Notes: generated from the sequence alone by a model not told the origin. A stretch of DNA of 56,309 nucleotides from Candidatus Omnitrophota bacterium (GCA_016206925.1 JACQQS010000073.1:1-56309), one strand, 5' to 3'; counted from the first letter of the stretch, positions 1 through 56,309 are shown. Numbers and translations: made by a program.

Positions 1-145
1 CTGCCGCCAAACCCCCTGCCAAACTGGCGGCCGTTGCATACCCAAGTGAGTTGTCAGCAGATGCCGGAGGGGGTGCGATTCGCTCTTTAGGCAGTGAAAA
101 CACAAGATAATCACCCAAGTCTTCCCAAAGGATCTTTTTCTCCCT
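1..145 (-). other. Open frame continuing past the stop of the small secreted protein gene
   Basis: Reading the minus strand straight on from the TGA stop at 146-148, the same frame stays open for 48 codons to the window edge. Its translation looks protein-like (it contains ILWEDLGDYLVFSLPKERIA). No ATG, GTG or TTG with a convincing ribosome site sits just after the TGA; a GGGAG lies a few bases after it. It could be the rest of the upstream protein behind a nonsense codon, the start of a new gene from an unusual codon, or chance. An open run of this length has roughly a one in ten chance of arising at random, so confidence is low. Confidence 0.3.
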
Positions 146-367
146 TCATTGTTTAATTTCGGCGGGTGCTTCACCTTTAATGACCGCGACTTCGCTCTTG
201 GGAATCTTTACAACAAAAGCTTCCGGCTGCTCCTCGAGAACTTCAACCTCATTACCCTCTTCGTGCTCGACAAGTTGAAGCCATTCCGCTTGGCTAACGT
301 CAGAGATGAAGAGACACAAGAAACCTGTCAAGCCTATTGCTCTGAGTAACGACGTTCTAGTATGCAT
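146..367 (-). CDS. Small secreted acidic protein downstream of cytochrome-barrel gene
   Basis: This 73-residue protein has a signal peptide of about 27 residues (positive start, hydrophobic LLRAIGLTGFLCLFI, cleavage near SQA) and then an acidic mature part rich in Glu and Val. I do not recognise a family. Its start overlaps the end of the cytochrome-barrel gene by 11 bases, so the two are probably translated together and the product likely works in the same envelope process. The frame stays open after the TGA stop to the window edge, so this may be the N-terminal half of a longer protein broken by a nonsense mutation. Confidence 0.55.
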   Translation of the reverse strand: MHTRTSLLRAIGLTGFLCLFISDVSQAEWLQLVEHEEGNEVEVLEEQPEAFVVKIPKSEVAVIKGEAPAEIKQ

Positions 368-1685
368 ATGTCAGATCAACGAGCAGCTGAGAGGCGCCGT
401 CGGCATCTTCGGGGGTGATAAGCCCCTCCACGGTAAGCTTGATATTAGCCCGCGGCCAGAGGAGCAAGCTCACAATGAGGTTGTCGACATCTCGCGAAAA
501 AGCCTTCTCAAAGGAAGCCTGCTCATAGCGGATCGCCGGTTGCAGCCAGGGGAACAGCACATAATCTGCCTCAATGAACCACGACCAGGTGTCCAGCGTT
601 CTCACGGTCCGGCTGGGTCTGCTGTCGCGTCCGTTGATGATGGCGCCATAGAAATCGAGCTTTCTAAAGTTCGCGCGGAAGTCTACGCCCATTCGACGGA
701 ACTGGTTATGGAAAAGCGGCCCGGTTAACGTGGAGGAGGTTCCCCAATATCCAAATTGGCCGACCGTAATGGCATTGTCCGCCCAGTTGTCGGTTTGCTT
801 GAGCTCGGCGCCTTCCGTCCCGCCCCAGTCTTTCCCATCGAAGCTCAGGCCGCCGTACTTGTAGGCGACGCGATAATAGACGTCCTTCGCGTTATTCTCA
901 TCAAAGACACCGCTTGGCGTGCCACTCGTTGTGCCATTGACAATCCCGACGTTGTACTTAAACCGACCCATCACGACTCCATTGGCCTCAATGCCGGAAG
1001 AGAGATCACCAAGATCCCAGCCGTCCGCAACAACATAGGTGTATGGCAACGGCTTATTGATCGTGCGGCGCACGTTGAGCGGTTGAGCCAGCACGCCGAT
1101 ATCGATGAGTCCCACCCGCAGGTTGAGCGCGTCTTCAGGCAATAACCCTAACCGGCCCCAACTCTTTAAGCTAAGCAGGTCGTTGGCTTGGAAGAAAACA
1201 CGTTTCATACCGGAGCCCAGGCTGCCGGTCGTAGCCGCCTCAAGATCCACCTCGGCCCAAAAGGAGAAAGCCTCGCCGAAGTTGCCGCCCGTGAAGATCT
1301 TGAACTCGTGCGGGAGCTTAAAGTTAAGCGAGGGCTTAGTGTCCTCAGTTAAAAACACCCGTTGGTGCGCATAGAAAGAGACGGGCACCGTGCCGGGGAT
1401 TGTGCCGGGCCAAACCGCTTGAGGAAACACTTCCCTCCAAGCTTGGGCCCCCAACTCAACAGGCTCCTCCTTTACCAGCATAGGATCCTGTTTGCCGGGA
1501 ACGGTGTATCCGTTCTGTCTGAATGCTTCGCCGAAAGAGTTAAGTTTAAAGAATCCAAGGTGGCAAGTCGTGCAGCTCGTACGATATTTTCGTGCGAATG
1601 TCGGTAACGCACTTGCGTCACTCACCAGCCCGAGAATAAGTCCTGTAACTAATAAAGCCACAGATAAAATAGGCATTCTCTTCAT
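357..1685 (-). CDS. Monoheme cytochrome c fused to outer-membrane beta-barrel
   Basis: The protein has 442 residues. A signal peptide (about residues 1-26, ending at DASA) is followed at once by a c-type heme site, CTTCH at residues 38-42, inside the stretch RKYRTSCTTCHLGFFKLNSF. The remaining 390 or so residues alternate short amphipathic strands and turns and end in an aromatic residue (TYAY), as porin-like barrels do. Proteins with this layout are known from anaerobic and metal-cycling bacteria and are thought to carry electrons at or across the outer membrane; that role is an inference here. The start is preceded by a strong GAGGGGG ribosome site. The gene lies downstream of a two-component pair on the same strand, and a perfect palindrome sits about 60 bases before the start, so regulated expression is likely. 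Confidence 0.75.
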   Translation of the reverse strand: MKRMPILSVALLVTGLILGLVSDASALPTFARKYRTSCTTCHLGFFKLNSFGEAFRQNGYTVPGKQDPMLVKEEPVELGAQAWREVFPQAVWPGTIPGTVPVSFYAHQRVFLTEDTKPSLNFKLPHEFKIFTGGNFGEAFSFWAEVDLEAATTGSLGSGMKRVFFQANDLLSLKSWGRLGLLPEDALNLRVGLIDIGVLAQPLNVRRTINKPLPYTYVVADGWDLGDLSSGIEANGVVMGRFKYNVGIVNGTTSGTPSGVFDENNAKDVYYRVAYKYGGLSFDGKDWGGTEGAELKQTDNWADNAITVGQFGYWGTSSTLTGPLFHNQFRRMGVDFRANFRKLDFYGAIINGRDSRPSRTVRTLDTWSWFIEADYVLFPWLQPAIRYEQASFEKAFSRDVDNLIVSLLLWPRANIKLTVEGLITPEDADGASQLLVDLTYAY

Positions 1686-1745
1686 CGCAAGCCCCCTCGT
1701 TTTTGCTTACTGGTGCACCTTTTTATTAGCATCTTTTCGATGAAT

Positions 1746-1760
1746 AACGATAGTATCGTT
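1746..1760. promoter_or_regulatory. Perfect palindrome upstream of cytochrome-barrel gene (operator candidate)
   Basis: AACGATA, one central G, then TATCGTT: a perfect 7-base inverted repeat about 60 bases upstream of the cytochrome-barrel start codon. Its position and symmetry fit a repressor or activator site. The protein that binds it is unknown; the adjacent OmpR-type regulator usually prefers direct repeats. Confidence 0.5.
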
Positions 1761-1830
1761 CCGCCGTACCGATGATTATTTAGGAATGAATAAACGGATC
1801 TTACTGATTTGGTCTGAAGATATCCTGAAG

Positions 1831-1853
1831 AAAAGCTTAAGGTTTCTTAAGCT
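1831..1853 (-). terminator. Possible rho-independent terminator of sensor kinase gene
   Basis: AGCTTAAG and CTTAAGCT form a perfect 8-base stem around a 4-base loop (1834-1853). It overlaps the kinase stop codon, and on the minus strand it is followed by TTTTC. The stem is AT-rich and the T-run short, so it may be a weak terminator that lets some transcription continue into the cytochrome gene. Confidence 0.4.
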
Positions 1854-3301
1854 AAAGGAAGGCTTACTTGTGGGAGGTTCTCTTGCTTCATTTCATCTGT
1901 GGCGGTGACGGCAGGCAAGCGCACACCGAACGTGCTGCCTTCACCGGGCCGGCTCTGGACGCGAATCGTTCCTCCATGCGCCTCGGCAATCCACTTACAA
2001 ATCGACAACCCAAGTCCATAGCTGCCCTCTACCCGGCTCCGCGCGCTGTCGACGCGATAAAACCGGTCAAAGATCCTCGGCAAATGCTGCGTTTCAATCC
2101 CAACGCCTGTGTCGGCAACCGTCAGCTCTACTTCACCGTTTTCGAGCCGATACCCTAATGTGATCCGGCCGCCTTCCGGCGTGTGCTTCACGGCGTTGTC
2201 AACCAAATTAAGGAACAACTGTTTTAACCTCATCTCATCAGCGCGAATCACGGCATCCGTTCCGTCTATGACCTCAACTCGAAGATGCTTTGGCTCGGCT
2301 AAGACCCGAGCTGTTTCTGCCATTTCCTCGATCATCTGCTTTAGCGGAATCGGCTCTAGATTGAGAGCCACTTTCTCGGCCTCTGCGTTAGAAAGGAAGA
2401 GAAGCATTTCGACCAAACGTGACATCCGATTGATTTCGCTGGAACATGTTTCTAGCGTTTCTTGACTGCGATCTGAAATGGGGTGCTTTTTCAACTCAAG
2501 CTCGACTTCTCCCCTGAGAACAGCGAGGGGGGTTCTCAACTCATGAGAAGCATCCGAGACAAATCGCTGCATTTGTACAAAAGAGTGGTGGAGCCGCTCA
2601 ATCATGCTGTTGAAGGTTTCCGCAAGTAACTGAACCTCGTCGCCGGTCTTTGGTACACTCAATCGCCGGCTGCAATCCTTCATTTGAATCACTTGTGCGG
2701 TCCGAATCACCTCCTTGAGCGGGCTCAAGGCCCGGTTGAGCAATATCCATGCCCCAACGCTTGCAAGGATTAAGACGCACGGGACAACTACAATCAAGAT
2801 GAAAACGAGATGCGCCAACACCTTATGGACTTCCTGGAGCGGAACCGCAACAAGTCCAACATACGTTAGATTTCCTTCCTCACGGACTTCGCGGCGGATC
2901 ACGCGCCAAAGCCCGGAACCGGGAATCCGAAGCGCTGTCAGGTTAGTCAGACTTGTATCGGCCCAAGCATCAAGGCTCGCGGCAACGTCGGGCGGTGTAT
3001 CGGGTGACTTATAGATTGGTTTGTTACTGGAATCGGTTATGCGGATATGGGCATGGGAATCAAGCATTGCCACCTCCGCCATTTCCTTAACAACCTCGGT
3101 CAAATCCAATTGTCGGTGCTGCGGCAATAACTCTACGAGGCACGCTGTGTAGGTCTCCAACCGCAGATCGAACTCATGGTAAAGCTTTGCTGAAACCATC
3201 TGGTAAAGAGCAGTTGCCACAACGAGATGAACCAATCCAAGGCTGAAGAGGTACCAAGCAATCAGTCGGAAACGGATGTTTTTGGAATTTGCGCGCATCA
3301 T
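1847..3301 (-). CDS. Sensor histidine kinase (HAMP, HisKA, HATPase)
   Basis: This 484-residue membrane kinase senses a signal outside the inner membrane and phosphorylates the response regulator encoded just upstream. Visible parts are a first membrane segment (about 13-33), a periplasmic domain of about 130 residues, a second membrane segment (about 163-188), a HAMP linker, an H-box SDASHELRTPL with the phospho-accepting His near residue 253, and an ATP-binding domain with LVDNAVKH (N box), DTGVGI (G1) and GLGLS (G2). The layout matches kinases paired with OmpR-family regulators, including the heavy-metal-sensing group, but the signal cannot be read from the sequence. Its ATG directly follows the TAA of the regulator gene, so the two are one transcript. 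Confidence 0.9.
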   Translation of the reverse strand: MMRANSKNIRFRLIAWYLFSLGLVHLVVATALYQMVSAKLYHEFDLRLETYTACLVELLPQHRQLDLTEVVKEMAEVAMLDSHAHIRITDSSNKPIYKSPDTPPDVAASLDAWADTSLTNLTALRIPGSGLWRVIRREVREEGNLTYVGLVAVPLQEVHKVLAHLVFILIVVVPCVLILASVGAWILLNRALSPLKEVIRTAQVIQMKDCSRRLSVPKTGDEVQLLAETFNSMIERLHHSFVQMQRFVSDASHELRTPLAVLRGEVELELKKHPISDRSQETLETCSSEINRMSRLVEMLLFLSNAEAEKVALNLEPIPLKQMIEEMAETARVLAEPKHLRVEVIDGTDAVIRADEMRLKQLFLNLVDNAVKHTPEGGRITLGYRLENGEVELTVADTGVGIETQHLPRIFDRFYRVDSARSRVEGSYGLGLSICKWIAEAHGGTIRVQSRPGEGSTFGVRLPAVTATDEMKQENLPQVSLPLA

Positions 3302-3982
3302 TTAAGAATCTCTATCCGGCTCTTTCAAGACATAGCCAATTCCATGCACAGTCTGAATAAGCTGGGTGGGGTACCCGCGGTCCACCTTACTGCGAAGATG
3401 GCTCATATGTACCTCGACGAGATTTGTACCGCTGTCAAAGTTGTAGTTCCACACATGTTGTTCGATCATGGTCCTTGTCAGCGTCTGGCCCACATTGCGC
3501 ATCAGATACTCGAGCAGCGAAAATTCCTTTGCGGTCAGCGTAGCGGGCTTGCCTGCCCGTGTTACACATCGCGCGGTAGTGTCCAAAACCAAATCGGCAA
3601 CTTGCAGCGTGCTTGTCTTGGGCGTTCTGCGGCGCAGCAGGGACCTTACCCGTGCAATAAGTTCCGCAACCGCAAAAGGCTTAACCAAATAGTCATCACA
3701 GCCATGGTTCAGCCCAGCGACTCGATCGTGTACGGTGCCTTTTGCGGTCACTGCCAATACGGGCGTTGCGATACCCAACTTGCGCAGGGTCTTTAAAAGT
3801 GCCGACCCATCAAGCTTCGGCAGCATAAGGTCCAAGATGATCGCATCATAAGGCGTTCCCTGGGCAATTTTAAGACCTTCCTCGCCATCATAAGCGCAGT
3901 CCGCTGCGTAGCCAATTTCAAGAAGACTCCGCCGCATGAAGCTCGCAACCCGTTTCTCATCCTCGATGATGAGTACGCGCAT
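3302..3982 (-). CDS. OmpR-family response regulator
   Basis: From the ATG at 3982 the protein has 226 residues. The frame extends upstream to 4036, but MRVLIIEDEK is the canonical receiver start and has a GGAG about ten bases before it. The receiver domain shows the acidic pair (ED, residues 7-8), the phospho-accepting Asp in IILDLMLP (residue 51), the conserved Thr in VTAKG and the Lys in YLVKPF. The C-terminal half is a winged helix of the OmpR/PhoB type ending in QTVHGIGYVLK. It is the partner of the kinase that follows without a gap, and the cytochrome-barrel gene downstream is the nearest plausible target. Confidence 0.92.
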   Translation of the reverse strand: MRVLIIEDEKRVASFMRRSLLEIGYAADCAYDGEEGLKIAQGTPYDAIILDLMLPKLDGSALLKTLRKLGIATPVLAVTAKGTVHDRVAGLNHGCDDYLVKPFAVAELIARVRSLLRRRTPKTSTLQVADLVLDTTARCVTRAGKPATLTAKEFSLLEYLMRNVGQTLTRTMIEQHVWNYNFDSGTNLVEVHMSHLRSKVDRGYPTQLIQTVHGIGYVLKEPDRDS

Positions 3983-4059
3983 GTTCCAGGTCTCTCCAGG
4001 GCAATCGCATCTTAACCTTTTGAAGCAGCAAAACAAATCAATTAAGGTAATTATTTATT

Positions 4060-4098
4060 TCAAGTAAGGTAAATCGCTACCTCAATTGTGTCAAGTAA
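4060..4098. promoter_or_regulatory. Direct and inverted repeats in the two-component promoter region
   Basis: TCAAGTAA occurs at 4060-4067 and again at 4091-4098, 31 bases apart, which is about three helical turns and would place both on the same DNA face. Between them lies an inverted repeat, AGGTA and TACCT separated by six bases (4067-4082). Paired direct repeats are typical binding sites for OmpR-type dimers, so autoregulation is plausible. The gap 4037-4148 holds no gene. Confidence 0.4.
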
Positions 4099-4148
4099 AA
4101 CCAGTAAACCAATATACGATTAAATGCGCTAAGACTTTTTGTGAATAC

Positions 4149-4931
4149 TTAGCTTAGAAATTTCTTCGCATATTGATGCGCGTTTAAGACAAGTTCAACG
4201 TCATCCTCCTTAAACAAGAAAGGTTTAATCTGGTTCGCGAGAACTCTCAATTCTTTTTTGGAAAATTTCTCCAAGCGATTTAAAATAATTTCCGTCGCGG
4301 TGCCCGACAATTTATTAGCCTTGAGCACCTCATCACTACTAGGAAATTTCCTTTTGAGCATATAAAGCGTGTCATAAATGTCCCTTCCCCTTCCCCTGTT
4401 TAGAAGGGCAAGAATCTTCTCGGAAAATAAATAAGCTCGATGTAGTAAAACAGCGGAAAAGTTGTAACCATATAAACTAAGCACGCCTGATTCGGTATCC
4501 AGCTTCCATTTGGGCTGATAGATATCGAGTTTAATCATCACATCGACATTTCTTTGATCCGTAAGGCTGTATAACCTTGCGATATCTTTGAAATGCAATT
4601 CAACCCAAATGAGACGGCCCCTCTCCTCAAAGGAAACCTCCGGGGCAAAACCTTCTTTTTTTAATCCAAATACCACATCGTCTACAGCAGATTTAAGCTT
4701 CTGGAGTGTAAGTCCAGGTGTATCGAAATCCAAATCCTCTGAAAAACGTGGCAGCGAGTAGAAATACCTCAAAGCGGTACCGCCTGTGAAGAACATGCTC
4801 TTTGCAATCTTGGTTCTGTATAGGTTGGCAAGGATAATGACGTGTAGGTATTCCCTGACAATGCCTCGCCTCTTTACGATTGGAAGTCCATTGTGCTTAG
4901 CTTCTTCTAGCAGATACTCAAGCGTTAGCAT
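4149..4931 (-). CDS. AbiEii/AbiGii-type nucleotidyltransferase toxin
   Basis: From the ATG at 4931 the protein has 260 residues. The signature is FFTGGTALRYF followed by PRFSEDLDFD (residues 47-70), which is the nucleotidyltransferase motif GG(S/T) plus the metal-binding Asp pair of the AbiEii toxin family. Members are toxins of type IV toxin-antitoxin systems, originally found as phage abortive-infection genes, and act as NTP transferases. The ATG at 4931 overlaps the stop of the upstream antitoxin gene (ATGCTAA) and has AGGGG in front; the ATG at 4949 is the alternative. The overlap fits tight co-translation with the antitoxin. Confidence 0.85.
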   Translation of the reverse strand: MLTLEYLLEEAKHNGLPIVKRRGIVREYLHVIILANLYRTKIAKSMFFTGGTALRYFYSLPRFSEDLDFDTPGLTLQKLKSAVDDVVFGLKKEGFAPEVSFEERGRLIWVELHFKDIARLYSLTDQRNVDVMIKLDIYQPKWKLDTESGVLSLYGYNFSAVLLHRAYLFSEKILALLNRGRGRDIYDTLYMLKRKFPSSDEVLKANKLSGTATEIILNRLEKFSKKELRVLANQIKPFLFKEDDVELVLNAHQYAKKFLS

Positions 4932-5554
4932 TGGGCATATCCCCTGCATTGCTTAAGTGTTGAAATGGTCTTGTCATTGAAGTATGAACCGTAGCGTAAA
5001 ACCTTTTTCCAATTCAAGCGGCGTAAAATCTTTTTATCGAGGCGCTCCTCGCTCAAATTCAAAGTAAGACCAGAGCGCAGACGGTAATAGATAAAGTCAG
5101 CTAATGCCTTTTCACGCACCGCCATGGTTACTTTGAAGCCCTCGTAAGAAACGATGTGGTAACCCAGAAACGCCTCCGGTTTGCACGTTCTAAAATAAAA
5201 AGATCCGTATTTATTGCGGAATGCCCGGGTTGGGCGTGTCGTCAAAGATGTCACGGCAGAAGCAACCTCTGGAATTATGCTGTAAAAAGAGAGTGCCGTT
5301 TCAAGCGAAACATAGGAAGGCTCATACAGCCTATTGGCCACGTATAGATCAGGAATGTCGCGATCCGATCCTGGTTCTGTAAATTCATATAAATCCCTTC
5401 TCAGCCGTCCGCAATACCCTTTGGAAACCCAGCGGCTGAGATTGTTTTTGATTGTTTTCTCATGTTCGTTGGGGAAGAGATTCTTAACGTCGCGAAGAGT
5501 GAAGATGAGAAGTTTGTGCTTTTTAATTTGAGACGAAAACGTGAGATATTCCAT
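4925..5554 (-). CDS. AbiEi-type antitoxin / transcriptional repressor
   Basis: This 209-residue protein begins with a winged-helix-like segment (about residues 1-60, with LFPNEHEKTIKNNLSRWVSKGYCGRL split over it) and continues with the AbiEi antitoxin fold, including YVSLETALSFYSIIPE and VREKALADFIYYRL. In the known AbiE systems the antitoxin both opposes the toxin and represses its own promoter by binding inverted repeats. A near-perfect inverted repeat sits seven bases upstream of this start codon, in line with that. An AAGGA ribosome site lies about nine bases before the ATG. The toxin gene follows with a short overlap. Confidence 0.82.
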   Translation of the reverse strand: MEYLTFSSQIKKHKLLIFTLRDVKNLFPNEHEKTIKNNLSRWVSKGYCGRLRRDLYEFTEPGSDRDIPDLYVANRLYEPSYVSLETALSFYSIIPEVASAVTSLTTRPTRAFRNKYGSFYFRTCKPEAFLGYHIVSYEGFKVTMAVREKALADFIYYRLRSGLTLNLSEERLDKKILRRLNWKKVLRYGSYFNDKTISTLKQCRGYAQC

Positions 5555-5560
5555 TTTACT

Positions 5561-5582
5561 AAGTCCTTAATTTTAGGGACTT
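5561..5582 (-). promoter_or_regulatory. Inverted repeat at the abiE promoter (AbiEi operator candidate)
   Basis: AAGTCCTTAA (5561-5570) and TTAGGGACTT (5573-5582) form a 10-base inverted repeat with one mismatch. It ends seven bases before the antitoxin start and covers a TAAAAT -10-like element. This matches the known autoregulation of AbiE operons by AbiEi. The rest of the 5555-5813 gap shows nothing else clear. Confidence 0.55.
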
Positions 5583-5813
5583 TCTAAAACGAATGGTACC
5601 TGACCAAACTCGGTTCGTCAAGGCGTAATCCGTTAGGGGTCTGTCCCACTTTAGGCAGTTGCTACGGGCGCCGTTTGTTCGAGCGGTGGCGGTCGGCCGC
5701 TTGGTCCAGCGGTGCCACTCCCCTGTCAATGTTCTTTGTATTTGCGGTTGGTAAGGATATACTTCTGCGAAACGAGCAATGCTTGAAAAGTTCTTTAAGG
5801 GAGGAGAATTGAC

Positions 5814-6230
5814 ATGAAAGCGGTTACGGAACATTTGTGGTTTAATACGAAAAAGCGGCGCGAGTATCTCAATATTACACTGCAAGTGGAAGAAGTTCTG
5901 CGGCGGAGCGGGATAAAGGAAGGTCTTTGCCTTGTTAACGCGATGCACATTACAGCAAGTGTGTACATCAATGACGATGAATCCGGGCTCATTCAGGATT
6001 TTGATGAATTTCTCGAGAAACTTGCTCCGTACGATGTGAAGAAATACCGCCACCACCAAACCGGCGAAGACAACGGCGATGCGCACCTTAAAAGACAAAT
6101 TTTCGGGCGGGAAGTGGTCGTTGCCGTTACCGGCGGAAAACTGGATTTCGGGCCGTGGGAGCAGATTTTCTATGCGGAATTTGACGGACAGCGGAAAAAG
6201 CGCGTATTGGTAAAAGTAATCGGCGAGTGA
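5814..6230 (+). CDS. yjbQ: YjbQ-family (UPF0047) secondary thiamine-phosphate synthase
   Basis: A 138-residue protein that matches the YjbQ family over its full usual length. Hallmarks are the N-terminal LNIT strand, [15 protein letters not shown], the His/Asp-rich [21 protein letters not shown] (split by variable residues) and the ending [13 protein letters not shown]. The E. coli member has weak thiamine-phosphate synthase activity, but the true role of the family is unsettled. The start is clear: AGGGAGGAG lies seven bases before the ATG. A ThiD gene occurs 20 kb away in the same window, so thiamine metabolism is at least compatible. The next gene is a Crp/Fnr regulator on the same strand, about 107 bases on. 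Confidence 0.85.
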
Positions 6231-6337
6231 AATTTCGAGGTGAATTCAGCCTTTGTTTTCCGGATTCAATCGTGTAACATATTTGCGTAAAAAGGTTTGA
6301 ATTAATCGCACAGGGCATTAAGACAAGGAACCACGAA

Positions 6338-7042
6338 GTGAAATGTAAGATGGAGTGCACGATTTGCCCGGCCTCTTCGGCAAGCGTTTTTTCCGGCCTG
6401 CCGGAAGAGAAACTGAGGCAGCTTGAACAGGTGCAAACCACCAACGTTTACAAGAAACACCAAATTGTCTTTTATGAAGGCAATCCGGCTTTGGGTATTT
6501 ATTGCATAAGCGAGGGAAAGGTGAAACTTTACAAGACAACGGAAGAGGGGAAGCAGCGTATTCTAAAGATATCCGGGGTGGGCGCGCTTCTCGGTTATGC
6601 GTCTCTTTTCAGCGGGCAGAACGAACAGTACACAGCAGAAGTTATCGAAGACGCGCATATCTGCTTTCTGGAGAAAAACGGGTTCTTGGCGTTTCTAAAG
6701 AAAAGTCCGGAATTGGCCATGGCCGTTTTGAGCCGTTTAAGTGTCGAGACCATAAAGTCCCACGAGCAATTGCTTGACCAAACCTTTAAAAGCGCCCGGC
6801 GGCGTTTGGCCGAGATGCTTTTAAGCTTGCGGGGGTCATTCGGGCAGAAAGACAAGAAGGGTGTTCGTCTAAACCTAAGTCTTACCCGCGACGAATTATC
6901 CCAGGCCATCGGTGCCACTATGGAGACGACCGTCAGACTGCTTAGCGAGTTTAAACAGGAAGGCATCATCACCGAAGAAGACCACAAGATTTTGATCCTG
7001 AAGTCCGACGAGTTGGCCGCTCTGGCAACTCCCGCCTTTTAG
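6338..7042 (+). CDS. Crp/Fnr-family transcription regulator with N-terminal cysteines
   Basis: The protein has 234 residues: a cyclic-nucleotide-like sensor barrel (about 20-130, with GNPALGIYCISEGKVKL), the dimer helix and a C-terminal winged helix whose recognition region is LTRDELSQAIGATMETTVRLL (split across the helix-turn-helix). The N-terminus carries Cys3, Cys7 and Cys10, and further cysteines occur in the barrel (YCISEG, AHICFLE). Fnr proteins bind an oxygen-sensitive Fe-S cluster through a similar N-terminal cluster plus one internal Cys, so redox sensing is plausible but unproven, as the spacing differs. The chosen GTG has AAGGA eight bases before it; an ATG 12 bases later is the alternative. 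A strong Fnr-type palindrome lies just downstream. Confidence 0.85.
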   Translation: MKCKMECTICPASSASVFSGLPEEKLRQLEQVQTTNVYKKHQIVFYEGNPALGIYCISEGKVKLYKTTEEGKQRILKISGVGALLGYASLFSGQNEQYTAEVIEDAHICFLEKNGFLAFLKKSPELAMAVLSRLSVETIKSHEQLLDQTFKSARRRLAEMLLSLRGSFGQKDKKGVRLNLSLTRDELSQAIGATMETTVRLLSEFKQEGIITEEDHKILILKSDELAALATPAF

Positions 7043-7076
7043 TTTTTCTCATTAAGTTATTCTATCCGAACAAGTT

Positions 7077-7104
7077 ATATGAATTGACCAAGATCAATTC
7101 ATAT
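7077..7104. promoter_or_regulatory. Fnr-type palindrome before the pyruvate oxidoreductase gene
   Basis: Perfect 11-base arms (ATATGAATTGA at 7077-7087 and TCAATTCATAT at 7094-7104) flank a 6-base spacer. The core TTGAC-CAAG-ATCAA differs from the Fnr/Dnr consensus TTGAT-N4-ATCAA at one position. It lies between the Crp/Fnr gene and the nifJ leader ORF, and that regulator is the obvious candidate binder. Confidence 0.75.
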
Positions 7105-7181
7105 TTTGCTTCACCTCATAGCGTCTTCCCGCTTTGTGCCCGAGACTATCTTGAGACTATCTAATGAAGGAGAGAAACATA

Positions 7182-7229
7182 ATGGAAAAGACGCCAGAGA
7201 AAACTAATTTTTTGTGGGAAATGCAGTGA
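7182..7229 (+). CDS. 15-codon leader ORF translationally coupled to nifJ
   Basis: ATG at 7182 is preceded by a strong AAGGAGAG ribosome site and encodes MEKTPEKTNFLWEMQ, ending in TGA at 7227-7229. The last A of that stop is the A of the nifJ ATG (TGATG), and nifJ itself has only a weak GGGA in front. This is the classic layout for translational coupling, where ribosomes that finish the leader restart on the main gene. The peptide contains no run of a single amino acid, so classical attenuation is unlikely. Confidence 0.5.
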   Translation: MEKTPEKTNFLWEMQ

Positions 7230-10200
7230 TGGATGCAAATTCGACGATAGCATCGAACTGTAAAACAAAGATGACCATGGACGGCAATGAAGCGGTTGCG
7301 CGCGTAGCCTATCGGTTAAATGAAGTCATCGCGATCTATCCCATCACGCCGGCCTCTACCATGGGAGAACTGGCGGATGCGTGGTCCAGCGGGGGAATAA
7401 AGAATATCTGGGGATCGGTTCCCCTGGTTGTGGAAATGCAAAGCGAGGGCGGCGCGGCGGGCGCGGTGCACGGCGCTCTCCAGGGCGGCTCGAAGGCAAC
7501 AACGTTTACGTCTTCCCAGGGGCTGCTCTTGATGATCCCGAACATGTTTAAGATCGCCGGCGAGCTTACGCCGGCGGTCTTTCATGTCGCCGCGCGCGCG
7601 GTTGCGACGCAGGCCCTCTCTATTTTCGGCGATCACAGCGATGTCATGGCTGCGCGCGGGACCGGGTTTGCCATGCTTTGTTCGAATGCCGTTCAGGAAG
7701 CTGCTGACCTTGCCCTGATTGCGGAGGCGGCCAGTCTGGAATCGCGTATTCCTTTCCTTCATTTTTTTGACGGATTTCGCACTTCGCATGAAATTTCAAA
7801 AATTGAAATCCTGGACGACGAGGATATCCGCTTTTTAATCGACGAACAGCTGATTGAAGCGCATCGATTGAGATCTCTTTCGCCCGACCGGCCGGTCTTG
7901 CGCGGAACAGCGCAGAATCCCGATATTTATTTCCAGTCCCGCGAGACAGTGAACTCTTTTTATGCCGCCTGTCCGAATATCGTTCAGAAAGCAATGGATA
8001 AGCTGGCCGCTCGCACAGACAGGGCTTACCGCCTATTTGATTATCACGGCGCGCCGGATGCAGAAAGAGTGATGGTTATGATGGGATCGGGGGCCGAGGC
8101 CGCTCATGAGGCGGTGGATTATCTGAATGCATTGGGAGAAAAAGTCGGGGTGGTCAAGGTGCGGCTTTACCGGCCCTTTGATTCGGAACGTTTTTGTGCG
8201 GCGCTTCCCAAAAGCGTTAAAGCCATAGCGGTTCTTGACCGCACCAAAGAGCCCGGAAGCGCGGGAGAGCCGCTTTATCTGGACTGTGCTGCCGCAATTC
8301 TGGAAGGATTTGGAAATGGCCGGGCCGGATTTCGAGAGCCGCCGAAAATGTTTGGGGGCAGATATGGGATAGGCTCCAAAGAGTTTACGCCGGCCATGGC
8401 CAAGGGCGTGTTTGAACATATACCGGTGGGCGGGAAACCGATACATTTTACCGTCGGGATCAAAGATGATGTAACACACACCAGCATTGACTACAACAAA
8501 CACTTTTCCCTCGAACCGCCCGATACGATCCGGGCGCTTTTTTATGGCCTGGGATCGGACGGTACGGTGGGCGCCAATAAGAATTCCATCAAAATCATCG
8601 GCGAAAATACGTCCGGATACGCGCAGGGATACTTTGTTTATGATTCGCGTAAGGCCGGTGCCGTAACGGTTTCTCACCTACGTTTCGGGCCCTGTCCCAT
8701 TCGGTCAAGCTATTTGATTTCGAAAGCCCATTTTATCGCCTGCCACCATCCTTCTCTTCTGGAGAGATACGATATGTTGGAGAATGCCATTCCGGAGGGA
8801 ACATTTCTTCTGAATACGCCGCACGCCCTGGACCATGTCTGGAATCATTTGCCCTGCCAGACCGCCGAAGAAATTCTCAATAAGAAGCTTTCCTTTTATG
8901 TCATCGACGCATTTAAAGTAGCGCACGAGCTCGGCATAGGCGGCAAGATCAACACGATCATGCAAACTTGTTTTTTTGCTTTGAGCAAAATCTTGCCAAA
9001 GGAAGCGGCTATGAATGAAATCAAGCGGCATATTCAGGAAACGTACGGAAAAAAAGGCGCCGAGGTGGTTGACATGAATTTGCGGGCGGTAGATGCGGCG
9101 CTCGAGAATTTGCATGAGGTAAAACCGCCTTCCGGGCTCGAAACGCTTCCTGACGGCAAACGTCCGGTTTCGGAGAAAGCGCCGCCTTTTGTCCGAAATG
9201 TTTTGGAAGAAATCATTGTGGGACGGGGGGACGACGTCCCCGTAAGCGCGCTTCCGAAGGACGGCACGTATCCTACGGGTACAACTTGTTGGGAAAGACG
9301 TAATCTTGCCCAGGAAATTCCCGTTTGGGATCCCCAGGTTTGTATTCAATGCGGGAAGTGCGCTCTTGTGTGTCCGCACGGCGTCATTCGAATTAAGGTC
9401 TACGACCCGGAATTTCTGGCCTGTAAGCCGGCGGCATTCAAATCTACCGCATTTCGTGACCGCGAATTCCAAGATATGCAGTATACGATCCAGGCAGCGC
9501 CTGAAGATTGCACCGGCTGCGGAATTTGCGTAGACATTTGTCCCACAAAGAACAAGTCGGAAACCAGGTTTAAAGCCATTCATATGATGCCGCAGGAGCC
9601 TTTGAGGGAGGCTGAAAGTGAGAATTGGGATTTCTTCCTGACGCTTCCCGAGTTTGACCGGCGGCGCATGAATCCCCAGGTGATCCGCTATCAGCAGATT
9701 CAACAGCCGCTCTTTGAATTTTCAAGCGCATGCGCCGGCTGTGGCGAAACACCGTACCTCAAGTTGCTCACGCAGCTTTTCGGCGACCGATTGCTTGTTG
9801 CGAACGCAACGGGCTGTTCCTCCATTTACGGAGGGAATTTGCCGACGACGCCCTGGGCGAAAAATAACGAGGGCCGGGGGCCTGCGTGGTCCAATTCTCT
9901 CTTTGAAGATAATGCCGAATTTGGCTTGGGGATGAGGCTTTCCGTGGACAAGCAGGCAGAGCAGGCAAGGGATTTGGTCAAACGCGTTTCCGATATCATA
10001 GGCCGCGATTTCGCAACAGCGATTCTGCTTGCGGATCAAAAAGATGAATCCGGCATTTACGATCAGCGGGAGCGGGTCGCTCTATTGAAGGCTAAGCTTG
10101 GGAGCGTCGATTCTCCAGAAGCACGGCGGCTGCTTGTGCTGGCGGATTATCTTGTCCGGAAGAGCGTTTGGATTGTGGGCGGCGACGGCTGGGCATATGA

Positions 10201-10840
10201 CATCGGTTACGGAGGACTTGATCATGTTTTAGCCTGTGGTAAGAATGTAAAGGTGCTTGTGCTGGACACCGAAGTTTATTCCAATACCGGCGGGCAGATG
10301 TCCAAGGCCACGCCGCGGGCGGCGGTGGCAAAGTTCGCGGCAGGGGGCAAGGCGGCATCGAAAAAAGATCTGGGGCTTATAGCTATGACTTACCGGAATA
10401 TATATGTCGCTCAGGTGGCGCTCGGCGCGCGCGACGAGCAGACTTTAAAAGCTTTTCTGGAAGCGGAAGCTTATGATGGGCCCGCGCTGATTATTGCCTA
10501 TAGCCATTGCATTGCCCACGGCATAAACATGACGACGGCCATGCAGAATCATAAAGCGGCTGTCGAAACAGGGCAGTGGCTGCTTTATCGATTTAACCCG
10601 GATTTGGCCAAGGCGGGAAAGAATCCGCTTCTTCTGGATTCGCGTCCGCCGAAAAGAAACTTGGAAGAATATTTTCAAATGGAAAACCGGTTTAAGATGC
10701 TCCAGAAAATCCGGCCTGAAGAGGCAAAGCGGCTCGAGCGGGAGGCCAAAGAGGAAGTTGAAGCCCGATGGCGCATGTACCAATCCATGGCGGCTATCTG
10801 GGAGGAGCAGGGAAAGAAAGTAGTATCCTCTTCCGATTAA
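7229..10840 (+). CDS. nifJ: Pyruvate:ferredoxin (flavodoxin) oxidoreductase
   Basis: This single-chain enzyme of 1203 residues has the full length of the family. It oxidises pyruvate and CoA to acetyl-CoA and CO2 and reduces ferredoxin or flavodoxin in the cytoplasm of anaerobes. Domains in order: pyrimidine-binding domain (YPITPASTMGE), a domain II region, the gamma-type domain (DRTKEPGSAGEPLYLD), a ferredoxin domain with two [4Fe-4S] motifs (CIQCGKC near residue 705 and CTGCGIC near 761), and a C-terminal thiamine-diphosphate domain (CAGCGE near 835, GGDGWAYDIGYGG near 985). The reading frame extends upstream to a GTG at 7214, but the ATG at 7229, overlapping a leader ORF stop, is the better start. 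An Fnr-type palindrome 125 bases upstream suggests oxygen or redox control. Confidence 0.96.
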   Translation: MDANSTIASNCKTKMTMDGNEAVARVAYRLNEVIAIYPITPASTMGELADAWSSGGIKNIWGSVPLVVEMQSEGGAAGAVHGALQGGSKATTFTSSQGLLLMIPNMFKIAGELTPAVFHVAARAVATQALSIFGDHSDVMAARGTGFAMLCSNAVQEAADLALIAEAASLESRIPFLHFFDGFRTSHEISKIEILDDEDIRFLIDEQLIEAHRLRSLSPDRPVLRGTAQNPDIYFQSRETVNSFYAACPNIVQKAMDKLAARTDRAYRLFDYHGAPDAERVMVMMGSGAEAAHEAVDYLNALGEKVGVVKVRLYRPFDSERFCAALPKSVKAIAVLDRTKEPGSAGEPLYLDCAAAILEGFGNGRAGFREPPKMFGGRYGIGSKEFTPAMAKGVFEHIPVGGKPIHFTVGIKDDVTHTSIDYNKHFSLEPPDTIRALFYGLGSDGTVGANKNSIKIIGENTSGYAQGYFVYDSRKAGAVTVSHLRFGPCPIRSSYLISKAHFIACHHPSLLERYDMLENAIPEGTFLLNTPHALDHVWNHLPCQTAEEILNKKLSFYVIDAFKVAHELGIGGKINTIMQTCFFALSKILPKEAAMNEIKRHIQETYGKKGAEVVDMNLRAVDAALENLHEVKPPSGLETLPDGKRPVSEKAPPFVRNVLEEIIVGRGDDVPVSALPKDGTYPTGTTCWERRNLAQEIPVWDPQVCIQCGKCALVCPHGVIRIKVYDPEFLACKPAAFKSTAFRDREFQDMQYTIQAAPEDCTGCGICVDICPTKNKSETRFKAIHMMPQEPLREAESENWDFFLTLPEFDRRRMNPQVIRYQQIQQPLFEFSSACAGCGETPYLKLLTQLFGDRLLVANATGCSSIYGGNLPTTPWAKNNEGRGPAWSNSLFEDNAEFGLGMRLSVDKQAEQARDLVKRVSDIIGRDFATAILLADQKDESGIYDQRERVALLKAKLGSVDSPEARRLLVLADYLVRKSVWIVGGDGWAYDIGYGGLDHVLACGKNVKVLVLDTEVYSNTGGQMSKATPRAAVAKFAAGGKAASKKDLGLIAMTYRNIYVAQVALGARDEQTLKAFLEAEAYDGPALIIAYSHCIAHGINMTTAMQNHKAAVETGQWLLYRFNPDLAKAGKNPLLLDSRPPKRNLEEYFQMENRFKMLQKIRPEEAKRLEREAKEEVEARWRMYQSMAAIWEEQGKKVVSSSD

Positions 10841-10868
10841 AGCACTTAGGTAAAATTCAAAAGCTGCC

Positions 10869-10912
10869 TTCAATTAATATGATTAATGTGGTATATTTCA
10901 TGTATGAAATAT
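10869..10912 (+). promoter_or_regulatory. mmyA promoter with palindrome over the start codon
   Basis: ATATTTCAT (10893-10901) and ATGAAATAT (10904-10912) form a perfect inverted repeat with a 2-base spacer, and the second arm contains the mmyA ATG. A TATATT -10 box (10892-10897) lies inside it, six bases before the ATG, with a weak -35 (TTCAAT, 10869). A bound repressor would block RNA polymerase directly. Transcription should begin at or next to the ATG, giving a leaderless mRNA. Confidence 0.6.
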
Positions 10913-11341
10913 CGCAAAAACACTATATTTACGGATACATGGTTTTTGCCGGGTAAGCAGCTCAAGCAGGTTAGGAAAGAGCTGGGGATGACTCAAGAAC
11001 AACTTGCCGCTCGCTCGGGCTCGCACCAGCATGTCATTGCGCGTATTGAAAATGACACGACGGGAAGCGTTCGTTTGTCCACGCTTAAGAAAATGGCCAA
11101 AGGTCTTGGCTGCCAGCTTTCGGTTACGTTTGTTCCTGTTGCTCTCGTGGAAGAAGACATGAAAGCATGGAGCCGGCGGTTAGCTGAAAAATTAGTGAAA
11201 ATTTCTTCCGGCAACATGGCCATGGAACTTCAGAGTCCCGGGCAAAAAGTGCGCGCGCGTGAGATCGAGCGGCTTCAGCAGGAAATATTAAAGAAGCATC
11301 GCTCTGCTTTTTGGGCATCCGGTCGAAATGAAAATGCCTAA
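10904..11341 (+). CDS. mmyA: MmyA-like Xre-family antitoxin/regulator ('mobile mystery protein A')
   Basis: From the ATG at 10904 the protein has 145 residues. An Xre-type helix-turn-helix spans about residues 19-66 (KQLKQVRKELGM, QEQLAARSGS, RLSTLKKMAKGLGC). The rest, including FVPVALVEEDM and GNMAMELQ, follows the pattern of the 'mobile mystery protein A' family, which is found next to the Fic protein MmyB on mobile and accessory DNA. By analogy it should bind its own promoter and restrain the Fic partner; the palindrome over the start codon supports autorepression. An earlier ATG at 10886 is possible but has no ribosome site. The mmyB gene overlaps its end. Confidence 0.75.
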   Translation: MKYRKNTIFTDTWFLPGKQLKQVRKELGMTQEQLAARSGSHQHVIARIENDTTGSVRLSTLKKMAKGLGCQLSVTFVPVALVEEDMKAWSRRLAEKLVKISSGNMAMELQSPGQKVRAREIERLQQEILKKHRSAFWASGRNENA

Positions 11342-11936
11342 AATACCGCAAGGCGCTGCGCCGGTCGGAGAAGATGATCTCGACGGACTCATTCCTTCGG
11401 GCGTGAAGACCAGAGAGCAGTTGAATGCGCTTGAATTTTCCAATATCAACGAAGCGGCGCTAAAATATTTGACCCAGCCGCCTTCGGAGAAAAAGGCACC
11501 TTTTACGGCACTGTGGCTGAAGGAACTTCACCGCGAAATGTTTGGCGCCGTTTGGGAATGGGCAGGGCAGTTTAGAACAACCGAACTATCGGTAGGGGTT
11601 CCGGTACACAAGATTTCGCAGGAAATAAAGCAGTTTGAAGGGGACTACGAAACGTGGCTTAAAGAAAAGATGCGGCAAAGCGAAATCGCGGCGAGAATTC
11701 ATCACAAGCTTGTTTGGATCCACCCTTTTCGGAACGGGAACGGCCGCTGGGCGCGACTGGCGGCCAACATTTTCCTCATGCAAAAGCGAAAGCCTCTTAT
11801 CTTCTGGCCCGAAGACGAAATCTTCATCGGAAAAACTTTCCGTCGTGAATACATTAAAACTCTTCACAAAGCCGATCAAGGGGATATCCAGGAACTTACA
11901 GCACTACAAGAAAAATTAGCGGGAAAAACGGAGTGA
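11334..11936 (+). CDS. mmyB: MmyB-like Fic-domain protein ('mobile mystery protein B')
   Basis: About 200 residues with the full Fic active-site motif HPFRNGNGR (near residues 130-140), preceded by the family stretch WAGQFRTTELSVGVP and ALWLKELHREMFG. Fic enzymes move AMP or related groups from nucleotides onto target proteins; the catalytic His and the GNGR anion-hole residues are present, so it should be active. An N-terminal SNINEA is a near match to the inhibitory helix motif (S/T)xxxE(G/N). The start overlaps the end of mmyA; ATGs at 11328 and 11334 are both possible. The pair behaves like a toxin-antitoxin unit by context, though the biological role of MmyAB is not settled. Confidence 0.82.
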   Translation: MPKIPQGAAPVGEDDLDGLIPSGVKTREQLNALEFSNINEAALKYLTQPPSEKKAPFTALWLKELHREMFGAVWEWAGQFRTTELSVGVPVHKISQEIKQFEGDYETWLKEKMRQSEIAARIHHKLVWIHPFRNGNGRWARLAANIFLMQKRKPLIFWPEDEIFIGKTFRREYIKTLHKADQGDIQELTALQEKLAGKTE

Positions 11937-12011
11937 TGAAAAAGCTCACGGATATGGTTTGATACTTGTTGGGTTTGTGGCAGGCGGCTTAAAGCAGGCG
12001 CCCGTTGCTGT

Positions 12012-13232
12012 CTAAGGCAAAAGCGCAAGCCACCGGTCGGCGGAAACAACCCAGCGTACCAACTTTCCGTCCTTGATTTTCTTACAAATACCCGGCTGGT
12101 GGACAAGCTGGACGGCCACGGGAATTTCCAGTTTCTTCTGGAAATATACGAGTGAAGGAGAAAGCTCCTCCTGAGCGGCCTTACATTCGATTAAACAAAC
12201 GGGACTGTTTTTATGCGCAAGAACAAAATCGACTTCCCGCTTCTCCTTGTCCCGAAGGTAGTGAAGCGAAACTTCTCCCTCCCCCTGACTTTGCCAGACA
12301 TGGACAGCTTTCCACAAATGCAGCGCGCAAAGATTTTCGAACCGGAAGGCGGGTTCCTCGATTTCCACCCAATCATACAAATAAGCTTTAGCCTCCTTTT
12401 TCAAGGAACGCGCTACCTTCCGTGAATAGGGGGTCAGGCGGAAGAGGTAATAAAATTGCTCAAGCAGAAGTATCCAGTCCCGAATCGTTTCAAAAGCCAC
12501 TCCCACATCTCCACGAAGCGCGTTCAAAGATAAGGGACTTCCTACCCGTTCGGGAATGAGGTGCGAAAGCATCTCGAGGAGCGAGATTTCGCGGATGTAG
12601 CTCGCGTTTCGAATATCTTCTCTAAGAAGCAAAGACTTTCGTTCCTTATGCCAGAGATGGTAAAAGTTTTTCTCGGCTTTCGAAAAAGGATCCGGGAAAC
12701 CGCTCATTTCAAAAAGCTGCTCGTACGCTTCCCGCCTGGACTTGGATGGCGCCGGCACTTCATGAAACCGGGACTTAAAATCCGCTAAGGACGGAAAAGA
12801 TTCTTCCAGCTCGCCCACGCTTAACGGAAAAAGCTTTACGCTAAAATACCGGCCGAGGAGGCTGTCCCCTCCTTTTTTAAATAAATCCAGACGGCCGCTT
12901 CCCGTTATTAGAAAAAGAAATTCGTCTTTGAAACTGTCAAAGGCCCCTTTGAGATAATTTTTCCACCTGGAATATTTGTGGATTTCATCCAGCACGACAA
13001 GAAAAGGCTTGGCAGGGTTGCGGTTTTGCTTCTCAAAGAAATAAGGATCTTTCAGAAGCATCTTTTGGTGGCGGAGGTCATCCCAGTTGAAGTAAAAACT
13101 CTGCGGGAATTTCTTTTGATAAGATTGCGCAAGCGTGGTTTTCCCGACCTGCCTGGGGCCGCTTAAGAATGCCATCTTGTGGTAGCGCTCAAGGACCGTT
13201 CGGACCGTTTGTGAAATGGTACGCGGGATCAT
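12012..13232 (-). CDS. AAA ATPase with DUF4143 C-terminal domain
   Basis: The protein has 406 residues. The N-terminal P-loop ATPase has a Walker A SGPRQVGKTTL (about 24-34), a Walker B FLVVLDEIH and an ITGSGR sensor motif. The C-terminal DUF4143 domain contains KREVDFVL and CLIECKA, the spaced Asp and Glu-x-Lys of a PD-(D/E)xK-like nuclease fold. These proteins are very common, mostly orphan, and of unknown function; mobility or defence roles have been suggested. It stands alone, convergent with the mmyAB pair, 75 bases from it. A good promoter places the likely transcription start on the ATG itself. A second full copy and one truncated copy of the family occur at 51-54 kb. Confidence 0.88.
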   Translation of the reverse strand: MIPRTISQTVRTVLERYHKMAFLSGPRQVGKTTLAQSYQKKFPQSFYFNWDDLRHQKMLLKDPYFFEKQNRNPAKPFLVVLDEIHKYSRWKNYLKGAFDSFKDEFLFLITGSGRLDLFKKGGDSLLGRYFSVKLFPLSVGELEESFPSLADFKSRFHEVPAPSKSRREAYEQLFEMSGFPDPFSKAEKNFYHLWHKERKSLLLREDIRNASYIREISLLEMLSHLIPERVGSPLSLNALRGDVGVAFETIRDWILLLEQFYYLFRLTPYSRKVARSLKKEAKAYLYDWVEIEEPAFRFENLCALHLWKAVHVWQSQGEGEVSLHYLRDKEKREVDFVLAHKNSPVCLIECKAAQEELSPSLVYFQKKLEIPVAVQLVHQPGICKKIKDGKLVRWVVSADRWLALLP

Positions 13233-13238
13233 GCGTAA

Positions 13239-13266
13239 ATATTAGATGTAACTATGAAAAAGTCAA
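13239..13266 (-). promoter_or_regulatory. Promoter of DUF4143 ATPase, probably leaderless
   Basis: On the minus strand, TTGACT (13261-13266), a 16-base spacer and TAATAT (13239-13244) precede the ATG (13232) by only six bases. The expected transcription start is at or next to the A of the ATG, and no ribosome site exists in that space. The remaining gap to 13487 holds no gene I can support. Confidence 0.6.
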
Positions 13267-13487
13267 TACTTTTTTAGACCGAAGCAGAAATATGTCAGCG
13301 ACCGGCACGGGCTCGCTAAAAAACACGGCAGCCCGCAATGACGAACGGCAGATGCAGGGCAGTATGAGCCGCATGAAGTGCGAGAATCCCCGGGCTTACG
13401 AACGTGCGCGGTACATTCGCGCCCTTCAGATGTACAAATTTACGTAAGTTTTATTTGTCGTTTGCCACGGTCTCGGCGAGGAAATCT

Positions 13488-14201
13488 TTAGAAATGAATG
13501 ATGTAGTCCAGCTTCAGCAGGAAGGAATCGTCATCGTTTGAACCGGCGCTTGAGAATGAATACCATGATTCAACGGCAACATTGAAGGGAAATTTCCAGC
13601 CGGGTTCATAGATGAATCCGACGCTATAGAGAAGATCCTGAGCATTGTTAATCATAATTCCATCGGTTCTAAGCGTGAGACCGGAAAGTGCTTTTGGAAG
13701 CGGTTTGCCGTCAAAACCGAAGAAAACACCTTCACCATCTTCCTGGAAATCAACACCTACATGAGCACGGAGTAGTTTCAGGTCCTCCGTAAGTACCAGA
13801 TAAGGAAATGGCAGTCCACTGCGCTTACGCCCGTCCGCGTCAAAAGCAACGTTGGCTACCCCGGCGGCGGGAATAGGCCACCCATCTCTTTTAAAATCGT
13901 AACGTACTTTTGCCTGAAAAAGTACGCCGCCAGGATGGCCTGTCCCCACCTGCCGATCCATTCCAAATTCAATCAGGTCAAAAAAACTTGTTTTGAAGCC
14001 AACCGTGTGTTTTGGCTTGCTCGGCTCTCTTCCCCAGGTTGTGAATTCTTGTAGCACCACGGTACGCTTGGGCGGAATGTCGGCCGTGGGAATGTTATTC
14101 AAACCGCTGGCCGTGGCAAACACGGAGGAAGAAAAACTCAACACCAAAAAAGCGGAAACCGAAATAATCATCTCGATGTGCCGCTTCTTTGAGTTCGACA
14201 T
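13488..14201 (-). CDS. Secreted beta-rich protein at the end of the molybdoenzyme operon
   Basis: From the ATG at 14201 the protein has 237 residues. It has a signal peptide (MIISVSAFLVLSFSSSVFATA) and a mature part made of alternating short strands and turns ending LLKLDYIIHF, which suggests a small outer-membrane barrel or a periplasmic beta protein. I do not recognise a family. It follows the porin gene with a 5-base gap, so it is the last gene of the operon that begins with the Fe-S subunit. An ATG at 14219 would add six residues and overlap the porin gene. Confidence 0.6.
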   Translation of the reverse strand: MSNSKKRHIEMIISVSAFLVLSFSSSVFATASGLNNIPTADIPPKRTVVLQEFTTWGREPSKPKHTVGFKTSFFDLIEFGMDRQVGTGHPGGVLFQAKVRYDFKRDGWPIPAAGVANVAFDADGRKRSGLPFPYLVLTEDLKLLRAHVGVDFQEDGEGVFFGFDGKPLPKALSGLTLRTDGIMINNAQDLLYSVGFIYEPGWKFPFNVAVESWYSFSSAGSNDDDSFLLKLDYIIHF

Positions 14202-14206
14202 ATTGC

Positions 14207-15643
14207 CTACCACTTCCACGTCAAGTCCGTTTGATATCGATCAACGTTGTCATTGCCTGCATTTTGCGTCAGATCGTCAACAAACCACATCGTAAAGTTT
14301 AATGCAAGATTGTCCGTAAGACCGTAACCGCTCCAGATTTTGCTTCCTACCTTGTCGGTAAAACCTAGCCCAAGATCACTCTCGTTAAATGCGGCAACCA
14401 CTGCGTTGGGCTCAATGCGGAAGTATTGATATCCCGCTTCCCAAGAACCCTTTTTATCCAGTTTGTTGAGCTTTCCGCCGAATGACCAAGCCTTCCGTTC
14501 GTTTGAATTCACCGTTCCGTCCACATGGCTTCCCTCGGCATTGCCCGCTACGTCAAACCAAAGCTTGACAGGTTTACCGATGATCGGCGAATCTTTAAAC
14601 GATACTTCCTGATAAAGCTGGAGAATGTTCCAGTCATCTTGGGCAAGTGTGCCGGCCGCATTCGATGTATTGGTACGTGCCAAACTTGTTGCCCCAATGA
14701 AAACATTATCCTCGATGTCGACAAAGTCATAGACGTTGGCAGCGACACGATAATGCATCGGTTTCTCAAGACCAACGTTCACATCGGCATCCAAAGCGCC
14801 CGTGTAGCCATACATTTCCTGATCACCGTGAAGCGTGCCTACCTCTCCCAAAATAAATTGCGAGAGAAGTACAGTGAACGAAAGGTCCTCCAAGGCACCC
14901 GCATCTTTTAAAACGCCTACTTCAATCTTTTCGTAAGCGCCTTCGGGTCTTACATCGTGATCCCACACAATTGAAGTTGAATAATCCTTAAGGGGATTGG
15001 GAAACTTACCGCCGCCAAACTCGGCTTTGCGAATGGGACCAAGACCCTCAAGATAAGAAGGCATATAGCGGGCGTACATTTCTTGTATCCAGATATTTTT
15101 GAAGTTAAATTTGTTCGTAAACGTCTGGTTGCCCGAGGTCGGATCGACGTTAAGCCCCTCGGAACCATTTGTGGTGTTCGGTTCGCCCGTCCCCAGGCGA
15201 AACCCCACGAGGAAGTCCTTGCCCAAATCTTTTTTTAGTCCAAAATTGAGAGCGCCGCGGAAACGGTTTCGGTCCGCCCGGTTTGGCGATTGGTCAAAAG
15301 CTTCGTAACGAAGCCTGAAGCTCCCGTCATAGGCAAGTCCCTCAAGCCAGGAAGGAACCTCTACTGGTTTTTTTCCTTCTCCTGCTGGGGCGGGAATAGA
15401 AACCACCGGCTGACCTTCGCGGGCCTTTTTCAGGGATTCAATCTCGGAGGCTTGGCTCTCAATCACCTCATTTTGATTTTTCACGAGAGCTTGAAGTTCG
15501 TGAATCTGACCCGAAAGCTCGTCGAGACGCTTCATCACTACTGGTTCATTCGGCTGAAACCCGGCATCTGCCCTAAGACCTATTGGAAAACAGAAGAGTA
15601 AGGAAAAAGTCGCAATAATAATTCTTTGGCTTGTATCTTTCAT
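14207..15643 (-). CDS. Outer-membrane porin with N-terminal coiled coil
   Basis: This 478-residue protein has a signal peptide (about 1-25), then a predicted coiled coil (MKRLDELSGQIHELQALVKNQNEV onward, about residues 37-73), a Pro-rich linker and a roughly 360-residue beta-barrel beginning SFRLRYEAFDQ and ending YQTDLTWKW with a terminal aromatic residue. This is the layout of the 'putative porin' family, where the coiled coil may tether the barrel to the cell wall. Position after the TorD-type chaperone gene suggests that it lets the molybdoenzyme's substrate or product cross the outer membrane. A run of GGGGGG just before the ATG acts as ribosome site. Confidence 0.78.
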   Translation of the reverse strand: MKDTSQRIIIATFSLLFCFPIGLRADAGFQPNEPVVMKRLDELSGQIHELQALVKNQNEVIESQASEIESLKKAREGQPVVSIPAPAGEGKKPVEVPSWLEGLAYDGSFRLRYEAFDQSPNRADRNRFRGALNFGLKKDLGKDFLVGFRLGTGEPNTTNGSEGLNVDPTSGNQTFTNKFNFKNIWIQEMYARYMPSYLEGLGPIRKAEFGGGKFPNPLKDYSTSIVWDHDVRPEGAYEKIEVGVLKDAGALEDLSFTVLLSQFILGEVGTLHGDQEMYGYTGALDADVNVGLEKPMHYRVAANVYDFVDIEDNVFIGATSLARTNTSNAAGTLAQDDWNILQLYQEVSFKDSPIIGKPVKLWFDVAGNAEGSHVDGTVNSNERKAWSFGGKLNKLDKKGSWEAGYQYFRIEPNAVVAAFNESDLGLGFTDKVGSKIWSGYGLTDNLALNFTMWFVDDLTQNAGNDNVDRYQTDLTWKW

Positions 15644-15699
15644 CGTTTTTCCCCCCTTTTATTTTTTGTTGAGGCTGTTTATTGAAAACTATTTGATGT

Positions 15700-16344
15700 C
15701 TAATTTATCGGCATTACGCGTGATGCTTTGACGGCATTCTTCTGGAATAAGACACTTCGCTTAAAGCTTTGAGTTTCATGATTGAGAAACTGTTTGAGGC
15801 TCGTCGCGGCCTTTTGGTAAAAAATAGATTCCGTCTGCATCTCGACTTTTTGAAGAAACTCGAAACTCCAGCGCCCCAGATGCTTTTCGAAAAAAGTCTT
15901 GGCCTCGTCGAACTTATGATTCTCATAAAGCCTTCCCATAAATTCGAGTTCGCAAGCCAAATGATCTGGAAGATCGTGGAAGTTGGCATCGATCTCAAAA
16001 CTGGCTTTACGGTAAGCCTTCTCAACTGCTCTTGTTGAAGATCCGTAGAGAAAACCTTTGGTTTCCTCCGGGAAGCACTGCGGCTGAAAATAAGGAGAAT
16101 CCGCAGTTGACATGTTAATGGCGAGTGTATCGCAGTAAAAAGACTCATAAGGAGGAATGTAATAATCGCCAGGAGCTACGAAAAGTGAGGTGTATTCGAC
16201 CGCGATTATTTCTGCTTTGCTTGCCAAATCAGTCTCTTCAAAGAAGGGTTCGATTTTGTTAAGAAGCGGCGGGTCTGGGGCCTTACGAAAAAGGCGGGAA
16301 AATAAAAAGTAGACCGTTGGTTTTTCCTCAACCTGGGTAGACAC
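15700..16344 (-). CDS. TorD/DmsD-family molybdoenzyme chaperone
   Basis: The protein has 214 residues and the all-helical TorD/DmsD pattern, with VEYTSLFVAPG and PPYESFYCD in the middle and DHLACELEFMGRLYENH as the signature helix. Such chaperones bind the Tat leader of a molybdopterin enzyme and hold it until the cofactor is inserted. The gene overlaps the end of the catalytic-subunit gene by 17 bases, which fits a dedicated chaperone. The start is a GTG with AAGGAGA in front. It can be placed in the superfamily confidently, but its substrate specificity cannot be read. Confidence 0.85.
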   Translation of the reverse strand: MSTQVEEKPTVYFLFSRLFRKAPDPPLLNKIEPFFEETDLASKAEIIAVEYTSLFVAPGDYYIPPYESFYCDTLAINMSTADSPYFQPQCFPEETKGFLYGSSTRAVEKAYRKASFEIDANFHDLPDHLACELEFMGRLYENHKFDEAKTFFEKHLGRWSFEFLQKVEMQTESIFYQKAATSLKQFLNHETQSFKRSVLFQKNAVKASRVMPIN

Positions 16345-18781
16345 GAACGCAAATCTCCTTATTCAGGGACTGACCGGAAAGTGGACAAGCCTTGGTCTGG
16401 GCGAGAAACCCGGTATGGGCGCCGCGGCCTTTGGCGAGCCGGCCCATCGCCCAATGCCCCCAGCCGTGCTGGGTGCCTACGACTTGCGGATGAATGCCCT
16501 CCGTCAGTTCGGCTTTCATCTGTACTTTTCCGAAAGGAGACTCGACCCAAACCAAATCACCATGCTTAACACCCAATTTCGCAGCTGTCTTGGTGTTTAT
16601 CCTTAGCCCGTCGGTACTTTTTAGCTCGGCCAAGAAAGCGTTGTTCTGTGTGCGGGAGTGCGTTTGCGAGGCCTCCTTCCAGTTGATCAGGAATAGCGGA
16701 AACTCCGGCGACGGTTGCCATGCGCGCGGCTCATAGACCGGCAGCAGTTTCAGGGGGTTACCATCCGCATCTTTCTTTGTCTCGTGCTTGCCTGCATAAA
16801 GTTCCAGTTTGCCGGATGGGGTGAAGAACCCGCGTACCACCGTACCATCAGGCCTGAGCATACCGATCTGCTTATCCTTGGAACCATCTTTCTTCTTCGA
16901 GAACACCAAGTTTCCTTCGGTTAAGGCATCGGCCAACTTTTCCGGAGGAATCATATCCAGGTGCTTGTTATACCTCGTGCCTTTCGCGCTGACCCACGTC
17001 GCTCCAGGGAGTGCCTTGAGTTCTTCCAGAGTGATTTTGGGTTCACCCTCCTTGAGCTCTTTGCTCAGGAATTCCTCGTACCACCGCGTCTTATCCTCAA
17101 TGCGCTCACCCGACATGCGGCCGATCCAAAAGACGTCATGGCCGTTTCCTTCCTTAAGGTTGAGTCGGCGACCCAGCTCGCAGACGAACTCGTATTCCGC
17201 CGGCTGGCCGAAGAGCGGTTTTACCACTGGCTGACGAAGCCCCAAGACCGGCCAGGTGACCCAGTGGGTGTTCAGGTCGTAGCGCTCCAAGTAAGTTGTC
17301 CCCGGGATCACGATGTCGGCAAACTGCGCGGTTTCGCTCAGCATAGTGTCCACCGCGACAATAAACTCCAGCTTCTTCAAAGCTTCCTCGGCATTCTTTG
17401 TGCCCACCACGGACATCAGCAAGTTCTGGAACACGATCATCGCCATCTTCGGCTGGTACGGGCCCTTGCCGTCCACCAGGCGGTTGATAATCTCCGCGTA
17501 GACGCCGGAACTGTGGAAGTACGGCCATTTATCCTTGCCGCCATCGAAGCGCGGCTGCTGGAGCGTCTGTTTGGACGCATCATCAGGTTCAACTTCGATG
17601 TGCTTGTTACCCTTTTTCTCAGGCAGCACCAAAGCCCCAGGCTTTTCGATGTTTCCCGTGATGACGGCCAACGCGCCGATCGCCCATCCTGCGTAGACAC
17701 CGTTGGTATGATGAGCGCCGGACCACACATCCACCAGCGCAGGTTTGGTTGTCGCGAACTCTCGCGCCAAGCGCTCAATCCGCTCAGCGGGAACCGCCGT
17801 GATCGCCTCCGCCCACTGGGGGGTCTTGTCTTTGACATAGTCCTTGAACTGGTCAAATCCCGTAACCCACTCGTCGATGAACGCCTGATCCTGGAGCCCC
17901 TCGTTTACGATCACATGTGCCATGGCCAGCGCCAGAGCCCCATCAGTAGCAGGGCGGATCGGCACCCACTCGTGGGCTTTGGAGGCGGTGTAGGACAGAT
18001 GGGGATCAACGATCACCAGCTTCGCTCCTCGTTCGATCCCACGGGTGATGATGCGCGGCAGATGCGACCACTTTGTCGCCGACAGAGGGTTCCAGCCGAA
18101 GATAAGCATGAATTTGGAGTTAATGGCGTCAATCAACGGCCGCTCATCCCCCATCAAAATTTTGAAGGAGGCCTTGCGGCCGGTATCGCAGGTATTCGAG
18201 TGCATGTTATAGTTTGGCGTTCCAAAGAGCTTGCAGAAATCACTCTGGATGTGGGTAAAACAGTGATCTTCGGAAAACCACTCTAGCTTGTGCGCTTCGC
18301 CCCCGTCCCTGAGCGCTCTTAAACGCGAAACGATCTCGCTGTAGGCCTCCTCCCACGATATGGCTTTCCAATGCGGATCCACGCCGATGCCTTTCTGCGT
18401 ATTTGTGCGCCTGAGCGGTTGTTTCACACGGTCCGGATCATAGAGCGCCATGATGCCGGCGTTGCCTTTGGGGCACATCACCGCGCCTTCCTTGGCCGCA
18501 TTGGCGAAAAAGTCATCCGAGATGTTGCTAAATCCCACTGGGTTGTTGTCATTCGGCTTGATCCGGGCTAATCGGCCATCTACCACCTGACACATGATGC
18601 CCGTGGTTCCGCCGCACATGTGGCAGCAGGAGGGGATCCACGTGCCGCCGTCGTAAGGTCCGCGTTCGAGTTCCTCTTTCGCCAATGCCGAGATCGGCCG
18701 CAGGACTCCGCTACCCAATAATCCAGCGCTGGCAGCACCACCAAGTTTAAGAAATTCCCGACGGTTCGGTAGATGGTTCAT
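16328..18781 (-). CDS. Tat-exported molybdopterin oxidoreductase, catalytic subunit (Psr/Phs/Arr-like)
   Basis: This 817-residue DMSO-reductase-superfamily protein starts with a Tat leader (RREFLKLGG, residues 7-15). The Fe-S region reads CCHMCGGTTGIMC (52-64), then MCPKG (Cys103). Compared with the usual C-x2-C-x3-C motif, Cys53 and Cys56 fit but the third position (60) is Thr; Cys64 is nearby. The likely Mo ligand is Cys198 in HSNTCDTGR, as in polysulfide, thiosulfate and arsenate reductases. Molybdopterin-binding motifs follow (FGWNPL, VDVWSGAHHTNG, ending NKEICVRVYPG). With the Fe-S and NrfD-type subunits it should exchange electrons between quinone and a periplasmic substrate; the substrate and direction are unknown. 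Its start overlaps the NrfD gene stop (ATGA). Confidence 0.88.
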   Translation of the reverse strand: MNHLPNRREFLKLGGAASAGLLGSGVLRPISALAKEELERGPYDGGTWIPSCCHMCGGTTGIMCQVVDGRLARIKPNDNNPVGFSNISDDFFANAAKEGAVMCPKGNAGIMALYDPDRVKQPLRRTNTQKGIGVDPHWKAISWEEAYSEIVSRLRALRDGGEAHKLEWFSEDHCFTHIQSDFCKLFGTPNYNMHSNTCDTGRKASFKILMGDERPLIDAINSKFMLIFGWNPLSATKWSHLPRIITRGIERGAKLVIVDPHLSYTASKAHEWVPIRPATDGALALAMAHVIVNEGLQDQAFIDEWVTGFDQFKDYVKDKTPQWAEAITAVPAERIERLAREFATTKPALVDVWSGAHHTNGVYAGWAIGALAVITGNIEKPGALVLPEKKGNKHIEVEPDDASKQTLQQPRFDGGKDKWPYFHSSGVYAEIINRLVDGKGPYQPKMAMIVFQNLLMSVVGTKNAEEALKKLEFIVAVDTMLSETAQFADIVIPGTTYLERYDLNTHWVTWPVLGLRQPVVKPLFGQPAEYEFVCELGRRLNLKEGNGHDVFWIGRMSGERIEDKTRWYEEFLSKELKEGEPKITLEELKALPGATWVSAKGTRYNKHLDMIPPEKLADALTEGNLVFSKKKDGSKDKQIGMLRPDGTVVRGFFTPSGKLELYAGKHETKKDADGNPLKLLPVYEPRAWQPSPEFPLFLINWKEASQTHSRTQNNAFLAELKSTDGLRINTKTAAKLGVKHGDLVWVESPFGKVQMKAELTEGIHPQVVGTQHGWGHWAMGRLAKGRGAHTGFLAQTKACPLSGQSLNKEICVRVYPG

Positions 18782-19926
18782 CGTTTCACCTCACTTGCGG
18801 ATCCAAAGAGGGCCAACCGGCGCTTGGCTACAGCGAACATCAAAATCCCGACCGCCACCACAAATGCCAGCACGAGCCATTCGTGCGCGCTCGGCACGTA
18901 GAACGTAGTCAACCGTGGATGCTGGATGGCGCCTTCCAGACCAGGCAGGATTGAGGCAACCTGACCCGGGATCACGATGTTCAATCGCACGGTCATGAAG
19001 AAAATTGCCGCAAGCGCGCCCCCCAATCCCGCCCATTTGGGATTGTCGGGATGGCGGGCGAGTAAGTAAATCGGTACGAGACTTCCCAAAAGCAAATGCC
19101 CAATCCAAAATACCCACCAGAACGGCCCAAACAGCATGATATGAAGTCCTTCCACGTGCGGTGCCACATTGCCCCACAGTGGAACAGAGATCTCCGACCA
19201 CTCCAGCAGGAGATCCAAAAGAATCATGCCCAACGTAATTTGAGACAACAAGCGCACCAATTGCCTGCGTCCCTCCCCACAGTCAGGCCAGAACCTTGCC
19301 ACAACCGCCAAAAGAAACGCTGTTCCCGAGGTTAGAGCCCCCGTCAAAAAGAGAATCGGGAAAAGGGCCGAGTGCCAATACGATCGCGCACCCACGACGG
19401 CAAAAAGGGCACCTACGCCCCCGTGAAAGGCAATGGCCAATGGTACCCCTAGCACTCCCAAGACCCGCAACCACCTCTCTCCTTTTGCCGGCGCAACCCA
19501 AAAGGCGATGCCGAGCTCTGCGAGCAACAAGAGAAAATATGCCGTGTACATCCAAATCATCCAAGCCATCATCGAGTAAAAGTTGGGCCGTGTGAATACA
19601 TACCAAAACCGTTCCATATGGCCGATATCAAACCAGATGGACAGCAAAGCCATGAAAAGGGTGATCGTTGCGACGACCAAAGCCAGCCGGCCTATGGCTT
19701 CCAAAGCCTTCACCTTAAAGATATAGGCCAAAGATGACAAGAGAAACGCCCCCGCCGAGAGGCCCACGAAATAGATGTACGCAGCAACCCAGAGGCCCCA
19801 CGGTATGAAGGAACCATAGTTTGCCAAGTGATGTCCATAGGTAAATCTTTGCCAGACCCCGACCAAACCAAGCGTAAGCAACGCACCCCACAGTACCCAA
19901 CCCATCAAACCATATCGTGATTTCAT
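18778..19926 (-). CDS. NrfD/PsrC-type quinone-interacting membrane subunit
   Basis: A very hydrophobic protein of 382 residues with eight to ten membrane segments. The early segment SFIPWGLWVAAYIYFVGLSAGAF (split across the helix) is typical of NrfD/PsrC subunits, which anchor Fe-S/molybdopterin complexes and exchange electrons with quinones. It lies between the Fe-S subunit gene (12-base gap) and the catalytic gene (4-base overlap), so all three clearly form one enzyme. The length is in the range of the longer NrfD-like anchors. Confidence 0.88.
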   Translation of the reverse strand: MKSRYGLMGWVLWGALLTLGLVGVWQRFTYGHHLANYGSFIPWGLWVAAYIYFVGLSAGAFLLSSLAYIFKVKALEAIGRLALVVATITLFMALLSIWFDIGHMERFWYVFTRPNFYSMMAWMIWMYTAYFLLLLAELGIAFWVAPAKGERWLRVLGVLGVPLAIAFHGGVGALFAVVGARSYWHSALFPILFLTGALTSGTAFLLAVVARFWPDCGEGRRQLVRLLSQITLGMILLDLLLEWSEISVPLWGNVAPHVEGLHIMLFGPFWWVFWIGHLLLGSLVPIYLLARHPDNPKWAGLGGALAAIFFMTVRLNIVIPGQVASILPGLEGAIQHPRLTTFYVPSAHEWLVLAFVVAVGILMFAVAKRRLALFGSASEVKR

Positions 19927-19938
19927 AGTCGCGTTACC

Positions 19939-20781
19939 TCACAGTAAGTAGTAGACCATGGGTTCGGTACCCAGTTCTTCTTTCAAACGGATCCATTTGC
20001 GTTCGACCAGAAGCTGTTTCAAATTACAGCCTTCGTGTGTCACGCATAAACCACCGGCTTGGGACGCAAGGTCTCCAAAATGGATTGCTTTAGACATGCA
20101 TGTTTCCGAACACGCTGGGGGTCTCGTATAGTTGCCATTTTCATCCTGAAGATGAAGGCAAAAAGTACATTTGCGAACGTTGCCCACAGGACTTTTGCCT
20201 TCCCGCCGAAGTCCATGCGCGCCATGAAATTCAGGCGAGGGAACCCGGCCATACTCGGTCTGTTGAGCAGGATAGTTTTCGCCGAAATCGAAGTAGCGTG
20301 CTCCGTAAGGGCAGGCGGTGATGCAGTAACGGCAGCCGATGCAGGCGTCGTAGTCCACAATGACAATGCCGTCTTTTTCTCGCTTGTACGTCGCAGTCAC
20401 CGGACAGACCTTCGTGCACGGCGGATTATCACAGTGGAAACACGGTTTGGGGAACCAGCGGCGCTGGACGTAGGGGAACTCGCCGATCTCCTCCTCAATG
20501 ACCGGATTGTAGACAACGCCGGGAGGGGTCTTATTCTCCAGCTTACAGGCGACCGTGCAGGCTTTGCAGTTTACGCAGCGCTTTAAATCAATAACCATCC
20601 CGTAGCGGAATTTCCTTTTTGTGTTCGTGCCGGTTTCTTCGCTGGCTTCGCTAAGAATGGAGGGCAGACTAGCCACTGCGGCGGTAAAAATCCCGAGCCC
20701 CGCCAGTTTTAGAAAAGAACGCTTTCCCAGTTGTCGATCGATAACGTTCTCTAGAGTTTCCTGTCGTTCAAGTTTCTCCAC
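19939..20781 (-). CDS. Four-cluster ferredoxin-like Fe-S subunit of the molybdoenzyme
   Basis: This 280-residue electron-transfer subunit carries four cysteine groups: CVNCKACTVAC, CFHCDNPPCTKVC, CIGCRYCITAC and CTFC with a later CSETC, as expected for four [4Fe-4S] clusters in DmsB/PsrB/NrfC-like proteins. The N-terminus has a Tat-like leader with a Lys-Arg pair (GKRSFLKLAGLGIF) rather than Arg-Arg; it may be exported together with the catalytic partner or by this variant signal. It is the first gene of the minus-strand operon that also encodes the anchor, the catalytic subunit, a chaperone and two envelope proteins. Regulatory palindromes lie 130-250 bases upstream. Confidence 0.9.
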   Translation of the reverse strand: MEKLERQETLENVIDRQLGKRSFLKLAGLGIFTAAVASLPSILSEASEETGTNTKRKFRYGMVIDLKRCVNCKACTVACKLENKTPPGVVYNPVIEEEIGEFPYVQRRWFPKPCFHCDNPPCTKVCPVTATYKREKDGIVIVDYDACIGCRYCITACPYGARYFDFGENYPAQQTEYGRVPSPEFHGAHGLRREGKSPVGNVRKCTFCLHLQDENGNYTRPPACSETCMSKAIHFGDLASQAGGLCVTHEGCNLKQLLVERKWIRLKEELGTEPMVYYLL

Positions 20782-20908
20782 TTGCTTTTTCCCCTCTCTC
20801 CAACCAGAGCTACTTAATCTTGTGTTTCTGTTTCAGGAAGAACTTCTTCCGCACAAGAAGCCACTTCTCCATTCATCTTAAGAGTACTCCAAACCATTTC
20901 GAACTTTC

Positions 20909-20924
20909 TGTGATCGGCGTCACG
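20909..20924. promoter_or_regulatory. Crp/Fnr-like palindrome before the molybdoenzyme operon
   Basis: TGTGA, six bases, TCACG: one mismatch from the Crp consensus TGTGA-N6-TCACA, with the inner GTGAT-CGGC-GTCAC fully symmetric. It lies about 128 bases upstream of the first operon gene. A Crp/Fnr-family protein, such as the one encoded at 6.3 kb, is a possible binder. Confidence 0.55.
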
Positions 20925-21012
20925 CTGCCCTTATCTGCCTTGTTTTTCGTTATGGCCTGCTTTCTTCCGGGTGTTTTGCGCCTACAATAATTATTCGATC
21001 GGCGCGATAGAT

Positions 21013-21049
21013 AAATCAAATTGATTTTTTATATTACAATGATTATAAT
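21013..21049 (+). promoter_or_regulatory. lysR promoter and autoregulatory palindrome
   Basis: AAATCAA, A, TTGATTT (21013-21027) is a perfect palindrome with the T-N-A symmetry of LysR sites. Its right arm contains the -35 box TTGATT (21021-21026); TATAAT (21044-21049) follows after 17 bases. The ATG is only nine bases after the -10, so the mRNA leader should be a few bases at most. The same site could also control the divergent molybdoenzyme operon. Confidence 0.65.
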
Positions 21050-21058
21050 TTGCTATCA

Positions 21059-21967
21059 ATGGAAATTCGGCAGCTTAAAATTTTCCGGGATATTGCGCAT
21101 GAGAAAAGCTTTGTTAAAACAGCAAAGCTCAATTTTCTTACCCAACCCTCCATCAGTACCCACCTCAAGCACCTGGAAGAAGATCTGGGCGTAAAACTTT
21201 TCGATCGCGCTCCCCGCAGGGTAACCTTGACCAAAGAAGGCAGCCTTCTGCTCCCCTATGTCGAAGACCTTCTTATTCATTGTGAAAATTTGAAGTTACG
21301 GGTTGCAGAGGCCAGGCAAATCCCGCGGGGTGATATTCGGATCGCTACGATCTACAGCGTTGGAATGTATGAGCTTGCGCCTTTCCTCAAGAAATTCATC
21401 CGCACGTATCCTGAAATTCACGTTCACCTTCAATACCGACGTGCCGACATCGTTTATGATTTGGTGCTCAAAAATAAAATTGATGTGGGGATTGCTGCCT
21501 ATCCTGAAGTCCGCGCGAAGATCAAAGTCACTCCGTTTGGAAGCGACCGTCTGGTTTTAATCGTGCCTCCACACCATCCGTTTGCGAAACGGCGGCGTAT
21601 CCGTCTTGAGCGAATTCAAGGCGAATCTTTTATCGCATTTGATCGAGGGATCCCGACGCGCGAGGCGATCGACCGGGTACTCGATCAAATGGGAATTAAG
21701 GTTGAAATTCGGATGAGCAATGATAATGTTGATACTTTGAAAAGAGCGGTTGAAGTGGGACTCGGAATTTCAATCGTTCCGAGCAAAACGGTTATGGAAG
21801 AAGTCCGAAAGGGAACGCTGAAAAGTATTCACATTGACCGTGTGAAACTTAATCGTCCTCTCGGTATTTTAACGTTAAAGGAGCGCGTACTTGGCAACTC
21901 AGTTCAACTTTTCATCCGGATGCTCACAGCGAAGAGACGAGGTTCAGATTCAACCCAAGAGATTTAA
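21059..21967 (+). CDS. LysR-family transcriptional regulator
   Basis: A protein of 302 residues with the N-terminal LysR helix-turn-helix (LKIFRDIAHEKSFVKTA, then QPSISTHLKHLEEDLGVKLFDR) and a two-lobed effector-binding domain of normal length. It is transcribed away from the molybdoenzyme operon across a 277-base gap, the classic position for a LysR protein that controls its divergent neighbour. The ligand cannot be inferred. The ATG at 21059 (MEIRQLKIF) matches the family start; a TTG at 21050 is less likely. Confidence 0.9.
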   Translation: MEIRQLKIFRDIAHEKSFVKTAKLNFLTQPSISTHLKHLEEDLGVKLFDRAPRRVTLTKEGSLLLPYVEDLLIHCENLKLRVAEARQIPRGDIRIATIYSVGMYELAPFLKKFIRTYPEIHVHLQYRRADIVYDLVLKNKIDVGIAAYPEVRAKIKVTPFGSDRLVLIVPPHHPFAKRRRIRLERIQGESFIAFDRGIPTREAIDRVLDQMGIKVEIRMSNDNVDTLKRAVEVGLGISIVPSKTVMEEVRKGTLKSIHIDRVKLNRPLGILTLKERVLGNSVQLFIRMLTAKRRGSDSTQEI

Positions 21968-22043
21968 CCTGTACCTGGAAATTAACTTTTCTGTCAGCGG
22001 AATTTAAGTCCGCAATCTATGGCTATCCGATGACTTCGGCTTC

Positions 22044-22057
22044 TTGATCAAGATCAA
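22044..22057. promoter_or_regulatory. Perfect Fnr/Dnr-type box
   Basis: TTGATCAAGATCAA matches the Fnr/Dnr consensus TTGAT-N4-ATCAA exactly and has the same CAAG spacer as the box before nifJ. It is 91 bases upstream of the cNMP-domain gene that starts the NnrS operon. Regulation by oxygen or nitric oxide would fit NnrS. Confidence 0.75.
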
Positions 22058-22147
22058 TCTGCCTCTTGACCCCTGTCATACCTTAATACGGTTGTGTGGC
22101 TGATACTTATTTGTGACGGCACTGTTTAAGCCGGGAGGCGTTAAGTC

Positions 22148-22516
22148 ATGCATAAAACAATTCCGCTTGAAATCTTGAAGAAATACATGCCTTCTTTACT
22201 CCGGCATCAGGAGTTTATGAACTACAGAAGGGGGCAAATAATTTTCTATAAAGGACACCGGGCCTATGGCCTTTATATGGTACGTTCGGGAAAAGTCGGG
22301 CTGTTTGAGAAGCGCGACGGGACTAAAAACACCATAAAGAGGATTTTGGGTCCGGGAGAAATATTTGGGGAGGAAGCGCTGGCGAGCGCTGAGCCTTATT
22401 CTGTCTCGGCCGCGGCGATGGAGGAATCAAGAATCGTGTTTTTCCCAAAGAGCGTTTTGAATTTGGCGGTCCATACAAAACGGAGCTGCGGTTTGAAGGT
22501 TAAAGAGGCGGCTTAG
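22148..22516 (+). CDS. Stand-alone cyclic-nucleotide-binding-like domain protein
   Basis: Only 122 residues: a complete Crp-type sensor barrel (RRGQIIFYKGHRAYGLYMVRSGKVGLF and GPGEIFGEEAL, each split across strands) but no helix-turn-helix. The frame ends in a Lys/Ala-rich tail. It could be a signal-sensing partner for another protein, such as the CBS protein encoded 43 bases later, or the remains of a Crp/Fnr regulator that lost its DNA-binding half. GGGAGG precedes the ATG. It is the first gene behind the Fnr-type box. Confidence 0.75.
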   Translation: MHKTIPLEILKKYMPSLLRHQEFMNYRRGQIIFYKGHRAYGLYMVRSGKVGLFEKRDGTKNTIKRILGPGEIFGEEALASAEPYSVSAAAMEESRIVFFPKSVLNLAVHTKRSCGLKVKEAA

Positions 22517-22559
22517 GCAGCAGAGGCGGGCTATGCTTCGTTTGGAGGAGGGTATTGGA

Positions 22560-23072
22560 ATGAAAATTACGGATCTAAAAGCAAAAGATATTATGAAGTC
22601 AAATGTTGTCAAGGTTTGCGGCAGCATGACATTGGCTGAATTGGCTTCGCTTTTTGAGATGGAGCATATCACGGGCGCTCCGGTCGTGGAGGGCGGCGAA
22701 AAGCTGATCGGTGTTGTTTCGGAAACGGATCTTGTGCGCGATAGCGCCACCCATCAAGCTGAGGATCGGGAAAAACGGGCCGTTTCCCCGTACTTCAAGG
22801 ATCCGGGTGACGGCATGGGCGACGTAGAAGATATCAGTGAATCCGAGGAGACCGCGCGCCAAGACGACACGAGGACCGTAGAAGACATTATGACGCCCTG
22901 GACCATATCCGTGAGCGAAGATGCGCCGGTAACGGAAGTGGCAAAAACGATGGTGCACAACCGTATCCATCGCGTGCTTGTTACCGATCGAAAATTCCAT
23001 TTGAAGGGGATTATCACCACCATGGACATTGCGCGTGTCGTCGCGGATCTTGCCGTGGCGAAAGCCGCGTGA
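22560..23072 (+). CDS. Two-CBS-domain regulatory protein
   Basis: From the ATG at 22560 (GGAGG in front) the protein has 170 residues. It contains two CBS motifs, DIMKSNVVKVCGSMTLAEL...GVVSETDLVRD and DIMTPWTISVSEDAPVTEV...GIITTMDIARVV, separated by an acidic linker of about 45 residues. CBS pairs bind adenosine nucleotides and pass on the cell's energy state; no catalytic domain is attached here. It sits between the cNMP-domain gene and nnrS, and its stop overlaps the nnrS GTG, so it probably reports to that operon. Confidence 0.88.
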   Translation: MKITDLKAKDIMKSNVVKVCGSMTLAELASLFEMEHITGAPVVEGGEKLIGVVSETDLVRDSATHQAEDREKRAVSPYFKDPGDGMGDVEDISESEETARQDDTRTVEDIMTPWTISVSEDAPVTEVAKTMVHNRIHRVLVTDRKFHLKGIITTMDIARVVADLAVAKAA

Positions 23073-24280
23073 TTAGCGCTTTCGTGCGCTCGTCTCTGAA
23101 ACAGGTTCAAGCAGCAGTTTTGCGCGAGCCGTATAGAATTTTTTTTCCGGCCGGGATGCTGTTTGGTCTCATCGGCGTCGGTCACTGGCTTTTTTACGGA
23201 ATCGGGCTTCTTCCCGCCTATTCGATTTACTTTCACAGTTATCTTCAAATGCATGTGTATCTCGGCTGCTTCGCGGCCGGATTTCTCTTTACTTCAATTC
23301 CGCGTTTTAGCGGCGCTCCTCATGCAACGCTTGCCGAAGTTGTGCTGATGTCTTTTATTTTAATATCGATCGCGCTGTTTCTGGGTTTTGGTATTTGGAT
23401 GGGCGCCGGTCTTTCTTACATCGCGTTTTTGCTGGCGATCGGACGGTTTGTCGCAGTCAGGTTTCACAAAGAATTGGCCGCAAGGGAGCCGACGGAATTT
23501 GTGTGGATACCGCTCGGAATTTTTCACGGAGTTGTCGGAACGCTTATCTACTTGGCGGCACGGCTGCGGTGGACGCCCGTGTGGATGTTTGAAGTTGGCG
23601 AGGAGATGAGCGAGCTGGGATTCATTATTTGCGTCGTTCTTGGCATAGGTGGATTTCTTGTTCCAAGGCTGATGGGCCGGCAAAAATTATTGGTTAAGCC
23701 GTTTGAAGGACATAGCCTGGAGTTCGCCAAGCGGATCCGCAGACAGCGCATGATTTTGCATATTACCGCCGGCATTTTACTATTTATCAGTTTTTGGCTT
23801 GAAGGGCTTGATCTGAAGGTCCAAAGTTTTGCCTTGAGAGCCGTTATTATAACGGCCGAACTTGTCTGGACCGGTTCACTGCCTTTCCCTCCGAGAGCGG
23901 AGGGAGCGCATGCAAAATTTTTGTGGCTTTCCATGTGGATGATTGTGATAGGTTCGTGGGCCCTTGTTTTATTCCCGGAGCAAGAAAAAACCATGCTCCA
24001 CTTTATTTTTGTGGGGGGTTTTAGCCTCATGATTTTTTCCGTATCCACCGTAGTAGTCTTAAGCCACGCAGGGCAGGCGCACCGGTTGCAGCATGGGATT
24101 TGGGCATTAAGAATAATCATTTTCTGTGTGGCGTCAGCGCTTGGTTTTCGCATTGCGGCTCCGTATTTTCCCGAAAGATTTTTTTCACTTTTGGCGCACG
24201 GAGCGGTATTTTGGTTTGTTGCGGGTATTGCCTGGCTTTTATTTGCTCTTCCGAAAATCACGCGTGTTCCGCACCCATAA
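23069..24280 (+). CDS. nnrS: NnrS-family membrane protein
   Basis: A polytopic membrane protein of 403 residues with about 12 segments. The conserved region YFHSYLQMHVYLGCFAAGF followed by FTSIPRFSGAP, with the His residues in the segments, is typical of NnrS, a heme- and copper-binding membrane protein that protects cells during nitric oxide stress. The GTG start overlaps the stop of the CBS gene (GTGA). NnrS genes are often controlled by Fnr-like nitric oxide regulators, which fits the perfect TTGAT-N4-ATCAA box at the head of this operon. No denitrification enzyme is seen in the window. Confidence 0.82.
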   Translation: MISAFVRSSLKQVQAAVLREPYRIFFPAGMLFGLIGVGHWLFYGIGLLPAYSIYFHSYLQMHVYLGCFAAGFLFTSIPRFSGAPHATLAEVVLMSFILISIALFLGFGIWMGAGLSYIAFLLAIGRFVAVRFHKELAAREPTEFVWIPLGIFHGVVGTLIYLAARLRWTPVWMFEVGEEMSELGFIICVVLGIGGFLVPRLMGRQKLLVKPFEGHSLEFAKRIRRQRMILHITAGILLFISFWLEGLDLKVQSFALRAVIITAELVWTGSLPFPPRAEGAHAKFLWLSMWMIVIGSWALVLFPEQEKTMLHFIFVGGFSLMIFSVSTVVVLSHAGQAHRLQHGIWALRIIIFCVASALGFRIAAPYFPERFFSLLAHGAVFWFVAGIAWLLFALPKITRVPHP

Positions 24281-24374
24281 AATCCTGGTGACTCTTTATA
24301 TCTAAGCGTGTATCATTTCACCAATTTTAAGTCTACCTTTAGCTTTTTAAACATGCGAACGGATAGGAGATTCT

Positions 24375-24998
24375 ATGAAATTTTCGTTTATTCCCAAAGA
24401 AGAGAAATTTTATGAGATGTTTGAACAAGCGGCATTGAATATGGAAAAAGGACTCAAGGCGCTACACCACCTTGTAACTCATTATAACCAGCTTCGAGAA
24501 TATTCCTCCCAGGTTAAGCAATATGAACACGAGGGGGACACGATTACGCACGACCTGATTCAAAAGCTGAACCAAACTTTTGTCACGCCTCTTGACCGCG
24601 ACGACATTCATGAACTGGCCTGTACCATTGATGACATCATTGATATGGCTTGGGGGGTGGCTGACAGATTCGTGCTGTACAGTATTGAGAAACCGACTTC
24701 CGAGATGATTGAGATTATAGATTTGCTTGTACGGGCAGGCGAGGAGTTAAAAAAGGCCATCTCCAAAATGAGCCACCTTCATTATGAAAACATTCTGGAG
24801 CATTGCAAAGCGGTCGATAGTCTTGAAAACCAGGTGGATCAAATCGTTCGGCACACCATTGCGGCGCTTATGAATGACGGCGCAAATCCTATTCAAGTAT
24901 TGAAATTTAAAGAGATTTATGATCATTTGGAACGTGCCGCAGACAAGTGTGCCGATGTGGCTAACGTACTTGAATCCATTTCTCTTAAGAACGCTTAA
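24375..24998 (+). CDS. DUF47/PhoU-like phosphate transport accessory protein
   Basis: A helical protein of 207 residues of the DUF47 (Pit accessory) family, with the typical start FIPKEEKFYEMFEQAALNM and the motif FVTPLDRDDIHELACTIDDIID. These PhoU-like proteins are encoded next to Pit phosphate transporters and are needed for their activity or control. Here the pit gene follows after 21 bases. A GGAGA ribosome site precedes the ATG. Confidence 0.92.
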   Translation: MKFSFIPKEEKFYEMFEQAALNMEKGLKALHHLVTHYNQLREYSSQVKQYEHEGDTITHDLIQKLNQTFVTPLDRDDIHELACTIDDIIDMAWGVADRFVLYSIEKPTSEMIEIIDLLVRAGEELKKAISKMSHLHYENILEHCKAVDSLENQVDQIVRHTIAALMNDGANPIQVLKFKEIYDHLERAADKCADVANVLESISLKNA

Positions 24999-25019
24999 TT
25001 CCTCCGAGAGAGAAAATTT

Positions 25020-26018
25020 ATGTCAGCCCAATTCTCCCCGATGTTACTTGCCGTCCTCGGCTTGGTCTTGGCGGCAGAATTTGTGAACGGTTGGACGGAT
25101 GCTCCGAACGCTATCGCTACGGTAGTTTCGACACGTGTTTTATCGCCCGGCCGTGCGCTTTTGTTAGCTGCCGTATTGAATGTTCTTGGCACGATGTCGG
25201 GTACAGCCGTTGCAGCAACGATCGGAAAGGGAATCGTCCGTCCGGAGATCATTAATATTTACACCGTGGGCGCCGCTATGGTAGCAATTGTTTTCTGGAG
25301 TACTTTAGCCTGGTTTTACGGATTACCAACAAGTGAATCCCATGCACTCATTGCGGGATTGACCGGGGCGGGTCTTGCGACAGCGGGACCGGAGGTTTTG
25401 CTGTGGGCAGGTTGGCAAAAAGTCCTCATCGGGCTTTTGTTTTCGACATTTCTCGGTTGTTTTGGCGGTCTTTTTCTGATGGCGCTCATTTACAATATTT
25501 GGGCAAAGGCGAGGCCGGAGACCGTGCGCAAGCTTTTTGGAAGACTGCAAGTCGTTTCTGCAGGATTTATGGCCTTCAGCCACGGCGCTAATGACGGGCA
25601 AAAGTTCATCGGTGCATTCACGCTTGTCCTGCTTTTGGGGGGCGTAATCCCGAGTTTCCACGTTTCTATTTGGGTTATCCTTCTCTGCGCAACGATGATG
25701 GGAATCGGCACGGCGATCGGCGGATGGCGCATTGTGAAAACCATGGGCCTTCGCCTTACGAAACTTGAACCGGTCCACGGATTTGCCGCAGAAACCGGCG
25801 CTGCGCTCGTCATTGTTTTTGCCTCGCACCTGGGGATTCCTTTAAGCACAACACATACCATCAGCTCAGCCATTGTGGGCGTCGGCGCCACCCGCCGGTT
25901 TTCAGCGGTTCGATGGGGCGTAAGCCGCGACATCATTACCGCATGGATTCTTACGTTTCCGATTTGCGGTTTTATCGCGTGGGGCGTGACTAAAATCGCT
26001 GTGTTGATAGCTCGCTGA
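25020..26018 (+). CDS. pit: PiT-family inorganic phosphate transporter
   Basis: A membrane protein of 332 residues with about ten segments. The two PiT signature repeats are present: NGWTDAPNAIATVVSTR near the N-terminus and FSHGANDGQKFIGAF in the middle, as is GIPLSTTHTISSAIVG. It imports metal-phosphate with protons or sodium. It forms an operon with the DUF47 gene upstream, and the thiD gene begins 10 bases after its stop. Confidence 0.93.
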   Translation: MSAQFSPMLLAVLGLVLAAEFVNGWTDAPNAIATVVSTRVLSPGRALLLAAVLNVLGTMSGTAVAATIGKGIVRPEIINIYTVGAAMVAIVFWSTLAWFYGLPTSESHALIAGLTGAGLATAGPEVLLWAGWQKVLIGLLFSTFLGCFGGLFLMALIYNIWAKARPETVRKLFGRLQVVSAGFMAFSHGANDGQKFIGAFTLVLLLGGVIPSFHVSIWVILLCATMMGIGTAIGGWRIVKTMGLRLTKLEPVHGFAAETGAALVIVFASHLGIPLSTTHTISSAIVGVGATRRFSAVRWGVSRDIITAWILTFPICGFIAWGVTKIAVLIAR

Positions 26019-26028
26019 GATTTTCCTG

Positions 26029-26811
26029 ATGATGCCCATCGCTCTTACCATTGCGGGTTCGGATCCCTCCGGCGGTGCCGGCATTCAGGCCGACCTGAAG
26101 ACATTCCATCAATTCGGCGTTTACGGGATGAGTGTCGTTACGCTTTTGACCGTTCAGAATACAAAAGGCGTCAAAGACGTTCAGCTGGTTGATCCCCGAA
26201 GAATCATAGCGCAGATCGAAGCCGTGTTGGAAGATATTCCCCCCGGGGCTGCCAAGACCGGCGCGCTTGGAAGCGGCGAATTCATACGGTTGCTTGCGGC
26301 CCGCGCAAAAAGTTTCCCGTTTCCGCTGGTTGTCGATCCCGTCATGATCAGCAAGCACGGCGCTGCGCTGCTGGCCATGGAGGCACGTAAACTTTTTATC
26401 GAACAGCTGGTGCCCTGCGCCGCCTTGATTACCCCCAACCTTTTCGAGGCAGAGAAATTAGTTGATTTCGAAGTGAAAGATCTTTCATCTATGGAACGCG
26501 CTGCAAAGCGCATCGGTGAAATAGGCGCCAAGGCCGTTCTGGTTAAAGGCGGGCATTTGGAGGGAACCGAAGCGGCCGACGTTCTTTACACGGACGGCAA
26601 GATAAAGGTCTTCCGCTCGCCGCATATTGAAACGAAAAATACGCACGGCACGGGCTGCACATTCTCGGCGGCCATTACCGCCGAACTGGCAAAGGGGAAT
26701 GATCTCGTGACGGCCATCAAAACAGCAAAGGATTTTGTTACAAGAGCAATTCAAACCGCGCCGGGTCTGGGCCACGGCTTCGGACCGATCAATCACTTCG
26801 TGAAGGCGTAA
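26029..26811 (+). CDS. thiD: Hydroxymethylpyrimidine/phosphomethylpyrimidine kinase
   Basis: A ribokinase-fold protein of 260 residues. It begins ALTIAGSDPSGGAGIQADLKTF, contains VDPVMISKHG and TPNLFEAEKL, and carries the catalytic motif NTHGTGCTFSAAI. ThiD phosphorylates the pyrimidine precursor of thiamine twice, in the cytoplasm. No other standard thiamine gene is nearby except the distant YjbQ homologue. Two adjacent ATGs (26029 and 26032) are equally possible starts. It is the last gene of the phosphate transport run. Confidence 0.93.
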   Translation: MMPIALTIAGSDPSGGAGIQADLKTFHQFGVYGMSVVTLLTVQNTKGVKDVQLVDPRRIIAQIEAVLEDIPPGAAKTGALGSGEFIRLLAARAKSFPFPLVVDPVMISKHGAALLAMEARKLFIEQLVPCAALITPNLFEAEKLVDFEVKDLSSMERAAKRIGEIGAKAVLVKGGHLEGTEAADVLYTDGKIKVFRSPHIETKNTHGTGCTFSAAITAELAKGNDLVTAIKTAKDFVTRAIQTAPGLGHGFGPINHFVKA

Positions 26812-26848
26812 GGCCGATTCGCTGGACAGGTTGGGTTTATAGAGAACG

Positions 26849-27016
26849 TCAGGCAGCTTTACCGAATCGTCTCAGTTTGAGACCGTATCGACGGGCTACC
26901 TCATCGGCATCCCGTCTTATTTTTTCGACAAGCTCTTTCGGAGAGAGATTGTTGGTCTCTTCGTAACTCTGCCGGCGCCACTCGTGAACTTCTTGCATCG
27001 GCTTAGGCTCTTTCAT
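26849..27016 (-). CDS. Small charged protein paired with PIN toxin (antitoxin candidate)
   Basis: From the ATG at 27016 the protein has 55 residues, highly charged and probably helical (LSPKELVEKIRRDADEVAR). Its ATG overlaps the TGA of the PIN gene (ATGA), so the two are co-translated. I infer an antitoxin or accessory role from the pairing alone. The gene order, toxin first, is the reverse of most VapBC loci. An upstream in-frame ATG at 27043 lies inside the PIN gene and is unlikely. Confidence 0.55.
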   Translation of the reverse strand: MKEPKPMQEVHEWRRQSYEETNNLSPKELVEKIRRDADEVARRYGLKLRRFGKAA

Positions 27017-27489
27017 GGCTCTATCATCTCCAATGGTGAACAAATTTCAATGCCTTTGTACAGCATGAGGGCATTGACCGCGGGCACCTCTCGTCTTGTT
27101 TTTAATTTTACCATGTGCTCAAAATTCCAGCTTACGACTACATCCAAATTGTAAATCGTAGCAACAGCGATGTGTAAAGCATCATTCCGATTATTGGCAG
27201 GGATAATCTTGGATTCGATATAACGATTGGCAAGCGCAACAGCTTCTTCGGTAATGGGCAGTTCTTCAGGATTTACTTGCTCAACGATTTTAATGAGTTC
27301 ATTACGTTTTGCTTCCCCTGCTTTAAGAATCTCGTCAAGGGTTACTTGTGAAATATACGCCAAAAACTTTCCCTTCTTTACCTGTTGAAGAAGATTTAAA
27401 GTTGCTTCTTTCTCATAGGGAACGTCCTGCACGGAAACAGCAAAATTCAAAATTGATGTATCAAGATAAACTTTTAAAGGTTTAATCAT
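27013..27489 (-). CDS. PIN-domain ribonuclease-like (VapC-type) protein
   Basis: From the ATG at 27489 the protein has 158 residues with a PIN fold: VYLDTSILNF at the N-terminus supplies the first catalytic Asp, TLDEI a conserved acidic residue, NRNDALHIAVA the central Asp and VVSWNFEHM the last strand. VapC-type PIN proteins cleave RNA as toxins. The frame reaches back to 27564, but the upstream part is encoded by an 18-base tandem repeat and is unlikely to be translated. A near-consensus promoter ends six bases before the ATG, so the mRNA is probably leaderless. Confidence 0.78.
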   Translation of the reverse strand: MIKPLKVYLDTSILNFAVSVQDVPYEKEATLNLLQQVKKGKFLAYISQVTLDEILKAGEAKRNELIKIVEQVNPEELPITEEAVALANRYIESKIIPANNRNDALHIAVATIYNLDVVVSWNFEHMVKLKTRREVPAVNALMLYKGIEICSPLEMIEP

Positions 27490-27495
27490 GGCCGC

Positions 27496-27524
27496 ATTAT
27501 ACACCCGAGAAGATGTTGCGTAAA
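27496..27524 (-). promoter_or_regulatory. PIN gene promoter, probably leaderless
   Basis: On the minus strand, TTTACG (27519-27524), 17 bases, then TGTATAAT with the -10 TATAAT at 27496-27501. Six bases (GCGGCC) separate it from the ATG, so transcription should start on or beside the start codon. There is no ribosome site. Confidence 0.65.
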
Positions 27525-27533
27525 CCGTACCGG

Positions 27534-27569
27534 CTAGACGATTCAAGCCGCCTAGACGATTCAAGCCGC
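27534..27569. repeat. Tandem 18-base duplication
   Basis: CTAGACGATTCAAGCCGC is present twice in a row (27534-27551 and 27552-27569), between the PIN promoter and the stop of the RND gene. It is a perfect short tandem duplication, possibly a slippage product. No function is evident. Confidence 0.9.
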
Positions 27570-27573
27570 GCCC

Positions 27574-30500
27574 CTACCTAACGATTTTACCCAAACGAAG
27601 CTTTGAAATAAATTTCCGGAAGGCCCCTTTTTCCTCCAGCGGAAGAAGGGTCAAATAAGCGCAGGGAACAACGAAAAGAGTCAGAAGCGTAGAAACCGCC
27701 ACGCCGCCGATCACAGCAATGGCCATGGGAATTCTCGTCTCGGCTCCCGGTCCGAGTGCAAGTGCGGGCGGAATGGCAGCCGCGATAGTTGATACCGTTG
27801 TCATGAGAATCGGGCGAAACCGGATGGGGCAGGCCTGCTTTACGGCTTCAAGCGGCGAAAGTCCCCGCTCGCGCAATTGATTGGTAAATTCAACAAGCAA
27901 GATCGAATTTTTCTTCACGATACCCATCAGCAGAAGAAGACCGATGAGGCTGAATATATTTATGGAATGATTGCCCATCCAGAGCGCCAGAAACGCGCCG
28001 GACATGCTGAACGGCAGAGCAAGCAGCACGGTGAACGGATGTATGACGTGGTTGAATTGTGAGGCAAGAACCATGTATGAGACCAAAATGCCCAGAAAAA
28101 GTGCAAACAAGAGGCTCTGGAACGATTCCTTAAACGTTTGGCTTGTTCCGCTGAAAACAATCCGGTACCGTTCGGGCAAAATTTCGGAGGCTATCTGGCC
28201 CGCTTTCTCGAGTGCAGCCCCCTGCGATTTTCCTTGAGCCACGTTAGCAAAAATTCCTATGGCACGTTCGCGGCCGCGGCGTGTGACCGTAAGCAGGCTC
28301 GGGCGCTCCTCGATCCGAATGACATCCTTTAACCGGACCATCTCGCCGCGGTTATTCCAAACCAAAAGTTTTTCAATATCTTCAGGCCTTGTGCGCTGGT
28401 CCGCAACCAGCCGCACGCGCACGTCATAGCGCCGGCCTTCCCGTGTGTATTTAGCCACGCGTTCTCCTCCGATCATGGCATTCATGGTGCGCGCGATCGT
28501 CCCGACGCTTACTCCCCGTTCAAATGCTTTGTCCCGGTCCGGAAATACACGAACCTCAGGCATTCCCTCAAGGTAATCGGTATCGACGTCTTGGAAGAGG
28601 TCGCTCTCTGTCATTTTCTTTTTTATTTCTCCCGAATATTCGACGAGCTTGTCCCAATCCGGCCCCCGCACGGTAAATTCAATGGGAAAGCCCCTTTGCG
28701 CGGCAAAACCGCGGGTCGACAGATCCTGCAGGAACGCCTTTACGTCGGGGATCTTGTTTAATGAGGTCCGGATTTCATTCATGACGTCAAGCTGTGAATA
28801 ACGCCGCCCGGTTTTTGGATTTACCGGCCGAGCTTCTTTTAAGGTCACAAAGATCATGCCGGCGTTGGTTTCGCCTCCGCCGAAGCCTCCGATCGCCGCG
28901 TAATATCGTTTTGCGGCCGGATGGTTCATGACAACATCCTCCACCTGCGTGAAACGCTGGTTTGTAAATTCAAGGGAAGATCCGATGGGTGTTTGAATGC
29001 GGGCCAGGAACATGCCCTGGTCTTGCGCGGGCACGAATTCCTTTCTCAGAAAGGGCAGCGTTGCGAATGAGATCACGAAAAATATCGCCGAGCCGACGAG
29101 CACTTTCGTTTTATACCGCACGGCGATGATGACCAAGCGCCGGTATGCTTCGGTAAACCATTTGATGGAGTTCTCGATCATTTGGCCGAACCGGTCCTTC
29201 CGCTCGCCGATCTCGAGAAACTGTGAACAGCGCATCGGCGCGAGCGTGAGTGCTTCAAGAAGAGAAAGCATGACGGCAGCCGTAATGGTTACGCCGAACT
29301 GAAAGAAAAATTTCCCGATGATCCCCTCCATGAAGACAACGGGAATAAAGATGGCGGCGATCGCGATAGTGGCGGCCAGCGCGGCAAAGGAAATTTCCTT
29401 TGACCCTTTCAGCGCGGCGTCCAATTGGGTTTCTCCCAGTTCTCTATGCCGCACGATGTTTTCAAGGACCATAATGGCGTCGTCGACCACGATTCCGATG
29501 GAAAGCGAAAGGCCTATGAGCGTGAATGTGTTCAGCGTAAAGTTAGAGAATTTCATGATGATAAATGTTCCGAGGATGGAAGTCGGGATGGCCAGAAGTA
29601 TGTTTAGCGTACTGCTCCATGAACCGAGGAACACCCAGCAGACAGCCGAGGTTAAAAGGGCCGAAAGCATGAGTGTGAAAACAAGCTCGTCAACCGAATC
29701 TTCTATAAATTTCGTGCTGTCGAAGTTTATGCCGATTTCAAAATCCTTCGGAATTTCCTGCTGAAGCTGTTCCAACCGTTTTTTCACCTGTTGTGCAACG
29801 GCTACGGTATTGGCGCCGCGCTGTTTTCGGATGCCGAGCCCTACGGCAGGCTTACCGAGCACACGGGAAATTCTGCGCCGGTCCGCGAGGCCGTCCTCAA
29901 TCGTCGCGACTTCCTTCAAGCGGATGGGTTTGTAGATCGGCTCACCTCCGCGCCGGCTGATCATGATTTTCTCAAATTCTTCCACCGAAAGCGCTTCGCC
30001 CATGGCGCGCACGGTTGCTTCGCGCTGGTTCGTCTCCAGTTCTCCGGCGGGCGATTCGACATGTTCCTGCTGGACCGCATTGATAATATCCTCTACCGTG
30101 AGTTGGTAGGCCTCAAGCTTGGCCGTATCCAGCCAGACGCGCAGATTTCGTTCGAGATATCCGCCGAGAAAAACCTCGCCTACGCCTGAAATTGTTTTGA
30201 AGCGGTCTTTTAACTGCCTGTCGACGTAGTCCATCAGGTCTTTCAGCGGCATATTCTTGGCTGCTGCGACACTGATCCACATGATAGGCTGGTCTTCGGG
30301 ATTAGCTTTGGTAATGATGGGCGGGTCTATCTCACGCGGCAGGCGCCGCTGGATTTCCGAAATTTTACTTTGCACTTCCTGTAACGCTATGTCGATATCG
30401 CGTTCGAGTTCGAATTCAACGCTAATTAAAGCCTGGCCGCGGCGTGAGGAAGAAGAGACATCGCGAATGCCCTGGACGCCCATCACCGCGTCCTCGATGA

Positions 30501-30696
30501 TGTCGACAACGTCGCTTTCCATGACTTCCGGCGCTGCGCCTTCCCAGGTTACTTCGATCGTCAGAACAGGAAAGTCCACGTCCGGCATTTGCCCGACGCC
30601 CATGCCGTGATAGCTGAGAAGTCCGAATACCATTAAGCCGATCATAAGCATCCATGCGAATACCGGATTCTTTATCGAAATCTCAGAAATGTACAT
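27574..30696 (-). CDS. RND-family efflux transporter, HAE1/AcrB type
   Basis: A 1040-residue inner-membrane pump subunit with the standard 12-segment plan: first segment at NPVFAWMLMIGLMVFGLL, large periplasmic loop with QMPDVDFPVLTIEV, the proton-relay segment LSIGIVVDDAIMVLENI, a second large loop, and the C-terminal cluster KNSILLVEF plus PIRFRPILMTTVSTIAAAIP (split). It drives export of drugs, detergents or metabolites with the proton gradient. GAGGA lies eight bases before the ATG. A TolC-type gene and a MarR gene lie upstream on the same strand, but the periplasmic adaptor gene normally found in such loci is absent here and from the window. Confidence 0.93.
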   Translation of the reverse strand: MYISEISIKNPVFAWMLMIGLMVFGLLSYHGMGVGQMPDVDFPVLTIEVTWEGAAPEVMESDVVDIIEDAVMGVQGIRDVSSSSRRGQALISVEFELERDIDIALQEVQSKISEIQRRLPREIDPPIITKANPEDQPIMWISVAAAKNMPLKDLMDYVDRQLKDRFKTISGVGEVFLGGYLERNLRVWLDTAKLEAYQLTVEDIINAVQQEHVESPAGELETNQREATVRAMGEALSVEEFEKIMISRRGGEPIYKPIRLKEVATIEDGLADRRRISRVLGKPAVGLGIRKQRGANTVAVAQQVKKRLEQLQQEIPKDFEIGINFDSTKFIEDSVDELVFTLMLSALLTSAVCWVFLGSWSSTLNILLAIPTSILGTFIIMKFSNFTLNTFTLIGLSLSIGIVVDDAIMVLENIVRHRELGETQLDAALKGSKEISFAALAATIAIAAIFIPVVFMEGIIGKFFFQFGVTITAAVMLSLLEALTLAPMRCSQFLEIGERKDRFGQMIENSIKWFTEAYRRLVIIAVRYKTKVLVGSAIFFVISFATLPFLRKEFVPAQDQGMFLARIQTPIGSSLEFTNQRFTQVEDVVMNHPAAKRYYAAIGGFGGGETNAGMIFVTLKEARPVNPKTGRRYSQLDVMNEIRTSLNKIPDVKAFLQDLSTRGFAAQRGFPIEFTVRGPDWDKLVEYSGEIKKKMTESDLFQDVDTDYLEGMPEVRVFPDRDKAFERGVSVGTIARTMNAMIGGERVAKYTREGRRYDVRVRLVADQRTRPEDIEKLLVWNNRGEMVRLKDVIRIEERPSLLTVTRRGRERAIGIFANVAQGKSQGAALEKAGQIASEILPERYRIVFSGTSQTFKESFQSLLFALFLGILVSYMVLASQFNHVIHPFTVLLALPFSMSGAFLALWMGNHSINIFSLIGLLLLMGIVKKNSILLVEFTNQLRERGLSPLEAVKQACPIRFRPILMTTVSTIAAAIPPALALGPGAETRIPMAIAVIGGVAVSTLLTLFVVPCAYLTLLPLEEKGAFRKFISKLRLGKIVR

Positions 30697-30804
30697 TTAA
30701 AAGTCCTCATTTGAAAGGCAAAAGGCAAAGCGCAAAAGGTAAAAGAAAAAAATTAAAACAAGTTTGTTTTTTCTTTTTACTTTTTCTTTTTACTTTTGAC
30801 TTTG
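30697..30804. repeat. A/T-skewed repeat spacer between tolC-type and RND genes
   Basis: This 108-base gap lies where a periplasmic adaptor gene would normally be. It consists of short repeats on the theme AAAAGG/AAAAAG and their complements. GTAAAAGAAAAAA and a near-complement TTTTTTCTTTTTAC flank AAACAAGTTTGTTT, making a long imperfect hairpin with T-runs. It could end transcription from one or both sides, or be a deletion scar. Confidence 0.6.
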
Positions 30805-32133
30805 TCACGGGATGTCTCCTACGGATACTTTCAAGCCCCAATAATTCTCTTTCATCCGGTAAAGCGCATCGTTCACATCCCGCCGGGTTTGATTTAAGGA
30901 TTCCAAAGCCTCCAGCACATCGAGGTTGCCGACCAGATTTCGCTCGTATTCTTCTTTCTGCAGATCGTAATTTTCCTCCGAAGCTTCCCGGGCTTCCTTA
31001 AGCGTGCTGTAACGGTTAACGGCGGTGAGCCATGTTTGAAAAGATTTTTTGATATCGAGCTCCGCTTCACGCTTTGTAAGGTCATGTGACAATTGAAATT
31101 TCTTTTTTCGCGTAATGGCTTCCTTGATGTTTCCAACGATTTCGCCCCCTTGGAAGAGCGGTACATCAATGGTGAGCAGAACATCCCAGTCGATGCCGGA
31201 CTGAAAGCCCTCGCGCAATTCATACGCGGTTGTGTCCACGGTAATTTCCGGCCAAAGATCGCTTTGTGCGGAAATAATTCCCTGGCTTGCCGTCCGTAAA
31301 GCCTGCCGTGACGCTTTAACATCCGGTCTCTGTTCGGCGTTCGCCAGATAATTTTCAAGACTTCCGGCATCGCGGAGCGGAAGGTCTTCATCCATCAGTT
31401 GTTCCGCATCCAGTTGAGCGCCTGTGAGAAATTCAAGCTCGTAACGTGAAATGATGCGATTGCCCCGCGAGCGCGCAAGTTCGGCCAGAAGGGTCTTCAG
31501 CCTGGCTTCGGCGGTTACAACCTCGCTTCTTCGCGAGCGGCCGATCGATTCGCGATCATTCAACTCCTGAATGCGCTCTTGAAAAAGTTTTTCTATTTCT
31601 TCGATGATCTCGACGTCTTTCTTATGAAGCAGGACGGCGTAGAATGCTTTCGCCACATCGAGGAAGAGTAGTTGTTCCGCCCGCTTCCGCTCCTCGGATC
31701 TTTGCTTTCTAAGGGCGCCGGCGGCGTTTATCGCGGCAAAAGCCTTAAATCCCTGGAAAACGGGCTGGTTGATTTCAAAGACGCGCTCACGCCTCAGCTG
31801 GCGCGTAAGCGATCCGCCCACGGATGAAGTATCTCCCGAGTCTCTGGCGTCCTGGCGGAATTGAGTCATTTTGAAATGGACGTCGCCGAGCGCTTCGCTT
31901 GCCGCCTTAAAAAATTCGGCTTCGGTTGCTTCGATCTCCTCTCGGCGGATGGCAATCTCTTCGCTTTGTCTCAACGCGAGGGCGTAGCAGTCCTTAAGCG
32001 TGAGCGGTCCCGTAATGGCGGGCAGCGGCTCCTTTTTCTGCCGCTCAAAGAACGGAATAGCGTCGGCATTTTCAGCGATCATGACGAATGCGGCAAGGCA
32101 AACGATTAAAGTCCCACCGATGACCCTTGTCAT
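30805..32133 (-). CDS. TolC-family outer-membrane efflux protein
   Basis: A 442-residue TolC-like protein: signal peptide (MTRVIGGTLIVCLAAFVMIAENADA split over residues 1-25), then two structural repeats of long helices typical of outer-membrane efflux proteins (GPLTLKDCYALALRQSEEI; NAEQRPDVKASRQALRTASQGI). It forms the outer-membrane channel for the RND pump encoded next. Its ATG overlaps the stop of the MarR gene by four bases, so the regulator, channel and pump probably form one operon. Confidence 0.88.
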   Translation of the reverse strand: MTRVIGGTLIVCLAAFVMIAENADAIPFFERQKKEPLPAITGPLTLKDCYALALRQSEEIAIRREEIEATEAEFFKAASEALGDVHFKMTQFRQDARDSGDTSSVGGSLTRQLRRERVFEINQPVFQGFKAFAAINAAGALRKQRSEERKRAEQLLFLDVAKAFYAVLLHKKDVEIIEEIEKLFQERIQELNDRESIGRSRRSEVVTAEARLKTLLAELARSRGNRIISRYELEFLTGAQLDAEQLMDEDLPLRDAGSLENYLANAEQRPDVKASRQALRTASQGIISAQSDLWPEITVDTTAYELREGFQSGIDWDVLLTIDVPLFQGGEIVGNIKEAITRKKKFQLSHDLTKREAELDIKKSFQTWLTAVNRYSTLKEAREASEENYDLQKEEYERNLVGNLDVLEALESLNQTRRDVNDALYRMKENYWGLKVSVGDIP

Positions 32134-32582
32134 CCTTTTTTTCCCTTAGCTTGCAATAAGACTTCATCAATCGTGTGCGAAAGCAGTGCGTAAAAACGGA
32201 CGACCGTTTTTTGTTCATGGGCTGAAAAACAATGCAGGGCTTTTAAAAGGAACCGTAAAACAATACCCTGAATTTCGCGGACAACTTTTCGTCCCTTCGG
32301 CTGGATTTGAAGAAGATAAACTCTGCGGTCCGTTGGATGCGGGAGACGTTTGATGAGGTTTTTCTTTTCAAGGGTGTCTACAAGGTGCGTTACGGCCGGC
32401 TTTGTGATGAGCAGTTTTCCGCTTGCCTCCGTCATGGAAATGGTACCGGCGCTTGAAAGTTCGGTGAGCAGGGCAAAGTGTTGCAGCGTCAAATCTTTTT
32501 GCGTAAGAAAGCGGGCGTAAAATCTCGAGAATCGAATCTGAATGGCTCTGAAATATGTCGAAAATTCTTCTTGTTCTCCCAT
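32130..32582 (-). CDS. MarR-family transcriptional regulator
   Basis: A protein of 150 residues with the MarR winged helix: LTLQHFALLTELSSAG, MTEASGKLLITKPAVTHLVDTLEKKNLIKR (split) and a wing with DRRVYLLQIQPKG. MarR proteins repress efflux genes and release DNA when they bind small aromatic or toxic compounds. It leads the efflux operon, and a perfect 7-base inverted repeat 21 bases upstream of its start is the likely operator, so it probably controls itself and the pump. AGGAAA precedes the ATG. Confidence 0.9.
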   Translation of the reverse strand: MGEQEEFSTYFRAIQIRFSRFYARFLTQKDLTLQHFALLTELSSAGTISMTEASGKLLITKPAVTHLVDTLEKKNLIKRLPHPTDRRVYLLQIQPKGRKVVREIQGIVLRFLLKALHCFSAHEQKTVVRFYALLSHTIDEVLLQAKGKKG

Positions 32583-32603
32583 GTGTTTCCTGATTTCGCC
32601 AGT

Positions 32604-32622
32604 TAGTTAATCTATTTAACTA
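32604..32622. promoter_or_regulatory. MarR operator candidate
   Basis: TAGTTAA, five bases, TTAACTA: perfect inverted repeat in an AT-rich promoter region between the divergent marR and cupin genes. MarR dimers typically bind palindromes of about 16-20 bases next to their own start. Confidence 0.65.
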
Positions 32623-32802
32623 TTAATACATTGAATTATATCGCCCGGATGGAATTCGTGCAAGGCTGTTTTTATATCCTATTCCTTTGCATAGGGTTGT
32701 GCTATATTATCGCTTAGTTTCATTGCAAAGAATGTACGAAATCGGCCATTAAATGTCTTGCTTGCTGCAAACGATGCAAAATATGAATGTTGAGGAGAAA
32801 AA

Positions 32803-33276
32803 ATGATTCGAGAGTGCAATATATCGGCACAGCTCTTTGGGATAGTTCGGCTTCTGTTCTTAGTTTTCTGCGTTACCTCTTGTGCTCATAAGCCGGCGAG
32901 AAGCTGGCAGGCCGTTTTTCCCGACAATGTGCTTACACCGATTCCGTGGACGGAGGAAGAGTTCAAGGGCGATCCCGTAACGCGAACGCTCGATATGAAT
33001 GAAGATTCGAGTTTTCATTTGATTCGTCTGATCGGTTCCGAAAGGCCCCATACGCATGACACACATGACCTTTACGCGTTCATGATTTCAGGCAGTTCCA
33101 AGCTGGTCTCAGGGGGGAGAGAGTCCGTTTTAAATCCGGGAGACGCTGCTTATGTTCCGCGAGGAACGATTCACTGGGCGGAAAATCTTGCACCGGAAGG
33201 TAGCGAGGCATACGTTGTTTTCGTGCCCGCCCTTAACGAACCGGATTATCGCGAAATAGGAAAAAGAACGCTTTAA
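32803..33276 (+). CDS. Cupin-domain lipoprotein
   Basis: The protein has 157 residues. The N-terminus has a hydrophobic stretch ending in VTSC, a lipobox, so the mature protein should be lipid-anchored in the envelope. A single cupin barrel follows, with HTHDTHDLYAFMISG (metal-binding His) and NPGDAAYVPRGTIHWAEN. The cupin may bind a metal and a small ligand or be an enzyme; no specific reaction can be read. A GAGGAG ribosome site precedes the ATG. A second, cytoplasmic cupin gene follows after 11 bases. Confidence 0.75.
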   Translation: MIRECNISAQLFGIVRLLFLVFCVTSCAHKPARSWQAVFPDNVLTPIPWTEEEFKGDPVTRTLDMNEDSSFHLIRLIGSERPHTHDTHDLYAFMISGSSKLVSGGRESVLNPGDAAYVPRGTIHWAENLAPEGSEAYVVFVPALNEPDYREIGKRTL

Positions 33277-33287
33277 GGAGGTGACCC

Positions 33288-33575
33288 ATGCCTCAGGTTC
33301 AAACAGAAACCCGCGTCAAAATTGAAAAACCGACAGAGAATAAACTAGCAGAATTAAAAGTGAAGAGTTGGCCCATCTGGACCAAAGAAGCATCGACTTT
33401 TGATTGGTCATACGATGCGACGGAAACCTGTTATTTTCTTGAAGGTGAGGTGACGGTAAAGACAGACAGGGGCGAAGTCAGTTTTGGAAAGGGTGACTTG
33501 GTAACATTTCCGAAAGGTCTTTCCTGCACTTGGAATGTTAAAAAGCCCGTTCGAAAACATTATCAATTCAGCTAA
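33288..33575 (+). CDS. Small cupin protein (DUF861-like)
   Basis: A single cupin barrel of 95 residues resembling the short 'cupin_3' proteins related to the ureidoglycine aminohydrolase C-domain: KSWPIWTKEASTFDWSY, ETCYFLEGEVTV and FGKGDLVTFPKGLSCTW. These are widespread and mostly uncharacterised. An AAGGAGGTGA ribosome site, nearly the full anti-16S complement, precedes the ATG, so strong translation is expected. It probably forms an operon with the cupin lipoprotein. Confidence 0.85.
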   Translation: MPQVQTETRVKIEKPTENKLAELKVKSWPIWTKEASTFDWSYDATETCYFLEGEVTVKTDRGEVSFGKGDLVTFPKGLSCTWNVKKPVRKHYQFS

Positions 33576-33632
33576 ATTTGGACTGATGTGTAAGTTGTTT
33601 AATTGGAACTGCTTAGAGTGGTCTATTTTCTC

Positions 33633-33670
33633 CTTAATCATATTGACAATTTAATATGATTAAGTAAACT
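33633..33670 (+). promoter_or_regulatory. Promoter embedded in a 12-base inverted repeat
   Basis: CTTAATCATATT (33633-33644) and AATATGATTAAG (33653-33664) are perfect arms around an 8-base spacer. A consensus -35, TTGACA (33643-33648), lies inside, and TAAACT (33665-33670) follows after 16 bases. A protein bound to the palindrome would control entry into the leader of the giant gene. It could also act as a hairpin terminator for the cupin genes. Confidence 0.65.
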
Positions 33671-33731
33671 GCCCTATAAATTAAGTAAGCAAAGGGGCAA
33701 TCGGTTTCACCTAATAATAATGTAGGAGGAG

Positions 33732-33758
33732 TTCACGAGAAATCTCGTGAATTTTTTT
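33732..33758 (+). terminator. Rho-independent terminator in the leader of the giant gene
   Basis: TTCACGAG and CTCGTGAA form a perfect 8-base stem with a 4-base loop, closed further by A-T, followed by seven T. It lies about 60 bases after the promoter and directly after an orphan ribosome site AGGAGGAG (33724-33731). Placed before the giant gene, it looks like an attenuator or the end of a short RNA of about 80 bases. Confidence 0.8.
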
Positions 33759-33796
33759 GCCCTTTTCGCTTATGCGTTTAAAAAACCTTTCAATTT

Positions 33797-33915
33797 TGTC
33801 ATTCCCGCCGCGCCGACCGCGCGGTGCCGTCGGACCAAGCGCCCGACCGGCGCTTGATCAAACGGCGCGAAAGCGGGAATCTAAAACACTAGGCCCTCGC
33901 TTCCGCGGGGGTGAC
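33797..33915. repeat. GC-rich palindromic interspersed repeat
   Basis: The 119-base segment begins GTCATTCCCGC and ends GCGGGGGTGAC, near-complementary ends, with inner complementary parts such as GCGAAAGCGGG against CTCGCTTCCGC. This is the pattern of the dispersed palindromic repeats common in many environmental genomes. Its in-frame translation (with PRFRGGD) lies upstream of the signal peptide of the giant protein, so the extra N-terminal residues are probably not real. Confidence 0.75.
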
Positions 33916-33939
33916 GCCATCTTTTTAACTTGGCGTCAA

Positions 33940-36900
33940 ATGATCGCAGCAATTCTCCTCTTCTCGTTTACGCTGACCCAGGTATTTCCTGCCGAAGCTT
34001 CAAATTATTTTCAAGCAAGTTCCGGTCTCAATTCTCCGTATCTGGCAATGCTCGATCATCTCGCCATTCCCGAAGAAATGGGCCGCGTCGAGGAAACTTT
34101 CAGGGGAAATAGCGGCGAGCTCGTGCTCTACATTCAGGATGCCCACGCCAACTACGGCGCCCAGAAAGCCATTGCTTCTCTCATTGATTATTTTCTGAAA
34201 AACCACAAAGTTGCTCTTGTCGGACTCGAAGGCGCGGACGGCGGGATCGACCCGGGTCTTTTGCGTGCATTTCCAATAACCGAGGTCAAGCAGGAAGTCA
34301 TGGAACGCTCCCTGAGAAGCGGTGAGATCAGCGGCGCCGAATATTTGGCTGTTGCGGGAGAGAAGGATTTTGATCTGGTCGGCATCGATCGGCGTAAGGT
34401 GTATCGCGAAAATCTAGCGCAATTCTTCGAAGTGCTCGATGCTGCTGGAAGCAGTCTCGAAGCGATCCGTTCAATTCGCACCGCAATGAAGAATCTGCAA
34501 AGCACGGTTTATTCGAAGGCACACCGCGGGCTCAGCGATTTGATTGCAAGGCATAAGGACGGCCGCGCCGATATCGGCATTCTGGTGAAGGGATTGAGAG
34601 AATATGCGAAGCAATCTGGCGAGGATTTATCTCCTTACCCCCGGTTGTCCAGGTGGCCGGAACGATTGGATGACAATGCCGATGCGAAAGCGCTGATAGC
34701 CGATTTAGATATTCTCCGATTTTACCGGGAGATCGAGCGTTTGAGTTTCGCAATTAAATTTCGTCTTGCCGGCACCGAGCTTGAGATGAAACTTATCGCT
34801 CTTGAGGAGTATTTGAATCTTCTTGAGTCGGGATGCCGAGTTGAACTAACGCGCACTGAATTCAGCCGACTAACTGAGCTTCACCAACTGTTTGGTGGGG
34901 AGCTGATTCAAAATCTTCTTACCCAGTCTTCTCGGGAACTGAAACTTCCCATCCCTTCTCTTGGGTCGGAATCTTCGGAGATGGGGGTTCTCTTCGAGAA
35001 GTTGGGCAAATTCTATTGGACCGCCGGCAAGCGGGATGAAATTTTTGCCCGCCGCATCCGGAAAGAAATGCACGTCCGGAATGAGTCCGTATCTGTCTTG
35101 GTTTCCGGCGGATTCCATAAAGAAGGTGTGACGAGAATGCTGCGCCAAAAAGGCGTTTCGTATGCCGTGATTTTACCGCGCATTTCGGAAAACGATTCCG
35201 AGGGCGATTACCTCCGCTTGATGGACAAGAACCGCTCTCTGGCAAATCTGCCGGAAGCGAACACGATCGCACTGCCGTCACGTTTGGGCACGCCCGAATT
35301 TCGGCAGCAGTTTCTAGCAGATTCTTTGGAGCGAATGTTTCAGTTGGCCTCGGAACGCCAGAGCGTTTTGACGCCTTACGGTGTTGATGATCCTTCGCTT
35401 CTTCCTTTGCTTGTCGAACAATCACTTGCGCGGAGGGGAATTCGCCTCTTCTCCGATTTGGGTGTCGCGGCTTCACCTGAAAATCTTCTGACGGCCGCCA
35501 GGCGATGGGACAACCGCAGAGCCGCAACGGGCGCCGCTGATCTTCTCGACGCCGTGCGCAGCACCGCCACTCGGTTACCGAAGTTTTTTGGCGAAGATTT
35601 AGAAAATCTGTCGCCCCCGCACCGATCAGCCAAATGGCGCGGGAATGACAGCGGTGCCTATGAAGCTACTCCTGTTGGCTTTGGCCATCTGGCGGTTTCG
35701 GAAACCGAAGTTATCTTTGTGACAGCATTTCTTGCCTCTTTTGTAGTAATCCGGTTTGTTGTTCCATATGTAATGAAATGGATAAAGAAGCACCAGGAAG
35801 TCAAGTTTGACCGTAACCTCGCAGCTCTGTTTTTTGGCATTGACAGAACCAAACCTCGGCCGCCCGTTGTGTCGATGGAAGAGGTTCGCCAGGAAATTTA
35901 CCGTCAGTTTCCGCACCTTCTCCAGGTCTCGTTTTTGAGGAACCCGATCTTGTGGGTTAAACAATCCAGTTTACTGCTTGAACTTGCTGCCGGGCTGATG
36001 GAGTTGGATAAAGTCTACAAGACTGATTTTTTTGTGAAAGCCGAGAAAGCTATTAGCGTTGCTCAAAAGGTAATGCGAGTGGAACAACTGCTAGGCTTAC
36101 GCGATGAATCCAGGAGATTTGAAGTGAGCACAACGCAGGTTAGAGACTCGCCAGAACTCAGAGAGACCGTTATTCCTTACCGCTATTTAGAGCCTTCAGC
36201 GTTTGATCCTCAAAGTCTTGGCGCTGCGATGATTACTATTGAGGACAAAGCGAAAGCAATACGAAGCGGAGGCCGCCTTCCTGTCGTTAGGATTATTGGC
36301 AAGGCGGCGAGCGGTGTCACGGCTCTTGTCGAACGCATTGAGTATAGCGGTTCATTTGCAGGCATTTCAAGTGAAGATATTGCGGTGGTGGATGATAAAT
36401 TACTGTGGAGTGCCGGGCTTCCGAGAGACAAGGCTGATCTCAGCAAGATGCCGGGCCTTTTGATCATCGACAATAGTTGGGATATCGATGAGATTTCGGT
36501 CGGTGGACAGGCTGTTCATTTCGAACCCATCGACGTGTACGTAGAAGCATCGGAAGAAGCGCGTTGGGCTCGCCAAATGCGACGCGCCAAAGGCGAACCG
36601 ATGCAGGCTTTGGAGCTTGTGATGAATGTTCATATGCAAGCCGCAGACGACATTCGAGAACGGTACTTCGGCGATAGTGTGAAATTACAAGCCGATATCG
36701 TTGCTTATTCTGACGAGCTTTTTGAGAAGATTGCGTCAGGCAAGATTTCTAATACTCCGATCGTTCCGGTTGCCGGCTTTGGGGTGAAGGAAAGGATCGA
36801 CCTTCTTGGAAGCTCGGCTAAAGGTAAGCCTGGCAGCAAAGCAGTTCCGGCAGAGCCTGTGAAAAAGGAGCTAACCGCAGAAGAGGCGTATTCAAAGCCG

Positions 36901-39900
36901 CCAACGTGGATGAAAGTTTCTGAAAATGGCTTCGGGTCCGAGACGTTTTCCGTATCGGCCACTGTGAACAACGAAAAACAAACATGGACCATACGTGAGA
37001 TTCAGCTGAGGGAAAACGTTGCGGAAGCATCGTTTGAAGTGGACTGGGCGCTGCCGGAGTACGGCAGGACACGATACACACTCGCCTTTAATGTGCAAAA
37101 GGGGACGTTTTCCCGGAAGCCAGGGATTTCAGAGCACGAGCCAAATCTTTTTGAATTTTACGCTTTGAGGGGGGCATTAGAACAGATTGCGAAGACTTCT
37201 GACCGAGCGCAGATCATCGAACCGTTCCAAAAAGCGTTGGATAAATATGCGCGGAAGGCCGGCATTGCCGGATTTGGCTCGAGGGCGAAGTTTTCGAAGC
37301 TGCCGCCAAAAACGTCAAACAAAAAGGAATGGCGAGCATGGCATCTGGAAAAAGCTGCTTTTGATGCCCATGAGGCTCGAAAAACGAAAGAGGAGAAGAA
37401 AAAGGTTGAAGCAGTTAAGGCGAAAATTCGCAAAGAAATTCAGAAAACGATGCCCGGTCTTAAGTTGAAAGATTGGTTGCTCACACTTGTAACATTGGGC
37501 ATCTACGGTATCCATAAAGTTATTCAGAATTCCAGCGAACTCAATCGGCTGGTGAATCGGAGGTACGAAGAATTAAAGGCAAGAGCGGCGGAGAACGTTA
37601 AGGCCGGGGATGATTGGCCGCAAAGGGCAGTTGAGAAACCTAATGCTCAGGCTCCGAACGCGGAACTTAGAGGAAAGAGAAGGACGTATTTAGGCGCAAA
37701 AGCTAAACACGTTGCGATGCTCCTGAAACTAATGAAAGACGGCGTTTTGGAATCCCGGCCCGGCGCTCCGAAAAAAATTGAAGATTTGAACGAGCGCTGG
37801 AAGTGGATGTATGAACACAGTTTCTTTTTAAGATGGCACTCCGAAGCAGAGCGAAAAAGCATTATGGATTCCGTAGGCCTCGCACCGAGCGATCTTCTGC
37901 TGACGATCCAGCGAAAAGGCGGTGAAGTTTTCTTTGAAAGCTTGAAGACGGTAGGTGGGAAAGGAACACAGTCACAGCCCATTGCTTTGGGCGGTGCAGA
38001 ACAAAAAGGGCAAGTCGAAGGTCTGGAAACAAAATTTTACCTTATCCTCCCACGGACCGCAGAGGTGAGCAATTTCAGGATGTTGTTCAACTTATTTCCG
38101 GAATTAGAGAAACTTGTACGCAAGGCGGAACAATTATTTCCCGGTTCGCATCCGACCGAAGAGTTTAAAAAAACCCGCGAAATTCCCCTCAGCCAGGCCG
38201 GATTTGGAAGTGATTCGATACCAAAAGGAGAAGCGTTGCGCAGACTCGGGCGTTTAAATTTTAACGAAGAAAGAGAGTCCATTTTGTTCCGCGCATTTTC
38301 CGAAGTTCTCCAGAAGGTTCTTAAAGACGTGTGGGAAAATCCGATCTCGCCCGGGACATTTTTTGGCGATGTTTCAATTGCGATAGAGCAATTAACGAGT
38401 CCGCCGCATTCTTTTTCAGCACCGGATATTCAGTACGTTTGGTCGCGTGTTTCCGACATAGTCGACCGTATGGTCAAGCCGGATGGAAATAAATATCTCG
38501 AATTTGCTTCCCGCGTCAGAAATTTGGTCGAGGTAAGAATTAAGCGGGATGCAGCAGAAGCGCTGCGTGCGGCTGAAGAAGCAAGGAAGGCGGAAGAAGC
38601 GCGCCGGGAAAAAGAAAAGCCGGCTTTAATTCGCAGAGATAGCCCGGCTCGTGGCGCTCCTCGCAAAAGGCCGGCAGCACGTTCAGCCGCATACGAGTCT
38701 GAATTAGCCGAACTTCGTCAGCTTTTGGATCACAGCAACAGAAAGCTTGTTCCGCTTCGCATTATTGGTTTCGTGATTCGGGAAAGCGATGGCAGAGTTT
38801 CAGGTCTTGAGGTGTGGTACAAAACTTCCGTGGTCGGTTTCATTCCCGCCGGTCATTTTCCAAACGGCCCCGAGGAATTCCTGAAGCAGAAGAAACTTGA
38901 TATCGAAGGCTTTGTAATGGAAATCAAAGGCGACACCGGCCGCGGACATGTCATATTTGGCTTGCCCCGCGCTAAGGAAGCCGAAGTTCTCGAAGAGCTG
39001 CACAGGGATGAATGGGAGTCGTACCGTGGTGGAGAGGAACAAAAAAAGATCTATGAAGTCCGGATCGTGCGTGTAATTGCAGATACTCGGTATTCTACAA
39101 CCAGCGTACAGGTACACGGGTACGAAGTCAGTTACAAGGGTGTTTTAGGGTTCGTTCCTGTTGTAATGGGTCCGGGGGGTTATCAAGACAGGTTTACAAA
39201 TGATCTTCCTTCACTCCGCAAGGAATTAGTAGAGAAAGTTTTTCCGGCTATTTTCCTCAGCATTGAGCATAGAAGAGGGAGAGAACGTCCGGCATTCGCC
39301 ATTGACCGCGCCGAAATTCAAAAGGCGGTTAAAGAAATAAGAGATACTCCGGTACTCAAAAGGAAACCTGTGGCCGTAAAGGTCACAGGATTTGCCGAAA
39401 TCTACGATGCTATTGCGGGTCTGGAGGTGAAATGGGGGAGTGTAACCGGCAGAATCTTATTTTCAGAAATTCCAGAGCGGTTTTACCAAAATGGCATCAG
39501 CAATCTTATTGGTACTACGGTCAATGCGCATTTGATGCGCGCCGATTTTTCCCGCGGAAGACCCCGCGTTTCGTTTTCGCTTTTTGATCGCGAGAATTTG
39601 TATGACCTTAGTGATGATCTTAGTATTAGAGCACGGTCTTCATTGTACGAAGTAGAACTTCTACACCGGTTGGAGGATGCCAAGCAAGCTAGAACGCAGG
39701 TTCGCGTTCTTGTTACGGGCAGAGCAAAGTCAGGAAATGGTTTTCACGTACTTTATGGCGGGCATGTGAGCGGAATTTTAAGCAGAAGAAGTTTGGACGC
39801 GGCAGGAATGACCGATTCTCAGTTTTACTCAGACTCGATTTTGGGCACCGAGTATGAGGTTTATGTTCTTGAAACCACGGGCGGTCACATGGGCGATCTT

Positions 39901-40587
39901 GTCATTTTTTCATTGGAGCCGCCGCGTGCTCGTTATGAAGACAGCCGAAACGCGCCGGGCTCTTCTTATACAACGAGCGATCAACCGGGTCGTGCGGAAT
40001 CGAAACCGAAAAAGCCGCGCAGAGGCGGTTTACAGTCCGATCATTTCTATGATTCCGGCTTTGGTGCGGCTGAAGCAGGTTTTGGGGGGAGCGCTCAGCG
40101 ACAGGAAGTGATCGAAGCGGTGCGCGAGGTTGTGGAGAGATCAGCTCGGGAAACAGGACAGCCGCTTTCGGAATTCGGCACGGTCGTCTTTGGCAGCGAA
40201 AGTGATTTCGCGCGCTTCGAGAAAGCCGTTGTCAAATATTCGCCGGCGGTACGCGCGCAAGGGTTCGGAGTAATCCAAAACATTGTGGCGGGGTGGGAAG
40301 TTGCCGAGGAGGATAAAAGTTCAATTTGGCTCCGCATGTCCGAACTTTTCTCCGGCCGCGGCCAGCGGATTTATGTCGGTACGAATGATCAAAAAGTTTT
40401 TGCCGGTATTCGCAGTGGTGCGGAGGCCGCACTTCTCGGGCAAAAGACCGAGTACCTTCTTAGGAAAGTGGAAGACCAGTTCGTCCTCGAAAGGATGAGT
40501 CAGAACGGCGACCGCTTCATGGATGTCGTTCTCGAAGCCCTTTACCTGCGGCAGCTTGCGGAAAACCTTACCGCGGCCGCCGCGTAA
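33940..40587 (+). CDS. Giant secreted mosaic protein (Tiki/ChaN-like, degenerate P-loop, S1-like repeats)
   Basis: The open frame begins at 33757 (2276 codons), but the first 61 codons are mostly a palindromic repeat; the ATG at 33940 opens a signal peptide (MIAAILLFSFTLTQVFPAEA). Residue numbers here count from 33757. Residues about 90-480 resemble the Tiki/TraB/ChaN fold (IQDAHANYGAQ near 127, GLEGADGG, SGGFHKEG near 449). A membrane segment lies near 654-673. Residues 840-1000 resemble uridine kinase, but the P-loop reads GKAASGVT, with Val for the essential Lys. A second hydrophobic stretch lies near 1235. A Lys/Glu-rich linker is followed by four degenerate S1-like repeats (about 1652-2059). 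GFG motifs recur at 1007, 1058, 1172, 1482, 2101, 2108 and 2169. Omnitrophota are known for such outsized proteins; the function is unknown. Confidence 0.8.
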   Translation: MIAAILLFSFTLTQVFPAEASNYFQASSGLNSPYLAMLDHLAIPEEMGRVEETFRGNSGELVLYIQDAHANYGAQKAIASLIDYFLKNHKVALVGLEGADGGIDPGLLRAFPITEVKQEVMERSLRSGEISGAEYLAVAGEKDFDLVGIDRRKVYRENLAQFFEVLDAAGSSLEAIRSIRTAMKNLQSTVYSKAHRGLSDLIARHKDGRADIGILVKGLREYAKQSGEDLSPYPRLSRWPERLDDNADAKALIADLDILRFYREIERLSFAIKFRLAGTELEMKLIALEEYLNLLESGCRVELTRTEFSRLTELHQLFGGELIQNLLTQSSRELKLPIPSLGSESSEMGVLFEKLGKFYWTAGKRDEIFARRIRKEMHVRNESVSVLVSGGFHKEGVTRMLRQKGVSYAVILPRISENDSEGDYLRLMDKNRSLANLPEANTIALPSRLGTPEFRQQFLADSLERMFQLASERQSVLTPYGVDDPSLLPLLVEQSLARRGIRLFSDLGVAASPENLLTAARRWDNRRAATGAADLLDAVRSTATRLPKFFGEDLENLSPPHRSAKWRGNDSGAYEATPVGFGHLAVSETEVIFVTAFLASFVVIRFVVPYVMKWIKKHQEVKFDRNLAALFFGIDRTKPRPPVVSMEEVRQEIYRQFPHLLQVSFLRNPILWVKQSSLLLELAAGLMELDKVYKTDFFVKAEKAISVAQKVMRVEQLLGLRDESRRFEVSTTQVRDSPELRETVIPYRYLEPSAFDPQSLGAAMITIEDKAKAIRSGGRLPVVRIIGKAASGVTALVERIEYSGSFAGISSEDIAVVDDKLLWSAGLPRDKADLSKMPGLLIIDNSWDIDEISVGGQAVHFEPIDVYVEASEEARWARQMRRAKGEPMQALELVMNVHMQAADDIRERYFGDSVKLQADIVAYSDELFEKIASGKISNTPIVPVAGFGVKERIDLLGSSAKGKPGSKAVPAEPVKKELTAEEAYSKPPTWMKVSENGFGSETFSVSATVNNEKQTWTIREIQLRENVAEASFEVDWALPEYGRTRYTLAFNVQKGTFSRKPGISEHEPNLFEFYALRGALEQIAKTSDRAQIIEPFQKALDKYARKAGIAGFGSRAKFSKLPPKTSNKKEWRAWHLEKAAFDAHEARKTKEEKKKVEAVKAKIRKEIQKTMPGLKLKDWLLTLVTLGIYGIHKVIQNSSELNRLVNRRYEELKARAAENVKAGDDWPQRAVEKPNAQAPNAELRGKRRTYLGAKAKHVAMLLKLMKDGVLESRPGAPKKIEDLNERWKWMYEHSFFLRWHSEAERKSIMDSVGLAPSDLLLTIQRKGGEVFFESLKTVGGKGTQSQPIALGGAEQKGQVEGLETKFYLILPRTAEVSNFRMLFNLFPELEKLVRKAEQLFPGSHPTEEFKKTREIPLSQAGFGSDSIPKGEALRRLGRLNFNEERESILFRAFSEVLQKVLKDVWENPISPGTFFGDVSIAIEQLTSPPHSFSAPDIQYVWSRVSDIVDRMVKPDGNKYLEFASRVRNLVEVRIKRDAAEALRAAEEARKAEEARREKEKPALIRRDSPARGAPRKRPAARSAAYESELAELRQLLDHSNRKLVPLRIIGFVIRESDGRVSGLEVWYKTSVVGFIPAGHFPNGPEEFLKQKKLDIEGFVMEIKGDTGRGHVIFGLPRAKEAEVLEELHRDEWESYRGGEEQKKIYEVRIVRVIADTRYSTTSVQVHGYEVSYKGVLGFVPVVMGPGGYQDRFTNDLPSLRKELVEKVFPAIFLSIEHRRGRERPAFAIDRAEIQKAVKEIRDTPVLKRKPVAVKVTGFAEIYDAIAGLEVKWGSVTGRILFSEIPERFYQNGISNLIGTTVNAHLMRADFSRGRPRVSFSLFDRENLYDLSDDLSIRARSSLYEVELLHRLEDAKQARTQVRVLVTGRAKSGNGFHVLYGGHVSGILSRRSLDAAGMTDSQFYSDSILGTEYEVYVLETTGGHMGDLVIFSLEPPRARYEDSRNAPGSSYTTSDQPGRAESKPKKPRRGGLQSDHFYDSGFGAAEAGFGGSAQRQEVIEAVREVVERSARETGQPLSEFGTVVFGSESDFARFEKAVVKYSPAVRAQGFGVIQNIVAGWEVAEEDKSSIWLRMSELFSGRGQRIYVGTNDQKVFAGIRSGAEAALLGQKTEYLLRKVEDQFVLERMSQNGDRFMDVVLEALYLRQLAENLTAAAA

Positions 40588-40653
40588 CGAAAGATTTCCG
40601 CCCGAATGCCGATGTATTAATGGATTGTCCTTAAAGGTAATCCGGGGCTGTCT

Positions 40654-40947
40654 ATGAAAATTAATGCCATGTTTTTCCTAAAAATTGTGCTTACCGCCGG
40701 CGGGATTTTAAGCATCCTTAAGGGCATAAACGACGGATTCGTCAGCAGCAAATCTATCGAGCATGGAAGCTGGATCAGGCTCACGATGGGCTTTCTTTTC
40801 ATCATTGTCGGTGTCTTTCTGATTTACTTTGCCGATCTTTTTCCTCCCGTAACAAAGTTTCTCCGCCCTTTTGTCGAGGGAATTTTGAACCTGCCTACCG
40901 CTATGAACGAATGGGTTCAGAAAACGGCCGGCAGGAACATCCGCTAA
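40654..40947 (+). CDS. Small two-helix membrane protein
   Basis: A protein of 97 residues with two hydrophobic segments (FFLKIVLTAGGILSILKGI and LTMGFLFIIVGVFLIYFADLF, about residues 7-25 and 43-63) and a soluble C-terminal tail. I do not recognise a family. It follows the giant gene after 66 bases and overlaps the N-terminal frame of the next gene, so the three may be expressed together. Confidence 0.6.
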   Translation: MKINAMFFLKIVLTAGGILSILKGINDGFVSSKSIEHGSWIRLTMGFLFIIVGVFLIYFADLFPPVTKFLRPFVEGILNLPTAMNEWVQKTAGRNIR

Positions 40948-40961
40948 CCCACCGGCAATAC

Positions 40962-41882
40962 TTGTCTCGATCTTGCAAGAATTTCCTTTTGCTTCTCGCC
41001 TGCGCTGCATTTTCCGGCTGTGCGGGGCTTATGTTTCAAATGGCTCCGGTCGGTTTTCAGCACCCGTTTTTTCAAATGACATTCCCGGACTTGCTGCCAA
41101 ACGAAGCCGAATCGGCCGGTGTTCAATTAGCCCTCAAAATGCCGGAAGCCGGCGGGCTGCGGTATAAAGGAAACATATTGCTTTTTGCGCGCGAGAGAAA
41201 CGGCGAGGGGATCAAATTCGGATTTGATATCCTGCGCTTAGAAAAGTTTGAACCTGCAGGCGGGGACGGGACATTCACGCATGAAATCCGGCATGAGATT
41301 GACAAAGGCGGCGGACAGATCCATGAGAAAATGATTGTCGCGCCGGACGGTGCAGTTAAAAAATTCCTAAAAGGCGAGCACCGCTCGAAGCTCGGAAAAT
41401 TTGACGTTCTGGAATACCGCCGGCCGCCTCTTTTTCCCGATCATCCCGTGAAGATGGGTGATCGATGGGCCTATGAGGAGGAGATTACCGTAAAACTTCG
41501 CTCGTTCTGGATAAAACAGAAAAGGCCGTCGCATAAAAAGATTTTGGCCCGCTCGGAGCTTAAAGGTTTTACCACCGCAGGGGGGCGGCGTGTCGCTGTT
41601 GTTTATACGGAAGCGGAAGAGCAGAGTTCGGAAGAGTTTTCAATCATGTTTAAGGACATCAAAATGGATGTGAGCACTAAAATCGAAGAAATCATTCACT
41701 TTGATTACGAGCGCGGCGCGGTTCTGAGGCGTTTGACGAATACGCTTACGCAAAACACGGTGCCGGGCCTGGGCATTTCGGAGACGGGAAAAAGCCAAAG
41801 TTTCTTCTACTTGGACGAATTACACGAGGATGGTTCTTGCGGGGAAAAACCCGTTGAAGCAGGGGACGGCGCTTGCGCTTGA
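40962..41882 (+). CDS. Predicted lipoprotein of unknown function
   Basis: Translated from the TTG at 40962 the protein has a classic lipoprotein signal (KNFLLLLACAAFSGCAG); the frame extends to an ATG at 40911 that would overlap the previous gene. The mature part of about 285 residues is beta-rich, with paired charged strands (HEIRHEIDKGGGQIHEKMIV; VKMGDRWAYEEEITVKL), resembling periplasmic proteins that measure or bind lipids, but no family can be named. Its last 63 bases overlap the end of the convergent decarboxylase gene. Confidence 0.65.
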   Translation: MSRSCKNFLLLLACAAFSGCAGLMFQMAPVGFQHPFFQMTFPDLLPNEAESAGVQLALKMPEAGGLRYKGNILLFARERNGEGIKFGFDILRLEKFEPAGGDGTFTHEIRHEIDKGGGQIHEKMIVAPDGAVKKFLKGEHRSKLGKFDVLEYRRPPLFPDHPVKMGDRWAYEEEITVKLRSFWIKQKRPSHKKILARSELKGFTTAGGRRVAVVYTEAEEQSSEEFSIMFKDIKMDVSTKIEEIIHFDYERGAVLRRLTNTLTQNTVPGLGISETGKSQSFFYLDELHEDGSCGEKPVEAGDGACA

Positions 41883-43067
41883 ATAGGCGCCGATGTTTTT
41901 GACATACACCACATTTCCGACATCCAGCTCGGGAAGCTCTTCGCTCGGAGAAACCACGTCAAATGAATCGCAGGTGGGGCCGGCTACAGTGCTCAAAAAT
42001 TTCTGGCCGCGCCGGAGCGTCTTCAGCTCGTATTTGCAGTTGTCGAAAACGATGCCGGAAAAATCGCCGTACACGCCGTCGTTTAAATAATAGTAATTGC
42101 GGTTGTTTCTAAACGTTCTCCCGACTACCTGGGTAATCAGCGTCCCCGCCGGACCGACCAGGAACCGCCCCGGCTCGGCCATGATCTGCACTTTTTTCAA
42201 ATCAAACAGTTTTCTCAGCGCTTTTCTTATTTTCCGGGCAATGTCTTCAAAAGTAGGCCCATCTTCCCGGTCAAAATGCTTGATGGGAAAGCCGCCGCCG
42301 ATATCGAGCATGTGCAGGTGCAGGCCGCTCCGTTCTCCCTCCTTAAATAAATTGGATGTTACGCGTAACGCATCGATATAACTATCCGCAAAGCGGCATT
42401 GGGATCCCGCGTGAAAACTGATGCCTTCGGGCTTTAATCCGAGCGCTTTGGCTTTCTCAAGCAGGAACACGGCCTGGTCCGGATCGGCGCCGAATTTCAG
42501 GGAGAGTTCAACCTGACTGCCCATATTAATTACCTTGATGCGCACGAGCACACGGCTTCGCGGGGCAAATTTGGCAATTTTGTAGAGCTCAGGCTCATTG
42601 TCAAATGTCATGAACCGCACTCGGCTTCGATAAGCAAGCTGAATGTCGGCAATGGATTTGATCGTGTTCGCAAATATGATCTGATCCGGCTTTGCGCCCA
42701 GCCGGAGAACCTGGGCCATTTCATTTCCGCTGGCTACGTCAAAACCGGCGCCGAGTTTTATGAAATATTTCACGATGTCGGGATGTGGATTGGCCTTGAT
42801 CGCATAATACGGCTTCACGTTGGGAAGAGCACGCTGGAAGCGTTGGTACTGGCGGGCAAGCGTTTCCCGCTCGATCAGCATAAGGGGCGTAGCGTGTTTT
42901 CTGAGCACTTCACGGATAAGAAATTCGGTACCCTTGGTACCCGGTTTTCCATTTTGTCTTCCGTTTGGACGGAGAACTTCACTGCCGTTTGTTCTTTTCG
43001 AGACGGGGATTAGAGTGGTGGCGGGGCGGTTAAACTTGGGTTGATGCGTAAGCAACCTGTGTCGCAC
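41820..43067 (-). CDS. Fold-type III PLP decarboxylase (ornithine/lysine decarboxylase-like)
   Basis: About 415 residues. The PLP-binding Lys is in PYYAIKANPHPDIV; other family motifs are SFHAGSQC, MLDIGGGFP, AEPGRFLVG, GPTCDSFDVV and the C-terminal GAYSSASAVPCFNGF. The CDSFD stretch is that of ornithine (and lysine) decarboxylases rather than carboxynorspermidine enzymes, so putrescine production is the best guess. The start is unclear: the frame reaches 43145 inside the preceding gene, and a GTG at 43067 has AGGGAG 12 bases upstream. It follows homospermidine synthase, so the pair could turn ornithine into homospermidine. Confidence 0.85.
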   Translation of the reverse strand: MRHRLLTHQPKFNRPATTLIPVSKRTNGSEVLRPNGRQNGKPGTKGTEFLIREVLRKHATPLMLIERETLARQYQRFQRALPNVKPYYAIKANPHPDIVKYFIKLGAGFDVASGNEMAQVLRLGAKPDQIIFANTIKSIADIQLAYRSRVRFMTFDNEPELYKIAKFAPRSRVLVRIKVINMGSQVELSLKFGADPDQAVFLLEKAKALGLKPEGISFHAGSQCRFADSYIDALRVTSNLFKEGERSGLHLHMLDIGGGFPIKHFDREDGPTFEDIARKIRKALRKLFDLKKVQIMAEPGRFLVGPAGTLITQVVGRTFRNNRNYYYLNDGVYGDFSGIVFDNCKYELKTLRRGQKFLSTVAGPTCDSFDVVSPSEELPELDVGNVVYVKNIGAYSSASAVPCFNGFFPARTILV

Positions 43068-44532
43068 TAGGCGCTTCGACTCCCTGTTGAGAAACCAAAA
43101 ATGTAGTAAATTGCCAGATGTCTTCTTCCCTAGGCGGTTTAGCACCGTAATCCAGATAGGTGTTCTTGCGGTTTTTGATAGGCGTCCAGTCCACGGGCTC
43201 GGAAATAAACGGCCCGAGGTATGGCTTGCTGTCTCTTAAAATTTGATCGTGCGGCAAATCATCCGGGACACATACGCCCTTCTCCGGATAGGCGATTATC
43301 CAGAGAGCAGCCGCAATCACCGAAATAGCCACTTGAAGCGTGGTCGCGTTTTGACCGGGCACGAGGCGCCGCGCCTCCTCAATGTCAAGCAAGCTTCCGA
43401 TCCACCACGATGTAAAATCGTGGCCCATGAGCAGACAGCCAAGCTCATCGCGGCCGCTGATGATTTCATCGGACATGATTCTCTGAGCCGGTTGTACTTC
43501 AAACTGTCTCATTTGAAGTTCGATGAGCGAATTAACCGCGGCATCAGCTGGCCGGTATGCATAATGCACCGTCGGCCGGTAAAGGGCCGCTTTACCATTC
43601 CATACCGTTAACTTGTCCGAAATTGAGAACGCTTCACCATGACGGATGACCATGCCGATCATTTCGCCGCACGGTACCCATGAACGCACCAGAGTGTTTA
43701 ATCCTTTGCTGGTCAGACAGATTTGGTTCTTTGGCCCTTCGGTGTGGAACATGGCGCCGCGAGGAATATATTTTTCGTGTGTGCCCCATCCCAGCTCGGA
43801 AGGTGCGACACCTTCTTCATAGAACCCGAGAATGCTCCAGGTGTTCACAAACTCGTTCACCCGTTTCGGCCTGTCGGTGATTTGCGTGTCGCGTTCGCTG
43901 ATGTGAATCACCTTTACGCCTTCCAGCATGGCCATCTGCGCAAAATCCTGTTTTGCAAGCGCTTTCTCCAACCGGGGCCGTCTCGGATCATTGGGTTTCT
44001 CGGAAAGGATCTTCTCACCGATATCGATGAGAGCCTGCTTCGTGAAGTGTGATACGAGCCCCGGATTGGCACCGTGATCAACCACTGCTGTGGAGCCAGG
44101 TTTTTCAGGCCACCGCGCAATCATTTTTCGCATGCGCATATGGCGCGCATAAAGAGTGAGTTCGGTCGGGTGCTTTCCTGCCGCGCCGCGGTAGGGCTCC
44201 CAAAGCTCAATCGAGGTGTTAATGTATAAAACCTTATTTTTATGACACCACTCGAGAATTTCGCATGTGTCAATATCCCACGCTAGATCTATGATCAAAT
44301 CTCCGGGCCCAACGTATTGGGCCAGCAAAGCCGGATAATTTTCTCTCGTAACTTTCTTCTGGACATATTTTACACCGCAGTCGAGCGCGCTTTTTACTTT
44401 CGCGCGATTATCGACATAATCCATGACGGTAATTTTTTCAGGCGGCATTTCAACGTGTTTGAGGACAAGGGGGATAACGCATTGAGAAACACTGCCGCAG
44501 CCGATTATGAGGAGTTTACCTTTAAATTTCAT
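43030..44532 (-). CDS. hss: Homospermidine synthase
   Basis: A 500-residue protein of the saccharopine dehydrogenase-like family. It begins with an NAD-binding motif (LLIIGCGSVSQCVIPLVLKH), followed by DLAWDIDTCEIL, NTSIELWEPYRG, DHGANPGLVSHF and QNATTLQVAISV, and matches homospermidine synthase over its usual length. The enzyme joins two putrescine molecules, or putrescine and spermidine, to give homospermidine in an NAD-dependent reaction in the cytoplasm. The decarboxylase gene follows with an overlap and would supply putrescine. The ribosome site is weak (GAGAAAG). Confidence 0.9.
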   Translation of the reverse strand: MKFKGKLLIIGCGSVSQCVIPLVLKHVEMPPEKITVMDYVDNRAKVKSALDCGVKYVQKKVTRENYPALLAQYVGPGDLIIDLAWDIDTCEILEWCHKNKVLYINTSIELWEPYRGAAGKHPTELTLYARHMRMRKMIARWPEKPGSTAVVDHGANPGLVSHFTKQALIDIGEKILSEKPNDPRRPRLEKALAKQDFAQMAMLEGVKVIHISERDTQITDRPKRVNEFVNTWSILGFYEEGVAPSELGWGTHEKYIPRGAMFHTEGPKNQICLTSKGLNTLVRSWVPCGEMIGMVIRHGEAFSISDKLTVWNGKAALYRPTVHYAYRPADAAVNSLIELQMRQFEVQPAQRIMSDEIISGRDELGCLLMGHDFTSWWIGSLLDIEEARRLVPGQNATTLQVAISVIAAALWIIAYPEKGVCVPDDLPHDQILRDSKPYLGPFISEPVDWTPIKNRKNTYLDYGAKPPREEDIWQFTTFLVSQQGVEAPSATQVAYASTQV

Positions 44533-44653
44533 CGGCAGCTTTCTCGGAGAGAAATATTTTTGAATTGAGACAATATTTTTTCCCGTTCATTCTTATAATC
44601 TGTACGTATTCTAACAAAATAGTCGTTCAGCGCAAGAAGAAATACCAAAAATG

Positions 44654-44680
44654 ACTTTACGAACCACTTTACAAACCACT
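44654..44680. repeat. 12-base tandem repeat in the hss upstream region
   Basis: ACTTTACGAACC (44654-44665) is followed directly by ACTTTACAAACC and a partial third unit (ACT). It lies in the 239-base, AT-rich gap 44533-44771 between the divergent hss and secreted-protein genes, which has no credible gene. The repeat may be a protein-binding array or chance slippage. Confidence 0.6.
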
Positions 44681-44771
44681 CATTGCCTAAAAACGCGAGT
44701 TGCGCTACATTAATTAAGATTCGGCAGCGGATTATTGCGAGCAAAAGCTTATTCATTACTGGAACTTTTTT

Positions 44772-45536
44772 ATGAAAATGCGCGCTTTTACCATAAGTAC
44801 GAGAAATACGAGCTTATTTTTAGCGGCGGTCCTGGTTTTCGTTACGTCCCTGTTTCAGACGGCTTTCGGTGAATCTCGAGAGCAGCTGTCGGCCCAGCTT
44901 GAGTACGCAGAGACCGCGGAAACCTATGATATTCCCGGAGGACCTCCGGCCCCAATGCTCAGAGATTTCCACGAAATGTTTCCGGATTGGGATTTTTACG
45001 AAGAACCTTCTCCGGAAATGAAAACGCAATTCACAAAAAAATATCCTCTGTGGGGGCTGGTGATACGCAGGATCGAAAGTGATGATCGGAAACGGATGCG
45101 TGCGGAGGAATTTTTTGATCGATCCGGAAAATATCCCACGCCGGAGAACCACGGAGAAATCGCGTTTGAAGAATATCTTATGGATTACCTCGAATATGAA
45201 AAGGAAGGCGGACCCTCCGCAACTCAGAGTGCGTCGACCGATCTTGAAGCGGAAATTAGGGCGCTTTTTCCCGGATGGACCGGCGGCGCGGTAACGCCGG
45301 AGATGGAGGAAAAGTTTAAATCGGCCTTTTCCGAACGGAACTTTGGAAGCTGGAATCCGCTCTTTTATGGCGATATTTTCGAAGAAGATTATGCCGATGA
45401 AGAAGTCGATGAAGGATTGATCTACGAGGAAGAAGAGAGTAAAGGCTTTCCGGAAGATGACTGGCTTTATGAAGAAGCGGCCGGGAATCCCGAAAAAGAA
45501 GGCCAGGCTATTCCTGAGCCAACTCCAACCCCCTGA
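44772..45536 (+). CDS. Secreted acidic protein with internal duplication
   Basis: The protein has 254 residues: a signal peptide (LFLAAVLVFVTSLFQTAFG) and a strongly acidic mature chain. Two similar stretches, FHEMFPDWDFYEEPSPEMKTQF and EIRALFPGWTGGAVTPEMEEKF (each split at variable sites), about 100 residues apart, show an internal duplication of an FP-x-W-x8-PEM-x3-F motif. The C-terminus is Glu/Asp-rich and ends in Pro-Thr repeats. No family is recognised. It might bind cations or another envelope protein. Aconitase follows 28 bases later. Confidence 0.6.
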   Translation: MKMRAFTISTRNTSLFLAAVLVFVTSLFQTAFGESREQLSAQLEYAETAETYDIPGGPPAPMLRDFHEMFPDWDFYEEPSPEMKTQFTKKYPLWGLVIRRIESDDRKRMRAEEFFDRSGKYPTPENHGEIAFEEYLMDYLEYEKEGGPSATQSASTDLEAEIRALFPGWTGGAVTPEMEEKFKSAFSERNFGSWNPLFYGDIFEEDYADEEVDEGLIYEEEESKGFPEDDWLYEEAAGNPEKEGQAIPEPTPTP

Positions 45537-45564
45537 TTTCTAAGACGCAGATTGAGATTATCCG

Positions 45565-47817
45565 ATGAAATTTGACATGGATGTTCAAAAAATCTATGCG
45601 TTGGCCAAGGAGCGTGTTTCCGCCGGCCGCAAGAAACTCGGGCGGCCGCTTGCTTTGAGCGAGAAAATTTTCATGGCGCATGCGGCCCATCCCGAAAAGC
45701 AGTCGTTTGAGCGCGGCAAAAGTTATCTCGAACTTTATCCCGACCGTGTTGCCATGCAGGATGCCACCGCTCAAATGGCCATGCTGCAATTTATGAGCTC
45801 GGGCCGCGGGAAAGTCGCTGTTCCGGCAACGATTCATTGCGACCACCTTATCCAAGCCCGTGTCGGTGCAGAGAAAGATCTCAAAGCGGCGCTCGTAACC
45901 AATAAAGAAGTGTTTGATTTCCTCATGTCGGCTTCGATGAAGTACGGGATCGGCTTCTGGAAGCCGGGGGCAGGCATCATCCATCAGGTGATTCTCGAAA
46001 ATTACGCATTTCCCGGCGCGCTCATGATCGGAACGGATTCTCACACGCCCAATGCCGGCGGGCTCGGGATGATGGCCATTGGCGTGGGCGGCGCCGATGC
46101 TGTCGACGTCATGGCTGGAATGGCGTGGGAGGTTAAATGCCCCAAACTGGTCGGCATTAAGCTTGCCGGAAAGCTTTCCGGCTGGACAGCGGCCAAGGAT
46201 GTGATCCTGAAGTTGTGCGGGATGATCACGACCAAGGGAGGTACGGACAAGATTCTCGAGTATTTTGGGCCGGGCACCCGTTCGATCAGTGCGACAGGGA
46301 AGGCAACGATCACAAATATGGGAGCGGAACTCGGCGCCACGACTTCTATTTTTCCTTTTGATGAACGCATGTCGGCCTATCTTCGCGCAACGAAGCGTAG
46401 AGAGGTTGTTGAGTTGGCGGAAAAGCACAAGGATCTTTTCGTCGCCGATCCCGAGGTGGAGAATTCCCCCGAGAAATTTTACGATGAAATTATCGAGATT
46501 GATTTATCAACGCTTGAACCGTACATTGTAGGACCGCATACGCCCGATTTGGCCAGGCCCATTTCTGAACTGGCGAAGGACGCGAAGGAAAAAGGATATG
46601 ACGACACGCTTCGCGTGGCATTGATCGGAAGCTGCACAAATTCATCTTATGAAGATATCGGCCGGGCGGCGCATATTGCGCGTCAGGCAAGAAAGAACGG
46701 CCTCAAAGTCAAATCTACATTTATGATCACACCCGGTTCGGATCAGATTTATCACACCATCGAGCGGGACGGCCAGCTGAAGGATTTGGTGGATATCGGC
46801 GGCACCGTGCTGGCCAATGCCTGCGGCCCCTGCATCGGACAGTGGAAGCGCGATGATATCAAGTCCGGCCAGCAAAATTCGATCATCACCTCATTTAATA
46901 GAAACTTTGCCCGCCGCAACGACGGCAATGCCGAGACCATGGCCTTCATCGGCAGTCCAGAGCTGGTGACGGCCATGGCTCTTGCCGGCAGCCTCTCTTT
47001 TAATCCGCTTAAAGACGCTTTGGCGGATCCGAAAGGCGGGCGATTGCATCTGACTCCGCCGGAATCTCCGGAACTTCCGTCAAACGGTTTTGCGTCCGGC
47101 GAGGAAGGATTTGTCCCGCCCAGCGAGAATGGCGCGAGTGTGCAGGTGATTATCGATCCAAAGAGCGAGCGATTGGAAAAGCTCGAGCCTTTCGAACCTT
47201 GGGACGGAAAGGATTTTGAAAATCTATTCCTGCTGGTGAAAGTCAAAGGCAAATGCACGACCGATCATATTTCCCCCGCTGGCCCGTGGCTCCGCTATCG
47301 CGGACACTTAAACCGGATTAGCGACAATATGTTCCTTGGCGCAGTGAATGCGTTCACGGGAAAATCAGGTGAGGCCAAAGATTTGATCGACGGGGAAATA
47401 AAACCCATTCCTGAAGTTGCGCGGCACTACAAATCCGAAGGTAAGGGTTGGGCGGCGGTCGGAGATCTGAACTATGGAGAAGGCAGCAGCCGCGAGCACG
47501 CGGCAATGAGCCCGAGATTTCTCGGTGCGAAAACGATCATCGCACGCAGTTTTGCGCGCATCCATGAAACCAACTTAAAAAAGCAGGGAATACTTCCGCT
47601 TATTTTTAAGAACCCTTCTGATTATGAGAAAATTCAGGGAGAAGACCGGTTGAGCATTCGCGGACTGCGTCATCTTAAACCCGGATCGACGCTTGAGATG
47701 GTTATCCACCACAAAGATAAAACCGCTGATAAAGTCGAACTCCTCCATTCGCTTACGGATGAACAAATCGGCTGGTTTAAGGCCGGTTCCGCACTTAACA
47801 TTTTGAAGCGTACCTGA
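45565..47817 (+). CDS. acn: Aconitate hydratase (mitochondrial-type)
   Basis: The 750-residue enzyme interconverts citrate and isocitrate in the cytoplasm. The Fe-S cluster ligands are present: Cys357 in GSCTNSS, and Cys420 and Cys423 in ACGPC. Active-site stretches include GTDSHTPNAGGLG and the C-terminal swivel NYGEGSSREHAAMSPRFLG. Length and motifs match the mitochondrial-type family rather than AcnA or AcnB. The ribosome site is weak. No other citric-acid-cycle gene is adjacent; with pyruvate:ferredoxin oxidoreductase nearby it fits an anaerobic carbon metabolism that still makes 2-oxoglutarate. Confidence 0.94.
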   Translation: MKFDMDVQKIYALAKERVSAGRKKLGRPLALSEKIFMAHAAHPEKQSFERGKSYLELYPDRVAMQDATAQMAMLQFMSSGRGKVAVPATIHCDHLIQARVGAEKDLKAALVTNKEVFDFLMSASMKYGIGFWKPGAGIIHQVILENYAFPGALMIGTDSHTPNAGGLGMMAIGVGGADAVDVMAGMAWEVKCPKLVGIKLAGKLSGWTAAKDVILKLCGMITTKGGTDKILEYFGPGTRSISATGKATITNMGAELGATTSIFPFDERMSAYLRATKRREVVELAEKHKDLFVADPEVENSPEKFYDEIIEIDLSTLEPYIVGPHTPDLARPISELAKDAKEKGYDDTLRVALIGSCTNSSYEDIGRAAHIARQARKNGLKVKSTFMITPGSDQIYHTIERDGQLKDLVDIGGTVLANACGPCIGQWKRDDIKSGQQNSIITSFNRNFARRNDGNAETMAFIGSPELVTAMALAGSLSFNPLKDALADPKGGRLHLTPPESPELPSNGFASGEEGFVPPSENGASVQVIIDPKSERLEKLEPFEPWDGKDFENLFLLVKVKGKCTTDHISPAGPWLRYRGHLNRISDNMFLGAVNAFTGKSGEAKDLIDGEIKPIPEVARHYKSEGKGWAAVGDLNYGEGSSREHAAMSPRFLGAKTIIARSFARIHETNLKKQGILPLIFKNPSDYEKIQGEDRLSIRGLRHLKPGSTLEMVIHHKDKTADKVELLHSLTDEQIGWFKAGSALNILKRT

Positions 47818-47935
47818 AGATCGCGCGCTCTCGAAGCATTAAAGCGCTTGAAGTAAACAGCCGTTTTATTGGTTACGGTAGGAATGCCAATTGCCCGGCA
47901 TATCAGCTGCCTCCTCTAGAGAAGGTAAAAAAGTT

Positions 47936-48391
47936 ATGCTCTGCAGAGAAAACAAAGGGTATAAAAACGGAGGTTTTACATTAGTTGAAATCATGATCGT
48001 CGTGGCGATCATCGGCGTCTTGGTTGCCGTGGCTATTCCTGCTCTGCTTCGTGCCCGTTTGACGGCAAATGAAAATGCAGCTAAAAATAACATTCGGCTT
48101 CTTCGCGATGCCATCGAATCCTATCGCATATCCCGTACCCAGCAGTCATATCCAGGCACCCTTGCGGATCTGGCCAGCGATGTTCCCCCGTATGTGGACA
48201 GCACGTTATTCAGCGCCATAGCGCCGCCCGGCAGGAACGGATATTATTTCACCTACGCTTTCGTCAGCTCTTCGCAATTTACTTTGACCGCGTCTCCCAA
48301 CACGCTTAATGTGACGGGAATCAACGCGTACTTCGTGAATGAAAGTACTACAATTCGCTTAACCGATGCCAACGGACAGGCGATCGAATAA
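47936..48391 (+). CDS. Type IV prepilin-like / pseudopilin protein
   Basis: From the ATG at 47936 the protein has 151 residues. A short basic leader ends at NGG, then FTLVEIMIVVAIIGVLVAVAIPALL, the hallmark prepilin peptidase site and hydrophobic helix with Glu at +5 (split for length: the helix continues after AIIG). The rest is a small globular domain of the pseudopilin type. It may be a minor pilin or a secretion pseudopilin. No pilus assembly genes are nearby, so it must use machinery encoded elsewhere. AAGG precedes the start. Confidence 0.85.
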   Translation: MLCRENKGYKNGGFTLVEIMIVVAIIGVLVAVAIPALLRARLTANENAAKNNIRLLRDAIESYRISRTQQSYPGTLADLASDVPPYVDSTLFSAIAPPGRNGYYFTYAFVSSSQFTLTASPNTLNVTGINAYFVNESTTIRLTDANGQAIE

Positions 48392-48404
48392 ACCAGCAGG
48401 CTTC

Positions 48405-49259
48405 TTACACAATATTTCCCTTGATCCCCCGAGCTAAAAATGAAAGCCCGATGCCGGATAGCACAATGATGACGGCGCCAATATTGGCAAGCAAAGTCAG
48501 CGTTTCTCCCCAGAAAACATAACCCAGAACATATGAGAAGACCGGCGTAAGGTAAACAAAGGCCGTAACCGAAGATGCGGGGCCGATGCGGAATGCGCCG
48601 GTAAGCCAGACCTGACCCAGGAATGAGAAGAAACCTATTCCGACAAGCGCGAGCCACTCTAGGGGTGTTGGGGGAACGAAAATCGGCAGTGCCACGGGTG
48701 CTGTGGTGATAGCCGTGATCAGAACAAAATAGAAAATACTCGTTAAAGCCGATTCCGCTTTGCCGACATATCGTATGGCAATCATGGCTATGGCGGCAAA
48801 AAAGCCCGAAGCGAGGCCCGCGATGCAAGCGGATGGATTTTCGTAGAAATCGGGCTGGAGGAGAAGGGCCGTCCCAAAAAATCCAAGCAGGATCATACCC
48901 AGAATTGCAGGGGTGACTTTTTCCTTCAGAAAGAATGTGGCCATCATGACGACCAAGAGCGGCGAAGTCTGTCCAAGGAACATAGCCGTGGCTAAGGGAA
49001 GGTGCGTGATGGCGTAGAAATGCAGGCAAAGCGCACAAACGCCGGCGAATGCGCGCACGAGCAGGGGTTTTCTGCGTTTTCCCCAGAAGGAAGCCCGCGC
49101 AAAAGGAACGAACACGAGCATGAACAAAAGGCCGATGAATCCGCGCATAAAAACAATTTCGATGAACGGCAGCCGCTTGGCGCTTTTGACGCACGCAGCC
49201 ATCAAGGCGAAAGCAAACGTAGATGTCACCACAAAACCGATGGCTTTTCGATGTTCCAC
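48405..49259 (-). CDS. EamA/DMT-family transporter
   Basis: A protein of 284 residues with ten membrane segments arranged as two EamA repeats (FALMAACVKSAKRLPFIEIVFMRG at the start; SLVIAVITLNA-type second half with AFVYLTPVFSYVLGYVFWGE). This family exports amino acids, nucleotides or other metabolites, but the substrate cannot be told from sequence. It is convergent with the prepilin gene and divergent from the glycan-region genes that begin at 49.3 kb. Confidence 0.88.
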   Translation of the reverse strand: MEHRKAIGFVVTSTFAFALMAACVKSAKRLPFIEIVFMRGFIGLLFMLVFVPFARASFWGKRRKPLLVRAFAGVCALCLHFYAITHLPLATAMFLGQTSPLLVVMMATFFLKEKVTPAILGMILLGFFGTALLLQPDFYENPSACIAGLASGFFAAIAMIAIRYVGKAESALTSIFYFVLITAITTAPVALPIFVPPTPLEWLALVGIGFFSFLGQVWLTGAFRIGPASSVTAFVYLTPVFSYVLGYVFWGETLTLLANIGAVIIVLSGIGLSFLARGIKGNIV

Positions 49260-49324
49260 GACACGGTTCCTTTTTTAAAACGCATAGTCTATGATCTTAC
49301 TCTTGGCAAGTCAAAGTCTTGATT

Positions 49325-49744
49325 ATGAGCAAATATGATAAAAGTGTTGTGATTTTGTGTGAAGCGGGATGGCGGGATATCCGGGAGCTTGCGCTTGAAC
49401 TGGAGCGGCAGGGCGTCCGGAGCACCGTGCTTATTAAAGGAGACCCCGGCCGGGAGGTTAAATCGTTTATTACCGAACGCCCGTTAATTCGCAATTACTT
49501 TTTCCCGCGGATCATTTATCGCGTGCGCCTGCCTTCTTTTGTCTGGTATCTCAGATTTGCACACAAGGCAAAGGTATGCGTGTGGACCAATCCACGCTCG
49601 CAGCGCTTGCTCGCGCCCTACTGCCGCATGGTGGGTGTACGGCTGGTTCGATTTATTGAGGAAGGGAATAAAGCGCCCTTGGATGAAATGCAAAAGAATA
49701 TCCGCAATATCTGCTCGGCCATACGGGAACTGCTTTCCAAATGA
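49325..49744 (+). CDS. Hypothetical protein of the glycan region, possibly a glycosyltransferase fragment
   Basis: A protein of about 139 residues from the ATG at 49325. The N-terminus (KSVVILCEAGWRDIRELALELERQGVRSTVLIKGD, alternating strand and helix) resembles the first Rossmann half of GT-B glycosyltransferases, but the protein stops before a second half. Its stop overlaps the ATG of the next gene (ATGA). I cannot name a family; the location points to surface glycan synthesis. Confidence 0.5.
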   Translation: MSKYDKSVVILCEAGWRDIRELALELERQGVRSTVLIKGDPGREVKSFITERPLIRNYFFPRIIYRVRLPSFVWYLRFAHKAKVCVWTNPRSQRLLAPYCRMVGVRLVRFIEEGNKAPLDEMQKNIRNICSAIRELLSK

Positions 49745-50597
49745 GAGTCGCGCTCGTTTTTAATAAGGACCGGCCGGAAACCATGGGTATTTACATCGAG
49801 CGTGCGTTTAGGACGCTTGGAATTCCGTGCGACCATTTTTCTTCCCGGGAGGCGGAACGCATTCCGCTGGATTATGATCTTTACTTTCGCATTGACGATG
49901 ATTGGTACGAGCGTGACCTTCCGGAACAGCTGAAACCCAGAGCGCTTTGGGCGGGCGAAGTGCATTTGAAATCACCCCGCGGGCATTTGAAGAAAATGGC
50001 GCCACGATATGATTTTGTTTTTACGCCCAGTACGGTTGCGGCGGAGAATTTTAAGAGGAAAGGCATCAATACATTCTGGGTGAGTTACGGGTGTGATCCT
50101 GAAATTCACAGGAGGGTCAATTTGCCGAAGAAATTCAACCTGGCGTTTGTCGGAACCGAAGGTGGAATCCCGCGGAAATTTTATTTGCAGGAGCTGCGTG
50201 AACGTTATCCAAATAGTTTCATCGGCCGAGCGCCGCATACCCAAATGGGGGAAATTTACAGCCAGCCAAGATCGGGTTTCAGCTTGCGGTCAGGAATGAA
50301 TGTTTTGTAATGAGGAACTACGAAATTTTATCCTGCGGGGCGATGCTTCTCATGCACCGAATGGTCGATGAATCGACGGAGCGCCTGGGTTACAAAAACG
50401 GCGTGCATTACGTGGAGTTCACATCGCCGGAGCAGATGTTTGAGTTGATCCGGTACTATTTAACGCACGATGAAGAACGCGAGAAAATAGCCAAAGCGGG
50501 ACATGAATTTACGATAAAGCATCACAAATATTCGGACCGGGTGCGGGAAATGCTCAATATTATGCAACCCGCTCTGAAGATGTCACTCCCGCGCTGA
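49741..50597 (+). pseudogene. Glycosyltransferase (CgeB-like) split by a frameshift
   Basis: Two frames together make one glycosyltransferase. The first (49741-50310) encodes a GT-B N-terminal part with YDLYFRIDDDW, FVFTPSTVAAENF and FNLAFVGTEGG. It goes out of frame near 50268: the correct frame reads IGFQLAVRNECFVMRNYEILSCG, which leads into the second frame (50310-50597) with GAMLLMHRMVDE and an ending typical of the family. One base appears to be missing at about 50265-50272, not in a homopolymer. The gene is therefore either dead or affected by a sequencing error; a read check would decide. Confidence 0.75.
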
Positions 50598-50633
50598 TTA
50601 GCCGACCGGCGGTCTAGTTCTGAATCCCGCCCG

Positions 50634-50648
50634 CCTGCCGCAGGCAGG
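50634..50648. repeat. GC-rich hairpin repeat
   Basis: CCTGCC, GCA, GGCAGG inside a GC-rich stretch (about 50601-50670) that follows the split glycosyltransferase gene and ends in seven T (50672-50678). It resembles the dispersed palindromic repeats of this genome and might act as a terminator. Confidence 0.5.
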
Positions 50649-50727
50649 GGCCCGCCGTGGGTCCGCTTTTCCGCCGGCAGCTTTTTTTACGATTATGAAA
50701 AAAACAGCTTGCTCATTCGCGTAGGAT

Positions 50728-50847
50728 TTATTAGACCTGTTGCGAAATAAGCGGTTAAGCCAGTTTTTCACTACCCGTAGTGGCTCGATGGAAGATTTAA
50801 CCACAACAGATCGTAGCCATTTTAATAACGCAATGGGTCTATTAGTA
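50728..50847. mobile_element. Possible miniature inverted-repeat element
   Basis: ATTAGACCTGTTGCG (50730-50744) and CGCAATGGGTCTATT (50829-50843) are inverted repeats with 12 of 15 positions matching, bounding about 115 bases without a coding frame. The element ends about 30 bases before the point where the truncated ATPase homology begins. It may be a MITE or an insertion-sequence remnant. No target duplication could be established by eye. Confidence 0.35.
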
Positions 50848-50876
50848 TTTTGTACTAAGGTAAAAAATACTCATGA

Positions 50877-51425
50877 GTGAGGATTCCTGCATTGGCGGGT
50901 TCGCCGCTATCGGTCAATTCATTAAGAGAAGACCTTCAAGTGGCTCACCGGACGGTTCAGAAATGGCTGATGATCTTAGAAAGGTTGTTTGTCATATTCC
51001 GCATATCACCTTTCGGAAACCCAAAGATTCGTGCGGTGAAGAAGGAGCAGAAAGCTTATATGTGGGACTGGTCTCTTGTGGAAGAACCGGGGACGCGCTA
51101 CGAAAATTTTGTGGCAAGCCAATTACTAAAATACTGTGATTATCTTGAAGATGCAGAGGGTCGTCGGATGGAACTGCGATATCTGCGGGATACGGATAAA
51201 AGAGAAGTTGATTTTGTGGTGGTTCAAAACGGAACCCCACTTTTTGGTGTCGAATGTAAGATAAACGAGCAAAAGGTCAGCAATGTGATCGCCTATTACG
51301 CCAATCGATTGCCTATCCCCCAGTTTTATCAGGTGCATCTCGGAAAGAAAGATTACGAACACGCGACTCTTCCGGTCCGCGTGTGTCCCTTTGAAGCATT
51401 CGTCAAAGAATGCCGATTACCGTGA
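50877..51425 (+). pseudogene. Truncated DUF4143 ATPase (C-terminal half only)
   Basis: The 182-codon frame matches the C-terminal half of the DUF4143 ATPase at 12.0-13.2 kb: SPLSVNSLREDLQVAHRTVQKW, YLRDTDKREVDFVVV and GVECKI align in order. The N-terminal ATPase domain with Walker A and B, about 200 residues, is missing, and an in-frame TGA directly precedes the GTG at 50877. The break lies next to an inverted-repeat element. It is most likely a decaying remnant, although a stand-alone nuclease-like domain cannot be ruled out. Confidence 0.8.
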
Positions 51426-51528
51426 TCAGATACCCGTCTTTTTCTAATGTAGCTGCCTTCGAAAAGACCGGTGCCGTGCGGCCAACGGTTTAACCAGGGA
51501 CGCCGGTCCGATACGGAGTCAGGGTACA

Positions 51529-52638
51529 TTAAGACGGAGGGCTCATTTTCTGCGTGACGAGGAAATTGTAGAGGATCTCGGCCACCAGCCGGTGCGTTGA
51601 CGCGTTCCAGTGCCCGTCGTGCGGAAATGCGTAGAGCACCTTGCCTCCGCCGACTTTAAAAAGCGGCGCCAAATCGAGCGCCGGAATGCCTTTATTTGCC
51701 GCGTAATCCGATATCGTTTTTCCATCCGCTTCGGAATAACCCTTTAACAAAATTACCGGTGTAAAGCCTAACATTTTCCCAAGGTCGATGAATCTGTCCA
51801 GTTGTTTGAAAATAGGTTCGAGTTCATCGAAGGACATTTGACTTTCTTCCGGAGGGATGGCGATGCCCTCTCCCTTTCTCGAAAACTTTTCGGCGAGAAA
51901 TTTCCGGCGCTGGCGAATAAACGTGGGCAGGAGGAAATGCGCTTCGGTCCACGTTTCGATATAAGCCAGGATCCGGTTCGGGCTGTTACTCGCGAACAGC
52001 CGGTCTTCAAATCTGAAATATTGTTTGTCCAGTCTCGAATCCACAACGAATCCCTGTTCGTTTCTATAGCCCGTCACGTTTCTCCAGCTTTCGGGCGGCG
52101 TGACGCCGAGGATCACAATTTCCGGTTTGAACAAATCGTACCGGGATTCCAATAAATCGACGGCCTGCTTCTCGCTGTATCCGGGTACCCCCGCCTTGAT
52201 GATTTGGACTGCGGGATTAAATGTTTCTTGAATCCGCTTTTCAACTAGCGCGAGGAAACTTTGCTCCAGCTCCACGCCTTCACCGTACATGATGGAATCG
52301 CCGATGGCCATGATGTGAAAAGCATTTGGATCGTACCCCCGGTCAAAATCACGGAAGCCGTATTGATTGATTTGCACCGCAACGTCAAAATCGCCCTGCG
52401 GATTGACGTCGCGTCCGGTGAAATCCGGCGTGAGCTCGTAATCCAGCGTGTTTGACGCCCGCACCAAATCCGCCGGATGATTCCCGCCCGCCCGTTTTTT
52501 TATGATGAAGCCCGGATTTATTTTAAAGAGGATTTGAAGTGTTGACTCGGAGAGCGCCAGACCCATAAAAAGCGAAGCAAGAAGCAGCAGAGCCGATTGT
52601 TTCAGCAAGCTCTTCTTTCTTTGTCCAGCGGTTCGCAT
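51529..52638 (-). CDS. Membrane-anchored SGNH/GDSL-hydrolase-like protein
   Basis: From the ATG at 52638 the protein has 369 residues: an N-terminal membrane anchor (SALLLLASLFMGLALSE), then an SGNH fold with block I IMAIGDSIMYGEG (catalytic Ser in GDS) and block V PHDGHWNASTH (Asp and His). The usual block III Asn position reads GVTPPESW, so the oxyanion Asn may be replaced or shifted. Such proteins remove or add acyl groups on polysaccharides; here it lies among glycosyltransferase and methyltransferase genes. The frame extends to 52674, but the ATG at 52638 gives the best membrane anchor. Confidence 0.75.
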   Translation of the reverse strand: MRTAGQRKKSLLKQSALLLLASLFMGLALSESTLQILFKINPGFIIKKRAGGNHPADLVRASNTLDYELTPDFTGRDVNPQGDFDVAVQINQYGFRDFDRGYDPNAFHIMAIGDSIMYGEGVELEQSFLALVEKRIQETFNPAVQIIKAGVPGYSEKQAVDLLESRYDLFKPEIVILGVTPPESWRNVTGYRNEQGFVVDSRLDKQYFRFEDRLFASNSPNRILAYIETWTEAHFLLPTFIRQRRKFLAEKFSRKGEGIAIPPEESQMSFDELEPIFKQLDRFIDLGKMLGFTPVILLKGYSEADGKTISDYAANKGIPALDLAPLFKVGGGKVLYAFPHDGHWNASTHRLVAEILYNFLVTQKMSPPS

Positions 52639-52756
52639 GACGGCAATATAACACAGGGAGCAGCCGCAGAACAACTCCGCCGTATCAGGCTGGCAGGAAC
52701 GGATTAGGCATTTTCCTGGGAAAAGCTAAAGCAACGCGGCACATTGTACAAAATTA

Positions 52757-52787
52757 TTGACAATATGTTAATTTACACGGTAAATTA
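52757..52787 (+). promoter_or_regulatory. Promoter and palindrome of second DUF4143 ATPase, probably leaderless
   Basis: TTGACA (52757-52762), 18 bases, TAAATT (52781-52786), then only seven bases to the ATG at 52794, with no ribosome site. TAATTTAC, ACG, GTAAATTA (52769-52787) is a perfect 8-base palindrome covering the -10 box, so repression by a palindrome-binding protein is likely. The transcript should start at or next to the ATG. Confidence 0.7.
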
Positions 52788-52793
52788 TCAACT

Positions 52794-53954
52794 ATGTTTC
52801 AACGCTATTTAGACCGAAAACTGCCCGGGCATAGCTTCTTTCTTTTTGGCCCGCGCCAGGTCGGCAAGAGCACGTTGCTTAAAAAGGAAGATACCGATCT
52901 CATCCTTGACCTTTTGGATCCCGAACAACAACTTGCGTACAACAAGAATCCTCACCTCCTGCGGCAGCAAATCGATGAATTAAAATCAAATGCTGTTATT
53001 TTTATTGATGAAGTACAGCGTGTTCCCAAACTGCTTGACATCATTCATGCCGCAATGGAAGAAAAACCAAAATTAAGATTTATCCTTTGCGGATCCTCGG
53101 CAAGAAAATTGCGCCGCGGCGCCTCCAACCTTTTGGGAGGGCGGGCTTTATACCGTACCATGCACCCGTTAACGCTTGACGAGCTCGCGGAAGACTTTCA
53201 CCTGCCGTCTGTTTTAGCGTACGGTTCGCTGCCCAAGATTTACACTTCGATCAAAGAAAAGAAGATTAAAGAAGCGCAAGACCTCTTAAGAACCTATGTG
53301 ATCACCTACCTCAGGGAAGAAGTTAAAGCCGAGGCCCTCGTCCGCAATTTACATGGTTTCCAAAATTTTTTGGACATCGCCGCTGCTCAATACGCTCAAC
53401 AAGTCAACTTTTCAGGTGTTTCCCGTGATTGCCAGGTGGCCTTAGCCACGGTTAGAGAATATTACTCCATACTGGAAGATACGCTGGTCGGCTTCTTTCT
53501 CTTTCCTTACTTGAAAAGCCAGCGCAAGCGTATGAGTCATCAGCCCAAATTTTATTTCTTCGATAACGGTGTCACGCGGGCTCTTTTAGGTACGCTTCAA
53601 GATCATCCTGCTCCCCAGGAACAAGGGCGCCTGTTCGAGCAATGGGTTGTCCAGGAGGTAGTGCGCTTTAATGAGTATCATCAAAAGGACTGGAAATTGT
53701 CGTTTTGGCGAACTAGCCACGGCGCGGAGGTCGACCTTCTTATCAGCCGGGGAACGAAACTTTTAGGCGCAGTCGAATGCAAGTCTACCGCCCAAGTTTC
53801 CTCAAGCGACTTATCCGGCTTACGATCCTTTCATGAGGTTTATCCCAAAGTTCCTTGTTACCTCGTGGCTCCGGTTAACCATCCTCTCCGTCTATCGTTT
53901 GCACGTGTGATTCCTCCAAAACAATTGTTTGGAGAAGTTATCAAATGGCGGTAA
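52794..53954 (+). CDS. AAA ATPase with DUF4143 C-terminal domain
   Basis: A full-length member of 386 residues. Walker A is FGPRQVGKSTLL (about 18-29), Walker B VIFIDEVQRV, sensor CGSSARKL; the C-terminal domain carries GAEVDLLI and GAVECKS, the acidic and Lys residues of a PD-(D/E)xK-like site. It is the third family member in the window (complete at 12.0-13.2 kb, truncated at 50.9 kb) and is not closely similar to the first outside the motifs. The function of the family is unknown. It stands as a single gene inside the glycan region, which suggests independent mobility. Confidence 0.88.
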   Translation: MFQRYLDRKLPGHSFFLFGPRQVGKSTLLKKEDTDLILDLLDPEQQLAYNKNPHLLRQQIDELKSNAVIFIDEVQRVPKLLDIIHAAMEEKPKLRFILCGSSARKLRRGASNLLGGRALYRTMHPLTLDELAEDFHLPSVLAYGSLPKIYTSIKEKKIKEAQDLLRTYVITYLREEVKAEALVRNLHGFQNFLDIAAAQYAQQVNFSGVSRDCQVALATVREYYSILEDTLVGFFLFPYLKSQRKRMSHQPKFYFFDNGVTRALLGTLQDHPAPQEQGRLFEQWVVQEVVRFNEYHQKDWKLSFWRTSHGAEVDLLISRGTKLLGAVECKSTAQVSSSDLSGLRSFHEVYPKVPCYLVAPVNHPLRLSFARVIPPKQLFGEVIKWR

Positions 53955-53988
53955 AACATACCGCAGTGCGGCTGTTCTTACCTCAATC

Positions 53989-54699
53989 ATGAAACCGATT
54001 AAGAAGCTCGAAAAGTTTTTCCGGAAAAGATATGCGCGCGGGATGAGCGCGGCGCATTTTGCGGAGTATTTGACCAAAGAGAAAGAACCGAGGCTCCATT
54101 TCGGCTGCGGGGTGCGGGTTTTTCAAGGCTGGCTCAATACGGATCTTTTCGCCGATCCGAAGAGGGGAATCGTCTTTCAGGATTTGAGCAAAACATTCCC
54201 GTGCGCCGATCGGAGTTTCCGATTTGTTTTTTCGGAACACGTGCACGAACATTTCGGGTACAAGGAGGGTAAGCGCGTTCTCTCGGAATGTTTCCGCATT
54301 CTTAAAGACGGCGGTGTGTTAAGGCTTGCGACGCCGGATATTGATTTTTACGTTAATCTCTATTTGAATCGCAAGAACCTAAACGAGGAGCAGAATGGTT
54401 TTCTCCGCTACTTCCTCGAAACTTTCGAAGATGTGCGGGATTTTCCGGACGACGCCATTTCGGCTTTAAACGGCATCTTCTATGGATTTGGACACCGCTT
54501 TATTTTTTCTTTTGATTCGCTGGAAAGGGAACTAAAGAACATCGGCTTCCGGCGGGTTCTGCGCGTTAAGGCGGGCGAGTCCGGGCACGAATGCCTCAGG
54601 GGACTTGAAACCAAGCCGGGCTATCGCGACACCGCATCCGGCGAAAACGGACTGCATTTTCACCTCATGGCCAATCTATCCGTTGAAGTCACCAAATGA
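53989..54699 (+). CDS. SAM-dependent methyltransferase (class I)
   Basis: From the ATG at 53989 the protein has 236 residues with a class I methyltransferase fold: motif I LHFGCGVRVFQGWLNTDL, then FVFSEHVHEHF and LKDGGVLRLATPDIDF, the usual Methyltransf_11 order. It probably methylates a sugar nucleotide or glycan, by neighbourhood. The frame extends to 53929 inside the ATPase gene, but the later ATG starts the family-like basic N-terminus. Confidence 0.82.
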   Translation: MKPIKKLEKFFRKRYARGMSAAHFAEYLTKEKEPRLHFGCGVRVFQGWLNTDLFADPKRGIVFQDLSKTFPCADRSFRFVFSEHVHEHFGYKEGKRVLSECFRILKDGGVLRLATPDIDFYVNLYLNRKNLNEEQNGFLRYFLETFEDVRDFPDDAISALNGIFYGFGHRFIFSFDSLERELKNIGFRRVLRVKAGESGHECLRGLETKPGYRDTASGENGLHFHLMANLSVEVTK

Positions 54700-54812
54700 T
54701 ATTTCTTTCAACTTTTGCCGTAATATATTGGCTTTGAGCCGGTTAACGGTTATTGAATTTCCGCTTAACCCAGGGCTCCTTTTCGTGTATGCTACCGGTA
54801 GGATTTTATAGG

Positions 54813-55601
54813 ATGGAAGATACTCAACCTTATATCTCTTTTATTTTGCCTTGCTACAACGAGGAGAAAAACCTGCGCGTCGTAATGGATCAACTTCTCG
54901 GTGTATTGCAGGAACTTCCTTGGGATTGGGAACTTATTATTGTTGAAGACGCGAGCACTGATGGAACACAGGAAGTTGTACGTCAGCAAGCAGCCAGAGA
55001 TTTGAGAATTCGAGCGATCTATCACCAGCAAAACGCTGGTTTGGTGGGAGCGATTAAAACCGGCCAGGAAAATGCCCGCGGCCAGTATGCGATGTATTTA
55101 ATGGCCGACCAGGAATTTGATTCGCGGGAAATTCCGCTTTACATTTCAAAGATTGAAAAGGGAGCCGATCTCGTTGTTGGGATTCGTTGGCAGCGTGACG
55201 CTTATTCGTTATCCCGCCTTCTTTTGTCGGTGGTCTATATATTTATCCTGAACTTTCTTTATCGGTTTCGTTGCAACGATTACAACTGGATCCGCATCTG
55301 GCCCACCGATTTTCACCGCCAAGCGCCCATCGAATCGAAATCACTGTTTTTCTTAGCGGAAACAATTTTAAAAGCAAGCGATCTCGGCTATAAAATAGTT
55401 GAGATTCCATCCAATCACCGCGGTAGACCCTGGGGAAAATCAACCTCGTCGAATTTCTTTGTTATGCTTCACGCGTTAATGGAAGCGATTATTTACCGGT
55501 TCAAAAGAAAATCCGTAGCGGCTCGACTGAAAGCGACGCACCATCCTGTGAGACGGCAGAGAGAAACATTGCCGCAAGAATCCACATCACTGTCAATTTG
55601 A
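54813..55601 (+). CDS. Family 2 glycosyltransferase (DPM1-like)
   Basis: From the ATG at 54813 the protein has 262 residues. The GT-A fold begins ISFILPCYNEEKNLRVV and continues with IIVEDASTDGT and YLMADQEFD, the nucleotide-sugar and metal-binding sites. One or two hydrophobic segments (LLLSVVYIFILNFLYRF) follow, and KSLFFLAETILKA plus PSNHRGRPWGKS match dolichyl- or undecaprenyl-phosphate mannosyltransferase-like enzymes. It probably loads a sugar onto a lipid carrier or builds a surface polysaccharide. The frame reaches 54753, but homology starts at the later ATG. Confidence 0.87.
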   Translation: MEDTQPYISFILPCYNEEKNLRVVMDQLLGVLQELPWDWELIIVEDASTDGTQEVVRQQAARDLRIRAIYHQQNAGLVGAIKTGQENARGQYAMYLMADQEFDSREIPLYISKIEKGADLVVGIRWQRDAYSLSRLLLSVVYIFILNFLYRFRCNDYNWIRIWPTDFHRQAPIESKSLFFLAETILKASDLGYKIVEIPSNHRGRPWGKSTSSNFFVMLHALMEAIIYRFKRKSVAARLKATHHPVRRQRETLPQESTSLSI

Positions 55602-55623
55602 TTATTAAAGCCGCTTGGAATTT

Positions 55624-56205
55624 ATGATTATAGCGGATGAAAAAAACTCCTTGAGTTCCCATCCTACATCCTTAATCCCGCTTGAGTCGGTAAGCTGCGA
55701 TCTCTGCGGTTCTTTCCGGAGTACTCTTTACCTGCGCGCACCGGAAATTGTGGGTTATTTTCAAGAGCGCGATTATTTTGATCTAAGAAGATGTCAAGAA
55801 TGCGGTTTGATATATGTAAGCCCTCGACTATCCGAGAAAGATATCGGGCACTATTATGATTCTTCGACTTATTATGCTCATCAATTTGACGGAAAGCAGG
55901 TTAGCCATAAGGGGCGAGATGAAAAATGGCAGACCAAACGGCATGAAGACCGTGTCGCGTTCGATGTTCTGGGAAATGTCATAAAGAAACTCCATGAAGC
56001 GCTTCGAATGTTTAACAAAAGCTGCAATAGATGGTATAAAAGCCGCCTAGCCATCCAGTATTTTGGGTATCCTGCTTCCCGAATTGGAATGCTGGCTTCT
56101 TTGATCGCCGTGGCGGAGAAAATCGTTCTAATAATTCCATTGCTTAGATTGCGGATTCTGTCGAAGGACCTAAAGATTAGTTGCCAAGTGCCAACACATC
56201 GCTGA
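55624..56205 (+). pseudogene. Zinc-ribbon methyltransferase cut short at an insertion-sequence end
   Basis: About 193 residues. The N-terminus has the zinc-binding motif of the C-methyltransferase family (CDLCGS, later CQECGL), followed by IYVSPRLSEKDIGHYYDSSTYYAH. Normally a SAM-binding methyltransferase domain would follow; here no GxGxG motif appears, and the last codons (VPTHR) and the stop are encoded by the direct repeat at 56188-56207. The gene was therefore most likely truncated when the element at the window edge inserted. Confidence 0.65.
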
Positions 56206-56309
56206 CACTTCTAGGACTGTTACAAAAGGTAACGGTACCTTGTGCCAACACATCGCTGACAGTCTTCATGTGATATAGTTTGCCTCTTTAAAACGGAGGT
56301 GCGTTCACA
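56188..56309. mobile_element. Probable insertion-sequence end (IS481-like), continuing past the window
   Basis: GTGCCAACACATCGCTGACA is present at 56188-56207 and 56242-56261. Between the copies lie a short hairpin (GTTAC, AAAAG, GTAAC) and GGTACC. Ends starting TGCCAACACATCGCTGACA resemble the terminal repeats of IS481-type elements from memory. After 56261 comes a short AT-rich leader and AAACGGAGGTG, a ribosome-site-like sequence just before the window edge, so a transposase gene probably starts immediately beyond. The family assignment is an inference. Confidence 0.6.

Follow-up and report, generated by a model that had tools for sequence, protein, structure and literature searches.

Giant secreted proteins of Omnitrophota share a probable TIKI-superfamily header and genome-specific peptide punctuation, and may be exported polyproteins

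Background

What kind of product is specified by a bacterial gene of more than two thousand codons whose protein, taken whole, has no significant match in Pfam, PHROG, NCBIfam or the sequences of the PDB? The question is raised by a locus in a 56,309-nucleotide stretch of Candidatus Omnitrophota DNA (hereafter the window), where a single stop-free frame occupies 33940..40587 of the plus strand and encodes 2,215 residues plus the stop when counted from the ATG at 33940, the frame being open from a TTG at 33757. Giant ORFs of this phylum are characterized, in the available portions of two earlier accounts, as poorly conserved and hard to assess for function (Seymour et al. 2023, PMC10066038; PMC12057145). 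A first-pass annotation, made from the window sequence alone, had recognized the open frame correctly and regarded its product as a secreted mosaic of eroded enzyme folds with a structural, binding or decoy role.

Results and Discussion

Architecture of the window protein

The protein begins with a signal peptide (aa 1-20; 33940..33999, plus strand as are all features below), comprising a hydrophobic core and an A-E-A at aa 18-20 ahead of the likely cleavage point. An equivalent hydrophobic segment precedes the header in every paralogue, in agreement with the annotated secretion. The signal peptide is followed by an N-terminal domain that we term the header (aa 35-430; 34042..35229) and by a membrane segment at aa 589-612 (35704..35775), which is the one clear segment where one or two had been suggested. 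Further downstream, aa 779-930 (36274..36729) could represent a P-loop kinase-like region with a degenerate Walker A (GKAASGVT) in which, judging from the sequence, the Walker lysine is absent. The uridine kinase-like identity once proposed for it could not be confirmed, as the region has no match in Pfam or the PDB, is not hit by the PRK model in a search of its own genome, and shows no similarity to the intact P-loop kinase of paralogue C55b.

The four S1-like repeats (38737..38985, 39037..39330, 39361..39597 and 39688..39930) fared better. Individually they score under the Pfam cut-off, and the four together match only ribosomal S1, with an E-value of 0.8. A profile of 10 repeats, combining these four with six from a relative of another family, matches ribosomal S1 with E=1.9e-10, and all 20 of its PDB matches are of the S1 type (S1, Rrp5 and GSP13 chains only). 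An AlphaFold2 prediction, run without an alignment on the segment from the S1 repeats to the C-terminus, was uninformative (pLDDT 34). The chain closes with a C-terminal unit (aa 2051-2215; 40090..40584) that ends in AAAA and has a homologue in the terminal unit of paralogue C72. The body of the protein has relatives only piecewise, in 58 genomes, such as this last unit in C72 and the S1 array in G005, G016 and G085; the order of domains, already suspected to be novel, was found nowhere else. The header family and a repeated GFG peptide, both described below, had been overlooked in the first-pass annotation.

The header is a probable member of the TIKI superfamily

The AlphaFold2 model of the header (pLDDT 80.6, with a core above 90) recovered the erythromycin esterase EreC as its top Foldseek match in the PDB (probability 0.96, E 2.3e-3), followed by the EreA-like structure 3b55; the TM-scores are low, so that the fold is assigned at the superfamily level only. 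Pfam matches to ChaN, all of them sub-threshold, fall exclusively on the header in nine genomes, with a best E-value of 3.5e-4. A profile-profile comparison (hhalign) of the header with an alignment of the esterases gave an E-value of 0.0063, as against 0.04-0.68 for the controls (0.044 for the best of them), in a register that places H69 and E97 of the header upon the esterase His and Glu. A PDB search with the header profile returned chance matches only.

The conservation pattern of the header is strict. The D67-A-H69 motif (within IQDAH; 34138..34146) retains its D and H in 72/72 relatives, E97 (34228..34230) is likewise present in 72/72, and the G390-G-F-H393 motif (35107..35118) has its two glycines and the histidine in 68/68. 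The catalytic residues of the TIKI superfamily are two histidines and two glutamates, and in both BcR135 (His-85/Glu-113) and VvRRSP (His-3902/Glu-3930) the His and Glu are 28 residues apart (PMC6254334), precisely the spacing between H69 and E97. The header residues thus match the TIKI catalytic quartet in order, with an Asp in place of the first Glu. The header resembles the TIKI, ChaN and erythromycin esterase proteins in its predicted fold, its D/E-x-H, the E 28 positions on and the late GxxH, but differs from them in the D for E, in a Q for the preceding G, in a helical insert of ~235 residues, in scoring under every Pfam cut-off, and in being the N-terminal module of giant proteins. Taken together, the weak sequence statistics, the motifs and the predicted fold make it likely that the header belongs to the TIKI superfamily, which bears out, at superfamily level, the earlier impression of a Tiki/ChaN-like N-terminal domain. 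Given that conservation of the catalytic-type residues reaches 100% among these 68-72 relatives, the domain is, as far as its sequence goes, intact rather than eroded.

A large family of giants with unrelated bodies

In the genome of the window (2.01 Mb, 86% complete) about 15 paralogues share aa 1-450, behind which each has a different body. Their frames range from 461 to 13,402 residues, the longest containing no N; as masked stretches in some records may inflate the length of unread frames, the analysis relied on frames free of N, which reach 13,402 residues, and a 26,694-residue frame on C33, produced by a stretch of masked Ns, was discarded as artefactual. A header profile built from 13 paralogues detected the domain in 39/39 genomes searched in the order and in 141/285 in the phylum. 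All genomes compared are metagenome-assembled, and for most giants of other genomes the first 20 kb or less was read; the named matches are Candidatus Omnitrophota assemblies, some of them labelled Elusimicrobia. Several families outside the order encode the header as a separate gene of about 520-590 residues. Such stand-alone headers terminate in charged residues, and in 6/7 loci, three of the seven being apparently orthologous and hence not independent, they abut or overlap a co-directional, signal peptide-bearing ORF of at least 1,000 residues. The giants constitute a large, previously undefined family of secreted bacterial proteins; the header itself may have been noticed before.

At the opposite end, 24/35 complete header-bearing giants terminate in [AS]A, most of those that do not being from outside the order; in a later set the figure is 7/8. 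A tail-specific protease of the S41 family was considered as a general reader of this tail and rejected, since S41 is absent from 5/8 such genomes.

The bodies behind the header are unrelated to one another and often preserve the sequence motifs of catalytically intact enzymes. Those of paralogues and relatives include MutS-type ATPases with Walker motifs, an ABC1 kinase, an M48 peptidase (HExxH, as HELNH), a transglutaminase with C-H-D, GH130, methyltransferases, APH, GNAT, PCMT, SNF2, NUDIX, CofD and histidine phosphatase modules, and the 13,402-residue chain contains a whole phosphoglycerate kinase. Many units lack a recognizable fold. Going by their motifs, single chains hold several separate proteins, with apparently intact enzymes lying between the punctuation sites described below.

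These observations bear on the possibility that the giants are eroded mosaics serving as structural, binding or decoy proteins of the cell surface. The missing Walker lysine of the window protein, the drift of its S1 repeats below the Pfam cut-offs and the many bodies without a Pfam match would suit such an origin. However, the invariant header quartet and the intact enzymes of the paralogues count against a general structural or decoy role, and we regard it as improbable; of the erosion once proposed, what stands is the decayed appearance of the P-loop-like stretch of the window protein, and that stretch only.

A genome-specific pentapeptide punctuates the chains

The tripeptide GFG occurs 8 times in the window protein, against 0.7 expected. 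Six occurrences can be designated punctuation sites: VGFGH at aa 580, behind the header (35677..35685); AGFGV at aa 946 (36775..36783); AGFGS at aa 1111 (37270..37278) and again at aa 1421 (38200..38208); SGFGA at aa 2040 (40057..40065); and AGFGG at aa 2047 (40078..40086), close to the start of the C-terminal unit. A weak NGFGS at aa 997 (36928..36936) is perhaps no site, and the GFG at aa 2108, inside the C-terminal unit, is probably not one either. The strict motif is absent from the 20,306 residues of the other frames of the window, and frames next to the giants are likewise free of it. Across the giants of this genome (G000) GFG was found 81 times, its general context being [AS]GFG[AVS], with GFGA occurring 38 times and AGFG 33 times, each against 0.8 expected.

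We considered GFG as a motif of the whole phylum and ruled this out, as it is specific to the genome of the window and other genomes are without it. The giants of families f2, f4 and f8 carry R[SA]E[LVMA]R instead, with RSELR alone reaching 87 occurrences against 0.1 expected in G021, and those of f7 and f3 carry AxSLG. The motif types are mutually exclusive within a genome, and show no obvious common protease logic. Little or no punctuation was seen in the f4 genomes G017 and G025 and in families outside the order. When the motif type was predicted in writing beforehand for nine further genomes, 7/9 carried the predicted motif and none another, one of the nine (G006) being not fully independent, since it is apparently a genome already included with a different label; in the other two, G002 and G022, the limited sequence read showed no clear motif.

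The placement of the sites follows the modular structure of the chains. None lies inside a header, and none of 82 lies inside a Pfam domain, where 8.8 would be expected. Their flanks are hydrophilic, many domain edges have a site 6-60 residues away, the first site usually comes 20-250 residues behind the header, and the irregular spacing tracks domains rather than length.

Could the motif then be a functionless by-product of a DNA-level repeat or a duplicated linker? Repeats of a palindromic type are indeed found inserted in frame in these genes (near aa 7605-7630 of C55b), and some RAEVR linkers sit in near-copies in L187. However, 30/35 GFG sites and 58/63 RSELR sites have distinct DNA spellings and their flanks are unrelated, from which it follows that selection acts on the peptide. 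With the motif also avoiding headers and domains and, as shown next, switching in concert across orthologous headers, we consider a by-product most improbable.

Concerted switching suggests one reader per genome

In a tree of 54 header sequences, clades with support of 100/99-100 mix motif types according to genome, and the motif labels require 14 changes where a minimum of 2 would be possible. This large number of changes across supported clades indicates that the motif type belongs to the genome and not to the gene lineage. The same is illustrated by the homologous S1 array, behind which GFGA stands (twice) in the window, and RSELR in G005. Gene conversion cannot account for the shared motif because the bodies have too little homology with one another. 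Such concerted switching points to one trans-acting reader in each genome.

The nature of this reader admits two main readings. It may be a site-specific endopeptidase, or the pentapeptide may instead serve for docking or anchoring, each linker being held by a chaperone, translocation ratchet, scaffold or sorting enzyme that the genome encodes, with the chain remaining whole on the cell surface. Chains with an export signal and roughly one site per domain, set in hydrophilic linkers and switching in concert, would suit a binder equally well, and coats or adhesins have been proposed for giant Omnitrophota proteins (PMC10066038, in its available portion). On the other hand, the cargo resembles intact enzymes, some of them needing cytosolic cofactors, rather than adhesin repeats, and the spacing of sites is set by domains and not by length; we therefore rate docking as unlikely, though a serious contender.

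Candidate exported polyproteins

We propose that the product of the window gene belongs to a set of giant modular chains found throughout the genome, which would be exported given their signal peptides. Most members begin with the signal peptide and a TIKI-superfamily-like header with an apparently intact catalytic quartet. The pentapeptide would be recognized by a single factor acting in trans in each genome, in all likelihood a site-specific endopeptidase cutting the exported chain into separate proteins, and the header may, more tenuously, be an active hydrolase that aids maturation or delivery of the chain. That the giants are exported polyproteins cut in trans at their punctuation has, in our estimate, an even chance of being correct; the genomes and families with little or no clear punctuation, the absence of an obvious protease logic common to the motif types and the many units lacking a recognizable fold count against it. 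The full picture, with many such polyproteins per genome, intact enzymes as cargo, one co-evolving trans protease and an active TIKI-superfamily hydrolase in the lead, is offered more tentatively, at somewhat under an even chance.

The header could alternatively cut its own chain at the punctuation, in the manner of the MARTX cysteine protease domain. Its N-terminal position and intact TIKI-type residues would permit this, and endopeptidase activity is known from one member of the superfamily, VvRRSP (PMC6254334). But headers that are orthologous occur on giants differing in motif, while diverse headers share one motif per genome, and header-bearing giants outside the order are without punctuation. 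Moreover, some punctuated giants lack a header (C72, C55a and L186, the first two lying at contig starts), and elsewhere the header stands alone beside giants; for these reasons it is probably not the cutter, and self-cutting has only a slim chance of being right. More speculatively, the need of the cargo enzymes for ATP or other cytosolic cofactors would agree with their being set free within another cell, these bacteria being associated with a host or prey.

Relationship to known systems

In viral polyproteins, for example those of potyviruses, one short species-specific consensus lies at all junctions and switches together with a single trans-acting protease. The Omnitrophota pentapeptide is comparable in that it separates domains as cleavage sites do, and is specific to a lineage and common to the members of a genome; however, the giants are cellular genes with many chains per genome, and their protease is putative. 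MARTX toxins are likewise giant exported chains of several effectors with processing between them, one of which, RRSP, is a TIKI endopeptidase (PMC2900308, PMC6254334). Unlike in MARTX, neither RTX repeats nor a cysteine protease domain was recognized in the window protein (Pfam, PHROG, NCBIfam) or in Pfam scans of the paralogues read, the header is N-terminal, and the presumed processing site is a strict genome-wide pentapeptide. The giants reported earlier from Omnitrophota resemble the present ones in belonging to the same phylum and in being giant secreted or membrane-spanning frames with few annotated domains, but the available portions of these accounts make no mention of a shared header, genome-specific punctuation or a C-terminal tail (PMC10066038, PMC12057145). 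The phrase 'bacterial polyprotein' did not occur in the literature searched.

Conclusion

With the header, the readable punctuation and the C-terminal tail, the giant genes of Omnitrophota can be parsed as strings of units. It thereby becomes feasible to list the units, to express them singly and to search for the recognizer through its covariation with the three motif types. Polyproteins of such a scale, if the proposal is true, would be new for bacteria.

Neighbors and headers of the giant genes

Downstream of the giant gene, two overlapping frames share the minus strand (window 41820-44532), and by eye their sequences resemble those of a LysA-type decarboxylase and of an enzyme similar to homospermidine or saccharopine dehydrogenase. 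Elsewhere, at L089 (G210:C57, 186-15771), three header genes of 2,966, 589 and 1,538 aa follow one another. At L038 (G000:C69, 291-2443) a header and its GFG-bearing body are divided between two frames, a split that likely reflects a frameshift or a decayed paralogue. In headerless giants lying beside stand-alone headers, the N-termini (L083-L087) display a short LRTxS or LRPxSA-like stretch directly after the signal peptide, which is perhaps a different maturation signal.

Insertions and possible linker duplications within the giants

The 13,402-aa giant of the window's own genome (G000:C55; L034-L036) has a signal peptide and about 24 hydrophobic segments; at ~aa 4563-4965 it contains an entire phosphoglycerate kinase whose motifs are intact, and close to aa 12257 a P-loop that is likewise intact. 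It also carries, at ~aa 7600-7635, a dispersed DNA repeat coding for SFPRKRES...RLRGGD-like peptides, which is inserted in-frame in linkers and N-terminal extensions, and is likewise seen at window 33757-33939 and in the headers of C45 (L030) and C13 (L033). Further peptides are also encoded by in-frame dispersed repeats, and such insertion resembles that of the Rickettsia palindromic elements. In another Omnitrophota genome (G016), the 5,332 aa of L187 (G016:C13) contain 31 R[SA]E[VLAM]R punctuation sites, several of which are followed by near-identical LTSVKS linkers, suggesting that linkers have been duplicated in this genome.
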